A stretch of 64,000 nucleotides of DNA. Origin: Akkermansia muciniphila. Its GTDB lineage: Bacteria > Verrucomicrobiota > Verrucomicrobiia > Verrucomicrobiales > DEV007. Position 1 is the first letter of the stretch. Each line of letters opens with the position of its first letter. The stretch spans positions 1-64,000 of the forward strand of contig CAMCXS010000012.1 of the NCBI GenBank assembly GCA_945883495.1, read 5' to 3'. Made by a program: the position numbers and the translations under genes. Below, piece by piece: positions 1 to 64,000 of the stretch. The notes beneath the pieces were generated by a model. It had not been told where the DNA came from. It made no database searches and worked only from the letters and a program-made list of their open reading frames with translations.

Positions 1-401
1 CGCCCTCGCCCATCGACGTGACGCGCTCGCCGATTGAGGTGACGCCCTCGCCATTGAGGTGACGCCCTCGCCGATTGAGGTGACGCCCTCGCCCATCGAG
101 GTGACGCCCTCGCCCATCGAGGTGACGCCCTCGCCCATCGAGGTGACGCACTCCCCCATCCACGTGACGCGCTCGTCCATTCAGGTGACGCGCTCGCCCA
201 TTCAGGTGACGCCCTCGCCCATTGAGGTGACGCCCTCGCCCATTGAGGTGACGCCCTCGCCCATTGAGGTGACGCGGTCGCCCATTGAGGTGACGCGGTC
301 GCCCATTCAGGTGACGCGGTCGCCCATTCAGGTGACGCGGTCGCCCATTCAGGTGACGCGGTCGCCCATTCAGGTGACGCGGTCGCCCATTCAGGTGACG
401 C
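1..401. repeat. 21-bp tandem repeat array (about 19 copies, open to the left)
   Basis: Units of 21 bp run without spacers from the window edge to about position 394, with a degenerate last unit. A typical unit begins GTGACGC and continues TCGCCCATT. Eighteen complete units are visible from position 18, plus a partial one at the left edge. One unit (39-58) is 20 bp long, which shifts any reading frame, so the open frame across the array is probably not a gene. The last five full units (290-394) are identical, while left-hand units vary, as expected if copies are added at the right end. The array ends about 150 bp upstream of the CNNM gene. Its function is unknown. Confidence 0.95.
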
Positions 402-430
402 AATACCCTGCGCGATCAGCGCACTCCGCC

Positions 431-458
431 CATCAACCATCAACAATCAACAATCAAC
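431..458 (+). repeat. Heptamer array A: four 7-bp units, consensus MATCAAC
   Basis: Exactly four 7-bp units (two CATCAAC, two AATCAAC) lie here. The block is bracketed by a 13-bp direct repeat, GCGCGATCAGCGC, at 410-422 and 461-473. It sits about 95 bp upstream of the CNNM gene and points towards it. Related blocks occur at 41792-41819 and 41850-41877. The rest of 402-552 shows no gene and no clear promoter. Confidence 0.85.
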
Positions 459-552
459 CCGCGCGATCAGCGCGAACGCCCAGCGTGTGACGCATGTTTT
501 TCCAGCGTGCGATTGATTTCCTGGCAAAGTTCGGAGAAGTCTCCTTGAAACC

Positions 553-1692
553 ATGGGATTGATCGCCGAGTTCAGCTCCGCCGCCGGATCCGTTGAGGCG
601 GGAGGCAGCCTCACTCTGCTGATCACTTACTTCGTGGCAGCGGTGGTTTGTTCGTTCACCTGCTCGATGTGCGAGGCCGTGCTCCTCAGCATCACCGGGC
701 CCTACGTGGCACACCTGAAAAAGGAGCGGCCAGTCCCGGGCCAACGGCTTGCGCGGCTCAAGGAATCGGTGGATCGGCCATTGGCGGCGATTCTCACCTT
801 AAACACTGTGGCCAATACGATTGGCTCCATCGCGGTCGGCCGTGAAGTGGCGCAGTTGGCCATCAGCAACGGTTGGGGAGGTTGGGTGGAAGGCGCGACG
901 GCTGGGGGAATGTGCATCATGATCCTGATCGTCGGAGAAATCATTCCGAAAACCATCGGGGCCACCTACTGGCGGCAATTGGCTCCCGGGGTGAGCTGGC
1001 TGCTCGACATCATGACGGTTCTCACGCTTCCGGTGATTTGGATCATCGGCCTGTTCCGCGGCAGCGGCATCCGGGAAGCCTCGTTCAGCCGGGATGAACT
1101 CAAGGTGATGGCGGAAATCGGCAAGAGCGAAGGCAAGCTCCGGGAGTCCGAATCGCGAATCCTTCACAATTTGCTGCATCTTCGCGAAAACACCGTCCAA
1201 GACGTGATGACACCGCGGGTCGTGGTTTTCTCCTTGCCGCTGGACGCGACCGTCCGGGAGTTCCTGACGCGCTATGCTTCCACGCCGTTTTCGCGGATCC
1301 CGCTGTATGGAGAGGACAAGGACGACATCCGCGGCTTCGTCCTCAAGACGGACGTCCTCCTCGCGGCGGCCCGGGATCAACATGAGCAGACGCTCGGAAC
1401 CGTCATGCGCGATGTCATCTCCCTCCCCGCCACCATGCGCTTGACGGATGCTTTCGAGCACCTCGTGGCCCAGCGCACCCAACTCGCCGTGCTCGTGGAT
1501 GAGTTCGGCCTCTTCGCCGGCTTGGTGACCATGGAAGACATTGTGGAGACCCTCCTCGGCATGGAAATCGTCGATGAGGCCGACCAAAAAGAGGACATGC
1601 AAGCCTACGCCCGCCGGCTCTGGGTGCGGCGGGCCCGGCGTATGGGAATCGATCTGGAAGAGCAGGCGGCGGAGGACCGGACCACGCTTTGA
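553..1692 (+). CDS. CNNM/CorB-type membrane protein with CBS pair (divalent cation transport family)
   Basis: This is a 379-residue inner-membrane protein. Residues about 20-185 form a DUF21/CNNM transmembrane domain with several hydrophobic segments and the family motif GEIIPKTIG. Residues about 200-330 hold a CBS pair, beginning after the signature VMTPR and ending in LVTMEDIVETLLG, which in this family binds adenine nucleotides. Family members export or exchange magnesium or related cations. The usual C-terminal CorC/HlyC domain is missing; the protein stops about 50 residues after the second CBS motif with a basic tail. The start ATG follows a GGAGAAG sequence at a longer than ideal distance. 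The ABC gene begins about 80 bp after its stop and may be co-transcribed. The family call is firm; the substrate is inferred. Confidence 0.85.
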   Translation: MGLIAEFSSAAGSVEAGGSLTLLITYFVAAVVCSFTCSMCEAVLLSITGPYVAHLKKERPVPGQRLARLKESVDRPLAAILTLNTVANTIGSIAVGREVAQLAISNGWGGWVEGATAGGMCIMILIVGEIIPKTIGATYWRQLAPGVSWLLDIMTVLTLPVIWIIGLFRGSGIREASFSRDELKVMAEIGKSEGKLRESESRILHNLLHLRENTVQDVMTPRVVVFSLPLDATVREFLTRYASTPFSRIPLYGEDKDDIRGFVLKTDVLLAAARDQHEQTLGTVMRDVISLPATMRLTDAFEHLVAQRTQLAVLVDEFGLFAGLVTMEDIVETLLGMEIVDEADQKEDMQAYARRLWVRRARRMGIDLEEQAAEDRTTL

Positions 1693-1761
1693 ATCTGCGC
1701 GTCTGAGCAAACATGCTGGACCCAAGCCATCCTCCAAGCGTCGCCACGGGCCCGAACGACC

Positions 1762-1767
1762 GGGAGG
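1762..1767 (+). promoter_or_regulatory. Strong Shine-Dalgarno sequence deciding the ABC gene start
   Basis: GGGAGG lies five bases before the ATG at 1773. An earlier in-frame ATG at 1713 has no such signal. This is one of the few strong Shine-Dalgarno sites in the window and fixes the start of the downstream gene. Confidence 0.7.
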
Positions 1768-1772
1768 CCGCA

Positions 1773-4700
1773 ATGATTCGGCGTCGCCGTCAACGCCGCG
1801 TGCAGTGGAGACGATTGTGGCCTCGACGACGCAGCGGATTGACGCGGCACGGGATGTTGCCGTTGCTGATCAAGGTCTTCGCCGGCTTCTCCCAGGTGGA
1901 CGGCCAAATCGAGGAACGCGAAATCGACGTCGCGCTCGGCTCCCTGCGTCACGATTTCCCAGAGACGGTCTACTCGGAACTGCGGGAACTCTACCGGCAA
2001 GCCTTGCGGCAAGCGCAGGATCTCAACGGCATTGCGCGATCCTTGGAAGGCCGGTTGGCCATTGAGGACAAGATCCTCCTCGGCGTGCAACTCTACGCAA
2101 TGGTTTCCCGGTCCGAGCTGGATCGCAAGAATCTCACCGCGTTTTATCAATTCATGTCCAACCTCGGGGTGGCCGACGAGGCGATGGACATCGTCTACCA
2201 GCTCAACGCCAACGAGCCAAGCGCCATCGCGGGCCCCTCCGTCCCGGGGCATCACCTGGAAACGCTCGTCATCAGCCGGGGACCGCAGGGGGACGTGGTC
2301 CTTCCGGGCTTGGAAGCCGGGCACGCGATCGTCGGATTTCGACTTGGCGATCTCATTCTGCTCAAGAACATCGGCACGCTCCAAGTCATCACCCGGGGCC
2401 GGACCATTCAGCCGAATGGCTTTATCCGCCTCTTCGACGGCCAGCAAGTGGTCCTCGGGGAAATGGTGCTCGATTACCGGGATCTCTCCTTTTACTTCAA
2501 CGCGAAGAAGCAAGTCGCCTCGGTCCGTTTGTATCTTTCCTTCGATGGCGAGGGCGCCGCCTACGTGGAAAAGGAGCAGAGCCGCCAGACGTATCTCGAA
2601 GTATGGTTCGGCCTGGCGGTGAGCATCACGGCCTTCCGGGACACGCCCGCGACGATCAATGGCTTGCGCCTCAAGGAAGGCGTCACCGTCGAAGCCTCCT
2701 TGCGCGACCGGATCGAATTCGACGACCGCACGGAGATCGCCCTTCTCGATCTGTGGCGCCGCGCCAAGGTCTTGGGCGGACGTTTCGACCTCAACCCGGC
2801 CCGCTCCGAATACCTCGTCTCCAACAATCCCTCCGACCTCCAGGAAGGCGATATCCTCGTGTCCGGCAGCGAAGGCGGCCAACTGCTGCTCCGCATCCGG
2901 TGTGATCACGACAACCGCACCGGCCAGCTCGAAGTCATCCGCTCCGACCGCCCCGTGCTCATCGGCGACGTGCCGGTGCGCGGCGGCCGCATCATGTTGC
3001 GGGACGGCGATGCCATCACCATTGGCGATGGCCAGTTCCTTCGGTGCCACTTCACGGAAGGGATCATCGAGGAAGAGCGGAACTTGGTCAGCCGGCTTCA
3101 GGTGCGGGAAGTCTCGCATCGGTACGGCAACGATTCCGCGCTGGACGCAGTGAGCTTCACGGTGGAACGGGGCGAGATGGTCTGCATCATGGGACCGAGC
3201 GGCAGCGGCAAGAGCACGCTGTTGCGAGCGTTGGCGGGTCATTTGAAACCGTCCCGGGGACAAATTCTCCTCAACGGCGTGAGCCTCTACGGATCCGTGT
3301 GGAACCGGCAACGCCTCATGCCGTATGTCTCCTTCATCCCGCACGAGGAAGCCATCGAACCGCTCCTCACGGTCGAGGAAAACCTGCATCTCGCCGCCAC
3401 GATCCGCGCCCCGTATCTCCGCGAAGCGGACCGGAACCGGCGCGTCGATGCCAAGCTCACCGAACTCGGATTAAGCGAAGTCCGTCACCAACGGGCGGGC
3501 GACAACGAAATCCGCGTCCTTTCCAGCGGCCAACGCAAGCGGCTCAACGCCGGTTTGGACATGATCGGAATATCGGATGTCTACCTTTTCGATGAGCCGA
3601 CTTCGGGTCTCTCGTCCAAGGATTCCGAGCACGTCCTCGAGCTGATCCGCGGCTTGGCGCACAATAAAATCGTCATCGTCAGCATCCATCAACCGAGCGC
3701 CCGGCTCTTCCACCTCTTCCAGAAAGCGCTCCTGCTCGATCACGGAGGCAAGGTGGCCTTCTTCGGCACGCCGGGGCAGATGCTCGACTATTTCCGCAAG
3801 GTCCAACGCGAAGAGCAGATGACCGATGCACCGCTCCCTCGGGGAGAGGACACGGGCTGGGGCCAACCGGAACTGATCTTCGACATCCTGGAAACGCCGC
3901 TGCGCGACCTCAACGGGGAAGTGATCTACGAGGAGGACAAACGCGGCCAACTCTCCCCGTCCCGGCGTTTCAGTCCGGCCTTTTGGCAAGATCGCTTCCA
4001 AACGCATCGCCTCATGGAAGAGGTGCATCGGGAAGAGCCGGAGACCGATCCCCAACCCGTCAAACCGCCCCCCTCCCCGGCCCGCACCTGGCGGGATGAA
4101 TGGGTCCAATTTGGCGCGCTCTTGCGGCGGTCATTCCTAGGGAGGCTGCGCAACCGGGCGAATCTCACCACGACCCTCCTGGAAGCGCCGGCTTTGGCGT
4201 TGCTCGTTTCCTTCGTGCTCCGCTACGCCGAGGACTCGACCTACCGGTTCCATTCGGCGTTCCACCTTCCCACCTACTTTTTCCTGACGCTGGTCATCGG
4301 GATGTTCCTCGGCCTCACCAACAGCGTGGATGAGGTGCTCCGGGATCGCACCATTCTGCAGCGGGAACGCAATCACCGCGTCCGCGTGGGGCATTACGTG
4401 ATCGCGAAAATCATCACCTTGGCGCTCTTCGCGCTGCTCCAGTGCGTCATCCACACCCTGGTCGGCTCCTGGGTGCTCGGCATCCGCGGGATGTTTCTCT
4501 TCAATCTGTTTTGGATGTACGCCACCACCGTTCAGGGCGTGATCACCGGCCTGCTCATCTCCAGCGTGGTCCCCAATCCGAAAACCGCGCTGAACTGCAT
4601 CCCGCTCATCCTTATCCCCCAAATCATCCTCGGCGGCGCCTTGATCAAATACGAGGAGATGAACCGCGACGTGAAGGTCGAAGAAGCCTTCCGCCGCATT

Positions 4701-5339
4701 GTCGATCGCGACGACAAAGACGACGTACCAAACAGTCGGCTTTCCGTACCCGCAATCTGCGCCCTCATGCCGTTGCGCTGGTCCTACGAAGGAATGATTC
4801 TCTGCGCGGCGCGTCACAATCCCGTGAGCCGGCTGCAGGCTGATTTTGACTACAGCGCCCGGGTGTTGGCCTCGCGCCGCGATCTTGATGCCGAGGGCGA
4901 ACGCCGGCTGCGCGCCATCAAGGACGCTCGTCCCTATTTGCAAGGGTTGGAAGCCCGGACGCCCAAGGCGGTCGAACTAGGCTTGAAACATCTTCAAGGC
5001 ACGCTGGAGACTGGAACGTTGGATCGCGAGTTCCTCAAATCGCTTGCTCCACTGCAGGGCTGCGAGGTCTTCCGGCCGCAGGACCTTTATGTGAATCAGA
5101 AGATCCAGGATCTCTACACTCGCGCCGAAATGGAGCGCCTCGATTATCGTTCGGGTACCGCCCCAAACGTCTTCTTCGGAGCTCGCCGGACTTATCGGTT
5201 CACCTGGCCGCCGGGCGCACCACCCCGTGAAATTGTGGTCTCCACCTTGATGATGGACTTGGCAATGCTTGGTTTTTTCGCGGTGACGGGCACGGTTTTG
5301 GTTTACCTCGGAGTCAGTGCCATGCTGCGGAGGGTGTGA
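1773..5339 (+). CDS. TerB-FHA-like ABC transporter, ABCG-type single polypeptide
   Basis: The 1188-residue protein joins several modules. A very basic N-terminus is followed by a TerB-like helical region (about 30-140), then a region with FHA-like features (about 160-440, including RDGDAITIGDGQF). Next comes an ABC ATPase with Walker A GPSGSGKST, signature LSSGQRKR, Walker B VYLFDEPTSGL and switch His in SIHQPS, then an ABC2-type membrane domain of about six helices with a long insertion between the last two. The ATPase-then-membrane order and the signature resemble ABCG/White half-transporters. FHA domains bind phosphothreonine, so phosphorylation control is plausible but inferred. The substrate is unknown. 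The start at 1773 is chosen for its Shine-Dalgarno site; an in-frame ATG at 1713 would add 20 residues. Confidence 0.85.
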   Translation: MIRRRRQRRVQWRRLWPRRRSGLTRHGMLPLLIKVFAGFSQVDGQIEEREIDVALGSLRHDFPETVYSELRELYRQALRQAQDLNGIARSLEGRLAIEDKILLGVQLYAMVSRSELDRKNLTAFYQFMSNLGVADEAMDIVYQLNANEPSAIAGPSVPGHHLETLVISRGPQGDVVLPGLEAGHAIVGFRLGDLILLKNIGTLQVITRGRTIQPNGFIRLFDGQQVVLGEMVLDYRDLSFYFNAKKQVASVRLYLSFDGEGAAYVEKEQSRQTYLEVWFGLAVSITAFRDTPATINGLRLKEGVTVEASLRDRIEFDDRTEIALLDLWRRAKVLGGRFDLNPARSEYLVSNNPSDLQEGDILVSGSEGGQLLLRIRCDHDNRTGQLEVIRSDRPVLIGDVPVRGGRIMLRDGDAITIGDGQFLRCHFTEGIIEEERNLVSRLQVREVSHRYGNDSALDAVSFTVERGEMVCIMGPSGSGKSTLLRALAGHLKPSRGQILLNGVSLYGSVWNRQRLMPYVSFIPHEEAIEPLLTVEENLHLAATIRAPYLREADRNRRVDAKLTELGLSEVRHQRAGDNEIRVLSSGQRKRLNAGLDMIGISDVYLFDEPTSGLSSKDSEHVLELIRGLAHNKIVIVSIHQPSARLFHLFQKALLLDHGGKVAFFGTPGQMLDYFRKVQREEQMTDAPLPRGEDTGWGQPELIFDILETPLRDLNGEVIYEEDKRGQLSPSRRFSPAFWQDRFQTHRLMEEVHREEPETDPQPVKPPPSPARTWRDEWVQFGALLRRSFLGRLRNRANLTTTLLEAPALALLVSFVLRYAEDSTYRFHSAFHLPTYFFLTLVIGMFLGLTNSVDEVLRDRTILQRERNHRVRVGHYVIAKIITLALFALLQCVIHTLVGSWVLGIRGMFLFNLFWMYATTVQGVITGLLISSVVPNPKTALNCIPLILIPQIILGGALIKYEEMNRDVKVEEAFRRIVDRDDKDDVPNSRLSVPAICALMPLRWSYEGMILCAARHNPVSRLQADFDYSARVLASRRDLDAEGERRLRAIKDARPYLQGLEARTPKAVELGLKHLQGTLETGTLDREFLKSLAPLQGCEVFRPQDLYVNQKIQDLYTRAEMERLDYRSGTAPNVFFGARRTYRFTWPPGAPPREIVVSTLMMDLAMLGFFAVTGTVLVYLGVSAMLRRV

Positions 5340-5434
5340 GGCGAGCGAATCGCTTGAACAAACGGACGCGGATCGCTTCCAAAACCTAGTGGGAACGGGA
5401 AAAAGCCCGCCAAATCGCGAATTTTTGTTTATGC

Positions 5435-5463
5435 TAGTTGATTGTTTGGGGCTCCTGTATAAT
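5435..5463 (+). promoter_or_regulatory. Candidate sigma70-type promoter for the glycosyltransferase gene
   Basis: A perfect -10 box, TATAAT, lies at 5458-5463. A weak -35 (TAGTTG, 5435-5440) sits 17 bp upstream. The region is AT-rich compared with its surroundings and lies in a 167-bp intergenic gap about 45 bp before the GTG start. Confidence 0.5.
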
Positions 5464-5506
5464 CCTGCGATATGGGCGTTCCCGGCCCCGTCCTCCCTAC
5501 TTTGCC

Positions 5507-6862
5507 GTGAAAATTCTCATCACCAACTTTCGGCTCGCTGAGCGGACCGCTTCCGAGGTCTCCGTCCGGGACATGGCGTTCGCCTTACAGCGCTTGGGCC
5601 ACGACGTCTGCGTTTTCGTCTCCAAGACCGGGCAATTGGCCGAGGAGTTCGAAACCATGGGCATCCCGGTGATCGCTCATCCGGGAGAGGCGCCGTTCAA
5701 GCCAGATCTGATTCACGGGCAATACAATTTGGAGACGATCGCCGCACTCCTGAGTTTCCCAGATCGCCCCGCGCTCTACTTGAGTTACGGAACCCGGCAG
5801 TGGCGCGAGCACCCGCCCACTCACCCGCGAATCCTGCGTTACCTGGCCTTTTCCGTATCCGGCCGCGAATGGTTGCACGAAACGGGCATTCCCCGGGAGG
5901 CGACGCAATGTCTACCGAACTTCGTGGACATGGAGCGCTTCACCTCAGTGCGCCGCCTGCCCGAAGAACCGGCCAAGGCGCTTTTCTATGACCGCACGTC
6001 CGGCCAAGGCCGCAACTTGGACGACATCCGCCAGGTCTGTCAGCGCTGCAACATCCAGCTTCAATTGGTCGGCGACCTTGTCGGCAAAAGCCCGACCCGG
6101 CCCGAGGTAATGCTCCCGGAATACGATCTCGTCTTCGCCTCTGGCCGTTCCGCGATCGAGGCGCTCGCCTCCGGTTGCGCGGTCGTCCCGGTGCGCAATG
6201 GGCGCTGTGGCAAGCTCGTGACCAGCGCGAACTTCGATGCGATGCGCGACGAGAACTTCTCGCTCAGCGAATCCGGCGCCACACAGGCCCTCTCGGTGGA
6301 CGCGCTGGTCAATGAATTGGAGAATTGGGACTGGCGCAACTTGGCTCCGGTCGCCCGCCGCATCCGCGAGGAATTGAGCGCCCCCGCCGTAGCCGCGCAG
6401 CTTGTGAAAATCTACGAGCAGGTCTTGGCTGATGACGCCGAACGCCGCAACAACGCCCGGGGCGAATTCCCCGCGCTCACAGACTGGCTGATCCAACTCG
6501 CCGACCAGCATCACCTGGTCGATAGCGGGTTCCTGGCGATCCAACACCGCGTTTCCAGCCTCAAATCGGTGCGGGAAGAGACCGAAAACCGCACGGAGGA
6601 GCTCACCAACCTCCTCGAAATGGAGAAGGCCAAAGTCCGCGCCGCACGGCGTCTCTTTAAGGAGGGCAATCTCATCCACCAAGGTCTTTGGAAGCGGATC
6701 GAGAACGAATGGCGAGAGATCGAGCGCCAGCACCTCGAAGGCGGATCGCAGGACGATCGCCCCCCGCCCGCCCCAGGTCGTCGGGTCTCCCTCGACGTCG
6801 ATTCCGTTCGCGATTTCACCCCGGCCCATGAACGAGGCGCCGGTGTGGAGTTGCCAGGCTGA
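5507..6862 (+). CDS. Probable GT-B-fold glycosyltransferase
   Basis: The 451-residue protein starts with a Rossmann-like strand (VKILITNF) and a helix carrying [20 protein letters not shown], the layout of the donor/acceptor-binding domain of family 4-like glycosyltransferases. A second domain (about 150-300) contains [19 protein letters not shown], close to the nucleotide-sugar-binding motif of GT-B enzymes. The last 150 residues are charged and probably helical/coiled-coil, and are not part of the catalytic fold. Cytoplasmic or membrane-peripheral. The GTG start at 5507 is preferred because the Rossmann strand begins there; an upstream in-frame ATG at 5438 would translate the promoter region. 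The sugar and acceptor cannot be told from sequence. Confidence 0.6.
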
Positions 6863-6881
6863 TTTTTCACCTTAAAGCTTT

Positions 6882-6909
6882 TCCGAACTCCGAACCCAAT
6901 TCGAACTTC
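6882..6909 (+). repeat. Possible degenerate heptamer block abutting the topoisomerase start codon
   Basis: The 28 bases directly before the ATG at 6910 can be split into four 7-mers. The first two are identical (TCCGAAC) and the other two only loosely similar (CCAATTC, GAACTTC). There is no Shine-Dalgarno sequence. It resembles the clear heptamer blocks elsewhere in position and length but is much weaker in sequence. Confidence 0.3.
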
Positions 6910-8802
6910 ATGGCCGTCACCTATACCGACGAAGACATCAAAACCCTTGACTGGCGGGAGCACATCCGGCTCCGCCCCGGGATGTACATCGGCAAACTTG
7001 GAGACGGCAGTTCTCCAGACGATGGGATTTACGTCCTGCTCAAGGAAGTGATCGACAACTCGATCGACGAGTTCGTCATGGGTCACGGCAAAGTGATCGA
7101 AATCCAGTTGGACGGCCGCCGCCTCCGCGTCCGCGACTACGGCCGGGGGATTCCGCTGGGCAAGGTCAAGGATTGCGCTGCCAAGATCAACACCGGTGCC
7201 AAGTACGACTCCCAGGCTTTCAAAAAGTCCGTGGGTCTTAACGGGGTCGGTATTAAGGCGGTCAATGCCCTCTCCAACTCGTTCCACATTCAATCCCACC
7301 GGGAAGGGAAGACGATGGCGATCGACTTCGTACGTGGCGAGGTCGCCAAGGAGCTGAAGGCGCCGCAATCTTCCAAGGAAGAACCCGGAACTGAATTGAT
7401 TTACGAGCCGGACGTAGATGTCTTCGGCGAATACAGTTATGATCCGGCCATCGTGGAGCAGATGCTCCGGAATTACTCCTACCTGAATCAGGGGCTCACC
7501 CTGTCGTTCAACGGCAAGAAATTCCGATCCAAGAACGGCCTTCTGGATCTCCTCAACGATTATCTGGGGAACGATGCGCCGCTCTATCCAGTGATCCACC
7601 TCACGGGTGAGGATATCGAAATCGCCCTGACCCACAACGATGCCAACGGCGAAGATTACTTCAGCTTCGTCAACGGCCAAAATACCACGCAAGGAGGCAC
7701 CCACCTCGCCGCCTTCCGGGAGTCTATCGTCAAAGTGGTGCGCGATTACTCCAAGAAGATGTTCGATGCCGCCGACGTCCGTCAAGGCATCGTCGCCGCC
7801 ATCAGCGTGCGCGTCGTGGAACCGGTCTTTGAATCCCAGACCAAAACGAAACTCGGTTCCGCCCTGATGGAACCAGGCGGCCAGTCGGTCCGGACCTATA
7901 TGGCGAACTTCCTGGGCTCCGCCTTGGATAATTATCTCCACCAACACCAGTCCGTAGCGGACGCAATGGTGGAGAAGATCGCCCAATCCGAGCGCGAGCG
8001 GAAGGAAATCAAAGGCATCCAAAAAGCCGCCCGGGAAGGTGCCCGGGCCGCGAAGGTCCACAACAAAAAGCTGCGCGACTGCAAGGTGCACTACAACACC
8101 AAGAATCCGCGCGGCGATGAATCCACGCTTTTCATTACCGAGGGTGACTCCGCGAGCGGTTCCATGACCACCGCGCGCAACCCGGAGTTCCAAGCCGTTT
8201 TCAGCCTCAAGGGAAAACCACTCAACACCTATGGGAAGACCCGCAAGGTGGTTTATGAGAACGAGGAGTTCAACCTCCTCCAGCACGCCCTGGATATCGA
8301 AAACGGGATTGAGAATCTCCGCTACAATCGCGTTGTCCTAGCGACCGATGCCGATGTCGACGGCATGCACATCCGGTTGCTCTTGATCACCTTCTTCGTG
8401 CAGTTCTTTCCCGACCTCATTCGGGACGGACACGTCTATATCTTGCAGACGCCTCTCTTCCGGGTGCGGAACAAGAAGGAGACCCGCTATTGCTATTCCG
8501 AAATGGAGAAGCAACAAGCCATCCACGAACTTCGGCCCAATCCCGACATTGTCCGATTCAAAGGTCTCGGTGAAATCTCGCCTCACGAGATGAAGGACTT
8601 CATCAACGAGAATATCCGCCTCGATCCCGTGGAGCTGCCGCCCCACACCAAGACGATCAGTGAACTCCTCGAATTCTACATGGGTAAGAATACGGAGGAC
8701 CGACAAAAGTTCATTATCCAGAATCTCCGCGTCGAAACTGATTTTGTCGCCCCAGAGGACGAAGAAGCCGCGCCCGAAGCGTTGGCCGCCGAGCTGGCCT
8801 GA
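6910..8802 (+). CDS. parE: Type IIA DNA topoisomerase subunit B (ParE-like)
   Basis: The 630-residue ATPase subunit of a type IIA topoisomerase (topoisomerase IV or gyrase) passes DNA strands using ATP. The GHKL ATPase domain holds [10 protein letters not shown] with catalytic Glu46 and Mg-binding Asn50, the GRGIPLG motif and the [17 protein letters not shown] lid. The transducer follows. The Toprim domain has [10 protein letters not shown] and [11 protein letters not shown], the acidic metal site. Length and lack of the gyrase-type insertion fit ParE more than GyrB, and the sequence resembles topo IV B subunits of Bacteroidetes and chlamydiae as known to me. No A subunit is in the window; rsmH follows 15 bp later. 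ParE versus GyrB should be settled by phylogeny. Confidence 0.85.
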
Positions 8803-8817
8803 GTGGGATGAGATGCG

Positions 8818-9756
8818 GTGACCGCCTACCACGCTCCCGTCCTGCCACGTGAAGTGGTCGCGCTGCTCGCTCCGGAGCCCGGGAAGCGGTTTGTCGATGG
8901 GACATTGGGCGGAGGGGGGCACACCTCGGCGTTGTTGGAAGAGGGCGCGGAAGTCATCGGACTGGACCGTGACCAAGAGGCCCTCACCGCCGCAGGCCTT
9001 CGCTGCGCTTCCTTCGGGGATCTTTTCCGCGGGGTTCATGGAAACTTCGCGGACATGGCCTCCTTAGTGCGTGGCGCCGGTTGGGAAACCGTCGATGGCG
9101 TCCTCCTGGATATCGGCGTCTCCTCCCGGCAGCTCGACGCTCCGGAACGCGGTTTCTCGTTCCAGGGAGACGGCCCTCTTGACATGCGGATGGATCAGTC
9201 GGCCGGGTTCAGCGCGGCAGACGTGGTCAACACCTATCCCGAGGACTCCCTGAAGCGTCTCCTCTGGGAGTTCGGTGAAGAGAAGTTCGCCGGCCGGATC
9301 GCCCGCGCCATCGTGGAAGAGCGGCAACGGCGTCCTTTGGCCACCACGCGGGATTTAGCGGCCTTGGTGGAACGAGTCTATCCTGGACATTCGAAACGGC
9401 ATCCGGCCACCCGGACCTTTCAGGCCATCCGCATGGAGGTAAACGCTGAACTGGCCTCCCTAGAACGTGGACTCGAAGGCGCGGCAAGCCTGCTCCGGCC
9501 CGGCGGACGTCTCGCGGTGATCACCTTTCACTCATTGGAAGACCGCATCGTGAAGAACTTTTTCCGGGACCGAAGCCAACGCTGGATGGATCGCCCCGAA
9601 TGGCCCGCCCCCCGCCCCAATCCGGATTTCTGGTTTGAACCGGTGGGCCGCAAGCCGATAGAGGCCAGCGAAGACGAGGTAAGGGTCAATCCCCGGGCCC
9701 GCAGCGCCAAGTTGCGTTGGGGCGAGCGCCACGCCGATACGCTCCGCCAAGCATGA
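8818..9756 (+). CDS. rsmH: 16S rRNA (cytosine1402-N4)-methyltransferase RsmH
   Basis: RsmH (MraW) methylates N4 of C1402 in the decoding centre of 16S rRNA using S-adenosylmethionine. The 312-residue protein shows HAPVLPREVV, the SAM loop GTLGGGGHT, DGVLLDIGVSSRQLD, the RGFSF segment and the C-terminal VITFHSLEDRIVK, all family hallmarks. The GTG start at 8818 is supported by a GGGATGAGAT stretch just upstream. It opens a short division-gene cluster; no mraZ precedes it. Its stop overlaps the next start as ATGA. Confidence 0.95.
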   Translation: MTAYHAPVLPREVVALLAPEPGKRFVDGTLGGGGHTSALLEEGAEVIGLDRDQEALTAAGLRCASFGDLFRGVHGNFADMASLVRGAGWETVDGVLLDIGVSSRQLDAPERGFSFQGDGPLDMRMDQSAGFSAADVVNTYPEDSLKRLLWEFGEEKFAGRIARAIVEERQRRPLATTRDLAALVERVYPGHSKRHPATRTFQAIRMEVNAELASLERGLEGAASLLRPGGRLAVITFHSLEDRIVKNFFRDRSQRWMDRPEWPAPRPNPDFWFEPVGRKPIEASEDEVRVNPRARSAKLRWGERHADTLRQA

Positions 9757-10124
9757 ACGCGACCTCCAGCCGGAACCGAAGACACCGGCGCCGTCTCGAA
9801 CGTCAGGAGTGGTGGCGCGTGGCCACGACGTTGGGTCGTTGGGCGGGCATCGGCAGCGCGGTTTGCCTCATCGCCATGGCGCTGGTGTACGTTCGCAATC
9901 AGCAAGTCTTGGCCGGTCAACGCATCCGGGATCGCGAGCAACGGATCGCAGCCCTGCGGCAAGAGATCGAGGGCCATGAAATCGCCATCCTCCGTTTGCA
10001 GGAACGTTCCGCCCTGCGGCAACGACTCGATGCGATCGCAGGACCGGATGCCTTCGTCGAGATCAACCCGGCACAAGGAGATTTTGTCCTGTTCCATGAG
10101 CCAGATTCCGAGCGTTCACCATGA
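9753..10124 (+). CDS. ftsL: FtsL-like small bitopic division protein
   Basis: This 123-residue protein has an arginine-rich N-terminus, one transmembrane helix (about residues 31-48) and then a coiled-coil stretch rich in Arg, Gln and Glu (about 52-90). That is the architecture of FtsL, the divisome component acting with FtsB and FtsQ. Sequence similarity alone is too weak to decide. Position decides: it overlaps rsmH (ATGA) before it and ftsI (ATGA) after it, the conserved slot of ftsL in the division cluster. An FtsB-like function cannot be excluded. Confidence 0.7.
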   Translation: MNATSSRNRRHRRRLERQEWWRVATTLGRWAGIGSAVCLIAMALVYVRNQQVLAGQRIRDREQRIAALRQEIEGHEIAILRLQERSALRQRLDAIAGPDAFVEINPAQGDFVLFHEPDSERSP

Positions 10125-11989
10125 ATCGGACTCGGGGAGACGTGCCTGCTGGACCTGAATCCGGGGGACGGATCGGCGTCATTCGGCGCATGGTTCTCGT
10201 CTGCGTCGTGCTCCTCGCTTCTCGTCTCATCGTACTACAGGTGATTCGGCATACCGAGCTGGCGGAGAAGTCCCGGGATCTCCGGATGCGCCAAGAGGCC
10301 GTACCCGCCCGCCGTGGGGACATCCTGGACCGGCACGGAGAAGTCCTCGCCCGGAACCAAACCGTCTTCGAGCTTTACGCGGACGGCCATCATCTGAATG
10401 ATTACAACCTGGCGGTGGCCAGCTTGAGCCGGGTCTTGGGACGCCCGGGAGCGGAGATCCGTCGCGAGCATACCCGGGAGCAATTGCTCGCACATTATCG
10501 GGACCACGTGGCGCGCGCCCTGAAAGCACTGCTCGGAGAGCTATGCGATGAGGAAACGGTTACGGCCGTCCGCGACGCCGATTCCGGCGTGATCACGGTG
10601 GCGCGCCACCTGGAAGCGCCCGAGCGTGACCGCATCGAAACGGGCTTGGAAGCCGCCTCCGTGCGGGGACTCTATTTCCGGGAAACCCAGCGCCGCTCTT
10701 ACCCAAGCCCACGGCGCCTCGGTCACGTCCTCGGCTATCTCGACGCCTCGGGCAAGGCTCGCGAAGGCATCGAAGCCACCATGGACGCGGAATTGCGCGG
10801 TCAAGATGGCCAACGCTGGATCGAGCGGGACAACCGGGGCCGGGAGATCGCCGCTTTTCGCCAAGAGATCACGCCTTGCCGGGATGGCCTTACCGTGCAG
10901 CTCACCATCGACATGGGGCTGCAATGCATCGTCGAAAATCTTCTCGACGCCGCGATGCCGAAGCTTCAGGCCGCCAAAGTCAGCGTCATACTCCAAGATC
11001 CTCGGGATGGATCGATCCTGGCTCTGGCCAACCGGCCGTCGTTCGATTTGACCACGCGCCGGGGCGGACTGCGCAACATCGCCGTCAGCGATCGTTACGA
11101 GCCTGGCTCGACGTTCAAAATCGTGGTCGCCGGAGCTGCTCTCGACCTCAGTCTAGCGGATCCGGAGTCCGAAGTTTTCTGCCACTACGGCGAACTCCGC
11201 GAACCGGGCGTCAGGATCCGGGACATCGGCCAATACGGAAATCTTTCGCTCGCGGGGATACTCGCCAAATCCAGCAACGTGGGGATCTACAAAATCGCCC
11301 GCCGGCTCAGTTCCGATCAGCTCTACGACTATATAGAAGATTTTGGGTTCGGCACCCGCACGGGCATCCCGCTGACTGCGGAAACTTCCGGCGCCATCCA
11401 TCCACCAGAAGAATGGACCGCCGCCTCCCTGAGCCGGATCGCGATGGGATACGAAGTCAGCGTCAGCGCCCTGCAAATGGTCAACGCCATGAGCGCGGTG
11501 GCCAATGGCGGGGAGTTGTGGCGACCGCGGTTGGTCGCGGCGCTACGCCAGGCGCATGACACCAGCATACGGGAGCTGCCGCCGGAATCGATGGGCCGCG
11601 TCCTCAGCCCTCAATCGGCGGGCGCCTTGGCGGATATGCTGACCGGAGCGACAGGGCCATCTGGAAGTGGGCATCGGGCCGCCGTTCCGGGATATCAGGT
11701 CGCCGGAAAGACGGGCACGGCGGAGCTCTACTCCGAACAAGCCAAAGGTTATGTCACCGGCAGCGTCATTGCCTCGTTTGCCGGATTCCTCCCCGCCTCC
11801 TCGCCTCGGCTCTGTGGCATCGTTGTCATTCACGATCCCAGTGTCGCGCCAGCCGATCGCTTTGGTGGGGCTCTCGCCGCACCGCTGTTCGCCGAGATCG
11901 CACGACGCGCGGCGGCTTACCTTTCCCTCCTCCCCGACGAGGCAAAGCACAAATCCGCCACTGCCGATGAACCAGCACCGTTGAATTGA
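10121..11989 (+). CDS. ftsI: Peptidoglycan transpeptidase FtsI / class B penicillin-binding protein
   Basis: A 622-residue class B penicillin-binding protein that crosslinks septal peptidoglycan in the periplasm. A single N-terminal membrane anchor (about residues 24-46) is followed by the dimerisation/pedestal region with RRGDILDRHGEVLA. The transpeptidase domain carries the active-site SxxK as STFK with Ser330, an SSN motif in AKSSNVGIYKIA, and KTGT beginning at Lys530. It overlaps ftsL by four bases. The cluster ends here: murE, murF and mraY, which usually follow, are absent and a sugar-acid dehydratase gene comes next. Confidence 0.93.
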   Translation: MNRTRGDVPAGPESGGRIGVIRRMVLVCVVLLASRLIVLQVIRHTELAEKSRDLRMRQEAVPARRGDILDRHGEVLARNQTVFELYADGHHLNDYNLAVASLSRVLGRPGAEIRREHTREQLLAHYRDHVARALKALLGELCDEETVTAVRDADSGVITVARHLEAPERDRIETGLEAASVRGLYFRETQRRSYPSPRRLGHVLGYLDASGKAREGIEATMDAELRGQDGQRWIERDNRGREIAAFRQEITPCRDGLTVQLTIDMGLQCIVENLLDAAMPKLQAAKVSVILQDPRDGSILALANRPSFDLTTRRGGLRNIAVSDRYEPGSTFKIVVAGAALDLSLADPESEVFCHYGELREPGVRIRDIGQYGNLSLAGILAKSSNVGIYKIARRLSSDQLYDYIEDFGFGTRTGIPLTAETSGAIHPPEEWTAASLSRIAMGYEVSVSALQMVNAMSAVANGGELWRPRLVAALRQAHDTSIRELPPESMGRVLSPQSAGALADMLTGATGPSGSGHRAAVPGYQVAGKTGTAELYSEQAKGYVTGSVIASFAGFLPASSPRLCGIVVIHDPSVAPADRFGGALAAPLFAEIARRAAAYLSLLPDEAKHKSATADEPAPLN

Positions 11990-12115
11990 ACAAGACACGG
12001 GGAGAGCCAAACGAACGTTCCCGAAGAGGGTCCCCCGGTCTCCAGGGGCCATTCCTTGCCTTTCCCCCAGAAGAATGTCTTGCGCAGCACGGTGTCCCGG
12101 GATTCCTGTCGGTTG

Positions 12116-14023
12116 ATGCCCCACCCAATCCTTGACTCTCCCGATCCCGAAATCTACCGGCTCCGGACCACGGCTCCGGGCCCCTCTGGCAAGCTTCCGT
12201 TCTCCGAGGAGTTTCTCGCGCAAGCGCCCAGTGGCGATTTGTTTGGCTGGACCCAAAACACTGGCATGGGTTGGGATCCGCGCAAGCTCACGGGGAACGA
12301 TTTCCTCCTCCTGAGCACCCAAGGCGGCATTCGCAATCCCGACGGCTCGCCCACGGCACTCGGTTTTCACACCGGGCATTGGGAAGTCGGCTTGCTCATG
12401 GAAGCAGCAGCCCACGAACTCGCGATTTCTGGCGGCGTGCCGTTCGCGGCCTTTTGCTCCGACCCCTGTGACGGCCGGACCCAAGGCACGTCGGGCATGT
12501 TCGATTCTCTCCCCTATCGCAACGACGCGGCCATGATGTTCCGCCGTCAAATCCGGTCTCTTCCCACGGCCAAGGGCGTGATCGGAATCGCGACGTGCGA
12601 CAAAGGGATGCCAGCGATGATGATGGCGCTCGCGGGAACGCCTCATCTCCCAGTGGTGCTGGTTCCCGGTGGCGTTTCCTTGATCAGCGAAGAAACGGAG
12701 GATCTCGGCAAGATTCAAACCATCGGCGCCCGCTTTGCCCATGGGGAAATCTCGCTGGAGCATGCGGCAGAACAGGGCTGCCGAGCCTGTGGTTCTCCCG
12801 GCGGGGGTTGCCAATTCCTTGGCACCGCCGCTTCGAGTCAAGTCGTCGGCGAAGCCCTCGGCTTGAGTCTTCCCCATTCCGCGTTGTGCCCTTCCGGCGC
12901 CACCGTCTGGCGAGATCTGGCGGTTCGCTCGGCTCGCGCCCTCCTCAAGCTGAAAGCCAATCGTTTGGTGAGCTCAAAGATTCTCTCCCCAGCGTCCCTC
13001 CACAATGCCATGACCCTGCACGCGGCGTTTGGGGGATCGACCAATCTCATTCTCCACGTCCCAGCGATCGCCCATGCCGCCGGTTTGCCGCGCCCCACGG
13101 TAGCGGACTGGACGAGAATCAACCAAGCCGTGCCGCGCCTCGTCGATGCCCTGCCCAACGGCCCTCGCAGCTTCGCCACCGTGCAAGTATTCCTGGCGGG
13201 TGGAGTGCCTGAAGTGATGCTCCACCTGCGCGAAGCCGGCTTGCTGCGACTTGATGCCCTGACCGCCTCCGGCGAGACGCTTGAAGCCAACCTCGAGTGG
13301 TGGGAACACAGCGAAAGACGCCAACGCCTCCGCGACAAGCTGTTTGAATTGGACGGCGTCGACCCAGACGATGTCATTATGTCCCCCTCCAAAGCTCGCG
13401 AACGCGGGTTGGCCAGCACGGTGACCTTCCTGACCGGCAATCTTTGCCCAGACGGCGCGCTCATCAAAAGCACTGCCATCGCACCGGATCGCTTAGACGA
13501 AAACGGCCGCTTTTTTCACGAGGGTCCCGCCCGGGTCTTCCCCACGGAGAAAGAAGCGATCGCGGCGGTGAAGGAACATCGCGTATGCGCCGGTGATATC
13601 TTGGTGTTGATCGGCTTGGGTCCGATCGGCTCCGGAATGCCGGAGACGTATCAACTCACCTCCGCGCTGAAATATCTGTCGTTCGGCAAAACCATCTCCT
13701 TGATCACCGATGGCCGCTTCTCCGGAGTCTCCACGGGCGCCTGCATCGGCCATATCAGCCCGGAAGCCTGGGCCGGCGGTCCCGTCGGAAAACTCCGCGA
13801 TGGCGACCTTGTCCGGATCGATATCGATACCCGCAAACTGAGCGGCACGGTCGATTATGCAGGTCCGGAGAATCTGGCGTCCCGTCCCATGTTTCCCGAT
13901 TTGGTGGCAGACGAACGGGTTCCATCCGACACACGACTTTGGGCAGCGCTGCAAAACGTCAGTGGCGGCACCTGGGGCGGTTGTGTGTACGACGTCGAGT
14001 CGATACTGGCCAGATTGATGTAG
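12116..14023 (+). CDS. YjhG/YagF-family sugar-acid dehydratase (IlvD/Edd superfamily)
   Basis: The 635-residue protein belongs to the IlvD/Edd Fe-S dehydratases. It closely follows the E. coli YjhG/YagF (D-xylonate dehydratase) pattern that I recall: IYRLRT at the N-terminus, [74 protein letters not shown] and [22 protein letters not shown]. The three cysteines in these motifs are the likely cluster ligands. The reaction is removal of water from an aldonic acid to a 2-keto-3-deoxy acid, in the cytoplasm. The ATG at 12116 is chosen because similarity starts about there; an upstream in-frame start at 12056 has no support. Substrate preference (xylonate or another aldonate) is inferred, and no pathway partner is adjacent. 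Confidence 0.85.
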
Positions 14024-14229
14024 ACGGAAAATTTCTGAAACTGCTTGCCATTTGGTGCATTCCCCCGACTTTACCGCCGTTGCTGCTTCTGCGGCACTTC
14101 TGCGGTTCCGCTAGTCGCGGCCGCCCTTGTCCGGTCTTCCTTCGATGAGAGATTGTTTGAGGTCCAACTAAATCACTCATCGAAACCCGCCAGCCGCCGC
14201 AACGACGGTGTGATCTGGCCTTACCAAAC

Positions 14230-15504
14230 ATGACCGATACCTCGTTCGAGGCGTTGCCATTGGCCGCGCCCCTTCACCGCGTTTTGCGCGAACTCGAATA
14301 CAACACGCCATCGCCGATCCAAGCGCAAGCGATTCCCCTACTGCTGCAAGGACGCGACCTGCTCGGCTGCGCCCAGACTGGCACGGGAAAGACCGCCAGC
14401 TTCGCCCTTCCCATTCTCCACGCGATCCACGAGCAACCCAAAGCGTCGCACCCCCGTTCCTGCCGCACTTTGGTGTTGGCTCCGACCCGCGAGCTTGCCA
14501 TCCAGGTGGGCAAAAGCTTCACAACCTACGGACAACACGTTCGCTTCAAGCAGACCCTTATTTACGGCGGCGTCGGCCAAGTCCCGCAGGTGAACGCGAT
14601 GCGCAACGGCGTCGATGTCCTCGTGGCCACGCCAGGCCGCTTGCTGGACCTCATTGAACAACGCCACGTCGATCTGTCCAAGGTCGAGTTCTTCGTCCTC
14701 GATGAAGTGGACCGGATGCTCGACATGGGATTCCTCCGCGATGTGAAAAAAATTGTCGGGATGTTGCCGACGAAACGGCAGTCCCTTTTCTTCTCGGCTA
14801 CGCTGGCGCCCAATATCGTTGAACTGGCCCGCACGATTTTGCAGAACCCGGCGCAAGTGAGCATCGCTCCGGAGGCCACCACCGCGGAGAAGATTCAGCA
14901 GCAAATCTGCTTTCTCGATCGTGACGCCAAACGGCACCTTTTGGAGCAGCTTCTTCGCGGTCAAGCCAACGCCAAGGAGCAAAAGCTCACGATCGTTTTC
15001 AGCCGCACCAAACACGGAGCGAACAAACTCGCCAAGAGCCTCTGCGCCGCTGGATTTCCGGCGGACGCGATCCACGGGAACAAGTCCCAATCCCAACGGG
15101 AGAAAGCGCTGGATCGCTTCAAAAAGGGACTGACCCCCGTGCTCGTCGCCACCGACGTCGCGGCGCGTGGCGTGGATGTCAAAGATGTCGGCCTTGTGGT
15201 AAACTTTGACCTGCCTAATGAACCCGAAGCGTATGTTCACCGCATTGGCCGCACCGCCCGTGCTGGCGCCGAGGGACGCGCCGTCTCCTTTTGCTCCGAA
15301 GATGAACTCGAATTCCTCCGCGAGATCGAGAAGACCATCCGGATGCCGATTCCGCGTTGGGACGACCACGACTGGCACCAGGAAGCCTTGGCGGAGCGCC
15401 ATGGACGGGGGCACCGTTCCTCCTCCAATCAAGGCCCCAGGCCCAATGGCGGCAGACGTCCCCAAGGGGGCGGCAGGCACCGTGCAGGACGCGGTCACCG
15501 CTGA
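14230..15504 (+). CDS. RhlE-like DEAD-box RNA helicase with DEVD motif II
   Basis: A 424-residue ATP-dependent RNA helicase. Q motif (PSPIQAQAI), motif I AQTGTGKT, Ia PTRELAIQ, Ib TPGRLLDL, III SAT, IV IVFSRTKHG, V ATDVAARGVD and VI HRIGRTARAG are all in place. Motif II reads DEVD rather than DEAD; the change affects only the third residue, so ATPase activity should remain. After residue 390 a low-complexity tail rich in Arg, Gly, Pro and His probably binds RNA non-specifically, as in RhlE. Likely roles are ribosome assembly, RNA turnover or cold adaptation. The 206-bp upstream gap (14024-14229) has no gene, no Shine-Dalgarno sequence before the ATG and no convincing promoter. Confidence 0.9.
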   Translation: MTDTSFEALPLAAPLHRVLRELEYNTPSPIQAQAIPLLLQGRDLLGCAQTGTGKTASFALPILHAIHEQPKASHPRSCRTLVLAPTRELAIQVGKSFTTYGQHVRFKQTLIYGGVGQVPQVNAMRNGVDVLVATPGRLLDLIEQRHVDLSKVEFFVLDEVDRMLDMGFLRDVKKIVGMLPTKRQSLFFSATLAPNIVELARTILQNPAQVSIAPEATTAEKIQQQICFLDRDAKRHLLEQLLRGQANAKEQKLTIVFSRTKHGANKLAKSLCAAGFPADAIHGNKSQSQREKALDRFKKGLTPVLVATDVAARGVDVKDVGLVVNFDLPNEPEAYVHRIGRTARAGAEGRAVSFCSEDELEFLREIEKTIRMPIPRWDDHDWHQEALAERHGRGHRSSSNQGPRPNGGRRPQGGGRHRAGRGHR

Positions 15505-15523
15505 AAGACAGACATCCGCAACG

Positions 15524-15551
15524 AGGCGGACGGCTCCATGCCGTCCTGCCT
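15524..15551. terminator. Hairpin between convergent genes, likely bidirectional terminator
   Basis: GGACGGC pairs with GCCGTCC around the loop TCCAT, and an AGGC/GCCT extension with one bulged base lengthens the stem to 11 pairs. It lies in the 51-bp gap between the helicase gene and the converging DUF2017 gene. There is no T-run, so termination is inferred from position and stability. Confidence 0.5.
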
Positions 15552-15555
15552 CCGC

Positions 15556-16080
15556 TCAATAGTCACCCATCAGGTAGGTCAGGAGAAACTCCTGGATCGC
15601 CCCATAGATGCGATACTGGACCATGATAAGCCATTTTTGCTCATCGATCGCCGTGGGCAGCTCATCACCAGCCATCAAGCCCCGCTCGGTTCGGGCGATC
15701 TCGTGGTCTTCGTTGAGGATGAGCCGGGCTTGATTAAGCACGCTGTACCACGTTTCCGCGTGCTCAACCGGCACCTTGAGCCGGTAGAGATTCCCGTTGC
15801 GGCCAATCTTGCCAAGCTCTTCCGCTTTGCGCAGGTCCGAGGCAACAAGCTGGATCTCGTCCTGAAAACGGGTTTCGAGTTCCGGCTGAACGTACTCGCG
15901 CCAGTCGGCGGCAACCTCTTCATCATCCACGACTTCGGGCAAAATGCGGCGCCTGCCCTTCATGGAGCGGGTGAAATCCGCCGATTCGGGAAGTTGGAAC
16001 AGCATGAACCACTCCACTTCGCCGATCTCATCTAGGATCCAAACCTGCTCTTCCAGTTCGACTCGCATCACTTGCAACAT
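15556..16080 (-). CDS. DUF2017-family protein
   Basis: The 174-residue acidic, mostly helical protein has no signal peptide or membrane segment. It follows clpS directly: the clpS TGA and this ATG touch. DUF2017 genes are known to sit beside clpS in other phyla such as Actinobacteria, and the length and the ending (IQEFLLTYLMGDY) are compatible. A role linked to ClpS-dependent proteolysis is inferred from context alone. The ATG at 16080 was taken; an internal ATG five codons later is equally possible. Confidence 0.65.
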   Translation of the reverse strand: MLQVMRVELEEQVWILDEIGEVEWFMLFQLPESADFTRSMKGRRRILPEVVDDEEVAADWREYVQPELETRFQDEIQLVASDLRKAEELGKIGRNGNLYRLKVPVEHAETWYSVLNQARLILNEDHEIARTERGLMAGDELPTAIDEQKWLIMVQYRIYGAIQEFLLTYLMGDY

Positions 16081-16374
16081 TCAGTCCGCCTTCTGCATGG
16101 AGGCGAGCAATTGGTGGGCCAGCAACTGCTGGACGTAAAGCTCCGCTTTCTCCCGGACACCACTCCATACGATGGATTTCCCTTCCCGGTGCACCTGCAT
16201 CATGAGTTCTTCGGCCTTGGCTTCGGAGTATCCAAAGACACGGCGCAGCACCATGGTGACGAAGCCCATGTAGTTCACCGGGTCATCGTGAACCAATACG
16301 TTCCATGGGGAGTCGAGTTCGGCTTCCCCTTCCACTTCGATCTTTACATCCGGATCGTCGGTAATTAGCGGCAT
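16081..16374 (-). CDS. clpS: ATP-dependent Clp protease adaptor ClpS
   Basis: ClpS delivers N-degron substrates (proteins with bulky N-terminal residues) to ClpAP or ClpCP in the cytoplasm. The 97-residue protein has the usual disordered acidic N-terminus followed by the core with NVLVHDDPVNYMGFVTMVL. Asn and Asp of that DDPVN segment are the N-degron-binding residues in the family. Further on it has the MMQVHREGKSIV segment, containing the conserved His of the pocket. It is upstream of, and abuts, DUF2017. No clpA or clpC is in the window. Confidence 0.92.
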   Translation of the reverse strand: MPLITDDPDVKIEVEGEAELDSPWNVLVHDDPVNYMGFVTMVLRRVFGYSEAKAEELMMQVHREGKSIVWSGVREKAELYVQQLLAHQLLASMQKAD

Positions 16375-16389
16375 CGCAACATCTTCATC

Positions 16390-17013
16390 TTATCCCGCTG
16401 GCGGCGATTGCAAAGCGGGAAACGTTCGTGCTCGCAGCCAAACCGGGAGCCAACTCCCTAGCTTCGGCGTCATTGGCTCAAACGCCCGCTCCGGCAGCTC
16501 CGGAAAGGCGGCGCGCCATTCGAGGAACAGAGAGGCCACCAAACAAGCAGTCGTCGCCACATTGAATTGGGCCGACAGGAAAGCCACCACCGCGGCGGCG
16601 TGCCCCGCTTTCGGATCTTTCTCCAAGGTCCGACGGAGACGGTCGAGCATTTGAAAATGCCGCGCCCCAATGTGGATGTCTGCCAGCGCGCGTCCGGCTC
16701 GCAAACTCCGCTCGGCTCCAGGCAGATTGCCGAATCTGGCCGCAAACGCCGTGTCAATCTCCGCCCAATCCCGGACGCCCAAATCTCCGGCTTCGCGCGC
16801 GGCAATCACCTGGGGCGCCATCTCCAGAGCGAACCTCCCAGTGCACCATTCCTCCCAATCCGCTTCGCCGCCCTCGAAGCACAACCGTTCCCCCGGAACG
16901 AACCCCGCTAGGGCGATCTCCACCCCGCGCCACAGCTCAGCCGGCAAGCCATCCGTGGCTAGGTAAATGGCTGGATCGCTGACAGGTTCCGGTTCTGGGC
17001 GAAACACATGCAT
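16390..17013 (-). CDS. Hypothetical protein
   Basis: I do not recognise this family. The 207-residue protein has no signal peptide. It is rich in Ala, Leu and Trp, with mainly helical sequence (ARALADIHIGARHFQML) and one hydrophobic stretch, VATTACLVASLFLEWRAAF, near residue 160. It lies 10 bp after ybeY and 15 bp before clpS, so it is probably in the same transcript as pgpH-ybeY-clpS-DUF2017. The ATG at 17013 is preferred because longer starts would overlap ybeY. Confidence 0.6.
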   Translation of the reverse strand: MHVFRPEPEPVSDPAIYLATDGLPAELWRGVEIALAGFVPGERLCFEGGEADWEEWCTGRFALEMAPQVIAAREAGDLGVRDWAEIDTAFAARFGNLPGAERSLRAGRALADIHIGARHFQMLDRLRRTLEKDPKAGHAAAVVAFLSAQFNVATTACLVASLFLEWRAAFPELPERAFEPMTPKLGSWLPVWLRARTFPALQSPPAG

Positions 17014-17023
17014 GCTCTCCGCG

Positions 17024-17482
17024 TCACTCTTCCTCAAGAGGCCACACGAGATCAAGAATCTCCTCTTGAAGAAGCCGCATCTGCTCCGCCTCTCCGGGTT
17101 CCTGATCTTCCAGCCCTTGGAGATGCAAAAAACCATGGATCAGGTAGAGGATCAGTTCGCGTTCCAGTGGCCAGTCTCGCTTCTCCGCCTCCGCGACCGC
17201 CGCCTCCACGCCAATAATGATCTCCCCGTGATCAAACGTGATCACGTCCGTCGGCGAAGGATCGTTCAGGAACTCCGCGTGCAGCCGGCAAATTTCCTCT
17301 TCGGACACCAGGGACACTTCCAAGGCCGCCATTTCGCCAGCAAAGCCTGGCGCGATCGATTCGGTCCGTTGCAAGACCTCCTTGAGAGCCTTCGGAGCGC
17401 GCGACTCCAGTTGATCCAGGTCAATGGGACGGTCTTCCTGGCAGTTCTCGATCCAAATCTCAGGGAGGGGTAATGAAGTCAC
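17024..17482 (-). CDS. ybeY: Endoribonuclease YbeY (rRNA maturation factor) with altered metal motif
   Basis: YbeY is a metal-dependent RNase needed for 16S rRNA 3' processing and 70S quality control. The 152-residue protein shows NDPSPTDVITFDHGEIIIG and the C-terminal HGFLHLQGLED. In most YbeY proteins this last motif is HGxLHLxGYDH and supplies three His ligands; here the third His is replaced by Asp, which could still bind metal. The GTG start overlaps the pgpH stop by four bases, and pgpH-ybeY adjacency is a conserved gene order. The identification rests on both motif and neighbour. Confidence 0.88.
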   Translation of the reverse strand: MTSLPLPEIWIENCQEDRPIDLDQLESRAPKALKEVLQRTESIAPGFAGEMAALEVSLVSEEEICRLHAEFLNDPSPTDVITFDHGEIIIGVEAAVAEAEKRDWPLERELILYLIHGFLHLQGLEDQEPGEAEQMRLLQEEILDLVWPLEEE

Positions 17483-19188
17483 GAATTCAGTGGATTAGAT
17501 GGGGCTGGCAATTTGGCGGCTTGATCCAACGGTTTGGACGATGGCACGGGGGACTTTACGCCCAAAGATTTCTCCCGATCCCGCGGCTTGTCCAGATCGC
17601 CCCGCTTTTTCTTAATCGTCGGCTCGCCAGGATATGGAACCCGGTTGTGCATCGCACTGCACAGCGTCGAGTGGAAGCTTCTCCGGATCTTCGTGAGGTC
17701 GCCAAGTGTCAAATCACAGTCGTCGAGCTGCCCGTCGCTGAGCTTCTTTTCCGTGATGTCGGAAATCATCTGGGCGATCTTTGTCGGCGTCGGCTTGGCC
17801 AACGACCGAGAGGTGCTTTCCACCGCATCCGCCAGAGAGATGATGGCGCTCTCCCTCGTCTTCGGCTTCGGTCCCGGATACCGGAAGTCGGATTCCTGCA
17901 CGATCGGGATATCTTCATCCGCCGCCTTGCCCTCCGCGACCAACGCCTCAATCCGCGACTTCTGTTCCATGGCGCGGTGGTAGAAGAACTGGATCACCGA
18001 GGTTCCATGGTGCTCCCGGATGACGCTGATGATCTCCTTATTGAGACCGTTCTTCAGCGCCAAATCCACCCCATCCTTCACGTGCGCCACCAGGACCAGC
18101 GCACTCATCGTCGGCGTCAACTCGTCGTGTGGGTTATCTGCTGGGCTGGTGTTCTCAATGAAATATTGCGGTTTGTTCAGTTTCCCGATGTCGTGAAAGT
18201 AGGCACAGGCCCGGCACATTGTCGGATTCGCCCCGATCGCCTCCGCCGCCCGCTCCGCGAGCTGAGCCACCATCAGGCTGTGGTGGTGGGTCCCCGGCGC
18301 TTCGTAATTCATCTGGCGGAGCAACGGGTGATTCAGGTCAGAAAGCTCCAACCAGGCGAAAACCGTGGTGATCCGGAACCAACTCTCCAGAAACGGCAAC
18401 GCCCCGCTCACCACCATCGCCGTGCCCAGTCCGACGAGGACCGCCGTGAAGAACTGCAACGCCATTTCCCGCCAACCCGCGAGATCGATGACGATTTGGC
18501 CAGTGGCCATCGCCATGAATCCGGTCGCCAATCCAACCAGCATCCCCGCCACGATCAAGCTGCTCCGGCGCCGCAGCTGATTGGTGAGATACACCGCGAC
18601 GAAGCCCGAGACCAAACTCAACACGGCAAACTTGAACGCCTGGTCCGCGCTTACCAGCAATGCCCCGAGCAGGCTCACATAGAGCGCCACGAACGTCCCA
18701 TGACTGCGCCCCAGCAACAACGAAATCGCCATCGGCGCCATCGCGTAAGCTGGCAGCACGTAGCGGAACTCCTCCGTCAAAACTTCCGATTCCACCGGAG
18801 CAAACGCCAGCTTCACCAAGACTAGGTGCAGAAAGATCGCCGCCAAAGTCAGCAAAATCCGCCGATTGCTCACGAATGCCGCCGAGTGGCTCACGAGGAA
18901 CTGAATCACCAGTGTACCGATAATGCTCCCGATCAGCAGCACCGACTGGAAGCCCGAATGAAAGAAGAGCGCACCGTTCTCCCGAGCCAGCAGGATGAAC
19001 AGAATGGTCGCCACCGAGAACGTAGCGAACAGCGCGGCCTTGGCCCAAAGAGCGTCCTCCAGGTCGACCAGGAATCCCGTTTCCCGGACCTTGCGCCTCC
19101 GCTTGCCACTGGACAGGCCTTGCTGCTCCAGCTTGAGCCGGGAGTAAAAATCAAAAATATTCACCTCGTGGTCCTGAGGAGGGACCAT
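17479..19188 (-). CDS. pgpH: 7TM-HD phosphodiesterase, PgpH-like (c-di-AMP hydrolase family)
   Basis: The 569-residue membrane protein has a short cytoplasmic N-terminus and about seven transmembrane helices (residues 48-275). An HDIG-type HD domain follows, with THHHSLMVAQLAERAAEAIG, ACAYFHDIGKLNKPQYF and EHHGTS supplying the metal ligands. This is the 7TMR-HD family, whose studied member PgpH of Listeria cleaves cyclic di-AMP. The large extracellular domain found before the first helix in many members is absent, making this a short form. The C-terminal 60 residues are Lys/Pro-rich. The ATG at 19188 lacks a Shine-Dalgarno site, whereas the GTG at 19164 has AGGA seven bases upstream, so the true start may be eight codons later. 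Confidence 0.85.
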   Translation of the reverse strand: MVPPQDHEVNIFDFYSRLKLEQQGLSSGKRRRKVRETGFLVDLEDALWAKAALFATFSVATILFILLARENGALFFHSGFQSVLLIGSIIGTLVIQFLVSHSAAFVSNRRILLTLAAIFLHLVLVKLAFAPVESEVLTEEFRYVLPAYAMAPMAISLLLGRSHGTFVALYVSLLGALLVSADQAFKFAVLSLVSGFVAVYLTNQLRRRSSLIVAGMLVGLATGFMAMATGQIVIDLAGWREMALQFFTAVLVGLGTAMVVSGALPFLESWFRITTVFAWLELSDLNHPLLRQMNYEAPGTHHHSLMVAQLAERAAEAIGANPTMCRACAYFHDIGKLNKPQYFIENTSPADNPHDELTPTMSALVLVAHVKDGVDLALKNGLNKEIISVIREHHGTSVIQFFYHRAMEQKSRIEALVAEGKAADEDIPIVQESDFRYPGPKPKTRESAIISLADAVESTSRSLAKPTPTKIAQMISDITEKKLSDGQLDDCDLTLGDLTKIRRSFHSTLCSAMHNRVPYPGEPTIKKKRGDLDKPRDREKSLGVKSPVPSSKPLDQAAKLPAPSNPLNS

Positions 19189-19340
19189 AATCGAGCCGGG
19201 CCAGAATGCAAAACTTCCGCGATTCCCCCCACCCGCAGCGGGGCCGAACCGTTCTCATTCTTGTCGATATGCGGGTGAAAGCCGCAACTGCCGGGCGCTC
19301 ATAGCTTCCCCCGCTTTCGTTTACGGGGCGGTCCGCCAAG

Positions 19341-19793
19341 TTACCGTCCCGGAATGACCCGCGCCCGGCCTGGCCCCCAGAGTTGGACGAACACGCGCTG
19401 GCCAGGAGCCAACGGCGAATCCGTGCCTTGAACGATCGTGTGCAACTGGCCGTCGTCGGTTTTGACGACATACTCGATCGCCTCTTTCTTGCTGATTCCT
19501 TTTTCCAAGCCACGGCCGGCCATGCCGCCAATCACCGCGCCGGCCACGCCGCCGATGATGTGGGTCCCGGTGCCACCACCGATCTGCGCCCCGCCTAGCC
19601 CTCCAGCGGCCGCACCCAAAATCGTCCCGAGATCCCCTTCATTCTGCACGGTCACCGGACGCGCGGACTGGACGACACCGGCAAAGGTCTGTTTTGGGAC
19701 ACCCGCGTCCCGGGTTTCGTAGACGTTTGGAGACATCTGCTGGCAAGATGAACACGCCAGGGCGACCGCGAAGATAGGGAGCAGGAATTTCAT
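19341..19793 (-). CDS. SlyB-like glycine-zipper outer-membrane lipoprotein
   Basis: A 150-residue exported lipoprotein. The N-terminus MKFLLPIFAVALACSSC is a signal peptide with a lipobox ending at the Cys. The middle (about 70-115) alternates Gly and Ala in a glycine-zipper stretch (GAAAGGLGGAQIGGGTG, then GGVAGAVIGGMAG), typical of the Pcp/SlyB/OsmB family. The C-terminus (DGQLHTIVQGTD, PGQRVFVQLWG) matches the SlyB barrel-like end. In other bacteria such proteins stabilise the outer membrane. It is downstream of the TPR gene (44-bp gap) and upstream of pgpH. Confidence 0.8.
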   Translation of the reverse strand: MKFLLPIFAVALACSSCQQMSPNVYETRDAGVPKQTFAGVVQSARPVTVQNEGDLGTILGAAAGGLGGAQIGGGTGTHIIGGVAGAVIGGMAGRGLEKGISKKEAIEYVVKTDDGQLHTIVQGTDSPLAPGQRVFVQLWGPGRARVIPGR

Positions 19794-19837
19794 CCGTGGA
19801 AAGACGCACCAAACCCCCACATCACACAAAAAATAAT

Positions 19838-21805
19838 TCACTTTTTCTTGTCTGCTCCTGAGGCGTCCAGCTTCGCGAGCTCCCCTTTGGCGAGGTGAAA
19901 CTCCGTCGCGAAAGTCATGCCAGTGGCCACGCATTGTTGAAAGAAGTCTCTCGCGCCATCGCCATCCCCCTTCAAGGATTTTACTACGGCGACGTAATAG
20001 CTTGCTTGGCATTGCTGCGCCCTTTCCATCTCCGCATCAGGGGCCGTCTCAGTTGCCGCCGCGATCAGCTCCGCATCCAGATGCTGCCCCAACAGATATT
20101 GGCCCAAGATCCCGCTCCAGTCCGCCTCGGACCGCACCGATAGGTAGGCCGCCAATTCCTGATCCGCAGCCGCACGCTCCCCAGCTCGCGCACGACTTAC
20201 CCAGAGGAGCAGCCGCGCGGAATCTCGGACTTCCTCAGAGTGCAGGGCCGCCTCGCGGAAATCCGCCGCCGCCTCCGCCCAATCATCGCGCAGAACCTGC
20301 ACGCTTCCGTGGACTTGATAGGCATCCGCGGCCGTCCGATCCAAACTGATCGCGCGGCTGCTGTCCCCAAACGCCCCGTCGAGATCGCCCGAGACAAACC
20401 GCACGAAGCTTCGCAACGTCAGCGCTGTGACATCCCCCTCATTCAGGCCAATCGCGCGGCTCAAATCCTCCAAGGCCCCCTTTGCATCTCCACTTAAGAA
20501 CTTCGCTCCACCTCGCTCCCGCCACGCCATCCCCAGCTTGGGGTCCAACTCAAGGGCACGGCTCAAATCCTCCATCGCTGCCGCATACTCGAACATCGAC
20601 TGCTTCGCTGCACCACGGAGAGCAAACGCCTTTGCCATCGTCTCATCCAAGAGCAACGCCTGGTCACAATCCGCTTTCGCCCCAGCTGGATCGCCGTTCT
20701 TGCTCTTCGCCTCGCCCCGGTCCAGGAACAACGTTGCCGATGGCGCCAACTCCAGAGCACGATCGAAGTCTCCGATCGCCAACGCAAACTTTCCACGCTG
20801 CACCTGGATGCGCCCCCGCCCCGCATAGGCCTCCGCTTGGTTTGGATCCGCCGCAAGAATCTCCGTCAGAGTGGCCAATGCCCCATCCACATCCCCCCGC
20901 CCCTGCTGCACCGTTGCACGGCGCAACCGAAGCCATGGGTCCGTCATCCCCATCGCCAATGCCTCCTCTGCGTCCGCCATCGCTCCCTGCGAATCCCCCA
21001 AACTCATCTTGGCATACGCACGGTTCCGGTAAGCCTGGGGAATCCGCGGCTGCAACCGCAGAGCTTGGCTGCAATCATCAACAGCTTCCGTCCAGTTCTG
21101 TTTCTGCAACTGCACTGCTCCCCGGTTCGCAAAGGCCAGCGCGTCCGATCGGTCCAGCTCGATCGCCCGGGTCAAATCCAACAGAGCGCCATCCGCATCT
21201 CCCCGCGCCTGCTTCGCATTGCCCCGGTGATGATACCCAATTCCCAACTTGGGCGCCGCTGTCACCGCCGACTCCGCATCCCTCAGAGCCTCCTCCTTGG
21301 CCCCGGTGGCCAACTGAGCCCCGCTTCGGATCGCGAACGCCAAGGCGTCCTTTGGATCCAATTCCACCGCCTTGGTGCTGTCCTCGATTGCCTTCACGTA
21401 ATCCGACTGCGCCAACCAAATCCCGGCCCGATAACGGTAGGCGGTCGAGAGCTCGGGCTCGAGCTCAATCGCTCGGTTGCAGTCCGCCATCGCCTTCACC
21501 AACTCGCCTTGGCGCATCCGAGTGGCTCCGCGCAGTGCATACGCGAGACCGCCCCTCGCACCGGTGGCTATCAAGTTGGTAAAGTCCGAGACCGCCCCAG
21601 CCAGGTCGCCCACTTGCGCCTTCGCCAAGGCTCGCTCGTACTCCGCAAATTCCTCTGCCGCCTCGAAATTGCTGAGCTCTTCATCCACACTCGATTCGAA
21701 TCGTCCCTTCGGATTCGTCGACTGAGCGAAAACGGGCCCACTGGTGAAAGGCAAAGTAAAGCCCGCCCACATAGCGAGAGAAACCAGATTCCCCAGATGG
21801 CGCAA
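19838..21805 (-). CDS. Exported multi-TPR repeat protein
   Basis: The 655-residue protein consists of a signal peptide followed by a long run of about 14-16 tetratricopeptide repeats, many reading like DLTRAIELDRSDALAFANRG. Such arrays bind partner proteins; nothing catalytic is visible. It is probably periplasmic. The TTG at 21805 is chosen as start because AGAGG lies eight bases upstream and the resulting N-terminus (LRHLGNLVSLAMWAGF) is a good signal peptide. A GTG three codons earlier would overlap the Shine-Dalgarno site. A possible promoter (TTGACG, 17 bp, TATCTC) lies at 21823-21851 but its start point would fall within the ribosome site, so it is uncertain. Confidence 0.8.
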   Translation of the reverse strand: MRHLGNLVSLAMWAGFTLPFTSGPVFAQSTNPKGRFESSVDEELSNFEAAEEFAEYERALAKAQVGDLAGAVSDFTNLIATGARGGLAYALRGATRMRQGELVKAMADCNRAIELEPELSTAYRYRAGIWLAQSDYVKAIEDSTKAVELDPKDALAFAIRSGAQLATGAKEEALRDAESAVTAAPKLGIGYHHRGNAKQARGDADGALLDLTRAIELDRSDALAFANRGAVQLQKQNWTEAVDDCSQALRLQPRIPQAYRNRAYAKMSLGDSQGAMADAEEALAMGMTDPWLRLRRATVQQGRGDVDGALATLTEILAADPNQAEAYAGRGRIQVQRGKFALAIGDFDRALELAPSATLFLDRGEAKSKNGDPAGAKADCDQALLLDETMAKAFALRGAAKQSMFEYAAAMEDLSRALELDPKLGMAWRERGGAKFLSGDAKGALEDLSRAIGLNEGDVTALTLRSFVRFVSGDLDGAFGDSSRAISLDRTAADAYQVHGSVQVLRDDWAEAAADFREAALHSEEVRDSARLLLWVSRARAGERAAADQELAAYLSVRSEADWSGILGQYLLGQHLDAELIAAATETAPDAEMERAQQCQASYYVAVVKSLKGDGDGARDFFQQCVATGMTFATEFHLAKGELAKLDASGADKKK

Positions 21806-21915
21806 GCAGATCACCTCTTTTGGAGATACGGCAGGGCCAAAATGCCGTCAAGCCGCTTTTGGGACCGCAGAGCGGACGACCAAGAAGGACCTAACGTATC
21901 AAACGAAAGCTCGTT

Positions 21916-22722
21916 TCATAGCAACTCCACCTGCACGCAAATCGTCATCTGCTGACTTCCGCCCGCCTCCGGGATGTGGATGACCTTCTCTTGCCAATGC
22001 ACCTTCAGCTTCTTGCCAACATACCGATCCGGCTCACTGGCGATTTGGTCCAGCAAGCCCTCGCTCTGAAGAATCATGTAGCTTTCTTCTTCGTTCCCGC
22101 TCGTTTTCAAGCGCAGGTAAAAGTAATCCCCTTGTTCGATCCCGGCAAAGGTTCCGATCGTGGATCCTTCCTTGATCAATTTGCCCTCAGTCATCGCCTG
22201 CTCGTCCCCTGCGAAGAGAGCCAGCCCCTCCGCTTCCAAGCCGGTCAAGCTGGCCTGCTGGGCCGCAAACTCCTCCTCGTCGGGACTCACCGGTTGCTTA
22301 TCAGCATCCAACCACCGCACCAGGGCGCCGCCTTCAAAATAAAACCGCTCCTCACGCCGATTCACGACCTTCCCAGTGTCCACCCGCTCCGTGGTCGTTA
22401 CTTGGAAGGAAAACACCAACCCGCCTTCCTTCGTGTAGTAGAACTCCGTCGTTTGCGATCCATGATCTTCAGAGATGACGGTTTCGAGCTTGCGGATCGT
22501 CTCGTTGATTTTCCACACCTTCGCATCCAAGGGATAGCCGTTGTCGTCTTCCGCGTGCCTAGATTCCGGTTTCACCGCCCGCACTGCGTCATTGACCTCC
22601 GCATACGTCGCTTTCGCCAACTGTACGGCATTCTCTTGAGCCTGACCAGAATCGCAAAAGAACAAAGCCAGCAAGCTCACCAATAGCCAGGGAGTCGACA
22701 GGGACGCACGATCAAGGTTCAT
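21916..22722 (-). CDS. Exported hypothetical protein
   Basis: The 268-residue protein starts with a signal peptide (TPWLLVSLLALFFCDSGQAQ) and the mature part is acidic and soluble. No known motif was recognised. It has repeated short strands (KLETVISEDHGSQTTEFYYT, GLVFSFQVTT) suggesting a beta-rich fold; the C-terminal part (GKKLKVHWQEKVIHIPEAGG) suggests an OB/SH3-like strand pair, which is speculative. The start codon directly abuts an inverted repeat (GCGCGC ... GCGCGC, 22723-22740). It lies between the sucCD-gltA operon and the TPR gene on the same strand. Confidence 0.7.
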   Translation of the reverse strand: MNLDRASLSTPWLLVSLLALFFCDSGQAQENAVQLAKATYAEVNDAVRAVKPESRHAEDDNGYPLDAKVWKINETIRKLETVISEDHGSQTTEFYYTKEGGLVFSFQVTTTERVDTGKVVNRREERFYFEGGALVRWLDADKQPVSPDEEEFAAQQASLTGLEAEGLALFAGDEQAMTEGKLIKEGSTIGTFAGIEQGDYFYLRLKTSGNEEESYMILQSEGLLDQIASEPDRYVGKKLKVHWQEKVIHIPEAGGSQQMTICVQVELL

Positions 22723-22801
22723 GCGCGCACCCTAGCGCGCAGCCCAAAAAATGCAACCGGCTCCTGGGGCGGTTTTCCAGGATAGCGCGGAGGCGGACAA
22801 C

Positions 22802-22820
22802 TTGAGGACGCCCCCCTCAA
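22802..22820 (-). terminator. Hairpin after gltA, weak terminator candidate
   Basis: TTGAGG pairs with CCTCAA over a seven-base loop, about 15 bp after the gltA stop. No T-run follows, so only position and stem support the call. Confidence 0.3.
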
Positions 22821-22834
22821 CCGTAAATGAGCGG

Positions 22835-24142
22835 TCAGCGCTGATCAATCGGCGTGACCTTTAAACCGTGGGGGCCGGTATACAGGGTCAGCGGGCGATA
22901 GAGACGGTTGTCGTCCAGCTGCTCAAGAACCTGCGCGGTCCACCCGGCGGCGCGAGAGATCGCGAATATTGGGGTGAAGAGGTCCGTTGGGATGCCCAAG
23001 GAGTGGTAGACCGTGGCGGAATAAAAATCGACGTTCGCCTCGAGCTTCTTGCGCGTGCGCATGATCTCGGCGATGCGCTCGGACATCTGTATCCACTTGG
23101 GCTCTCCGAGCTCTTCGGTGAGCTTGATCGCCATCGCACGGAGGTGCGGGGCACGAGGATCGAGCACCTTGTAAACGCGGTGGCCGATGCCCATGATCTT
23201 TTCCTTCTTGGCGAGGCGTTCCTCGACCCAGGAATCGACTTTGTCGGGAGAACCGATCTCCTCCAGCATGTGAATCACGCCTTCGTTGGCGCCGCCGTGA
23301 AGTGGACCCTTCAAGGTGCCGATCGCTGACGTGATCGCGGAGTAGATATCGCTCAAGGTGGCCACGGTAACGCGGGCGCTGAACGTGGAGGCATTCATGC
23401 CGTGCTCGGCGTGGATGATGTAGGCGATATCGAGCGTCTTGGTGGCCTTCGCGGACGGCTCTTCCCCGGTGATCAAGTAGAGGAAGTGGGCGGCCTCGGA
23501 CAAATCGAGCCGGACAGGCGGCAGGGAGAGTCCCTGGCGCGCGCGGTGATAATAGCCGATGATGAGCGGGATCTTGGCGATGATCGCCAGGGAGCGATCT
23601 TCGTTCAGGGTGCGGTCGGAATCGTTCCCCAGGGTGTCGTAGAGCCCCAGCATGGAAACGCCGGTGCGCAGCACATCCATGGGATCCGCGTTCTTTGGAG
23701 CGGCGGTGAGGAAATCGATGATCCCTTGCGGAAGGGAGCGGCGGGCCCGAAGCTTGGCCTCGATCTCTTCCAGCTCGGTGCGCGTCGGCAGCTTGTACTT
23801 GTGAAGGAGGAAGATGACTTCCTCAAAGCTGACGTGAGAGTTGACCAGCTCGTCAATGTTGTAGCCGAGGTAGTAAAGCTTGCCCTCGTCGCCCTGGACA
23901 TCGCTGAGCTTGGACTCGTTTGCGTAGACGCCTTCGAGTCCGCGATGCACGACGGGAATCTTCGGGGCCGGAGCCGGTTCGGGAGCCGGAACTGGCGACG
24001 TCACGGCTGCGCTGGGAGCCGCCGCGGCAGCCGGTTGAGGTTGGGGAGCAGAATGGCCGTGTCCGTGGGAATGGTCATGGTCATGTCCGCAACAAGAGGA
24101 CTTCTGTTCACCGCCGCCGAAGAGTTTTTTTAAGAAGCTCAT
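22835..24142 (-). CDS. gltA: Citrate synthase with His/Cys-rich N-terminal extension
   Basis: Citrate synthase condenses oxaloacetate and acetyl-CoA at the entry of the TCA cycle. The catalytic residues are visible: His in [11 protein letters not shown], His in MGIGHRVYK and Asp in [13 protein letters not shown]. The core (about 70-435) matches the usual length. Unusually, the first 65 residues form an extension with Cys17, Cys18 and alternating His from residue 20 to 30 ([15 protein letters not shown]), followed by an Ala/Pro-rich linker. Such tails bind Ni, Zn or Cu in proteins such as SlyD and HypB. The start overlaps the sucD stop by four bases, so sucC-sucD-gltA is one operon. Confidence 0.95.
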
Positions 24143-25038
24143 TTGTTCATTGCTTTGACGAGTGTCGCGCCAATTTCCGCCGGAGTCTCAGCAACCAAAA
24201 TGCCAGCCTCCCGCAAAGCCGCTTTCTTAGCCTCGGCCGTGCCCTGTCCACCGGAAATAATCGCTCCCGCGTGCCCCATGCGCCGTCCCGGAGGTGCCGT
24301 GGCGCCCGCGATGAAGCCCGCGATCGGCTTCTTGCAATTGTCCTTGGCCCACGCGGCCGCCTCTTCTTCCCGGCTGCCGCCAATTTCGCCAATCATGATG
24401 ATGGCCTCCGTCTCCGGATCGTCGTTGAACAGCTTGAGCACGTCGAGGTGCGAGGTCCCGTTGATCGGATCCCCGCCGATGCCGACGCAGGTGCTTTGCC
24501 CCATCCCGAGATTCGTGATTTGCCACACCGCTTCATACGTCAGCGTCCCCGAGCGGGATACGATGCCGACACCGCCGCGGCGATGAATGTAACCCGGTGC
24601 AATGCCGATCCGGCAACCGCCGTGCGAATTCTCGCCGCGTCCTGGAGTCACCAGGCCCGGACAGTTCGGGCCGATGAGGCGGCATTTGGGATAGTCCTTG
24701 AGCGTGGCCTTCACGCGCATCATATCGACCACCGGAATCCCTTCGGTGATGCAGACCACCAGCTCGCAACCGGCATCGGCCGCTTCGAGAATCGCATCTC
24801 CAGCAAATGGCGGGGGCACGAAGATCGTGGAAACCGTCGCTCCGGTCTCACGCACCGCATCGCTCACGGTATCGAAAATCGGGACGCGCCCTTCAAAAAG
24901 TTGTCCTCCCTTGCCCGGGGTGACGCCGGCGACCACTTGAGTGCCGTAGTCGAGACTGAGCTTGGCATGGCGGCCGCCGTAGCTGCCGGTGATGCCTTGG
25001 ATGAGGATCTTGGTGTTTTCGTCGACAAGGATGGCCAT
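24139..25038 (-). CDS. sucD: Succinyl-CoA synthetase alpha subunit
   Basis: SucD binds CoA and carries the phosphohistidine of succinyl-CoA synthetase (ADP-forming), working with SucC in the TCA cycle. The protein has 299 residues, normal for the family. It shows [20 protein letters not shown], the CoA-binding Rossmann region, [26 protein letters not shown] and [16 protein letters not shown] with the phosphorylated His. The ATG at 25038 is chosen because [12 protein letters not shown] is the normal N-terminus. Between it and the sucC stop lies a block of four degenerate 7-bp repeats in place of a Shine-Dalgarno site. Confidence 0.95.
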
Positions 25039-25041
25039 GGT

Positions 25042-25069
25042 AGTCGGCAATTAGCGGTTGGCGGTCAGC
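25042..25069 (-). repeat. Degenerate heptamer block before sucD (four units, consensus GCYRAYY)
   Basis: Read on the minus strand, four consecutive 7-mers fit GCYRAYY (for example GCTGACC and GCCAACC). The block ends three bases before the sucD ATG and fills the ribosome-binding position in the 38-bp sucC-sucD gap (or 50 bp counting to the chosen ATG). It has the same copy number, unit length and placement as the clear heptamer arrays at 431, 41792, 41850, 52470 and 52886. Confidence 0.55.
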
Positions 25070-25088
25070 GGGGGCGATGGGTTTTGGT

Positions 25089-26270
25089 TCAGGCGGCAAT
25101 GGCCTTGACGATTTTGGTGGCGGCGTCCGCGAGGTTATCGGCGGACAAAACATTCAGGCCACTGGCGGCTAGGGTTTGCTTTCCCATGGCGACGTTGTTG
25201 CCTTCCAACCGGACGACGAGAGGAAGCGACAAACCGACTTCCTTCACGGCGGCGATGACGCCTTCCGCGATGACGTTGCAGTCCATGATGCCTCCGAAGA
25301 TGTTGATGAGGATCCCTTTTACGTTCGGATCGCCCAAGATGATCTTAAAGGCTGCGGTGACTTGTTCCTTACTGGCGCCTCCGCCGACATCGAGGAAGTT
25401 CGCGGGCTCGCCACCGGAGAACTTGATGATATCCATCGTGGCCATCGCCAACCCGGCGCCGTTGACCAAGCAGGCGATATTGCCATCGAGCCCGATGTAG
25501 TTCAGCGAATACTCGGAAGCGGCGACTTCGCGAGGATCTTCCTCGGTGATATCGCGCATTGCGGCCACTTGCTTTTGCCGGTAGAGAGCGTTGTCGTCGA
25601 AGTTAAACTTTGCGTCCAGGGCGAGCACATCGCCGCCGGTGGTGACGACGAGCGGGTTGACTTCCACCAGGGAGCAATCCTTGGCGATGAATAGATTGTA
25701 GAGATTCGTGAAGAGCTTGGCGGCGGCGGCGGCCTGGGTGCCGGTCAAGCCGAGGAAGGCGGCCAACTTGCGTCCCTGATAAGGCTGAAAGCCCATCAGC
25801 GGATGAACGGGCTCGCGGAGAATTTTTTCTGGGGTGTGGTGGGCCACCTCTTCAATGTCCATCCCACCGGCGGTGCTGGCCATAATCACCGGCCGCTCCG
25901 TGGCCCGGTCCATGACGATGGCGAAATAGAGTTCACGGGCGATATCGACCGATTCCGCGACCATCACCTTGCTGACGAGCTTGCCTTCGGGGCCGGTCTG
26001 GTGGGTGACGAGCACTTGGCCGAGCATTTGCTGGGCTTTGGCGGCGACGTCCTCGGGTGAGGAGCAGAGATGCACGCCGCCCTGGAAGCCGCTCTTAAAC
26101 GTTCCTTTGCCGCGTCCCCCGGCATGGATTTGCGCCTTGATGACGAGATTCTGGCCGATCTCCAACGCCGCCAACCGGGCTTGTTCCGGCGTTTCGGCCA
26201 CTGTGCCCTTCGGGCTAGCCACGTTGAATTCGTCGAAGAGCTGTTTGGCTTGGTATTCGTGGATATTCAT
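25089..26270 (-). CDS. sucC: Succinyl-CoA synthetase beta subunit
   Basis: SucC is the nucleotide-binding beta subunit of succinyl-CoA synthetase, an ATP-grasp enzyme. The 393-residue protein has the typical start [15 protein letters not shown], the ATP-grasp residues in [14 protein letters not shown], and the C-terminal ligase domain with [14 protein letters not shown] and [17 protein letters not shown]. It is first in the sucC-sucD-gltA operon and is preceded by a good promoter candidate at 26299-26326. There is no Shine-Dalgarno sequence before the ATG. Nucleotide specificity (ATP or GTP) cannot be decided here. Confidence 0.96.
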
Positions 26271-26298
26271 TCGTCAAGGGGGGCCTGCCAGGCGGCCC

Positions 26299-26326
26299 AA
26301 AATACGGGAAGGTCACCTTCCGTCAA
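26299..26326 (-). promoter_or_regulatory. Promoter candidate of the sucC-sucD-gltA operon with palindrome in the spacer
   Basis: On the minus strand TTGACG (26321-26326) and TATTTT (26299-26304) are separated by 16 bp. The spacer contains GAAGGTGACCTTC (26308-26320), a perfect 6+1+6 inverted repeat. A protein bound there would block RNA polymerase, so it is a possible operator. The predicted start lies some 20 bp before the sucC ATG. Confidence 0.5.
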
Positions 26327-26361
26327 GATCCTTCTCTCGCTCAAGCAAGGGGATGAGGTCG

Positions 26362-26378
26362 GGCGTCCGGTGAACGCC
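26362..26378 (-). terminator. Hairpin after aguA, weak terminator candidate
   Basis: GGCGT and ACGCC form a five-pair stem with a seven-base loop about 25 bp after the aguA stop. No T-run is present. It separates aguB-aguA from the sucC promoter. Confidence 0.25.
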
Positions 26379-26403
26379 TTTCTGACAAAGCCAGGATGGT
26401 CGC

Positions 26404-27474
26404 TCAAGCGGCCCCCGGGCTGAAAAAAGACGCGGCAAGCGCGGGATCACCCACGGTAGGCTGCTGCTGTGTCAAGCAATGCACGGCCCCGCCTTCATAC
26501 ACAAAGTCCCGAGCGTCGATCCCCTCGATCTTCCGCCCGGGGAAGCACTCGCGGAGAATGCCCAGAGCTCGGTCGTCGTTTTCGGGTTGGCCGAAAATGG
26601 GGACAATGACCGCTCCGTTGGTGATCAGAAAGTTCGCGTAGCTAGCCGGCAAACGCTCCAAACGCCAGTCGCCGCCATTTGCCTCAAGCCGGTCGGGCAT
26701 CGGAAGATCGCGAACCTCGACGCTAAGCTCCCGCAGCCGCTCACGATTTTCCTCGAGGATGGCGTGGTTTGGATCGTCGCGGTGCGATTCGACGGCGAGG
26801 AGCACTTGGTCGGGCGCGTAGAAGCGGCAGAAATCATCGACGTGGCCATCGGTGTCGTCCCCCTCGATGCCTCGGGCGAGCCAGAAAACGCGATCCACGC
26901 CGAGAAGCCGCCGGAGTTCGGCCTCAATCTGCTCGCGGCTCCACTCCGGATTGCGATTGGGATTGAGGAGCACGGCCTCGGTGGTGAGAAGCAGGCCCGC
27001 GCCATTGCCCTCGATGCCGCCGCCTTCGAGAATGAGATCGCTGCGCTCCCTCTGCAATCCAAGCGATTCCGCCACTCGGGCCGGCACGGCGTTGTCGAGA
27101 TCCCAAGGCGGAAACTTGCCGCCCCAGGCGTTGTAGGTCCAATCGGTGATGGTCAGCCCGGAGCCGTCGCGCGCTACCACAAAAATCGGACCGTGATCGC
27201 GGCACCAAACGTCGTTGGTGGGATGATCAAAGAGCTCGATGCAGGCGAGATCCGCTTTGGCGCGGTTCAGGGTTTCCCGGATCGCTGCGTGAGCTTCTCC
27301 GGCGGCGTTGATCCGCACGGTCACATGGCGGGAAATCAGCGCCGCTAACTCGCCGAATCGTCCTTGCAAATAGGGCAACCGCCCAGGCCAAGTCTCCGGA
27401 TTGAGCGGCCAAGAGAGCCAAACCGCTTCGTGAGGTTCCCATTCCGCAGGGAAGCACCAAGGCGAGGCATTCAT
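26404..27474 (-). CDS. aguA: Agmatine deiminase
   Basis: AguA hydrolyses agmatine to N-carbamoylputrescine and ammonia. The 356-residue protein belongs to the Porphyromonas-type peptidyl-arginine deiminase/agmatine deiminase fold. It shows PAEWEPHEAVWLSWP at the N-terminus, NDVWCRDHGPIFVV, ILEGGGIEGNG, the catalytic His in GHVDDFCRF and the nucleophilic Cys in GGAVHCLTQQQP. Its start overlaps the aguB stop (ATGA), so both are co-expressed and form a two-step route to putrescine. Confidence 0.95.
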   Translation of the reverse strand: MNASPWCFPAEWEPHEAVWLSWPLNPETWPGRLPYLQGRFGELAALISRHVTVRINAAGEAHAAIRETLNRAKADLACIELFDHPTNDVWCRDHGPIFVVARDGSGLTITDWTYNAWGGKFPPWDLDNAVPARVAESLGLQRERSDLILEGGGIEGNGAGLLLTTEAVLLNPNRNPEWSREQIEAELRRLLGVDRVFWLARGIEGDDTDGHVDDFCRFYAPDQVLLAVESHRDDPNHAILEENRERLRELSVEVRDLPMPDRLEANGGDWRLERLPASYANFLITNGAVIVPIFGQPENDDRALGILRECFPGRKIEGIDARDFVYEGGAVHCLTQQQPTVGDPALAASFFSPGAA

Positions 27475-28340
27475 ACCGTTTCGTCGAGGAAGCGCCGAGT
27501 GATGCCGCCGTAGGTTTCAATGCGCCGGTCGCGAAAAAACGGCCAAATGCGCCGGAAGGATTCCACCAAGCCGAGGTCGCATTCCACGAGCACGTTCTCC
27601 TCGCGATCGACCGAAGCCCGCGTCACGATTTGGCCATACGGATCGGCGACGAACGATTGGCCCCAGAACTCCGTTTCGCCTTCGGTGCCGACGCGATTGA
27701 TGGCGGCGACGTAGCAGCCGTTGGCCACGGCGTGTCCGCGCTGGACTGTTTCCCAGGCGTTGTGCTGGGCGATGCCGAGTTCCGCTTTTTCGGACGGAAG
27801 CCAACCGATCGCGGTGGGATAAACGAGGATATCCGCCCCGGAAAGCGCGGTAAGCCGGGCCGCCTCAGGATACCATTGGTCCCAACAAATTAATACACCA
27901 ATCCGGCCATGGCGCGTCTCCCAGGTGCGATACGGCAAATCCCCCGGCGTGAAATAGAATTTTTCGTGGAATCCCGGGTCTTCCGGAATATGCATCTTGC
28001 GATATTTGCCGAGATAGCGGCCATCGGCATCGATCACCGCCGCCGTATTGTGATAAAGCCCGGCGGCACGTCGCTCAAATAGGGAAGCCACAATCACCAC
28101 GCCGAGTTCCTTGGCGACGTTGCCGAGCGTGTCCGTGGTGGGACCAGGAATCGGCTCGGAGGCATCGAACCAAGCCGGATCTTCGCTCCGGCAGAAGTAG
28201 GGCGTGAGGAAGAGCTCTTGGAGCACAATGATCTTGGCCCCGTCCGCCGCCGCCGCGCGAATCCGCTCGGTGTGCCAAGCCAACGACTCCGCCGGCGAGG
28301 GAAAGGCCCTCCCCTGAATCAATCCCAACGTGATCCGCAT
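27471..28340 (-). CDS. aguB: N-carbamoylputrescine amidase
   Basis: AguB, a nitrilase-superfamily amidase, cleaves N-carbamoylputrescine to putrescine, CO2 and ammonia. The catalytic triad is visible as Glu in IIVLQELFLTPYF, Lys in GKYRKMHIPEDPGFHEK and Cys in GVLICWDQWYPEAARL. It has 289 residues, normal for the family. The ATG at 28340 is chosen because MRITLGLIQ is the usual first strand; an upstream in-frame start adds only six residues. The adjacent aguA supplies the substrate. Confidence 0.95.
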   Translation of the reverse strand: MRITLGLIQGRAFPSPAESLAWHTERIRAAAADGAKIIVLQELFLTPYFCRSEDPAWFDASEPIPGPTTDTLGNVAKELGVVIVASLFERRAAGLYHNTAAVIDADGRYLGKYRKMHIPEDPGFHEKFYFTPGDLPYRTWETRHGRIGVLICWDQWYPEAARLTALSGADILVYPTAIGWLPSEKAELGIAQHNAWETVQRGHAVANGCYVAAINRVGTEGETEFWGQSFVADPYGQIVTRASVDREENVLVECDLGLVESFRRIWPFFRDRRIETYGGITRRFLDETV

Positions 28341-28390
28341 GATCCGGGCACCATGCACCCGCGTGGAAGGCTCGCAAGCGCTTCGACGCC

Positions 28391-29746
28391 TTACTTCGCC
28401 AAGCCGCGTACGGACTCCAAGTAGGCCGAGAGGCTGGGATCGGGCCGCAAGACCAGGGCTTGTTCCAGCAATTCCACCGCTTTGCCAAACTGGCCGCGCT
28501 CCACGAGCAGTTGCCCATGGCGGCGCAACGCTTCTTCCTCGGACTCCGGCTCTCGCGCGGCTTGTTCGTAGAGGAGATAGGCTTCCTCAAAGCGGTCTTC
28601 CCGCGCCCGGAAACGTGCCAACAAGATGAGCGCCAAGCCATCCAACGGATCCTTGGCCACGATCGCCTCCACCCGCGCCGCGCCCTGGCTCCCCTCGCCC
28701 GTCTCCAGCTCAATCAGGGCAAGGCAGCGGTCCAAGCGGTGGCCATCGGCATCGCCGGCCGGGCGGCTGGCCACGGGGAATTTCTGGCCGACCAAGTCCG
28801 CCAGATCCTTGGCTTGCGCCCAGTCGCGATGCCCGCAGAGCGCCTCAACGGCTTGCACGGCCCGGCCAAACGGAGCGGGTGGCGTCGCATTGACCGCGGC
28901 TTGGTAGGCTTCCAGGGCGGAGCCGGGCATCGATTCATTGAGATAGAGATGGCCCAGGGAAATCAGCTGGGCGCCTTCCAATTTGCCCATGCGGCGGACG
29001 AACTCGAGATTGGCGATGGCTTCCACCGGTTTGCCGAGACGATTCAGGGCGTCGGACTGGCCGAGCCAATGAAACGGATTTTCCGGGTGTGCGACGATCA
29101 GTTCGTTGAAGATGGAGACGGTGGCCTGGGGATCTTCAAGCGCCAAGAGCGCCTCGGCCTCGCCCAGCTTCCACTGCGGTTCTTCGGGCATGCTCAACTG
29201 CGCCAAGCGATAGGCCTGCAAGGCGGCTTGATGGCGGCCGGCCGTTGAATGCACATAGCCGAGGAGCCCGAGGGTCAACCCATCCTGGGCGCCGAGTTCC
29301 AACGCGCGGAGAAGATGCGGTTTGGCGGCCTCGAACTCATTGCGCCGCACCAGGGCCACCGCCAGATTGCGATGCGCGTCCCGGAAGCTCGGGTAGAGGG
29401 CGAGCGCCTTTTCAAATTGCTTCTCCGCCTCTTCGTTTTTTTCGGTCTCGAAGTAGAGGTTCCCCAAGCTGAAAAGCAACGCGGCACTGCGTGGCAGCAG
29501 CTCACTTCCCGTCAGCGCGGCGATGGCGCCATTGCGATCCTCTGCTCGCATCTTGGTGGCCACGGCATCGAGCACCGTGCGTTCCTCGGAGGAGATCGTC
29601 GGCTCGATCCGGGCATCGGTCCCATAGCTGGCGGTGAAGGCGCGGCGGAAGGTTTCGCTCTTCCACAGCGGATCGACCGGCGCCGGCTCCGCGATTGCGA
29701 AACAGGGCACCACCCAAGCAAGGATCAATCTCAACGAAACCTTCAT
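28391..29746 (-). CDS. Exported TPR protein, last gene of the TonB2-like operon
   Basis: The 451-residue protein has a signal peptide (MKVSLRLILAWVVPCFAIA) and about nine TPR-like helical hairpins, for example LGNLYFETEKNEEAEKQFEKAL. It is separated from tonB by only 11 bp. TPR proteins end comparable TonB2-type operons in Vibrio and related bacteria, as known to me, where they are thought to assist the TonB complex in the periplasm. No catalytic motif is visible. Confidence 0.8.
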   Translation of the reverse strand: MKVSLRLILAWVVPCFAIAEPAPVDPLWKSETFRRAFTASYGTDARIEPTISSEERTVLDAVATKMRAEDRNGAIAALTGSELLPRSAALLFSLGNLYFETEKNEEAEKQFEKALALYPSFRDAHRNLAVALVRRNEFEAAKPHLLRALELGAQDGLTLGLLGYVHSTAGRHQAALQAYRLAQLSMPEEPQWKLGEAEALLALEDPQATVSIFNELIVAHPENPFHWLGQSDALNRLGKPVEAIANLEFVRRMGKLEGAQLISLGHLYLNESMPGSALEAYQAAVNATPPAPFGRAVQAVEALCGHRDWAQAKDLADLVGQKFPVASRPAGDADGHRLDRCLALIELETGEGSQGAARVEAIVAKDPLDGLALILLARFRAREDRFEEAYLLYEQAAREPESEEEALRRHGQLLVERGQFGKAVELLEQALVLRPDPSLSAYLESVRGLAK

Positions 29747-29757
29747 AACCTATCAAA

Positions 29758-30489
29758 TCAGGGACGCAGGATCAGCGGCCAACGGTAAATCGCCATCACC
29801 GGCCGCCCGTTCTTGCGGGGCACAGAAAATCGGGCCCTGGAAGCAAAGCTGCGCGCCATGGTCGCGAATTCGGGATGCGAGCAGGACAGAATGCTGCGCA
29901 CCGAAACGCTTCCGGAAGGACTGATCGCCACTTCAAGAACCGCTCTTCCCTCCCGGACGCCCTGGCGCAACAAGGTGGAGGGAAAGGCCACGTCCGGGCT
30001 GTTCAACAGCCGCGGCGTGCCATCCAATTCCCCGACCGAGTAGGATGCTTTGGTGACTGGACTCGACGTCGGGCCGCTCGGGCTGCTCACCGCCACCTTC
30101 CGCGGCGGAGCCGTGAGTTGCTTCGTCGGCACTGGGGCCAACGGCTGCGGAGCGATCTCCACCGCGAACTCGGAGGTGATCATGGTGAAATCGATCTCCT
30201 GATCCACCACGGCCTTGAGCGCGGGCGCGTCCGAGTTGATCTGGATATCAAGCTTCGGCAACGCCGGGGGCGGTGGTGGGGGCGGTTCTTCGAAATCTGG
30301 CGGGGGCGGCGGAGGCGGAGCCGGCATGGCCAATGGCGGCATGGTCTCGATCTGCCGGATGGTTTGCACCGGCGTGTCCTGCAGCCGCGTCAGCACCAGA
30401 AAGGCGACCAACAGCCCAGCGGCCCCGGTCGATCCGGCGATACGGCCCAAGCCCCGCAGCACTCTTCCACTGGTCCAGGCCGCTTCCAT
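29758..30489 (-). CDS. tonB: TonB-family energy transducer
   Basis: The 243-residue protein has one N-terminal transmembrane helix (about 22-36), a proline-rich spacer (PAPPPPPPPDFEEPPPPPPP, about 55-75) that spans the periplasm, and a C-terminal TonB domain (about 155-243, with SYSVGELDGTPRLLN and GRAVLEVAISPSGSV). TonB passes energy from ExbB/ExbD to outer-membrane receptors. No TonB-dependent receptor gene lies in the window, so the cargo is unknown. It starts four bases after exbD stops. Confidence 0.92.
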   Translation of the reverse strand: MEAAWTSGRVLRGLGRIAGSTGAAGLLVAFLVLTRLQDTPVQTIRQIETMPPLAMPAPPPPPPPDFEEPPPPPPPALPKLDIQINSDAPALKAVVDQEIDFTMITSEFAVEIAPQPLAPVPTKQLTAPPRKVAVSSPSGPTSSPVTKASYSVGELDGTPRLLNSPDVAFPSTLLRQGVREGRAVLEVAISPSGSVSVRSILSCSHPEFATMARSFASRARFSVPRKNGRPVMAIYRWPLILRP

Positions 30490-30493
30490 CAGA

Positions 30494-30913
30494 TCAGTTT
30501 CCTCCGACCGTTGAGACGAACACCTTGGTCGCCCCCGCGAGTTTGGCCTCGTCGAGTACCTTGACCGTGATTTCGGTGGGCGTGCGCCGGTCCGCTTGGA
30601 TGATCACCGGTTGATCCTGGCCACTCTCCCGCAACCGCACCACAATGGCGCGGATGCTGCCCGTGCCGATCTCCCGCCCGGCGTGAAACACCCGGCCTTC
30701 CGGGGTGATGCCGATGAGAATGCTGTTCTGCTCCAGATCCTTCTGCGAGGCGGCCCTGGGCTTCTCCACGTCGAGCCCGGTTTCCTCGACGAACACCGAG
30801 GTCACGATGAAGAAGATCAACAGGATAAAGACGCAGTCGATCAGGGGCGCGATATCGATCGTGCTGGTCTCTTGAGGCGTGGCCTCGCTGAAGCGGCTGA
30901 ATCGTTTACCCAT
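30494..30913 (-). CDS. exbD: ExbD/TolR-family proton-channel subunit
   Basis: The 139-residue protein has one membrane helix containing IDIAPLIDCVFILLIFF, in which Asp26 is the proton-carrying residue of the ExbD family. The periplasmic domain follows (ADRRTPTEITVKVLDEAKLAG). It works with ExbB to drive TonB. Its start overlaps the exbB stop by eight bases. Confidence 0.93.
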   Translation of the reverse strand: MGKRFSRFSEATPQETSTIDIAPLIDCVFILLIFFIVTSVFVEETGLDVEKPRAASQKDLEQNSILIGITPEGRVFHAGREIGTGSIRAIVVRLRESGQDQPVIIQADRRTPTEITVKVLDEAKLAGATKVFVSTVGGN

Positions 30914-31493
30914 GGCCGACAGAGGTGGGAGCCGCCGCAGCGGCCACGGTGAGACGGTCGAACCGCACCCGGAGCAGGTCGAGCCGATGCTTGAGCAGCG
31001 AACAGACGATGAAGGAGGGCACCGCGATGATCAAGCCGGCTTGCGTCGTGATCAGCGCTTCGGAAATCCCCCGTGAGATGACTTCGCTGGTAGCGCTCCG
31101 GGCAATCGCCATCCCCGAGAAGGTCTTAAACATGCCCGAGACCGTGCCGAGCAGTCCAATCAGCGGAGCGGAGGTGACCAGCACAAAGGTGAAAATGATG
31201 TGTCGCTCCGGCCGGGCGAAGAGCCGGTGCCCCGCTTCTTGCAGGAGGATCAATCCGCCCCGGGCATCCAAGACTTGCCGCAGCTTCCGCAGCGCCTCGG
31301 GATCGAGATCACGGTGCCCTAACAGTTTGCGCCAGTCTCTCGAAGGCAGGATCGGGCTCCCCGCGAAACGCACGCCGTCCCAAACCGACATCAGGGAAAA
31401 GGCAATCGCCAACGCCAACCCGACCAAGGCGTAGAGAAACGTGCCCCCCTCGAGGAAGAGCGCCTGAAGCTCGTGGACGATCTTCGCACTCAT
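30906..31493 (-). CDS. exbB: ExbB/TolQ-family channel protein (short form)
   Basis: The 195-residue protein carries the MotA/TolQ/ExbB domain with three membrane helices and the conserved LIGLLGTVSGMFKTFSGMA and ISEALITTQAGLIIAVPSF segments. It forms the pentameric channel with ExbD. Its start overlaps the stop of the larger ExbB-like gene (ATGA). Two ExbB-type genes in series are the mark of a TonB2-like system. Confidence 0.9.
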   Translation of the reverse strand: MSAKIVHELQALFLEGGTFLYALVGLALAIAFSLMSVWDGVRFAGSPILPSRDWRKLLGHRDLDPEALRKLRQVLDARGGLILLQEAGHRLFARPERHIIFTFVLVTSAPLIGLLGTVSGMFKTFSGMAIARSATSEVISRGISEALITTQAGLIIAVPSFIVCSLLKHRLDLLRVRFDRLTVAAAAAPTSVGHG

Positions 31494-32878
31494 GCTTCTG
31501 CTCCATCGCCGGTTTCCACTCCGTTGAGGAAGGCGATGCTCGTCATCTCCATGGCCGCGCGGATGCCTTGAACGCGCCGGCTCAAGAACGCGTGCAAAAT
31601 GAGCGCCGGGATCGCCACCACGAGGCCGAACTCGGTGGTGATCAACGCTTCGGAAATCCCGGATGCGAGGGATTTGGCATCGCCCGTGCCGAAGATCGTG
31701 ATCAGCTTGAAGGTGTGAATCATCCCGGTGACCGTGCCCAGCAGTCCGAGCAACGGAGCCGCCGCCGAAGCGATCGCAATCACCGGCAGCCCACGTTGCA
31801 GCGGCGGTTGGGCTTCGAGGTACTGCTCGTAAAGAGCCTCCTCAATTTCATCCCGAGTGCGCTTTTCCCCACTGAGTTCGATCCCCCTCGTCAACAGGGC
31901 CCGTGCCGGATGCTGAATGCGCTCCGCCGCTTGCAGCGCTTCGTCGCGCTTGCCTTGCTTCAAGGAGGCCAAGATTGCGCCAACGGAACGAGCCGAAAGA
32001 TCGCGAATCCGCAGCAATTGGAACATCTTCACCAAGCCGCCCAACGTCGCCGCCAGCGCCAACGCCAAGATCGGATACATCCAAAGCCCACCGGCCAAGA
32101 AATGCTCGGTGACCGATTCCCCGGCTTCATCCAATGCCACCGCCGAACCAAGCGTCGAATCGAAGGCAAGGTCCGCGCTCCCGCCCTTGGCCACCTGCGC
32201 GATCGCGTCGGCACGGGCGATGCCTGGCAGCACCCGCGGCCGCAACCCGTCTCCGGCATCGGTCAAACCGGCCACTTTGCCGTCGGCGGAGCGGAACCAA
32301 CCTACGGGCCCCGCCACCACGAACTGACCGGCATGCAGCGTCCCAGCGACGTCGAGCGCCTCACCCTCCACGACCCGCGCTGTACCGGCCTGGGCCAACC
32401 AGTTCGCCGCGCTCGCCGCCACCTGGGTGCGAGCCTCGCTGGCGGCGTGGATGGAATCGGCATCGAAGCCCTTAAAAAGTTTTTCCAGGGTGGCCGCTTC
32501 CGAAGGGTGCAAGGCCACCTCGAACTCCTTGCGGAATTCCGAGAGCAAGCCGTCGATGTAATTCGCCTCGTCGCGCCACTTGCGCACTTCGATCGAGAGC
32601 GACTGCAAATCGTGGAGAACGGCATCGCGTTCTTGGCGGGCCAACTCAGCCGTTTCGCGCTTCACCCGGAGATCGGACGCGATTTTGGCGGTCTCGGTGG
32701 ACAGCGCGGGCTTTTCCTTGGCGATCCGCGCCCGGACCTCCGCGAGTTTTTGCAGTTCGGCGGCGAGATCGGCATCGATGGCACTCGCGGCCGTACGATA
32801 CGCGGCTTCCGGGTCGGGAGTCTGGGCGGCAGCCGGAATTGCCAACAAGAGGCCCAGGAAGATGGAAATGCGTTTCAT
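31490..32878 (-). CDS. TtpC-like large ExbB/TolQ protein with periplasmic coiled-coil domain
   Basis: The 462-residue protein has a signal peptide (MKRISIFLGLLLAIPAAAQ) and a periplasmic coiled-coil region (about 25-130, KIASDLRVKRETAELARQER). A linker domain and then a MotA/TolQ/ExbB membrane domain follow (about 270-450, LLGLLGTVTGMIHTFKLI, ISEALITTEFGLVVAIPAL). This layout matches TtpC, the fourth component of the TonB2 system of Vibrio. The ATG at 32878 is chosen for its clean signal peptide; an upstream in-frame start would extend into the DUF3450 gene. Start and upstream stop overlap as TGATG-type. Confidence 0.85.
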   Translation of the reverse strand: MKRISIFLGLLLAIPAAAQTPDPEAAYRTAASAIDADLAAELQKLAEVRARIAKEKPALSTETAKIASDLRVKRETAELARQERDAVLHDLQSLSIEVRKWRDEANYIDGLLSEFRKEFEVALHPSEAATLEKLFKGFDADSIHAASEARTQVAASAANWLAQAGTARVVEGEALDVAGTLHAGQFVVAGPVGWFRSADGKVAGLTDAGDGLRPRVLPGIARADAIAQVAKGGSADLAFDSTLGSAVALDEAGESVTEHFLAGGLWMYPILALALAATLGGLVKMFQLLRIRDLSARSVGAILASLKQGKRDEALQAAERIQHPARALLTRGIELSGEKRTRDEIEEALYEQYLEAQPPLQRGLPVIAIASAAAPLLGLLGTVTGMIHTFKLITIFGTGDAKSLASGISEALITTEFGLVVAIPALILHAFLSRRVQGIRAAMEMTSIAFLNGVETGDGAEA

Positions 32879-33648
32879 CACTTGGCCTCGACCGGGAGCG
32901 CCACAAAGCCCGGGACTTTCTCTTTGCGTTGCATGGCGATGACCTCGCGGACCCGGCTGTGGAGCGCGGGTTGCTCCTTCCAAGTCCAGCCTTTGGGGCC
33001 CGGACGGCCGATCCCCGCGTGGCTGCCGCTCTGATCGGCATACCAGGCTTGGGCCAGGCCGAGATAGACGACATCGACCATCACCTGCTTGCCGCCGACT
33101 TCGCGAATCTCCGGATAGACCGTGATGGCGCGCTCAAACCGGCCCGCTTCGCCCAAACTCAGCAAAACATCCCGCCAACGGTCCTGGAGCGAGGCATCCG
33201 AGGACGGATGCTCCAACCGGGCCAGGACGTCCGCCAACTTCTCTTGAAGCGGGGCGGGCAACGACGGAGCGGTCGTGCGTAGGGTAGATTCCAGCTCCGC
33301 GACCTCCGTCTCCAACTGTTTCCGGCGCGAGCCCAAGGCGGTCTTCTCCGCCCGCAGCTCGCCGAGTTCGGTTTCTGCGTCTTTGACCCGGCCTCCGGCG
33401 GCGGTGATGAGGCGATCGAGCCGTTCGATCTCCTTCTGACGGACCTCGTTGAGACGGGACATCGATTCCTTGTCCGCCTCCCATTCGGAAGCCTCGGCGC
33501 TGATCGCCTGCTTGGCGCGGACCCACTCGCGAACCTTCTCCTGGACCACGGCGGCGGGCGGAGCGGGCTGTTGCGCACGGAGCCCGGCCAGAGGCCACAA
33601 TGCGCTGGCGGCGAATACGATCCGGACAAGTGGGGACGAGTACAGCAT
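32878..33648 (-). CDS. DUF3450-family periplasmic coiled-coil protein
   Basis: The 256-residue exported protein has a signal peptide (VRIVFAASALWPLAGLRAQ) and a long coiled coil (about 60-140, rich in Glu, Arg and Leu). A C-terminal part with VVYLGLAQAWYADQSG matches DUF3450, a family found first in TonB2/TtpC operons. It is the first gene of the operon, preceded by a promoter candidate at 33677-33720. The function is unknown, but the coiled coil could pair with that of the TtpC-like protein, which is inference. Confidence 0.82.
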   Translation of the reverse strand: MLYSSPLVRIVFAASALWPLAGLRAQQPAPPAAVVQEKVREWVRAKQAISAEASEWEADKESMSRLNEVRQKEIERLDRLITAAGGRVKDAETELGELRAEKTALGSRRKQLETEVAELESTLRTTAPSLPAPLQEKLADVLARLEHPSSDASLQDRWRDVLLSLGEAGRFERAITVYPEIREVGGKQVMVDVVYLGLAQAWYADQSGSHAGIGRPGPKGWTWKEQPALHSRVREVIAMQRKEKVPGFVALPVEAK

Positions 33649-33676
33649 GAAATTAGAGGATCGCCATGAGATAGAC

Positions 33677-33720
33677 GGCGAAAATTCGCCTATTTAGCTG
33701 CAATTGAGACTCAGTCGCAA
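33677..33720 (-). promoter_or_regulatory. Promoter and operator-like repeat before the TonB2-like operon
   Basis: On the minus strand TTGCGA (33715-33720), 18 bp, TAAATA (33691-33696) form a plausible promoter. Directly after it lies an inverted repeat, GGCGAA-AA-TTCGCC on the plus strand (33677-33690), near the expected transcription start. It does not look like a Fur box. Operator function is inferred. Confidence 0.4.
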
Positions 33721-33789
33721 GTGAAATCTGCAAGAGTTTTTCGAGTCTTGCCAGAACAGAAACCCAACCGCGTCCGGAGCCGCTTCCAG

Positions 33790-36700
33790 TTAGGCTTCAA
33801 CGGATTCGGACGGTTCGATCGGCGACGCCTCGTCAGTCGCCGCCACCTCAACGTCGGCCTCCGCCACCGATTCGACCGCAGCGATCGTTTCCGTGTTCCC
33901 CGCGGGGTTGGCGATGCCAGCGAAGCGCTCCCGGCCGCGGGCGACCTGGGCCTCTTGCAACTGATGCTTAAGCAGCCCTTGCGGATCGTTTTGGACGATC
34001 TCCAGGTTCAACTTGGTGAGGTGGGCCTTGGCTTTGGCCTCATTGGCCTCGGCTTCCTTGGCCGCGAGCTCCAATTTCTCAAGCTCGGCTTGTTGCTTGG
34101 CCAGCGCCGCTTTGCGCTCTTGATCCGCCAGCTCGCGTTGGCGCTCTTGCTCCCGCTGCGCGATTTCCAGGTTCTTCAGCGTCAGCGCCGCATCGCGATC
34201 CGCCTTGGCGTGCATCGCGTCCCGCTCCCTTTCGTAGACTTCCTTCTCCTTCGCGTGAACTTTGGTCTGCCGTTCGAACGCCTTTTCCTGTTGTTCCAGC
34301 GCTTTGGCGTGCATCTCGAAGACACGAAGCTGCTGCTCCTGCCGGTCGTACTCCAAGACGAGCTCCCGCAATCCCTGAGCGTCGATGGGATCGTGCTTGC
34401 GCAAGTCCGCCGGAATCGCGGCCAGGGAGTTGGCCCGCTCCTTCCGTTCGTCGAATTCGCCCTTCTTCGCGGTGAATTTCACGAGAATCGGCATCGTATC
34501 GATGGCCAGGAACAGTGCCGCGAGAACGATGTATGCCGCCAGCGCGAAGTTCCCACCGGCTTCCGGGTGTTCAAACATCTCGTGCATCACCAAAGTTTGG
34601 GTCAGCATGTCCCGGCGCGGATTGTTGCGGAGATCATCCATCCGCTTCAGCTCAAGAGCGGTCAACTCATCGAGTTCCCGGCGGCGGCGCCCAAGTTCTT
34701 CCAAGGCGGAATCGATCGCTTTTTGGATTCCCTTGCGGACGTTGTCGCCCTCGGAGACTAGGTTCTGCAATTTCTTCTCCTGAAGCTGCTGCTGCAGCCC
34801 AGCCAGACGTTCGTTCTCCTGGCGCGCTTTTTGCCCACGCGCGGCGGCCACGGATTCCATCTCCCGGCGCAGCGCCTCGCCCGAAGCAGTCATCGCCTTT
34901 TGAATTTCCACCCGTCGTGACGACAAGCTGGCGATCTCTTCGCGGAGCCGTTGCAGATCAGCCCGTCGCCAAGAGAGCTGATCCGTCTCGATACTCCGGG
35001 CGCGCGGCCCGATCCCGGAAACACCGCTGCGTTGTCCGCCGATTTCTGACTCGTATTGGCGCTGCCAATCGTCCGTTTCCGTCTGCAACTGGGCGCGACG
35101 CGCTTCGGCCGTTTGCAGGCTGGTCTCAAGGGTGGCCAACTCCTGCTGGAAGGGCTTGGCCGCATCGTCGGTGCGCTGCTTGAGGAGGACCTGTTCCTCC
35201 GGGGTCAACGTTCCCGAAGCGGCCGCCTTGTCGATGGCTGCGGTGGGATTGGCCACGGCGACCTCAAACGACTGGTTATACAGAGTGCGCTGCCTTTCTA
35301 GCTCCGCCTGGGCTTCCGCCACCTTTACCTCGAGGTCCTTCTTGTCCTGGGCAAACTTCTCGCGGGCGGCGGCGATTTCCTCGGCGCGTTGCTCCTCGAT
35401 GTGGACGGTGATGGTGTCCTTGAAAATCAAGAGCGTGAGCGGGTGGGAAACGGTCATTCCCATCAACATGGCCACGACGAAGCGCAGCAGGATCGTGAAC
35501 GCCTTCCCGATGAAGCCCATATTGGGCGAGTAGGTCGCGATGATGGCACGGTCTACGAGCAAAATGATGATCGCCCAAGCCACGGCCACCAGTCCGATGA
35601 CGTAAGGATTCGTGGTCAGGGTGGAGGCGGCGTAGGAAGCCGAAAGCAACGAGAAAATGGTTGGAACCAAAACGGTGTAGCCAATGGCGCAAACCTTCTG
35701 CCGCTCGGAGTCCGAACATTCCCGAAGATCCGCCGGTCCCGCGCCGGCCAGCCAAGCCCCGAGGTTGAATTCCTCTTTGCGGCGGATCCGGGCCTGCTCT
35801 TTGAGCAATTTCTGACGAGTCTGCGCGACCTCAATCTGCGCCTTCAGCCGCTCATTCTGCCGTTTGAGCAATTTCTGTCCGCGATCAAAAACCTCGTCAT
35901 CCAGCAACTGCTCTTGATCGGCCTCCGGCACCGGCTCGGAAAGCTTCGCCTGCACTCGCGGGGAGGGAGGGGCGCTGACGCGGACCGGCACACGGTTTAC
36001 GGCCAACTCTGGACCGGCGGAAACGGTGGGCACAAATGCATTGCGAGCTAGGGCAGGCTCTTCCATCTCAGGGGCGTACACGGCGTCGTTCAGGGGTTCG
36101 ATGTCCGGTTCGGGAAGTTGCGCATCGTTCAAGGCCGTTGAGGCCGGCAGCGGGGTCTTTTGCTGATCGAGGAAATTGGGTTTTTGTCTCGCGACAGCCT
36201 TGAGGGCGGCATCACGGGCCTGCTGATTCTCTTCTTCCGCCGCTTTCTCGAGGGCCCTGCGAGCCTCCTCGACTCTTTGACGTGCGGCGCGGACGCGTTC
36301 CGCTTCCTCTTCGGCTTCGCGTTCGAGACGAGCCTTCTCGGCTTGCTGCAAACGCGCGGTTTCTTCACGAAGCAAGCGCTCTTGCTCTTCCCGCGCCAAA
36401 CGTGCCTCTTCCGCTTGGCGCAAACGCGCCTCCTGTTCCTCGCGAGCCAATCGGGCCTGCTCTTCCGCCTTTAAACGCTCGGCTTCCGCGTTTCGTTCCA
36501 GCCGGATCCGCTCCGCTTCCAAGCGATCCTGCTCGGCCTTCCGTTGGCTGGCCAAGAATGCTTCACGTCTTTCTTCCTCAATCCGCTCCCTTTGCTCTCG
36601 TTCGGCCCGGTCGGCTGCCTCACGAGCCGCGCGTTCTTCTGCCGCCTTCTTCTCCCGCAGCTCTGCGTCCTGCTCCCGGGCCCACTCTTCGCTCGCAATC

Positions 36701-37383
36701 TGAAAAGAGTCCGGCACCTCTTCCTCTGGCACCACGCGACTCTCCGGCTTGGGAACAAGCAACGGCTCATCCGAGGGCGCCAAGAAGCTCGAAGTCGTTG
36801 GGGCCTCAAGCGGCATCATCACGGGAGAAAGCTCCTCTTCCTCAACCAAATCCTCCGGTTCGTCGAAGGCCAACGACCGCTTTTCCTCCTCGATCGCGCG
36901 AGGCTCTTCCTTCGGCGCGAATCGCAGCTCATCCGAGGCCGGCAAAAAGCTCGAAGGCATGGGAGCCTCAAACGCCATCGGGACTGGGGAGATCTCCTCT
37001 TCCTTCATCTCCGTCCATCGTGGCTTCACGAATTCAACGGCCTCGGCCTCCTCCGCAGGCGGCAGGAAGCGCGACGGAGCCAATGGCGGTTCCTCGAAAC
37101 GCTCGATGGTGGCCGGAACCGCCATCTCGGGCGCCGGAACATCCAACACGCGCTGCAACCGGCGCGGCTCCTCGGTCCTCGCAAAACGGGCGGCGTAATC
37201 CAACGCACGCTGCTTGGCCCGCTCCATGTAGTTGGGCCGCTCTGGAGCCACCAACATCGGCTCAAACTCAGGGGCGTTTACTTCTGAATTTGCATGCTGC
37301 TCAAAAACATCATAAACCCGCCGAAGCTTTCTTCGACCACGCGGTTCGGTCAACACGGTTTCGGGGAAGTCTGACTGAGACAT
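33790..37383 (-). CDS. Giant DUF4407 membrane-anchored coiled-coil protein
   Basis: The 1197-residue protein has three parts. Residues 1-560 are disordered and then strongly coiled-coil (Glu/Arg/Ala-rich), including an internal duplication with ISPVPMAFEAPMPSSFLP and LSPVMMPLEAPTTSSFLA. A DUF4407-like membrane domain follows (about 570-680, including LVDRAIIATYSPNMG), then a second long coiled coil with one more membrane segment near residue 960 (NFALAAYIVLAALFLAIDTM). The final 200 residues are again coiled coil with an acidic tail. It is upstream of, and on the same strand as, the DUF3450-TonB operon (141-bp gap), and divergent from a DUF3857 gene (185-bp gap, no clear promoter seen). The ATG at 37383 is chosen because upstream sequence is not protein-like. 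The function is unknown; a structural envelope role is likely. Confidence 0.8.
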   Translation of the reverse strand: MSQSDFPETVLTEPRGRRKLRRVYDVFEQHANSEVNAPEFEPMLVAPERPNYMERAKQRALDYAARFARTEEPRRLQRVLDVPAPEMAVPATIERFEEPPLAPSRFLPPAEEAEAVEFVKPRWTEMKEEEISPVPMAFEAPMPSSFLPASDELRFAPKEEPRAIEEEKRSLAFDEPEDLVEEEELSPVMMPLEAPTTSSFLAPSDEPLLVPKPESRVVPEEEVPDSFQIASEEWAREQDAELREKKAAEERAAREAADRAEREQRERIEEERREAFLASQRKAEQDRLEAERIRLERNAEAERLKAEEQARLAREEQEARLRQAEEARLAREEQERLLREETARLQQAEKARLEREAEEEAERVRAARQRVEEARRALEKAAEEENQQARDAALKAVARQKPNFLDQQKTPLPASTALNDAQLPEPDIEPLNDAVYAPEMEEPALARNAFVPTVSAGPELAVNRVPVRVSAPPSPRVQAKLSEPVPEADQEQLLDDEVFDRGQKLLKRQNERLKAQIEVAQTRQKLLKEQARIRRKEEFNLGAWLAGAGPADLRECSDSERQKVCAIGYTVLVPTIFSLLSASYAASTLTTNPYVIGLVAVAWAIIILLVDRAIIATYSPNMGFIGKAFTILLRFVVAMLMGMTVSHPLTLLIFKDTITVHIEEQRAEEIAAAREKFAQDKKDLEVKVAEAQAELERQRTLYNQSFEVAVANPTAAIDKAAASGTLTPEEQVLLKQRTDDAAKPFQQELATLETSLQTAEARRAQLQTETDDWQRQYESEIGGQRSGVSGIGPRARSIETDQLSWRRADLQRLREEIASLSSRRVEIQKAMTASGEALRREMESVAAARGQKARQENERLAGLQQQLQEKKLQNLVSEGDNVRKGIQKAIDSALEELGRRRRELDELTALELKRMDDLRNNPRRDMLTQTLVMHEMFEHPEAGGNFALAAYIVLAALFLAIDTMPILVKFTAKKGEFDERKERANSLAAIPADLRKHDPIDAQGLRELVLEYDRQEQQLRVFEMHAKALEQQEKAFERQTKVHAKEKEVYERERDAMHAKADRDAALTLKNLEIAQREQERQRELADQERKAALAKQQAELEKLELAAKEAEANEAKAKAHLTKLNLEIVQNDPQGLLKHQLQEAQVARGRERFAGIANPAGNTETIAAVESVAEADVEVAATDEASPIEPSESVEA

Positions 37384-37568
37384 TTCGCTGACAGGGGAGG
37401 CAGAAACGCGAAGAGAGGACGGGCCTTTTAGCCGTTTCCACCGCAGGTTGCAAGAACCCTTGTCGCGGAAGGTGAAAATGTGATCAACTCTAGCCAATGT
37501 TTCAGCCGCCCAGCCTCCCCTGGCAGGCTTCCCTTGACTTTTGACCCCTCCATTTTCATTCGTGCGGC

Positions 37569-40500
37569 ATGTCGATCCGTGAGGTCCTCCCCTTTGCCGA
37601 GTTGGATTGGCGCATTGAAGCTCCGCCTTTGTGGCTGGAGCCGAAGGAGCCTGATTGGGCGTTCGAGGCTCCCAGCGGGACTTCCGCCGCCCTTCTGCTC
37701 GTCGATGAACAGCAACACGTTCCCTCGCAATCCATCTCCAACCGGATCGTCCGGTGCCTTCTGACGTCGGCGGGCATCACCGCGTTCCGCCGGGTGGAGA
37801 TCGCGTTTGATCCTCGGACCCGCCGTTTGTGCCTCCATGAGTTGGTGGTTTGGCGCAAGGACGCCTCGGGGATGTGGCAGCCCACCCCGGCGACCGATTC
37901 CGTCGATTTCGCCGTCAAGACGCAAGGCCGCCAGACCGGCCGAGTCAGCCTCACAGCTGAGCTTGACTGGCTCCAGGAAGGCGATGCCATCGATCTGTCA
38001 TGGACGTTGCAACCCCTGGAATCGGCACCCGAGCTCCCATTCAGCACGTTTCACGGTTTCGTCTGGAACGTCCCTTGCGGCGTGACCCACTTCACGATCT
38101 ACACGGATAACGCCACCCCGTTCCGCCACCAGCTCCATTGCCCCGAGGGGATCCGCAAACCCGAACACACCTCGACTCCCGGCCGGCACCACTGGCGGCA
38201 AGTCCGCCCGCCGGTCACCCGGATCGAGCCCAACGCACCGCCTGGTGTTTGGAACTTCCCAGTTCTCGAAGCTTCCTGTTGGGAAAGCTGGGGCGAAGTC
38301 GCCGCCTACACACATGAATTCTGGGCCGCTGCTTTGGCCGACAGCTCCGGATCGATCGCCGATGCCGCCGCCCGTTATGCCACGGGACCGGACCTGACGG
38401 CATCCGCTACGGAAATCATCCGCTTCGTCCAAGACCAGATCGCCGACGCGGAGGACGATTCTGGGCCGGCTGGCATGCTCTTCCCGAACAAACCGAGCAC
38501 GGTTTTGCAGCATTCCAGCGGGGATCCCAAGGACAAGGCGGTGCTACTGACCGCCCTGCTGCGCCAAATCGGCGTCGATGCTTCCCCAGTCCTGGTGAAC
38601 CCGGATTGGCAGGAGACTCTGGCCTCACTCCTCCCCTGCTCCACGGTTTTCAACCACGTAATCGTCGCGTTTGTCGCCAACGGACTGCGGCACTACGTCG
38701 ACCCGTCCGAGTCGAGCCAGACCGGTGGCTTTCCGGCTTGGGTGCAGCCTTCGTACGGGCTGGGCCTGGAGGTCAGCCCTTTCGCTTCAGAATTGCTCCC
38801 GCTTCCCCCTGCTCCGGCAGCGGAACTGATCCTAAGCGAGACGTTCCACTTGGACGCGAAACGCGCTCAAGGCTCCGTGGAGCAAGTCCTTCGTGGGACC
38901 CATTGGCTGGCCGATGAAATCAGGGAATCGGTGGCCCGCGACGGCCGCACACCGTTTATCGAGGCCCACATCGCCGCCTTGGAAAGCCAATTCCCGGAGC
39001 TCACGGCCGATCCCGCCGTGGTCACCTTGCGCGAAGATCCGGCCAGCGCTGCGATTGAAATGCGGGGCCGCTACGATCTCCCGGGCTGGGGAACTTCAGG
39101 GGCCGGGGCTGCGCAGGATTTCGTTTACCGGGCCAATGGCTTGCTTCTGGCGGTCGAATGGACCGAGTCACCGGAAGAACGCACGGTGGCCCGCGCCTTG
39201 CGGCACCCGATGCGCGTCCAGCACTTGGTCAAGGTAGAAGGCGCCTTCATCCGGCCCGGCAAGCCTGAGCAGACGGTCGTGGATGGCCCAGCTTTTCGCT
39301 ACCGCCGGGAAGTCACTTGGCAACAAGGCGTAGTCACGTTTGATCACATTTGGGAGACGACGGCTGCCCGGGTGGAAGCCTCCGAGTGGGCCAAGTATTG
39401 CCGTGCCGCGGGCCAAATCTTTGAGCAGCTCGAAGTCAGCGTCCCGCTGAAGCCCGCCCGCACCTCTGGCTTGAACGTCCGTTCCGCCGTCCTCTTTTCC
39501 CTGGCTGCGCTTGGGATTCTCGGTGGGATTGGCATTGGCGCTAAGCTGCTGAGTTCCCGGGAAGCGCTGGTCGCAGGCGCGCCCACGCCCGAAGTCCAAA
39601 AAGAAGTGCAGAAAGCCTTGGAGGCCGCCAGCCAAGGGGATCTGACGTCCGCCCAACCGCTTCTGGAAAAGCAGCAGGAAAAGTTCAAAGCGGATCCCGC
39701 GTTCCAGTTCGTCCGGGCGGAAGTTGCCTTGCGGACCGGGCAACTCGACAAGGCACGCGAAGCCCTGGAACAAGCCAAATCACTGGATCCCAGCAACGTC
39801 AACGGCGAGGTCCTTACCGCCATTTTGCACCGAGCGGAAGGGAAGGAAACCAGCGCCAAGGAGATGCTGACCCAAGCGGCGGAGCGCAATCCCAACGACC
39901 CGCGCCCGATGCGCGAGCTGGCCCTCACCTTGGCTCAGCAGGATGATCCGCAAGGGGCACTCAACGCCTGGGCCCGCGTCCTGGAGTTGTCCCCCGGGGA
40001 TGCCGACGCCCTCCGCCAATATGCGGTGCTGCTCTGGCAAAACGGTCAACAATCTCAGGCGGACTCGATCATGAGCCAAGCCTTGGCCGCTCAGACCACT
40101 CCGAATGCCGCCCTGGAGGCCGCCGCCGGAGATTATTACACGCTGACCGGCCGCCGCGCGGAAGCCTTGAACCGCCTTGAGAAAGCCGCCAGCCTGGATC
40201 CCGGGGACCGGACCCGGGATTTCGCGCTTGCCTCGGGCCACCTCCGCATGGGCCGCCCGCAAGAAGCTTCCGACCTCGCCACCAAGCTCACCGCAGATTA
40301 TCCAACTGACGTCCGCGCGTGGCAAGTGATGGCCGTGGCCAAATCCATCCTCGGCGACCAGCCGGGCGCGGAGAAGGCCTATCGGGAATGGATGCGGCTC
40401 GCTCCCCAGGATCCCAAGGGACCGGCGAACTTTGGCTATTTCCTCCATCAAACCGGACGCCAAGAGGAAGCGAAAACCTTCTTGGCGGAGTCGTCTGCCA

Positions 40501-40640
40501 AGTTTCCGAAAGAAGGCATGATCTGGCTGAATTATGCCGCCGTCCTGGACGCTCTCGGAGAAACACAAAGCGCCACCGAGGCCCGGCAGAGAGCATCCTC
40601 GTTGCTGACGAACGAAGAAAAGCAATTGCTGATCCGCTGA
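37569..40640 (+). CDS. DUF3857/transglutaminase-like TPR membrane protein lacking the catalytic Cys
   Basis: The 1023-residue protein has a DUF3857-type beta region (about 1-260), a transglutaminase-like domain (about 270-400), a single membrane helix (about 637-660, VLFSLAALGILGGIGIG) and about ten TPRs (680-1020). It has no N-terminal signal peptide. In the transglutaminase motif, normally GDCKDKA, the sequence reads SSGDPKDKAVLL, so the nucleophilic Cys is Pro320. The His (FNHVIVAF) and Asp (YVDPSES) of the triad are kept. The domain therefore probably binds rather than catalyses. A paralogue at 47704-50916 has the intact Cys. It is divergent from the DUF4407 gene. Confidence 0.85.
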   Translation: MSIREVLPFAELDWRIEAPPLWLEPKEPDWAFEAPSGTSAALLLVDEQQHVPSQSISNRIVRCLLTSAGITAFRRVEIAFDPRTRRLCLHELVVWRKDASGMWQPTPATDSVDFAVKTQGRQTGRVSLTAELDWLQEGDAIDLSWTLQPLESAPELPFSTFHGFVWNVPCGVTHFTIYTDNATPFRHQLHCPEGIRKPEHTSTPGRHHWRQVRPPVTRIEPNAPPGVWNFPVLEASCWESWGEVAAYTHEFWAAALADSSGSIADAAARYATGPDLTASATEIIRFVQDQIADAEDDSGPAGMLFPNKPSTVLQHSSGDPKDKAVLLTALLRQIGVDASPVLVNPDWQETLASLLPCSTVFNHVIVAFVANGLRHYVDPSESSQTGGFPAWVQPSYGLGLEVSPFASELLPLPPAPAAELILSETFHLDAKRAQGSVEQVLRGTHWLADEIRESVARDGRTPFIEAHIAALESQFPELTADPAVVTLREDPASAAIEMRGRYDLPGWGTSGAGAAQDFVYRANGLLLAVEWTESPEERTVARALRHPMRVQHLVKVEGAFIRPGKPEQTVVDGPAFRYRREVTWQQGVVTFDHIWETTAARVEASEWAKYCRAAGQIFEQLEVSVPLKPARTSGLNVRSAVLFSLAALGILGGIGIGAKLLSSREALVAGAPTPEVQKEVQKALEAASQGDLTSAQPLLEKQQEKFKADPAFQFVRAEVALRTGQLDKAREALEQAKSLDPSNVNGEVLTAILHRAEGKETSAKEMLTQAAERNPNDPRPMRELALTLAQQDDPQGALNAWARVLELSPGDADALRQYAVLLWQNGQQSQADSIMSQALAAQTTPNAALEAAAGDYYTLTGRRAEALNRLEKAASLDPGDRTRDFALASGHLRMGRPQEASDLATKLTADYPTDVRAWQVMAVAKSILGDQPGAEKAYREWMRLAPQDPKGPANFGYFLHQTGRQEEAKTFLAESSAKFPKEGMIWLNYAAVLDALGETQSATEARQRASSLLTNEEKQLLIR

Positions 40641-40738
40641 TCGGGATCCCGCCCAGAGGGGACGGTTTGTTCTGGAAAGGTTCGGAAGCGACGGCGGGAC
40701 GCAGCACAGCAACTCCCGACGTTTGAATCAGCCGAGCT

Positions 40739-41704
40739 TCACCGGTCCCGAGCACAGCGAAATCCGACGTCGTTCACCGCCGTGTCCGTAGCCGCTTCGT
40801 TGCGAGTGGAGACACGGAACTCCAGGATCGGCGGGGCGCCTGGTCGCGGGGAGGGACCATAACTGCGGTGAATACGCCAACTGGCGCCGCGCATGACGTG
40901 GACGTTGGGGCCGTTTTGAACCCCGCTGGGGCTGGAGGGACCTCGGGGATTGCGGCGATCGCTCTGAGCGTAGTACTCCGCGCCGAAGTAGTCTTGGCAG
41001 AGCTCCCAGACGTTCCCCGTCATGTCGAACAAGCCGTACCCATTGGGCCGGTAGCTTTTCACCGGAGCGGTGCCCGCATGCCCGTCCGTGGCGAAGTCCT
41101 TGTAAGGAAAATAGCCTTGCCAGAGGTTGCAGCGCCATTCAGACGGTTGACTCCCTTCCTCGGCAGGCAAGGGCTCGTTCCCCCACTCGTATTTGCACCC
41201 CTGGAGGCCGCCTCGGGCCGCAAACTCCCATTCCGCTTCCGTCGGCAAGCGCTTGCCCGCCCACTTCGCGTAGGCCACCGCGTCGTCCCAGGTCACGCAA
41301 ACGACGGGATGGTTCTCCTTGCCGTCCAGGTTCGTGCCCGCGCCCCCCGGCTGCCGCCAGTTCGCCTCGAAATCCATCCGCCACCACACTGGCTGATCGA
41401 GCGGCACCGCGCCCTCGGTCTTTTGGAACAGAATGCTCCCAAACTTGGCTCCGGCCGGCGGACGTTGCCCCTCGGGAATACTCGCCAAGTCCGTCTCGCT
41501 CAACGGCCGCTCCGCTACCGTCACGTAGCCCGTGGCCTCGACAAATTTCCGGAACTGAGCATTCGTCACCTCGGTTTCGTCGAGGTAAAACCCGTCCAAT
41601 TCCACCTCATGGGCCGGTTGCTCGTTCGGCATCCCGCTGTAGGAACCCATGAGAAACGTCCCGCCCGGAATCCAAACCATCCCCTCGATGACTGGTGGCG
41701 CCAA
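40739..41704 (-). CDS. FGE/SUMF1-domain lipoprotein lacking the redox cysteines
   Basis: The 321-residue reading has the formylglycine-generating-enzyme fold: GMVWIPGGTFLMGS, NAQFRKFVEATGYVTVAE, KRLPTEAEWEFAARGG, LFDMTGNVWELCQDYFGAEY and RGASWRIHRSYG. In true FGE the last segment carries two cysteines (MCHRSYC); here Ile and Gly replace them, and an insertion follows. Oxygen-dependent formylglycine formation is thus unlikely. The same frame runs upstream through a convincing lipoprotein signal (RVALTALALLLSGC, about 41745-41785) into heptamer array B, but has no ATG, GTG or TTG before the TTG at 41704. The real start is probably near 41790 and non-canonical, or was lost. No sulfatase gene is in the window. 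Confidence 0.8.
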   Translation of the reverse strand: MAPPVIEGMVWIPGGTFLMGSYSGMPNEQPAHEVELDGFYLDETEVTNAQFRKFVEATGYVTVAERPLSETDLASIPEGQRPPAGAKFGSILFQKTEGAVPLDQPVWWRMDFEANWRQPGGAGTNLDGKENHPVVCVTWDDAVAYAKWAGKRLPTEAEWEFAARGGLQGCKYEWGNEPLPAEEGSQPSEWRCNLWQGYFPYKDFATDGHAGTAPVKSYRPNGYGLFDMTGNVWELCQDYFGAEYYAQSDRRNPRGPSSPSGVQNGPNVHVMRGASWRIHRSYGPSPRPGAPPILEFRVSTRNEAATDTAVNDVGFRCARDR

Positions 41705-41791
41705 AACCGGCTCCGTCGCCGCCGCGGGGCCCGATTCGTGCTTGCCGCAACCGCTGAGGAGAAGCGCGAGGGCGGTGAGCGCTACGCGCCC

Positions 41792-41819
41792 GTTGAGAGT
41801 TGATGGTTGAGAGTTGATG
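41792..41819 (-). repeat. Heptamer array B: four 7-bp units, CATCAAC/TCTCAAC alternating
   Basis: On the minus strand two CATCAAC units alternate with two TCTCAAC units, exactly 28 bp. The block directly precedes the lipoprotein signal of the FGE-like gene and is in its open frame. With array C it forms an inverted pair around a 30-bp core. The sequence after it (GGGCGCGTAGCGC) resembles the 13-bp repeat flanking array A. Confidence 0.9.
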
Positions 41820-41826
41820 GGCCGGA

Positions 41827-42651
41827 ATGTTGCGTGATGTTGGCGGAACCATCAACTATCAACCATCAACCATCAACCGAGCCACGCTCTTTCGCCCCTG
41901 CATCGACCTTCACGAAGGCAAGGTGAAGCAGATCGTGGGCGGGAGCTTGCGGGACGATGGCGCGGGGCTGCGCACGAATTTTGAGTCGGATCGCTCCGCC
42001 GCCGAGTTCGCGGCGCTTTACCGGGCGGACGGATTGACCGGCGGGCATGTCATTCAGCTTGGGCCCGGGAACGAAGAAGCCGCGAGGGCAGCTTTGGCCG
42101 CCTATCCCGGAGGCTTGCAGATCGGCGGAGGAATTGGGCCGCACAATGCAGGGACTTGGCTGGCGGCGGGGGCCTCCCACGTAATCGTCACCAGTTATCT
42201 CTTTGAAGGCCCCGTGTTCCGGCTCGACCGATTGGAGGCGCTCGCGGACGAGATTGGGAAATCCCGCTTGGTCGTGGATTTGAGCTGCCGCCGCATCGCG
42301 GGAGCTGGATGGGCGGTGGCGACGAATCGCTGGCAAACCATTACGGATTACCTGCTCACCCCGGCCCATCTCGATGAGGTGGCCCAGCATTGCGAGGAAC
42401 TCCTGATTCACGCCGCGGATGTCGAGGGCCAGTGCCAAGGCATCGACGAAGAGCTCGTCCGCTTCCTGGGTGACTGGGGCGGATGCCCGATCACCTATGC
42501 CGGCGGCGCGCGCTGTCTGGAAGATTTGCGGCTGGTGGAAACCCTTAGCGGCGGCCGGGTGGATCTGACGATCGGCAGCGCCCTGGACTTGTTTGGAGGC
42601 AACGGCGTGACCTATGCGGATTGCGTGGCCTGGAACCGCGGCGCCCGTTGA
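41827..42651 (+). CDS. hisA: Eukaryote-type ProFAR isomerase HisA (HIS6-like)
   Basis: HisA isomerises ProFAR to PRFAR in histidine biosynthesis. The sequence follows the yeast HIS6 type, as I recall it, rather than the usual bacterial one: CIDLHEGKVKQIVGG, HVIQLGPGNEEAARAAL, QIGGGI, HVIVTSYLF, RLVVDLSCRR, NRWQTITDY, LLIHAADVEGQCQGIDE, ITYAGGA and DLTIGSALDLFGGN. Asp of CID and Asp of HAADVEG are the likely general acid/base pair. Family similarity begins about codon 20. The only ATG is at 41827, so the first residues translate heptamer array C (INYQPSTINR). Either the array is coding or initiation uses a non-canonical codon such as ACG at 41884. No other his gene is adjacent. Confidence 0.88.
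   Translation: MLRDVGGTINYQPSTINRATLFRPCIDLHEGKVKQIVGGSLRDDGAGLRTNFESDRSAAEFAALYRADGLTGGHVIQLGPGNEEAARAALAAYPGGLQIGGGIGPHNAGTWLAAGASHVIVTSYLFEGPVFRLDRLEALADEIGKSRLVVDLSCRRIAGAGWAVATNRWQTITDYLLTPAHLDEVAQHCEELLIHAADVEGQCQGIDEELVRFLGDWGGCPITYAGGARCLEDLRLVETLSGGRVDLTIGSALDLFGGNGVTYADCVAWNRGAR
41850..41877 (+). repeat. Heptamer array C: four 7-bp units, YATCAAC
   Basis: Three CATCAAC and one TATCAAC unit, exactly 28 bp, sit immediately before the conserved part of hisA and in its open frame. The block is the mirror partner of array B. Confidence 0.9.
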
Positions 42652-42799
42652 TCGAGCCAAGTGCCAGGACTCCGCATTCCGGCGGGGCGCCTGTTTGGGT
42701 GACCTCTGGCAAGGTGAGGATGCTTCCGTTTTTTGATTGACTTGGGTAGCGGCCCCAATGACGAATGGAGGGCACCCACGTCCACCGCCCTCCCCGGTC

Positions 42800-45700
42800 A
42801 TGCCCTCACGCGCCTTCCTTGTCCTTTTCTGCGGACTCGTTGTCTTGCATCACTCGGCATCGGCCGCTCCCGGTGATCTTGATCCGAGCTTCGGGAACGC
42901 CGGAGTCGCCCTGCTCGATCTCTCCGCGCAACAGCTCGACATCGTTCCGGGCCCTTCCTCGTTGACCGCCGACGGCGCGATCCTGGTGGCCAGCCAAGTG
43001 AAGGCCGCCTCCGGGATTTCCAAACCGGGAGATATCCTGGTGACCCGCTTCTTGGAAAACGGCTCGCTGGACGCAAGCTTCGGCACGGACGGGTTGGCAT
43101 GGTTCGACGCGGACGGAGCGAATCTGGAGGAACCCGTTTCGATCCTCCCGGCGGCCGAAGGCAAGGTCTTCATCGGGGGGCGCGCGGCTGGAAAGCTCAT
43201 CATCGTCCGGCTGTCGGAGAATGGATCGTTGGACACCAGTTTTTCGGGTGACGGCATCTTGGCGACGGCTCTGGAGGCCACGGGTGGGCCGCAGTCTCTG
43301 GCGCTGCAAGCCGATGGCAAGCTTTTGGCCGTGGGCACCACGCCGACCGCACAGGCCGTGGTTGCGCGCATTTCGGACACGGGCGCTGCCGACGGCGAGT
43401 TTGGCTCGAATGGTCAAACCGTGATCTCCTGGGGCTCGCCCAGCGCCTGGCGGGGTGAGGCCGTCGTGGCGATGAGCGATGGACGGGTTGTGATTTCGGG
43501 GAGCACCCCTTCGGGCCAGATTGTCGCCGCCCGATTGAGCGCAACTGGGGAGCGTGATCCAGCGTTCGGCACCTCGGGTTTGGCGACGCACCAGACTGCG
43601 GAAGCGGCTCTCCGGATCGCCCGGACCCGGGTCGCTGAGGATGGCGCGGTCACGATTTGGTCATTCCATCGGCAAGAGCAGACAAATTGGCCCACACTGA
43701 CCTCCAGTCCGGTGTTTCAGACTGCATGTACAGGTGCGGGCGCCGCCAATCCGAGTGGCACCAAGTCCGTCTTTCTTGTCGATGCAGTGCCCAGCGCGAT
43801 GGACGTCGATGCCTCTGACCGACCGCTTTGGTGCGGCAGGATCGTCGGTTTGAAATGGGCAGGAGGCTTGTGGCCCCCCATGTGGCCACAGACGACCTTC
43901 TTCGATACAATGCTGCACCGGCTGCTACCTGACTTCACCCATGATGCGTCTTTTGGCAGCTTCGGCCGATTCAGGGTGCCCTCTTCGCGGCCCTCCGTTA
44001 CCGCCTCCAGCGTCATCGCGATTCCTGGCAAGGGATCGATCCTCATCCAACATGCCCAGGGCGAGTCGAGCCCTCTTGGCCGGCTGTTGGTTTCCCGTCG
44101 TGTGGCGGACGAGGACAAGCCTTTCCTCATCGTGCGGAACGGAGGCCGTCTTTCCGCCGAACCCGGGCAAATCCAGCCACCTTCTTCTTCCGGCCTCACC
44201 TCGCTCCAGCCCATCAGCAGCAACGTTGTTCTATTGCAAACGTGGCCTCCCGAGTCTGAATCTGGAATTCGAAGTGGAATCCCCTTTGAGCTCTCCGAGG
44301 CGACGCCGGAACGGCCGACGGTTTGGCGATTCACACTGCGTAATGGCGGCACAGCTGCGCTGACCAATCTTCACGCGAGAATCTCCGAGGGCACCGGGGA
44401 GTATTCGATTTCAGATCCTCCCTCCACGTTGGGCTCCGGAGCCGAGACGTCGATCACGGTGACGTTCAATCCCTCGCAGACTGGCACTCGCACCGGGAAG
44501 ATCGAGTTCACGGGAAGCGGTTCCACCGCACCTCTGTTCACGCTCGCTCTGACTGGAACCGGCAAGCAGGCGACGGTGACCTTCGTCCATCCGGAGACGC
44601 TGGTGAAGGAATCCGACGGACGAGTTCGGCTGCCGTTGCGGCTGGGACGCGCCCTCGATCGTGAGGTACGAATCACCGCGACGCCACTCTCAACGCCAGA
44701 GAATGCGCTCTCTCTGATATGGTATACCGCGAACTCGCAAACCGATTTTTCCGGCCCTTCCCTTCCCGCCGTGTTCCCGCCGGGCGTGACGGAGGCGGAC
44801 CTTGTTTTGAATCTTGCCATGGATGGACTCCCCGAAGGCGAGGAGTTCAATTTCATCAGCCTGTCCAGCTTGAACGATTACAGCCTGGCGGTGGGCGCCC
44901 ACGGTTACACCAAGCTGCGGATCACGGACGATTCCTGGTCCGGGTTCGAGTTCTCCACCCTGCAGGTGCCCAGAAACGCCGGCACAGTAAAAATTCCGGT
45001 CCGCCTGAACCGGGCGCTGGATTGGGATCTTCTGCTGCCTGTCCAAGTGACGCTGTCGGGCCAACTCGGAACGGATTTCGAAATCCCGGAACTGGTCCGG
45101 TCGTCGGATCAGAACACCGTCAACGTCCGCATCCCCCGTGGCGCTCTCGAAGGGTTTGTGGAGCTCAGGATTCTCGCCGGGAATTCCACGGGCGGAGAGA
45201 AACGGATCTCGCTCCGTGTGGGCTCTGGGCAAGCGCCCGCTGGCTCAGGGTTCGTTGCTTCCACGGCGATCCAAATCAGCAACGATGGCTTTTCCAACGG
45301 GACGCCCTCGTTTGTGATTCCAGTGCGGAACCAAATCGTCGCCAAAGGAAGCCGCGCCACCCTGGCGTCTCTGGTCGCTTCCTCCACACCGGTCACGTAT
45401 CAATGGGCCAAAGATGGCAAGCCCCTTCGCAGCCAAAACGGTCCCGCCATCACTCTGCCCGCCGCCGCCCTGAGCGATGCGGGCGACTATCGGGTCACGG
45501 CATCCGGAGCAAACTCCCTCAGCGCCACCTCAGCCCCCGCCGCTCTCGCCGTCGTGGATACGAGCCCGAAGCCTTGGCAGGTCCTCGCCTTGGGGAGAGA
45601 AGCCCGCTTCGTGGCCGAGGCCGCCGGACGTGAGCTGACGTTCGCCTGGCTGAAGGACGGTCAACCCGTCAACCCCGCCGAACCTCGCTACCAGGGAGCA

Positions 45701-47314
45701 AGCACCCCAACCCTGATCATCCGCAATGGCGTGCTGGAGGACGCCGGGGTTTACTCGTGCCGCGTCATCGCGCCGGGAGGCACAGTCCATACTGGCCCGC
45801 AGCCTCTAGTCTTTGCCGGAGGCGCGCCGATCCTCCTGCCCCTCACGTTCACCGACCAGATGGCGGCTAGGCCGTTTTCCGCCGAAGTCGCGTTCGACCC
45901 AACTCCGTCGTTGCGTCCATCCCGCTTCCAAATCACTGGCCTGCCCCGTGGGGTGACCTTCGATCCAGCCACCGGCGTCATCTCAGGCACGCCCGCCACC
46001 GCAGGCGACTACAGGGTCACCGCCCGGGCGTCAAACCCAGCGGGCACCAGCGCCCCCGTGATCGCCACCTTGCGCGTCCGGCCGTTCGGGGAGAATCTCG
46101 TGGGCACCTGGGTCGCGATCATTGAACGTTCGGGCGAACTGGGCGGCTTCGATCTGGGCGGACGAGCCGATTTCACCATCGGCAACCGGGGGGCAGTCTC
46201 CGGCACGCTCCGGCTCGGGAGCGACTTGCACCGCTGGCGCGGAACGGTCAACCCGGAGCTGGATGACAAGCCAGTCCCTCTGTCCGTATCGATCCCACGT
46301 TCCGGGGGGACGCCGCTCATCATGGACCTGACGCTTGCTGGAAACAGCGCCGAAGGTCGACTCACCGTGCAAGGAAGCGACAACGCAGCGCCAAACGTCG
46401 CCGGTTGGCGCAAGGTCTGGTTGAGCCAGTGGGCCTCCAGGGGAGCTTCGCCTAGCCACCTCGCCACTGCTTTTTCAGGTTATCACACGTTTGTCTTGCC
46501 GGATGAAGGGAGAGTTGGAAGGCCCCAGGGGGAAGTCGGATCGCTCCGCACCACCCGATCAACGACCCGGATTTCGATCGGCGGTGGAAATGGCACTCCG
46601 GAAGTGGGCACCGGTTTTGGATCCCTCACCGTGAGCCTCCTTGGCGATGTCGCCTGCGTAGGGCGTACGGGAGACGGTCAGGCGTTCACGATCAGCTCTC
46701 CCCTGGGCCCCGATGGCGAGCTCGCCCTGTTCGCCTCCTTCTACAATGGTTTGGGCTCACTGTCTGGCATCGCGAAGATCAGAGCGGACGCCAATCACAC
46801 CATCGCCTGTCCCGCTTGGGGACGGATTTACTGGCAAAAGCGGGGACAGACTGCCCTCACTCCACTCTATCAAGGAGGCTTCAGCGCCTACGTGCAAATT
46901 CAGGGCGCCAGGTACACGCCTCCCGCCAAATTGCCAGCTCTTTTGCCAGAGTCAGCCAACGGACAGGCACGACTCCAACTTCATGGATACGACTTCGGTA
47001 CCTGGGATGAGCCCACGTCGCTGCCCTTCACCCTGAAGGCAAACGCCCCTAGACTGCCCACGCCCGGCATTCCGGGAATCCGCGAGCTCAGGATCGACCG
47101 GGCCACTGGATTCTTCAACGGCACCGTCCGCCACGTGGCGCCCACGCCGGATGGGCAAAGCGTGCGTCGGGATCTCCCCTTCTCCGGCGTCTTCACGAGT
47201 GGTCGAGGAGAGGGCTTCCTGCGCATTCCCGGTTTCCGTTGGCCGGACGCGCCGCCGCGCACTCCCCATCCGGTTTATCACGGACCGGTGGAGGTTACGG
47301 GAAGCGCAAACTGA
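42800..47314 (+). CDS. Large secreted delta-60 / Calx-beta / Ig-domain protein
   Basis: The 1504-residue exported protein starts with a signal peptide (MPSRAFLVLFCGLVVLHHSASA). Delta-60 repeats (about 20-400, such as GDLDPSFGNAGVALLDLS) suggest a beta-propeller. A choice-of-anchor/ASPM-HYDIN-like domain follows (about 515-600), then two Calx-beta modules (about 605-840) and two Ig-like domains (about 845-1020, YQWAKDGKPL and FAWLKDGQPV). Next is a putative He_PIG domain (ITGLPRGVTFDPATGVISGTP) and a C-terminal beta-rich region with repeated VGTWVAII-type elements. There is no PEP-CTERM or other sorting tail. It is probably an adhesin or extracellular matrix protein. The ATG at 42800 gives the signal peptide; a longer start would precede it by 21 codons. 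The stop lies five bases before a 21-bp array. Confidence 0.85.
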   Translation: MPSRAFLVLFCGLVVLHHSASAAPGDLDPSFGNAGVALLDLSAQQLDIVPGPSSLTADGAILVASQVKAASGISKPGDILVTRFLENGSLDASFGTDGLAWFDADGANLEEPVSILPAAEGKVFIGGRAAGKLIIVRLSENGSLDTSFSGDGILATALEATGGPQSLALQADGKLLAVGTTPTAQAVVARISDTGAADGEFGSNGQTVISWGSPSAWRGEAVVAMSDGRVVISGSTPSGQIVAARLSATGERDPAFGTSGLATHQTAEAALRIARTRVAEDGAVTIWSFHRQEQTNWPTLTSSPVFQTACTGAGAANPSGTKSVFLVDAVPSAMDVDASDRPLWCGRIVGLKWAGGLWPPMWPQTTFFDTMLHRLLPDFTHDASFGSFGRFRVPSSRPSVTASSVIAIPGKGSILIQHAQGESSPLGRLLVSRRVADEDKPFLIVRNGGRLSAEPGQIQPPSSSGLTSLQPISSNVVLLQTWPPESESGIRSGIPFELSEATPERPTVWRFTLRNGGTAALTNLHARISEGTGEYSISDPPSTLGSGAETSITVTFNPSQTGTRTGKIEFTGSGSTAPLFTLALTGTGKQATVTFVHPETLVKESDGRVRLPLRLGRALDREVRITATPLSTPENALSLIWYTANSQTDFSGPSLPAVFPPGVTEADLVLNLAMDGLPEGEEFNFISLSSLNDYSLAVGAHGYTKLRITDDSWSGFEFSTLQVPRNAGTVKIPVRLNRALDWDLLLPVQVTLSGQLGTDFEIPELVRSSDQNTVNVRIPRGALEGFVELRILAGNSTGGEKRISLRVGSGQAPAGSGFVASTAIQISNDGFSNGTPSFVIPVRNQIVAKGSRATLASLVASSTPVTYQWAKDGKPLRSQNGPAITLPAAALSDAGDYRVTASGANSLSATSAPAALAVVDTSPKPWQVLALGREARFVAEAAGRELTFAWLKDGQPVNPAEPRYQGASTPTLIIRNGVLEDAGVYSCRVIAPGGTVHTGPQPLVFAGGAPILLPLTFTDQMAARPFSAEVAFDPTPSLRPSRFQITGLPRGVTFDPATGVISGTPATAGDYRVTARASNPAGTSAPVIATLRVRPFGENLVGTWVAIIERSGELGGFDLGGRADFTIGNRGAVSGTLRLGSDLHRWRGTVNPELDDKPVPLSVSIPRSGGTPLIMDLTLAGNSAEGRLTVQGSDNAAPNVAGWRKVWLSQWASRGASPSHLATAFSGYHTFVLPDEGRVGRPQGEVGSLRTTRSTTRISIGGGNGTPEVGTGFGSLTVSLLGDVACVGRTGDGQAFTISSPLGPDGELALFASFYNGLGSLSGIAKIRADANHTIACPAWGRIYWQKRGQTALTPLYQGGFSAYVQIQGARYTPPAKLPALLPESANGQARLQLHGYDFGTWDEPTSLPFTLKANAPRLPTPGIPGIRELRIDRATGFFNGTVRHVAPTPDGQSVRRDLPFSGVFTSGRGEGFLRIPGFRWPDAPPRTPHPVYHGPVEVTGSAN

Positions 47315-47319
47315 TCCGG

Positions 47320-47655
47320 CGGGAGCTTCTCCCCGTCGAACCGGAGCTTCTCCCCGTCGAACCGGAGATTCTCCCCTTCGAACCGGAGATTTTCCCCTTC
47401 GAACCGGAGATTCTCCCCTTCGAACCGGAGATTCTCCCCTTCGAACCGGCGATCCTCCCCTTCGAACCGGCGATCCTCCCCTTCGAACCGGAAATTTTCC
47501 CCTTCGAACCGGAGATTCTCCCCTTCAGACCGGAGATTTTCCTCTTCGAACCGGAGATTTTCCTCTTCGAACCGGAGATTTTCCCCTTCGAACCGGCGAT
47601 CCTCCCCTCCGATCCGGAGATTTTCCTCTTCGAACCGGAGATTTTCCCCTTCGAA
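47320..47655. repeat. 21-bp tandem repeat array, 16 copies, between convergent genes
   Basis: Sixteen units of exactly 21 bp, of the form CCGGAGATTCTCCCCTTCGAA with substitutions, fill 336 of the 389 bp between the stop codons of two convergent genes (47314 and 47704). Several units hold an 11-bp palindrome GGAGANTCTCC and nearly all hold TTCGAA, also a palindrome. All units keep the length, so several frames are open, but substitutions do not favour synonymous sites in any frame; it is therefore not regarded as coding. Confidence 0.95.
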
Positions 47656-47703
47656 CCGGACCTTTCCGCAGCGCGACGGGCCCTGGATCCCAGAGACGAG
47701 CCG

Positions 47704-50700
47704 TCAGACACCAGATTTTCCGATCTTCGCCAACTCCGCCGCACATTGGGCTTGGATATCGGTCCGGCCGAGCGCGATCGCACAATTCAGGAGGTTTTCC
47801 CAGCCGACTCTTTGCTTGGGATCCAGCTGGACGGCGCGTTGCAGGACCGGCATGGCGCCTTGGGGATCCCCAGCGCGAAGCAGCGAATAGCCGTAGTCGT
47901 TTTGCGAGATGAAACTATCCGGATGCTCCTGCGCGAAGCGGGCGAACACGGGCAGGGCCATTCCCAACTCGCCACCAAGCGACAAGGCGCGCGCCACCAT
48001 TGTTTGGGTCGCGGACTGGATCCGCCGGTCCGCAAGCAGCAGCTGGGCCTCGGACGCCAGGCCGTCCACCTTGCCCAGATTGACCCGGGTCAGAAGGCGG
48101 GCGGCGCGCAGCGTGAGCGAGCCCGGTGCTCCCTGGAGCGCAGCATCAACGGCTGCCAGTGCTTCCTCGAAGCGGTGGGCGTCCCGAAGCAACTCGGCTT
48201 TTGTTTCCAGCAGGTGCGGATGGTTCGGCTGTTGCTGCAACGCAGCGTCCACAACTTGCATTCCGGCGTCACAGCCCGCACGGTTCGCGGCCACCCGTGC
48301 GACCACGCGGATGCTGAAGGTATCGGATGGGTCGAGTTGCAGTGCTTTTTGCGCGGAGCGCTCCGCCGCTTCGAGGTCGTGCGCCTCGTAATCGATCTGC
48401 GCTTTCCAATGCCAGGCAAAGGAGTTATCCGGGGAGAGGCCAGTCATGTGGCTGGCAAGCTGGCTGGCCTCGCGAAGCCTGCCCGATACATAGTGAATCC
48501 GCATGATCACCCCGAGGGCATCCAGTTGCTTTGGGTCGCGCTCCAGGGCCCGCTCGGCAAAGCTCTGCGCGAGGTCGAAGTCGTTTTCGCCAAGAGCGAT
48601 CAGAGCGCGTGCGGCAAGGTAAAGAGGAAGGTCTCGATAGGTTTCGTTGACGGCGTTGAGGCAGAGCGTGGCTCCGTCATAGTTGTTCCATCCGATATCA
48701 TTCCAGGCCCGCAGAAACTGTGGCTGCTTCCACAGTCGATTCGTGGCCCGGCGCAGCTGCTTTTCGACATCATGGGATTCAAAGTAAAAGGCAGCTCCAA
48801 AGGCCAGGACGGCAACGAGCGCCGGCCCCGCGGCGCCCTTGGCGACCAACAGTCCCCAGCTCCAGGCGAGCTGCCACCACTTGGGGCATGGCTGCCGAAA
48901 CCATTCTTCTGCTCGCTCGACGCCCGTGCGGAGCGGCCACTCCCATTCGGCCACTGGAGCCGCCAGCGCGGTGCCGTGCGGAGATGCCCCCGCGACGTTC
49001 GCGGGAGCCTTGCCCTGGATGTGCAACTGCACGCCCGCGACAGCCCAGAGTTTCAGCAACTCCTCAATCAACGGATCGGCATCGCCTTCACCGGCGGTTT
49101 TGGCGAAGGTTTCCAAGGTCAACGCAGCCTCCACCTCCCTCGATCCATGCCTCCGCACGTCCATGCGCGCGCGGAACCAGTCATTGCTGAGCAGCGTCGT
49201 CTTTGGCACCACAGGGATGGTCCCAGAGTTCACCGTGACCCGGAGTTCCTGACGGATGCGAAGCGGATACGGCAGCGCCAAGGGGTGATCCGCCGCCTCA
49301 AAGCGAAGCGCATCGGGGGCAGGCAAATTCTCCACCGCCCAACTGAACAGGTGGCGAAACACCTGGACCCGGCTCTCTTGCCATGCCGCCCATCTGCCCA
49401 CGCTGAACTGGCCACGCACCACCAGCCGGTTCCGCTCGCGATCGTCCAGGGCCTGCGGATCCCCCAGCAGCTTGGCACTGGCTTGAAACTGCTTCATCCG
49501 CTCAAGGCACTGCTGGGCGAACTCTGACTTCTTCCCCGGTTCTTCGCGACGCAGTGCGTCGGCGGCCATGCCGCTGGCTTCCACGATCCACTCCACCCGC
49601 GTCGCCAGTCCAGTCGCATCCAAATGAAAGGTCTCGCGAACGGCCATCAGACTGTGCTCCGCCGACGGGCTGACGACTTCTGACAACGCTTCCGTCTCCG
49701 GCGAGACAACTAGCCCCAGGCCATACTCCGGGAGGCACTGTTCCCAGAGGGAGCCCCCCGTAAGAGGCTGAGTGGGATCCACAAACACCGTTCCTTCCGC
49801 GAGGCGGACGGCGACGATGACGTGATCGAACGCCAGAGTGCAAGGAGGCAACTGCCTCACTTGCGAGCGCAATACCGAGTGCACCAGCACGGGCTCGGCG
49901 ATGATGTTCAAGCAACGGAGCAGTGCGATGAGCAGCACGGCGCGATCTTTGCAATCCCCATACCGCCCCTCTAGCGTCCGCTCTGCCGGACGGGGCACGA
50001 CCGCACCGAGTCCTCCGTGGATGGCCAAGTAGCGCACCTCATCCTGCACCCAGCGCACTGCGGCGAGAGCCTGCTGCTCCGTGTCCTCGATTCCCGCCGA
50101 TAGCTCCATCGCGAGCCGCTTCACCGGCTCGTGCCCCGGCTCAAGCAAGCGGGCCCAGGCCGAATGCACGCACTGGGCGACCGCCTGCCAGGAAGCGAAC
50201 TCCGAAACCCAGACCAGCCCCTCCGCCGGCCACCAAGCCGGAGCGAGGGGCGCGGCCTTAGTGGCGGGCAGATCCTGCAACTCCCACCGTTGTTCGCCGC
50301 TGACGAGGAGCGGCGCACTTAAGGGCGGGTGATCCACAGGCAAGCATTTCCAATTCACGGGAGAGGCAATCCCCACGATCCGCAGCCTCCATTTCCGTAC
50401 CGGCGCGGATCGCCCAATCGGGATCACGCCCTCAAACTGAGCTCCGGGCAGCTGGGCGACCCGTCGCAACGTGTAGCCGAGCTCAATGCAGTCGCCCACG
50501 CGCAAGTCCTCCACGATGGCGATGGCCGTGCCACGCGAGCGGACGATTTGCGAACCCAAATCGCTCTCATGCTGCCGGAAAAAGAACCGGCGACGCTCGA
50601 TCAGGTCCCGGCGCTCGCTCCCGCGCCAGACGGCCAGAACGTTGACATTGAGGAGATGGGTCTCCGGATCGAACTCGATGCCGACTTGGCCCAGATGCTG

Positions 50701-50916
50701 GACACTCTCCCTCGTGATCAATCGCCGCCGGGTCCAGGTGTGACACTCGCCGGTTGGCGGGTGGTACTGCACATCCACGACGTCCCACACAAACCCGACG
50801 CCGCCCTGCGGCTCTGCTTCCGCAAAATCCCCGGGAGCCGCCAAGGGATTGACCCAGCTGGGCAGAGCCCCCACGGAGAACGCCTGCTCCAACAGCTTGA
50901 CCGAGTCCGCATTCAT
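47704..50916 (-). CDS. DUF3857/transglutaminase TPR membrane protein with intact catalytic Cys
   Basis: The 1070-residue protein is a distant paralogue of the 37569-40640 product, with the same order: DUF3857 region, transglutaminase-like domain, membrane segment (about 700-725, VAKGAAGPALVAVLAFGAAF) and about nine TPRs. The transglutaminase motif is intact: RYGDCKDRAVLL (Cys322), FDHVIVAV (His) and FVDPTQP (Asp). It may act as a protease or crosslinking enzyme; the substrate is unknown. The ATG at 50916 gives an N-terminus aligned with the paralogue; a GTG at 50937 would add seven residues. The upstream 194 bp (50938-51131) hold a strong hairpin but no clear promoter. Confidence 0.83.
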   Translation of the reverse strand: MNADSVKLLEQAFSVGALPSWVNPLAAPGDFAEAEPQGGVGFVWDVVDVQYHPPTGECHTWTRRRLITRESVQHLGQVGIEFDPETHLLNVNVLAVWRGSERRDLIERRRFFFRQHESDLGSQIVRSRGTAIAIVEDLRVGDCIELGYTLRRVAQLPGAQFEGVIPIGRSAPVRKWRLRIVGIASPVNWKCLPVDHPPLSAPLLVSGEQRWELQDLPATKAAPLAPAWWPAEGLVWVSEFASWQAVAQCVHSAWARLLEPGHEPVKRLAMELSAGIEDTEQQALAAVRWVQDEVRYLAIHGGLGAVVPRPAERTLEGRYGDCKDRAVLLIALLRCLNIIAEPVLVHSVLRSQVRQLPPCTLAFDHVIVAVRLAEGTVFVDPTQPLTGGSLWEQCLPEYGLGLVVSPETEALSEVVSPSAEHSLMAVRETFHLDATGLATRVEWIVEASGMAADALRREEPGKKSEFAQQCLERMKQFQASAKLLGDPQALDDRERNRLVVRGQFSVGRWAAWQESRVQVFRHLFSWAVENLPAPDALRFEAADHPLALPYPLRIRQELRVTVNSGTIPVVPKTTLLSNDWFRARMDVRRHGSREVEAALTLETFAKTAGEGDADPLIEELLKLWAVAGVQLHIQGKAPANVAGASPHGTALAAPVAEWEWPLRTGVERAEEWFRQPCPKWWQLAWSWGLLVAKGAAGPALVAVLAFGAAFYFESHDVEKQLRRATNRLWKQPQFLRAWNDIGWNNYDGATLCLNAVNETYRDLPLYLAARALIALGENDFDLAQSFAERALERDPKQLDALGVIMRIHYVSGRLREASQLASHMTGLSPDNSFAWHWKAQIDYEAHDLEAAERSAQKALQLDPSDTFSIRVVARVAANRAGCDAGMQVVDAALQQQPNHPHLLETKAELLRDAHRFEEALAAVDAALQGAPGSLTLRAARLLTRVNLGKVDGLASEAQLLLADRRIQSATQTMVARALSLGGELGMALPVFARFAQEHPDSFISQNDYGYSLLRAGDPQGAMPVLQRAVQLDPKQRVGWENLLNCAIALGRTDIQAQCAAELAKIGKSGV

Positions 50917-51038
50917 CCTGGCATCCAATGGGTCCACGGCATCTCAATCCCAGGGGAACCACCACTTATCAAGCAGGATGCTCAGGGCCAGTTCATCCGG
51001 TCTCGGAGTTTGGAATGGTGCACCTACGCGTGAGAACA

Positions 51039-51060
51039 CCTCCGAAACATTTTTCGGAGG
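51039..51060. terminator. Perfect 9-bp hairpin after the DUF1501 gene
   Basis: CCTCCGAAA and TTTCGGAGG pair perfectly around the loop CATT. It is about 70 bp after the DUF1501 stop and about 100 bp before the next start codon. There is no T-run; it may be a terminator, or a leader structure of the downstream gene. Confidence 0.4.
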
Positions 51061-51131
51061 CGCACTCAGGCGTGAGGAGCAGTTGCGAACAGATTTTTGG
51101 GCTTCTGGCGGTGAAGCGACCCGCTGATCCT

Positions 51132-52523
51132 CTACGCGACGATCTCTTTCGCCACTACCCCGCTTACGTCCGTGAGCCGAAAATCCCGGCCAGCGTGACG
51201 GAAGGTCAGCTTCTCGTGGTCGAGGCCGAGGAGGTGGAGGATGGTGGCGTGCCAGTCGTGGGTGTGCATCTTGTTTTCCACCGCCTCGTAACCGTGATCG
51301 TCCGTGGCCCCATAGGAGAAGCCGCCTTTCACTCCACCGCCCGCCATCCAAGTGGTGTAGCCTTTGTTGTTGTGGTCCCGCCCACTGCTTTGGCTGTGTG
51401 GGGTGCGTCCGAATTCCCCCGCCCAGATGACGAGGGTATCTTTCAGCAATCCGCGTTGCTTCAAGTCCGTGAGCAGGCCAGCGATCGGCTGATCGATCTC
51501 TTGGCAGCGCGCGGGCAAGTCCTCATCGATGTTCCGATGGTGATCCCAATTCCCGTGCGTCAACTCGACAAAACGGACGCCGGATTCAATGAGGCGCCGC
51601 GCCACCAGACATTGGCGGCCAAAGTTCCCGGTTTCGGTGCCGTTCACGCCGTAGAGATCCAGTGTTTGCGCGGATTCGGCGGAGATGTCCATGACTTGCG
51701 GCAGCTTGTCCTGCATCCGGAACGCCAGCTCGAAGGATTCGATGACACCTTCCACTTCCGGCTGATGGACGTCCCGTTGCAGCTTGTCCCGGTTGAGCGA
51801 TTGCACCAAATCGAGCTGGATCCGCTGCAGGTCGCGATCGAGCCGGGGGTTGTCGATGTTCGGGATTTTCGGCGTCGCGTCGCCCCGCCCCGGACGGCGG
51901 AACCGGTTGTCGCCGCCGATGCGGGTTGCTTGATAAATGGCGGGCAAAAACGCGCTGCCGAAATTCTGGGCGGCCCCGGCCGGAGCGTTGAGCGCCACGA
52001 AACCGGGGAGATCGGCGTTCTCGGTGCCCAACCCGTAAAGCGTCCAAGCGCCCAGCGAGGGACGGACGAACTGAGAGTTCCCCGTGTGCATCGCGACCTG
52101 GGCCTGCGGATGATTCGGAAAGTCCGTGTGCATGCCGCGCAAGAGACAGAGGTCGTCGGCATGTTTGGCGACGCTCGGGAAGAGCTCCGAAATCTGCAAA
52201 CCGCTCTGGCCATGAGCGGAGAACTTCCAGGGAGACCCCATCAGCTTCCCTCCCCCATACTTTCCGGCCTTGCCGTCGTCCGCGGAGAGCTTCGGCTTGA
52301 AGTCGAAGGTATCCACGTGAGACGGCGCGCCCTGCATCGACAGAAAGATCACGCGCTTCGCCCGAGCCGGTAGCGGGGGGACTTTTGGGGCAAGCGGATT
52401 GGCTTCCGCTAAAGCTCTCTCGTGTGCCATGGCCAGAAAAGCCAGATAGCCGAATCCACTCCGTAGAAATGCGGAACGCGGAATGCGGAGTGCGGAGTGC
52501 TCGGAATGAAGCGGATGGTTCAT
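51132..52523 (-). CDS. DUF1501-family exported protein with altered Tat signal
   Basis: The 463-residue protein belongs to DUF1501, a family related in fold to alkaline phosphatases/sulfatases and abundant in Planctomycetes and Verrucomicrobia. It shows KRVIFLSMQGAPSHVDTFD, GKLMGSPWKFSAHGQSGLQ, FPSVAKHADDLCLLRGMHTD, TLVIWAGEFGRTPHSQ and GRDHNNKGYTTWMAGGGVKGG. Family members normally begin with a twin-arginine (Tat) signal. Here the start (NHPLHSEHSALRIPRSAFLR) is read through heptamer array D and no RR pair remains. Its partner, a DUF1549/DUF1553 protein, lies upstream, separated by a four-helix-bundle gene. The reaction is unknown. Confidence 0.9.
   Translation of the reverse strand: MNHPLHSEHSALRIPRSAFLRSGFGYLAFLAMAHERALAEANPLAPKVPPLPARAKRVIFLSMQGAPSHVDTFDFKPKLSADDGKAGKYGGGKLMGSPWKFSAHGQSGLQISELFPSVAKHADDLCLLRGMHTDFPNHPQAQVAMHTGNSQFVRPSLGAWTLYGLGTENADLPGFVALNAPAGAAQNFGSAFLPAIYQATRIGGDNRFRRPGRGDATPKIPNIDNPRLDRDLQRIQLDLVQSLNRDKLQRDVHQPEVEGVIESFELAFRMQDKLPQVMDISAESAQTLDLYGVNGTETGNFGRQCLVARRLIESGVRFVELTHGNWDHHRNIDEDLPARCQEIDQPIAGLLTDLKQRGLLKDTLVIWAGEFGRTPHSQSSGRDHNNKGYTTWMAGGGVKGGFSYGATDDHGYEAVENKMHTHDWHATILHLLGLDHEKLTFRHAGRDFRLTDVSGVVAKEIVA
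52470..52497 (+). repeat. Heptamer array D: four 7-bp units, consensus YGCGGAR, inside the DUF1501 start
   Basis: Four units (one TGCGGAA, one CGCGGAA, two TGCGGAG) are followed by a diverged fifth, TGCTCGG, at 52498-52504. The block lies within the first codons of the DUF1501 gene (minus strand) and in the opposite orientation to array E. Confidence 0.9.
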
Positions 52524-52525
52524 TT

Positions 52526-52873
52526 CTATTGATTCTTTCTGGATGTTCGGATCGACGATACGGCGATGGCGGTTAACTCGTTGGCTTCTTGCAGAAGAGG
52601 TTGTATGCGTTCTAGAGGCACATGTCCGGCGCTAGCCAGCATCTCGAGCCACAGAGCAGACTCATCCGCCTCCTCTTCGACGATTCCCATCTTGGCTTGA
52701 AACTCAGCCGGGCTTCGGCCTCGACAAGCCGCCCGATAGTTTGCTGCCACGGACGTGCCGCTGCGAAGCAACTGCCGCCCCAGAACGTCCGTTGAACGGT
52801 TTGTGGGCAGCGATTCGGTGAGATGGATGACCTTCAAGGCGAACTCCTTCGTGCGTTGCTTCAATTGCTCCAT
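52526..52873 (-). CDS. Four-helix-bundle protein (23S rRNA intervening-sequence protein family)
   Basis: The 115-residue protein matches the TIGR02436/S23 family of four-helix bundles: LKQRTKEFALKVIHLTESLP, the segment DVLGRQLLRSGTSVAANYRAA, then RSPAEFQAKMGIVEEEADESALWLEML. Relatives occur in 23S rRNA intervening sequences, and as accessory Avd proteins of diversity-generating retroelements. No reverse transcriptase or rRNA gene is here. It sits between two genes that are normally neighbours and is flanked by inverted heptamer arrays D and E. The ATG at 52873 is chosen because codons upstream come from array E. The stop lies two bases before the DUF1501 ATG. Confidence 0.82.
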   Translation of the reverse strand: MEQLKQRTKEFALKVIHLTESLPTNRSTDVLGRQLLRSGTSVAANYRAACRGRSPAEFQAKMGIVEEEADESALWLEMLASAGHVPLERIQPLLQEANELTAIAVSSIRTSRKNQ

Positions 52874-52885
52874 TCCCAACCTTTC

Positions 52886-52913
52886 TTCCGCATTCCGCAT
52901 TCCGCATTCCGCA
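52886..52913 (-). repeat. Heptamer array E: four perfect TGCGGAA units abutting a stop codon
   Basis: Four identical 7-bp units (TTCCGCA on the plus strand) begin directly after the TAA of the DUF1549 gene and end shortly before the four-helix-bundle start. Array E is inverted relative to array D. Confidence 0.95.
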
Positions 52914-55376
52914 TTAGTTCAGAAAGCGGAATTCAGCAGAGGCGAACAAGCCTTGGCAGAAGGTCGTGAAAGCGAGGGTGCGGGCTTTTTCGAGGTCCAT
53001 GGTCTTCTGTGCTTCGGCGACGAAGCGTTGGAAGAAGGCTTGGCAACTGGCGATCTCTTGCTCCGTGGGCGGACGGCCGTAGCAAATCAGGAACGAGCGG
53101 TAAAACCGTTCCCGCACCGACTGCGCTTCAGTCCCAAGCCGCTGGGCCATGGCTTCGGCTTGTTGCACCACGAACGGATTGTTCATGAGATACAACGACT
53201 GCCCCGGCACGTTCGTGGACTCGCGCACGCCAGTCACCATGTTGGGATCCGCCCCATCGAAGAGAGCGAGTGACTCTGGCAATAGATCCCGGATCGCAGG
53301 CAAATAGACGGAACGGTAACGCTCGGGGCGATTGACGACGTCTGGATTCAACCGCAGTTGCAGCGCCGCATCGCCCATTTCGGCAACCAGGGAGCCGCGA
53401 GGACGCTGGCGAGCTAACTGGCCACTGGCGACAAGCATGGAATCACGCACGGCTTCAGCATCGAGCCGCCGCGGAGTGGCGCGCCAGAGATACACGTTAT
53501 CGGGATCCGCGGCATAATTCGCGGAATCAAACGTGGACGCGAGGCGATACGTGCGGCTCAGGACCATTTCGCGAATCAAGGTCTTGGCCGACCAGCCGCT
53601 GGCCACGAAACGAAGCGCGAGGTGATCGAGGAGTTCCGGGTGCGAAGGGCGTTGGCCGGTGGTCCCAAAGTTGTCCGGAGACGTGACGATTCCCTGCCCG
53701 AAGAGCCCCTGCCAGATGCGGTTGACCATGACCCGGGCGGTCAACGGATTCTCAGCGGAAGCCATCCAACGGGCCAGTTGCAAACGGCCACTGGCATCGC
53801 TCGGGATCGTGGGAGCGGAGGGTTGGATCACCTGAAGCACGCCACGCGGAACTTTTTGCGCCGGTTTGCTCAACTCCCCACGGACGAGCACCGGAACATC
53901 CGCCGGGACGTCTTTGTCTTGCACCCCCATGGCGAACGTCTTGGTCCGGCCATTGGCATCGAGGCCGTTGAGCAAGGACTGCAAGGTGCCGATCTGGGAA
54001 CGCAACCGGATGAGATTGAACAGATTGTTGTTTCCTTTCGCCCCGGTCATCTGCTCGCGGAACTCAGCGGTGCGCGCCGCGGTGAGCTCTTCCTCCGCCT
54101 TAGCGAGCCGTTCCTTGATCCCTGCAATCTCCTGTGGGGAGTAGGTCTTGATTGGGACTTGGTCTTCGACGGGCAGCAAAAGCAGCTCCGTGGTCCGCCG
54201 GTTAATGCCCGTCGCCACGGTTCCATAGAGTGTCTCCGTGCTCAGAAAGATCCCGGCCAGGGAATAGTAATCCGCCGTGGGGATCGGATCCGTCTTGTGA
54301 TCGTGACACCGCGCACAAGCCACGGTCAGCCCTTGAAAGGCTTGAAACGCGGTGTCGATCTGCTCATCCGCGACATCCAGGAGAAACTGACGGGAGTCTT
54401 GTTCGTTCAAGCCCTTGGTCCCGATTGCGAGAAATCCAGTCGCGATGAGGTTCTCCTGGAAGTCCGCGTCGTTGCGGATGGGCAAGAGATCTCCGGCGAT
54501 TTGCTCCAACAAAAAACGGTCATAGGGCTTGTCCTCGTTGAACGAGTCGATCACGTAGTCACGATATCGCCAAGCGTGCGGATACGGGAGATTGAGCTCT
54601 TTGCCGGTCGATTCCCCGTAGCGGGCAACGTCAAGCCAACGGCGCCCCCAACGCTCGCCGAAGTGCGGGCTGGCCAGGAGCGCATCCGCTTTGGCGGCCA
54701 ACGCCCGTTCGGGATCCACCTTCCAAGCGCGGACAAAAGCTTGCACCTCCTCGGGACTTGGCGGCAGCCCAGTGAGATCAAAATGCAAACGGCGAACCAA
54801 CGACTCCGCCCCTGCGTCGCCCACGGGGTGGAGCCCCTTGGATTCGAGCGCCTCAAGCACGAACCGATCGATCTCCCCACGGGCCCAATCCGCCTGCTTC
54901 GGCTCGGGCACGGGCACACTGCGCGGCGGCTGGAACGCCCAAAAACGGCGCCCCGCCTCGATATCGATGCCGCTCTTTACGGAAGCCACCTCCTGAACAC
55001 GCGGGTCCGGCACCCCCATGGAGATCCATGACTTGAAATCCGCGATGGCGGACTCCGGCATCTTGTTTTTCGGCGGCATCTGCGTGTCCCGATCCGCCCA
55101 GGTGATGGCCTCGTAGAGGAGACTCTCCTCAGGATTCCCGGGAACGATGGCTGGACCAGAATCGCCGCCCGCGAGAAGCCCGTCCCGGGTATCGAGCGCC
55201 AAGCCCCCGCGGATTTTCTCCTCGGATGAGTGGCATTCGTAACAATATTGGCTCAGGGCGGGCCGGATCTTGGACTCGAAAAAGGCGGTCTGCTCGGGTG
55301 TGAGCGCTCCGGACACAAACGATGGCGCCAGCAAGATGGCAACGGCAGTGGCGGCGACAACGGGCAACGATTTCAT
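52914..55376 (-). CDS. Cytochrome-like PSCyt1-DUF1549-DUF1553 protein
   Basis: The 820-residue exported protein has a signal peptide (VVAATAVAILLAPSFVSG) and a planctomycete-type cytochrome c domain with heme motif CYECH (about residue 45). DUF1549 follows (about 165-375, with RRLHFDLTGLPPSP, ERWGRRWLDVARYGES and a second CxxCH in ACARCHDHK), and then DUF1553 (about 520-780). These proteins are paired with DUF1501 proteins throughout Planctomycetes and Verrucomicrobia; a redox role in polymer breakdown has been suggested but not proved. It is the first gene of the minus-strand set; the stop codon touches array E. Confidence 0.92.
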   Translation of the reverse strand: MKSLPVVAATAVAILLAPSFVSGALTPEQTAFFESKIRPALSQYCYECHSSEEKIRGGLALDTRDGLLAGGDSGPAIVPGNPEESLLYEAITWADRDTQMPPKNKMPESAIADFKSWISMGVPDPRVQEVASVKSGIDIEAGRRFWAFQPPRSVPVPEPKQADWARGEIDRFVLEALESKGLHPVGDAGAESLVRRLHFDLTGLPPSPEEVQAFVRAWKVDPERALAAKADALLASPHFGERWGRRWLDVARYGESTGKELNLPYPHAWRYRDYVIDSFNEDKPYDRFLLEQIAGDLLPIRNDADFQENLIATGFLAIGTKGLNEQDSRQFLLDVADEQIDTAFQAFQGLTVACARCHDHKTDPIPTADYYSLAGIFLSTETLYGTVATGINRRTTELLLLPVEDQVPIKTYSPQEIAGIKERLAKAEEELTAARTAEFREQMTGAKGNNNLFNLIRLRSQIGTLQSLLNGLDANGRTKTFAMGVQDKDVPADVPVLVRGELSKPAQKVPRGVLQVIQPSAPTIPSDASGRLQLARWMASAENPLTARVMVNRIWQGLFGQGIVTSPDNFGTTGQRPSHPELLDHLALRFVASGWSAKTLIREMVLSRTYRLASTFDSANYAADPDNVYLWRATPRRLDAEAVRDSMLVASGQLARQRPRGSLVAEMGDAALQLRLNPDVVNRPERYRSVYLPAIRDLLPESLALFDGADPNMVTGVRESTNVPGQSLYLMNNPFVVQQAEAMAQRLGTEAQSVRERFYRSFLICYGRPPTEQEIASCQAFFQRFVAEAQKTMDLEKARTLAFTTFCQGLFASAEFRFLN

Positions 55377-55519
55377 GACAGTCCGTGAAATGCAGACGGG
55401 CTGATTCGAATCCGGTTACAGGGTGCGGGAAAAAGTCGCGAAATCCCGCGAAGGGGCGACGCCACTTCGCCCTCGAAAGATTTCTTTCAGAAATCCCCAG
55501 GTCATGCTACAAACCGGCG

Positions 55520-55548
55520 TTGACATGTTTGCGCCAACCAAGGTAGCC
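55520..55548 (+). promoter_or_regulatory. Possible promoter before the type II/IV pilus operon
   Basis: A perfect -35 box TTGACA lies at 55520-55525. The -10 position is poor (TAGCCT with an 18-bp spacer). It is in the 221-bp gap between divergent genes, about 50 bp before the first ATPase gene. The rest of the gap holds no gene. Confidence 0.3.
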
Positions 55549-55597
55549 TCCGCATTCCGGCGGTCCGTATCGCCGTGGCCCTTGGTTCACCCAGGCG

Positions 55598-57322
55598 TTG
55601 ACCCAATCTGAGTCCTTACCCCCTCACATCTTGTATTCCAACGAGGCATTCATCGTCGAACTGCTGCAAGAGAACGGCATCGTAACCGGCTCAACCATCT
55701 CCGCAGCCAGCCAGCACCGTCGCAACAACGAGTCCACGCTCGAGACGCTGCTCCGCATCGGACAGGTCCAGGAGATGGACATCACCAACACTCTGGCGGT
55801 CGCCAGCAACATGGACGCGGTCGATCTCAATCAGTATCCGATCGATCAAACCGTCGTGAAAGCGGTGAGCCCCGCCATGTGCGTTCGCTACACCATGCTC
55901 CCGGTCTCGTTCGACGGCCACAATCTCCGCGTCGCCGTGGCCGACCCGATGAACATGGAGACGCTCGACAGTCTCCAGCACGTGCTTCCCTATCCGGCCG
56001 AGTTTGTCTGCGCTCCTCCGGCTCAAATCCGCAAGTGCATCGCCGATTTTTTCGCGGGTCAGCTCAGCCCGGAGGACGCGGCCAAGATCGGCGGAACGGC
56101 CGTCACCACGAAGGGCTCCGAGGACACCAAGGGCGGCGGCGGCAATGAAGAGTCCGCGATGGTCAATCTGGTCAACCAGATCCTCAGCGACGCTTTCCAG
56201 GCCCGGGCTAGTGATATTCATATTGAGCCGCTGGAGAAGGAAGTCCGCCTGCGCTACCGCATTGATGGCGCCCTCCACCACATCGCCAGCCATCCCCGCA
56301 AGCTGCTCCCATCCATTGTCAGCCGGATCAAGATCATGACCGGCAGCATGTCGATCGCCGAAAAGCGGATTCCCCAGGACGGCCGGATTCAGGCGAAAAT
56401 CGGCAAAAAGGAACTCGACCTCCGGGTCAGCACGGTCCCGACCTCCCACGGGGAATCGATCGTCATGCGGATTCTGGACAAGAGCTCGCTGGTGCTCGGT
56501 CTGCCGCAGCTCGGGTTCATGGCGGACGACAACGAAGTCTTCAGCCGTCACCTGCGCCTTCCGGACGGCATCGTTTTGGTCACCGGCCCCACTGGCTCGG
56601 GAAAAACCACGACGCTCTACGCCTGTCTCAACGAGATCAACAAGCCAGACAAGAAGATCATCACGGTGGAAGACCCGGTCGAGTATCAGCTCAGCGGGAT
56701 CAACCAAGTCGGGGTGAAAGCGGACATCGGGATGACGTTCCACTCCGCGCTGCGCGCCATCCTTCGGCAAGCGCCGAACATCATCATGATCGGTGAGATT
56801 CGGGACTTGGAGACAGCGACGATCGCGATCAACGCCTCGCTCACCGGTCACTTGGTGTTCTCCACCCTGCACACCAACGACGCCCCGAGCGCCGTGGCTC
56901 GTCTGGAGGACATGGGGGTGAAGCGCTTCCTGATTTCCTCCGCCGTCCGGGCCATTATGGCGCAACGTTTGGTTCGAGGCCTTTGCAAAGAGTGCAAGCG
57001 GCCGGGGGAACTCACCGATCTGGAAATCCGCCGCCTCGGCCTCGACGCTGGCCAGCTGCAAGCCGCAAACGTCATGGTCCCTCATGGTTGCCGCGAGTGC
57101 CGGAACACCGGGTTCCGCGGCCGGATCGGGCTTTTTGAAATCTTTAACATCGACGACGAGGTCGCCCGTCTCATCAACGCCGATTTGACCACACCCCAAC
57201 TCCGCAAACGAGCCCGAGAGCTCGGCATGCGCACCCTCCGTGAGGACGGAATCCGCAAGGTCCTCGGTGGAATCACCTCCGGCTCCGAGGTGATCCGCGT
57301 CACCATGCAGGACAACAACTGA
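55598..57322 (+). CDS. GspE/PilB-type secretion ATPase (first copy)
   Basis: The 574-residue cytoplasmic hexameric ATPase powers pilus or pseudopilus assembly. An MshEN-type N-terminal domain (about 10-150) precedes the N2 domain (ASDIHIEPLEKEVRLRYRIDG). The ATPase core has Walker A GPTGSGKTT, the Asp box, Walker B IMIGEIRDLETA and the His box TGHLVFSTLHTNDAP. A four-Cys zinc motif (CKECKRP ... CRECRNTG) is typical of PilB/GspE. The TTG at 55598 is used; another TTG at 55631 is equally plausible and no ATG is near. A second ATPase gene follows after 23 bp. Confidence 0.92.
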   Translation: MTQSESLPPHILYSNEAFIVELLQENGIVTGSTISAASQHRRNNESTLETLLRIGQVQEMDITNTLAVASNMDAVDLNQYPIDQTVVKAVSPAMCVRYTMLPVSFDGHNLRVAVADPMNMETLDSLQHVLPYPAEFVCAPPAQIRKCIADFFAGQLSPEDAAKIGGTAVTTKGSEDTKGGGGNEESAMVNLVNQILSDAFQARASDIHIEPLEKEVRLRYRIDGALHHIASHPRKLLPSIVSRIKIMTGSMSIAEKRIPQDGRIQAKIGKKELDLRVSTVPTSHGESIVMRILDKSSLVLGLPQLGFMADDNEVFSRHLRLPDGIVLVTGPTGSGKTTTLYACLNEINKPDKKIITVEDPVEYQLSGINQVGVKADIGMTFHSALRAILRQAPNIIMIGEIRDLETATIAINASLTGHLVFSTLHTNDAPSAVARLEDMGVKRFLISSAVRAIMAQRLVRGLCKECKRPGELTDLEIRRLGLDAGQLQAANVMVPHGCRECRNTGFRGRIGLFEIFNIDDEVARLINADLTTPQLRKRARELGMRTLREDGIRKVLGGITSGSEVIRVTMQDNN

Positions 57323-57345
57323 TCTCCATTCTCCCGCGACCGCTG

Positions 57346-59010
57346 ATGAACGCAGACACCATCATCGACCTCCTGGTCAACCGCGAATTGCTGTCACCCG
57401 AGCAAGGCGAATACTATCTTGGGGAAGCCCGGCAGACCCGGAGCAGCATCGTTGACATCCTTGAGAGCCACCAGCTCATCACCCGGGATGGGCTCTACAA
57501 CCTCATTGCCGATGACATCGGCGGGGTTTACTACGACCTCTCCGGCTTCGAGCCTTCCCCACAAATGCTGGCCACCATCCCAGCCGGCACCGCCCGTCTC
57601 CATCAAGCGCTCCCGATTCAGTTCGACGAGACTTCCCTCTACGTTGCCCTGGTCGACCCGCTGGACCCAAACACGGTGGAGGACCTCCGCTTCTCGTTGA
57701 ACCAGGAGATTCGGATCGTTGTCGCCGAGCCCTCGCGCATCTCGGAACTGATCAACAAGTGCTACGCGGAAAAGGCCGTGGACGACTTCTCCGATGTCAT
57801 GTCGGAGTTGAGCAGTTTGAGTGGCTCCAACGACGATTTGGAGGCGGAAGCGAATTCCGCGCCCATCATCCGCTACGTGGATCTGGTTTTGTTTCAGGCC
57901 ATCAAGGAGCGCGCCTCGGACATCCACTTTGAGCCATTCGAGGACGACTTCAAGATTCGCTACCGGGTGGATGGAGCCCTCTACGAGATGGCGCCGCCTC
58001 CGCAGCACCTTCAGCTTTCCATCACCTCCCGGATTAAGGTGATGTCGAACCTGAACATCGCCGAACGCCGGCTGCCCCAGGACGGCCGGATCATGAAGAC
58101 GATTGGCACGCAGCCCGTAGACATGCGGGTATCGACCCTGCCGACGCAGTTTGGCGAATCGGTCGTGTTGCGGGTGTTGGACCGGAGCTCGGTAAACCTC
58201 GACCTGCACAACCTCAACCTGCCGCCCTACATCGCGGAGTATATTGAGGAGACCATCATCAAGCCCAACGGGATCTTTGTCTGCACGGGGCCCACGGGAG
58301 CCGGAAAAACGACCACGCTCTACGCCTGTCTGCGTAAGATCAACACGATCGATACGAAAATCCTCACGGCGGAAGACCCGGTGGAATATGACATCGACGG
58401 AATCATCCAAGTTCCGGTGAATGAGGCGATTGGCCTTAGCTTTGGACGGGTGCTGCGGGCCTTCCTCCGTCAAGACCCCGACCGGATTCTAGTGGGAGAG
58501 ATGCGGGACTTGGAAACCGCGCAAATCGCGATCCAGGCGTCTCTGACCGGACACTTGGTTTTCTCCACCTTGCACACGAACGATGCCCCCGGGGCGGTCA
58601 CTCGTCTCGTGGATATGGGTTGCGAACCCTTCCTCGTCGCCGCCACCATGCAAGGGGTGCTCGCGCAACGTCTGCTCCGGACCATCTGCCCGAATTGCAA
58701 AGTCCCGTATCCCCCCAACGACACAATCCTCTCGAAGCTGAAGCTGACTCGCGGAGATGTCGGGGCACAAAAGTTCTACACCGGGGGCGGATGTGCTACG
58801 TGCAACAACACCGGATACAAAGGCCGCCAAGGTCTTTTTGAGCTGCTCGACATGAACGACACCCTCCGGGATTTGGTAACGCAGCGGGTCGGCACGGTCG
58901 TGCTCAAGCAGAAAGCCATCGAAATGGGAATGAAGACCCTGCGCGAGGATGGGCTGCGCTGTATTTTTGACGGCATCACCACCATTGAAGAAGTGTTGAA
59001 ATACACCTGA
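57346..59010 (+). CDS. GspE/PilB-type secretion ATPase (second copy)
   Basis: The 554-residue paralogue of the preceding gene has the same layout: MshEN domain, ERASDIHFEPFEDDFKIRYR, Walker A GPTGAGKTT, Walker B RILVGEMRDLETA, TGHLVFSTLHTNDAPGA and a zinc motif (CPNCKVPY ... CATCNNTGYKGR). It is not a PilT retraction ATPase, which would lack the MshEN and zinc parts. Two assembly-type ATPases in tandem suggest two substrates or a hetero-oligomer. The ATG at 57346 has no Shine-Dalgarno sequence. Confidence 0.92.
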   Translation: MNADTIIDLLVNRELLSPEQGEYYLGEARQTRSSIVDILESHQLITRDGLYNLIADDIGGVYYDLSGFEPSPQMLATIPAGTARLHQALPIQFDETSLYVALVDPLDPNTVEDLRFSLNQEIRIVVAEPSRISELINKCYAEKAVDDFSDVMSELSSLSGSNDDLEAEANSAPIIRYVDLVLFQAIKERASDIHFEPFEDDFKIRYRVDGALYEMAPPPQHLQLSITSRIKVMSNLNIAERRLPQDGRIMKTIGTQPVDMRVSTLPTQFGESVVLRVLDRSSVNLDLHNLNLPPYIAEYIEETIIKPNGIFVCTGPTGAGKTTTLYACLRKINTIDTKILTAEDPVEYDIDGIIQVPVNEAIGLSFGRVLRAFLRQDPDRILVGEMRDLETAQIAIQASLTGHLVFSTLHTNDAPGAVTRLVDMGCEPFLVAATMQGVLAQRLLRTICPNCKVPYPPNDTILSKLKLTRGDVGAQKFYTGGGCATCNNTGYKGRQGLFELLDMNDTLRDLVTQRVGTVVLKQKAIEMGMKTLREDGLRCIFDGITTIEEVLKYT

Positions 59011-59101
59011 GGGTCCGCAGTTCTTGCATCGACTTCCAGCAACCGCCCCCCTACAATCACCTTTCTAAGTCTCAGAATCTCTTTCACCGCGCTCATTCAT
59101 C

Positions 59102-60391
59102 ATGCCCAATTTCGAGTACATCGCCCTCGACTCCCGTGGTCAGGAAACCACCGGAACGCTCAGCGCCCCCAACGAAGCGGAAGCGTATCAGATGCTGCGC
59201 CGCGACGGACTCTACCCGACGAAGGTCGGAGATGCGGGCAAGGGTGGCGTCGGAGCAGCCGCCAAGCGCAAAGCCACCAAGGCTGCGAAGACTGGAGGGG
59301 GCAAGAAGAAGGGCGGAAAACCCGCCAAGGTGACCGGCAAGGTGGCTCCAAAGACGCTGATGCTCTTCACCCGCCAGTTGGCCACCTTGGTCGATGCCGG
59401 TTTGCCACTTCTCAAAGGGCTTTCCGTTCTGGGAGACCAGGAAAAGAACAAGATCATGCGCAGCGCCATCCACACGATGGCGGACAGCGTCCAGACCGGT
59501 AGTACCTTCTCCGAGAGCTTGGGGCAACACCCGAAAATCTTCAACAAGCTCTATGTAAACATGGTCAAGGCGGGCGAACTCGGCGGGGTGCTCGAAGTCG
59601 TCCTCAACCGTCTTGCGGAATACCAGGAGAAAGCTCAAAAGCTAAAGAACAAGGTCGTCGCCGCCATGGTTTACCCGATCATCGTGATGGTGATCGCTGT
59701 CGCCATCCTCATCTTCCTCCTTGCCTTCATCGTCCCGCAGTTCCAGAAAATTTTCGAAGAGATGCTGCGCGGCAAACCGCTGCCAGCGATCACTCAATTC
59801 GTCATCAACGCCAGTGACTTCGTCGGAAACAAATTTCCCTTCCTCATCATTGGCTTCGGCGTCCTGTTTGCTGGCTGGAAACTGCTCCAAATGACCCCGG
59901 GAGGCCGTCGCTGGATCGATAGCGTGGCCCTCAAGCTGCCGATTGTGGGCGGTGTCCAGCAGAAGACCTCCATCGCCCGCTTTTCCCGAACCCTCGGCAC
60001 CCTAGTCAGCAGCGGTGTGCCCATCCTCCAAGCTCTCAACATCACCCGGGACACGGCAGGAAACATCGTCGTGGCCGAGGCCATCGACAAAGTCCACGAA
60101 GCCGTGCGCGAGGGGGAAACCATCGTCACTCCTTTGGAAGCGAGTAAAATCTTCCCTCCAATGGTCATCAGTATGGTCCAGGTTGGCGAAGAAACAGGTC
60201 AGCTCCCAGACATGCTTATGAAAATTGCCGACGTTTACGACGATGAAGTTGATACTGCCGTCGCCAGTCTCACCGCCATGTTGGAGCCCATCATGATTGT
60301 TGGCCTGGCGCTAATCGTCGGGACCATTGTGCTCGCTCTTTTCCTTCCCCTCGTCAGCATCATCACAGCGATGAACGAAGGACTCAACTGA
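59102..60391 (+). CDS. gspF: GspF/PilC inner-membrane platform protein
   Basis: The 429-residue protein is the membrane platform of the type II secretion/type IV pilus machine. It has the usual N-terminus PNFEYIALDSRGQETTGTL and two GspF domains (about 85-210 and 290-410, TLVDAGLPLLKGLSVLGDQ and TLVSSGVPILQALNITRDT) with three transmembrane helices. An extra Lys/Ala/Gly-rich stretch of about 35 residues (48-82) follows the N-terminal domain and is not normal for the family. It lies 91 bp after the second ATPase gene. Confidence 0.93.
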   Translation: MPNFEYIALDSRGQETTGTLSAPNEAEAYQMLRRDGLYPTKVGDAGKGGVGAAAKRKATKAAKTGGGKKKGGKPAKVTGKVAPKTLMLFTRQLATLVDAGLPLLKGLSVLGDQEKNKIMRSAIHTMADSVQTGSTFSESLGQHPKIFNKLYVNMVKAGELGGVLEVVLNRLAEYQEKAQKLKNKVVAAMVYPIIVMVIAVAILIFLLAFIVPQFQKIFEEMLRGKPLPAITQFVINASDFVGNKFPFLIIGFGVLFAGWKLLQMTPGGRRWIDSVALKLPIVGGVQQKTSIARFSRTLGTLVSSGVPILQALNITRDTAGNIVVAEAIDKVHEAVREGETIVTPLEASKIFPPMVISMVQVGEETGQLPDMLMKIADVYDDEVDTAVASLTAMLEPIMIVGLALIVGTIVLALFLPLVSIITAMNEGLN

Positions 60392-60412
60392 TCCCTACCC
60401 CCAAGAATTCCG

Positions 60413-61039
60413 ATGCATCGCATTCCACAAATTGCTTCCCGCCCTCGCCAGAGCGGATGGACCATGATGGAACTCCTCTTCGTCATGGCCATTATGATCG
60501 GTCTTGCCGCCGTCATGGCCGCATCGATCGGCCCAGTCCAAGCCAACATGTCTCGGCAACGCTCTCGTGGCTTCCTCAAGATGCTCGAGACCGGCCTGGA
60601 ACAATTCCGCGCCGAGTATGGCTCCTACCCCAAGTGCGAGAACCCAAACGATGGGGCCAACGTGCTTTACCGGACCCTTTTTGGCGACTACAACGAGGAC
60701 GGAAAGCCTGACTGGAGCGCCACTGGAGGCCAAGACACTTCCGTCAAAACCTTCATCGGCGACCTAAACCCGGGCACCATCGATCAAGCAACTGGCTCGA
60801 CCAAAAATCCCTTTGTCCGGATGGTCCTTGGGAAGCTCATCCTTGTCGATTCCTGGGGAACGCAGCTCTACTACGTGGGTGGAGCGGCGACAAAGCACAA
60901 TGGCCGAACCGAGATCCAAGAAAACGGTGTTCCGACTGGCAGATTTGCCAACGACGGCAATTCCTATGATCTGTGGAGCCTAGGCAACGACCCAGACCCT
61001 TCAGACGACAACGACTCGATGTGGCTGAAGAACTGGTAA
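60413..61039 (+). CDS. GspG-like type II pseudopilin
   Basis: The 208-residue protein has a prepilin signal: a short basic leader, SG before the cleavage point, then WTMMELLFVMAIMIGLAAVMA with Glu at position +5. The mature domain resembles GspG major pseudopilins (LDSWGTQLYYV-like VDSWGTQLYYVGG, YDLWSLGNDPDPSDDND) with an Asp-rich, probably calcium-binding end. It ends the ATPase-ATPase-GspF-pilin operon. No secretin or prepilin peptidase gene is in the window. Confidence 0.88.
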   Translation: MHRIPQIASRPRQSGWTMMELLFVMAIMIGLAAVMAASIGPVQANMSRQRSRGFLKMLETGLEQFRAEYGSYPKCENPNDGANVLYRTLFGDYNEDGKPDWSATGGQDTSVKTFIGDLNPGTIDQATGSTKNPFVRMVLGKLILVDSWGTQLYYVGGAATKHNGRTEIQENGVPTGRFANDGNSYDLWSLGNDPDPSDDNDSMWLKNW

Positions 61040-61361
61040 TCTCGCCAAATCTTGAGGTCTTGGCGTCCCAGAAAGGCTCTCGGGAGACGGATCCTCCTCT
61101 CTCGACTGGACGGCTCACTGGGCTTGCATTGGTTGTAAGCCTGGTCAACATGAACTCAGGTTTCTGAGCGCCGACAGGAACTTCCGTTTTATCGTGCCTC
61201 TCCTTGGATCTCGCTCAAAACTAGATGCGTTTGGTTCACCACGCCCTTGGAGGCCATTTGGGATACTGGGAAATGAGGCGGGCGGGCTCCCTCTGAGCTA
61301 GGCACATTGTTCTCCGCTCATCCAGTTGATACAACGACTGGAAGTGTCTCCGACCTTAAGC
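61040..61361. other. Intergenic region without a recognised gene
   Basis: This stretch of about 320 bp between the pseudopilin gene and the terminator of the converging gene has no convincing coding sequence. Short inverted repeats are present (GGCTT ... AAGCC at about 61119-61139) that might end the secretion operon. Nothing else was seen. Confidence 0.6.
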
Positions 61362-61392
61362 AAAAAAAAACCGGACGGTTTTCACCATCCGG
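61362..61392 (-). terminator. Intrinsic terminator of the TIGR04073 gene
   Basis: Read on the minus strand, CCGGATGG and CCGTCCGG form an eight-pair stem (one G-U) with a six-base loop, followed at once by nine T residues. It lies about 38 bp after the stop codon. This is a textbook intrinsic terminator and the only one with a T-run seen in the window. Confidence 0.9.
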
Positions 61393-61429
61393 CATAATTC
61401 TCGAGAAAGCTCCGCGCAGGTTCTGCTAA

Positions 61430-61837
61430 CTAGTAGGACTGACTGCGCACGTAGTTCGCGGACGTAAAGCCGGCTGAGGTAGGGAATTCCGTGTATCCGC
61501 CTACGTGGTCGTAGGTGTCCGAAGGATACGGGGCGCGATAGCTCTCCTTATACATCGGGGTGCGGAAATTCACGAGTTCGTAAAGGCCATACCCGATCCG
61601 AGAACCAGCACGATCGAAGCCATTGACGACACCATGTGACCAAGCTGCGATGTTGCCTTCCTCCTCTAAAGTGCGTTGGAAGGTGGCTGATACTTCAAGC
61701 GGCCCATAGAAAATGTTGGCGAGCGCCCGGCTCAATTTGCGAATGGGCGTGTATTTGCTTCCCGGAGGGGACTGAATGTCCGCCACCGCCATTGATCCGA
61801 GACCGGCCAGTAAGAGCACCACGAGAGCCTTCTTCAT
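61430..61837 (-). CDS. TIGR04073-family exported protein (exosortase-system associated)
   Basis: The 135-residue protein has a signal peptide (MKKALVVLLLAGLGSMAVA). Its mature part carries the TIGR04073 pattern: KYTPIRKLSRALANIFYGPLEV and GSRIGYGLYELVNFRTPMYK. Members occur in genomes with PEP-CTERM/exosortase systems, but the molecular role is unknown and no exosortase gene is in this window. It is divergent from the GreA gene and has its own intrinsic terminator. Confidence 0.8.
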   Translation of the reverse strand: MKKALVVLLLAGLGSMAVADIQSPPGSKYTPIRKLSRALANIFYGPLEVSATFQRTLEEEGNIAAWSHGVVNGFDRAGSRIGYGLYELVNFRTPMYKESYRAPYPSDTYDHVGGYTEFPTSAGFTSANYVRSQSY

Positions 61838-61853
61838 GAGGGCGAGACTAAGA

Positions 61854-61870
61854 CAATCCTGAGAGGATTG
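61854..61870. promoter_or_regulatory. Inverted repeat between divergent genes
   Basis: CAATCC and GGATTG surround a five-base loop in the 94-bp gap between the divergent TIGR04073 and GreA genes. It could be an operator. Evidence is position only. Confidence 0.25.
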
Positions 61871-61931
61871 GCAACCTTTTATCTAAAAATTGCTTGGTAC
61901 TCGGTCGATCCCGCCTACGCTTGAGATTCGC

Positions 61932-63770
61932 ATGGATGAGGAGCTCGTGAGGCTGTTAGAATCAGCCAAGATTGACAGGGAAACGGCCACTAAGATCGAC
62001 CGGTTGCCACCAGGGGCGTTCTGCAACCACAAGAGTTGGGGTGTTGGAAAAGTCGATTCCTGGGATCTGCTGGGAGACCGCTTGCTGGTCAACTTCGAAG
62101 GCAAGCCCGGGCATGGAATGAAGCTGCAATTCGCGGCCACAGCCCTTGCGCCGCTGCCTGCGGACCACATTTTGGCTCGACGCTTCGAGGATCGGGCCAC
62201 TTTGAGCAAGTTGGCGGATGAAGATCCGGTGGAACTGGTCCGGTTGACTCTGGCCTGCCACCAAAATTCGATGTCGCTCGACGAGTTCGATGCCGTGGTC
62301 AAAGGCACCATCGTTTCCGAGGGCAAGTACAAGTCCTGGTGGGATGGCGCCAAAAAACGGTTGCGCGGCGACCGTCGGTTCGTCATTCCTTCCAAGCGCA
62401 ATCTTCCGATGCAACTGCGCGGGGAGGATCAGTCCGCAACTGACGAAATGGTGCGTGATGTCCTCACCGCGACCGATCTGCGCCTCAAAGCCAAAGCGGT
62501 TGAGGCCATTTTGCGCAACTCCGACGCATTTGAGTCCCCCGAATCCCAGCTGCAGCCTGTCGTCAATGACCTCAGCGAAGCCGCCCAAAAAGGCGCCAAG
62601 CTGTTGCTTGCTCAAGCGCTCGAATTGTTGCTGGCTCGCACCGACTTGGTGGAGCGCTTCCCGGGTCTCAAAGTGGAACCTACTCAGGTCCAACTGGCGG
62701 ACCTCCTGCGCATGGAACGGGAGAGCTTAGGCGAAACGCTTCGCAGCTTGGGGGTTTCCCGGCAGCGCCAAGCCTTGGAGACCTTCCCGGAGGCGTTCGG
62801 CGACAAATGGACCACCGTCATTTTCGGCATGCTCAACACGGCGGGGATTCGCGGCGTCGGAGAATTGGCAAAATTCGTAGTCGATCAAGGTCGCGGCGCC
62901 GAACTCGACGATTTCCTTCGAGCAGGCTTACAACAACGGGCTCACACTTCGGATCTAATCGCCTGGATTTGCAAAGAGCGCAAAGGAAAGGCCGCCAACG
63001 TGGTGGACCTTGAGTTGGCCGCCGTCATCATGAACAGCTTGGAGCGGGACCACTTCGGAGACGAAACCCGCCGCACCAATCGCTTGGCCGAGACGCTTCA
63101 GGAGGATCCCGAGCTCATTCCCGATCTCGTGCGCACTGCGGACGTGAACATGGTGCGTGGATTCGCGCGCCGCCTCATGATGAGCCCGGCCTTCGACCAG
63201 CTTAGCGTGAAGTCCTTGCTGGCCCGGATCGTGAAGATCCACCCACAAATTCAGGATCTCATCACCGGCAACCAAGCCGAGGAGAAGGAAGAGAGCATCA
63301 TCGTTTCCTGGGAGAGCCTCGAAGCCAAGCAGAAGGAACTCGACCATCTCGTCAACGTCCTCCAGCCGAAGAACCGCGAAGAAATCAAAATCGCCCGGGA
63401 ATACGGCGACCTTCGCGAGAACTTCGAGTACAAAGCGGCCAAGCAACAAGAGGCCGTTTTGCGTCGGCAACGCGAGGAGATGGAGAAGGATCTCCACCGC
63501 GCCCGCGGAACCGATTTCTCCTCTCCGGATCTCTCCAAGTGCTCAATCGGCACCTATGTGGATATTGAGGACAAGTCCGGCCGTAAAGAGACGTTCTGCA
63601 TCCTTGGCGCTTGGGACAGCGATCCCACTCAGGGCATCATCGCCTACACCACCGGCGCAGGCCAGGCGCTCGTCGGCAAAGCCATCGGCGAGTCCGCCGA
63701 GCTGCCGACCGAGGATCCGGACACTCTTCGCCAAGTCACGGTCAAGGCCATCCGGCCCTACCGGGCGTAA
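61932..63770 (+). CDS. greA: GreA transcription factor fused to a long N-terminal domain
   Basis: The 612-residue protein ends in a GreA/GreB module (about 465-612). The coiled-coil tip reads [22 protein letters not shown], with the acidic residues that trigger transcript cleavage by stalled RNA polymerase, followed by the FKBP-like C-terminal domain. The first 460 residues include a small beta domain ([23 protein letters not shown], perhaps CarD/Tudor-like) and a long helical region. Chlamydial GreA has a similar large N-terminal fusion, so this is probably a shared trait of the phylum group. The ATG at 61932 is chosen as the first start near the conserved [12 protein letters not shown]; an upstream TTG is unsupported. 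Confidence 0.88.
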
Positions 63771-63896
63771 GATTTCCCTCCGGAGATTTACCATCCCGGT
63801 CCCGGACTCACCGGACCGCGATTCACCGGTTGACCCCACCGTCAGGATGGTGGAGTCTCCCGGCGTTTATTCATTCTAGCATTTCGACTAATCCCA

Positions 63897-64000
63897 TGTC
63901 TGACACCACAATCATCGACATCATCGGCCGGCAAGTTTTCGATTCCCGCGGCAATCCAACCGTGGAAGTCGATGTCCATCTTGAGTGCGGAGCTCGCGGC
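63897..64000 (+). CDS. eno: Enolase, N-terminal part (cut by window end)
   Basis: Thirty-four codons are visible, reading [20 protein letters not shown] and then TVEVDV, the standard enolase N-terminus. Enolase converts 2-phosphoglycerate to phosphoenolpyruvate in glycolysis. The 126 bp upstream contain no gene and no Shine-Dalgarno site. The rest of the gene is outside the window. Confidence 0.95.

Follow-up and report, generated by a model that had tools for sequence, protein, structure and literature searches.

Two divergent genes of an uncultured Verrucomicrobiota bacterium, one encoding an FGE-like lipoprotein (PF03781) and the other hisA, have their 5' ends covered by a short unit of two outward-facing heptamer arrays (B and C). 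With somewhat better than even confidence we regard this B/C unit as an IVP-less copy of a heptamer-bounded type of element that elsewhere carries an IVP (S23, PF05635) gene, old in the genus, and as the place from which hisA is now started, at position 41827. The unit lies in a 64,000-nucleotide stretch of DNA, here called the window, from a 6.46-Mb assembly of 206 contigs (the host genome). The nearest named relatives by hisA identity are the MAGs V1-115 (L039, 87%) and REEB427 (L040, 84%), which correspond to G001 and G002, the other two genomes assigned to this genus; the genus is taken here as these three known species, the host and two sisters.

Array B (41792-41820, minus strand) consists of four heptamer units, CAACTCT/CAACCAT on the minus strand (alternatively GTTGAGA/GTTGATG; TRF score 58), and reads outward into the FGE-like gene. 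Array C (about 41848-41878, plus strand) is made of CATCAAC heptamers (AACCATC x4.6; TRF score 57) and reads outward into hisA. Between them is a core (41821-41847) with a GGCCGGA box and the ATG at 41827. The array coordinates agree with the earlier note, which had described two arrays diverging from a core of about 30 bp between these genes; the core measures about 26-30 bp. The sequence AACCATCAACCATC, allowing at most two mismatches, has 8 matches in the window versus 0.41 expected from shuffles, and none of 100 shuffles reaches 8. An outer GC hairpin, GCGC-TAC-GCGC, borders array B (41779-41789), as is the case for many solo arrays of the host genome, and another, GAGC-CAC-GCTC, borders array C (41879-41889) and overlaps hisA codons 2-3. 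The hisA-read strand of array C, CATCAAC repeated, is stop-free in all three frames and encodes HQPSTIN in each, so ribosomes can cross the array in any phase, while the opposite strand has one TGA per unit.

As RNA, the unit is predicted to form a long hairpin whichever strand is transcribed (-55.9 and -57.2 kcal/mol, z about -6.3); the hisA AUG lies near its apex. By analogy with the intervening sequences (IVS) of rRNA (PMC4990558), RNase III may cleave this stem. A cut inside array C would part the AUG from hisA, which would mean that the stem stays uncut, is melted by ribosomes, or that transcription proceeds from the core. An Rfam scan of the locus gave nothing above chance, and a known RNA family was rejected on this ground. 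A scan for sigma-70-type promoters and intrinsic terminators, which may not suit this phylum, found none within the unit.

The hisA frame (41827-42651, plus strand) contains a single ATG, that of the core at 41827, with TTG as the second codon and no Shine-Dalgarno sequence upstream. Nineteen residues encoded by the core and array C (MLRDVGGTINYQPSTINRA) precede the sequence TLFRPCIDL, and the TIGR02129 (hisA) profile match (E 2.8e-111) begins at residue 20 of this frame, just where the earlier note had placed the onset of family similarity. The note's further point, that the sole ATG forces translation of array C, is in keeping with this open frame. At the canonical start (41881-41883) the codon is GCC. 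Among 30 relatives inspected, the codon directly before T-x-FRPCIDL is ATG in most, with one GTG and a few other codons. The hisA gene of the sisters has GTT (L039) and TTG (L040) at this place. Judged from the reading frame, hisA is most likely initiated at ATG 41827 and would probably carry a 19-residue, repeat- and core-encoded N-terminal extension, with MLRDVGGTINYQPSTINR as the predicted N-terminal peptide. The suggestion that the arrays themselves support initiation is not supported, given that the coding strand CATCAAC is free of ATG, GTG and TTG and that the ATG serving hisA is in the core.

Elsewhere in the host genome, units of similar build contain an IVP gene. Between livJ and livH, an outward GTTGATG/CATCAAC pair encloses an intact IVP gene (C82:9325-9753; PF05635, E 2.3e-34), whose ATG is directly preceded by the box GTTGATGGCCGGT; the box and ATG following the 5' array match between the two units (GTTGATGGGCCGGAATG in B/C, GTTGATGGCCGGTATG in C82). 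This is the only one of the host IVP genes to be flanked by the GTTGATG heptamer. Another IVP gene, encoding an S23 four-helix-bundle protein, is located in the window (52526-52873, minus strand; PF05635, E 2.9e-16) between inverted AATGCGG/TTCCGCA arrays. Its 5' array (52886-52915, minus strand) reads TGCGGAA in the IVP sense, with the TAA stop of the upstream host gene overlapping the first heptamer, and its 3' array (52468-52500, plus strand) reads AATGCGG on the plus strand and is read in frame into a DUF1501 gene. The two sisters allow the sites of these units to be compared. The window IVP unit is 457 bp long in the host, versus 67-69 bp at the same site in both sisters, and where the host has the liv unit of 445 bp, G002 has only some 20-odd bp. 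No clean target-site duplication is seen at livJ-livH, livG-livF and DUF1501, where the units replace sequence; at a gene junction, a unit of this type takes the place of anything from a few bases to a few tens.

Replacement extends to the start codons of neighbouring genes. At the junction with the liv unit, livH begins with ATG GAATTC in G002 and TTG GAATTC in the host. Uninserted starts of livF and DUF1501 were taken from the sister orthologues. At livG-livF, a Shine-Dalgarno sequence and an ATG are present in the sister (MNVSQPLLSLRDL), and the host has an IVP-less array pair, the core ATG of which reads in frame through the array into livF (MTASHQPSTINHHPLLTVREL); the peptide predicted from this in-unit start is MTASHQPSTINHHPLLTVR. 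One branched-chain amino-acid transport operon (L208, G000:C82:5000-17000) holds two heptamer units, the first with an IVP gene (4326-4754) and the second without (7430-7509). The DUF1501 gene (51132-52523, minus strand) has its ATG inside the IVP unit, 2 nt past the IVP stop (TAGAAATG), and its frame continues across the array. The gene thus begins MNHPLHSEHSALRIPRSAFLRSGFGYL in the host versus MNDSHFSSRRMALKGLSSGFGYL in the sister, and the twin-arginine-like N-terminus (SRRMALKG) of the sisters is replaced; MNHPLHSEHSALR is the peptide predicted from the in-unit start. The ATGAAC of this gene may alternatively be an original start that was kept, the array having entered the N-terminal codons behind it. 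For hisA, livF and DUF1501 alike, these observations place the only plausible start inside the unit, in frame through the unit end.

Measured against S23/IVP units, the B/C unit is bounded on either side by inverted heptamer arrays that face outward, and its core, shorter than 30 bp, has no IVP open reading frame. IVP remnants were sought in and near B/C and at every other GTTGATG array, and none was found; hence we term B/C an IVP-less relative, rather than a member, of these units. Its descent from an IVP unit is inferred from the identical heptamers, the box, the orientation and the placement at a gene junction. Arrays B and C with their core would then represent one short inverted-repeat insertion, by which hisA would have lost its own ATG, with initiation now occurring where the IVP start would be. 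The insertion appears to be old. Decayed arrays are found at the orthologous FGE-hisA site in both sister species, and a decayed 7-base rhythm is discernible at the array-C region of both, which indicates that the unit probably predates the species split and that the three species solved the start differently. Thus the unit was probably already between the two genes in the ancestor of the genus's three known species. Vacant counterparts were seen only for the window IVP unit, the liv unit and the array pair at livF. Presence of the unit is not in itself enough to cause the takeover, as L040 has retained starts beyond the arrays.

The FGE-like open frame (40739-41851, minus strand) opens after a TGA (41854-41852) within array C on the minus strand and continues with WFRQHHATFRPINSQPSTLNGRVALTALALLLSGC through array B into an intact lipobox (Cys codon 41749-41747). 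No ATG, GTG or TTG precedes the cysteine, which upholds the earlier description of a lipoprotein signal running into array B without a start; the first in-frame TTG, at 41704, is past the signal, and array C has a minus-strand ATG (about 41853) that misses the FGE frame by one base. The note's central observation, that both genes have lost their normal starts and have arrays there instead, is corroborated by GCC at the hisA start, the startless FGE-like frame and the parallels at livF and DUF1501. The sisters have a clean ATG (L040, MPSPALRALVVLTLCSAGCGK) and an in-frame GTG beyond the array (L039). In L039 the array-encoded stretch is in the same frame and similar (FQPINSHPSAL versus FRPINSQPSTL), and array B has the same frame and the same number of heptads, four, as in the window. 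The configuration is therefore partly ancestral: the case that the note named as refuting its reading, orthologues conserving the array-encoded N-termini as protein, is in part borne out by L039, and only the absent FGE start is peculiar to the host genome. Compared with the sisters, the FGE-like gene has a dN/dS of 0.037-0.038, no higher than that of hisA, indicating purifying selection and a gene that is not drifting; under such strong constraint, a genuine start loss would be very recent. The FGE start would have been lost as well, with no in-frame replacement in this assembly; the gene may have lost it very recently, may initiate in an unusual way, or may only look startless through a sequence error.

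Of these, an assembly or consensus error in the MAG that destroyed an otherwise ordinary FGE start is unlikely, yet it is the rival reading to be taken most seriously. The low dN/dS, which demands a very recent loss, the GTG and ATG starts of L039 and L040 and the difficulty of assembling arrays all favour it. However, such an error accounts neither for GCC at the hisA start nor for the arrays themselves, livF or DUF1501, and L039 independently has a similar arrangement.

Pattern searches and the sequenced regions inspected gave about 45 GTTGATG/CATCAAC array loci in the host genome, versus one exact array match in G001 and none in G002. Most host arrays are single, many with a GC-rich hairpin on one side and GGGCGGGAA on the other; one example is a CATCAAC array in the window (430-459, plus strand) with the outer hairpin CGCGCGATCAGCGCG. 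Opposed pairs within 450 bp comprise 7 outward and 0 inward. According to a crude codon-usage gene caller, 43 arrays lie close to an end of a gene, and 20 of these are at the 3' end in the GTTGATG sense. Six same-orientation CATCAAC arrays occur inside a larger intergenic repeat of composite build that also contains GAGCAC hexamers (L182, G000:C5:97500-109500), and at L160 (G056:C1, about 1490-1560) CATCAAC arrays are apparently translated in frame within a protein (PTINHQPSTINPSEAAPSLNSQPSTLN). The window also contains two long 21-bp tandem repeats, CGCCCTCGCCCATTGAGGTGA x19 (1-401) and GGAGATTCTCCCCTTCGAACC x16 (47322-47660).

The number of IVP genes, 8 in the host versus 0 and 1 in the sisters, parallels that of the arrays. 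In other Verrucomicrobiota, 14 of 29 IVP loci had period-7 arrays on both sides, versus 0 of 23 hisA controls, and the two flanks matched in inverted orientation over 10 nt or more at 15 of 29 versus 2 of 23; about a third of the loci had no clear array. Periods 5, 6, 9 and 10 were almost nil at these loci, and period 8 was present on at least one side in 9 of 29. For nine plasmid IVP genes, mostly of Cyanobacteria with Gemmatirosa and Azospirillum in addition, period-7 arrays were found on both sides in six and on at least one side in seven, and inverted flank matches in six; their settings include the intervals between nrdB and nrdA and between cas6 and cas4. In the latter case (L306, Pseudanabaena galeata plasmid, 46268-46627) the long AAAAGCT arrays are direct, not inverted. 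The flanking heptamer sequence varies from locus to locus. Two broken IVP copies were observed beside AGGCTGT/AGGCTGG and CACTCTT heptamer arrays (G000:C146; L252, L253). In 12 related genomes searched for both features, an IVP gene was present in 7/7 with the array and 1/5 without (Fisher p 0.01), which is suggestive, these genomes being kin.

The same survey bears on the view that the heptamers are an independent dispersed repeat, comparable to those of Xanthomonas, Nostoc and Beggiatoaceae and spread by slippage or recombination, with IVP genes landing nearby and B/C arising as a chance inverted pair. That single arrays greatly outnumber pairs in the host genome counts against an IVP-derived B/C unit; together with the missing IVP remnants, it means that the arrays could be an independent repeat shared by IVP units, and the location of many just 3' of genes is like that of the GGGAATC repeats (PMC4692102). 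This view nevertheless seems rather unlikely, as it leaves unexplained the matching inverted arrays, of a different heptamer each, around IVP genes of many genomes, the exclusively outward pairing and the empty sites edged by arrays.

Re-initiation, or use of a rare start such as the ATC that array B offers in frame, would for the FGE-like gene suit the purifying selection and the intact signal peptide, but such starts are very rare and we have no positive support for one; we consider this improbable. Least probable is a frame-based phase switch, now OFF for FGE and ON for hisA, in which gain or loss of one heptamer shifts the frame of an upstream ATG: seven is not a multiple of three, a unit change could align the array-C ATG with the FGE frame and heptamer copy number differs between strains in the Coxiella IVS (PMC4990558), yet neither array is long or perfect, the upstream GTG of L039 shares the FGE frame at unchanged array length, and phase switching was rejected as the main reading because array B has the same number of heptads in L039 and the housekeeping gene hisA is a poor candidate.

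An IVP-less copy of a heptamer-bounded IVP element, the reading we prefer for B/C, has partial counterparts among known systems. In the 23S rRNA IVS of Coxiella burnetii, two to three tandem heptamers (GACAGAT) lie directly before the S23p start, with a copy number that varies by strain (PMC4990558). Similar to the host units, this IVS has terminal inverted repeats in a long stem and an S23p open reading frame inside; unlike them, known IVS are inside 23S rRNA genes, whereas the host units are at protein-gene junctions, with heptamer arrays at both ends that overlap host stops and starts, and B/C, lying between protein genes and lacking the reading frame, is not a classical IVS. The GGGAATC/GGGGATT repeats of Xanthomonas and Nostoc, linked to G-quadruplexes (PMC4692102), are likewise short heptamer arrays, mostly intergenic, near the 3' end of open reading frames and in part inverted pairs. 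IVP genes at L286 and L305 are flanked by near-identical heptamers (GGGAATC/GGGAGTC and GGGGAGT), although GTTGATG is without the G-runs needed for G-quadruplexes. The TAACTGA direct repeats of marine Beggiatoaceae, Cyanobacteria and Bacteroidetes (PMC4679880) comprise two to six heptamers at gene starts, mostly without a Shine-Dalgarno sequence, but have a different heptamer, a start codon after the repeats, inverted pairs in only 1 of 170 cases and stops on the forward strand. MITE and REP-type elements are also short non-coding inverted repeats in many copies; the ends of B/C-type units are tandem heptamers, however, target bases are replaced rather than duplicated and no partner transposase was seen. 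To our knowledge, neither a transposase nor a mobility mechanism is known for such units.

In the papers found on heptamer repeats, S23/IVP genes are unmentioned, and the only literature found to join the two, in a search that left most subscription journals outside, is the Coxiella case. That paper reports heptamers before S23p without generalising (PMC4990558). Earlier observations of heptamer arrays, and likewise of S23/IVP proteins, were left without explanation, and the association of the two, with the empty sites of the sisters, provides a single testable account. Tentatively, and with more doubt than for the B/C unit itself, we propose that S23/IVP genes in many bacteria may be the cargo of widespread, unrecognised small elements ended by inverted heptanucleotide arrays, which would settle at gene junctions, overwrite host stops and starts and supply replacements from within; the heptamer repeats of Xanthomonas, Nostoc and Verrucomicrobiota would then be largely their footprints. 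The B/C unit illustrates how inserted DNA can take control of where a housekeeping gene starts, the stop-free repeat strand and the core ATG together giving an in-frame N-terminal extension, and start annotations near such arrays are for this reason suspect.
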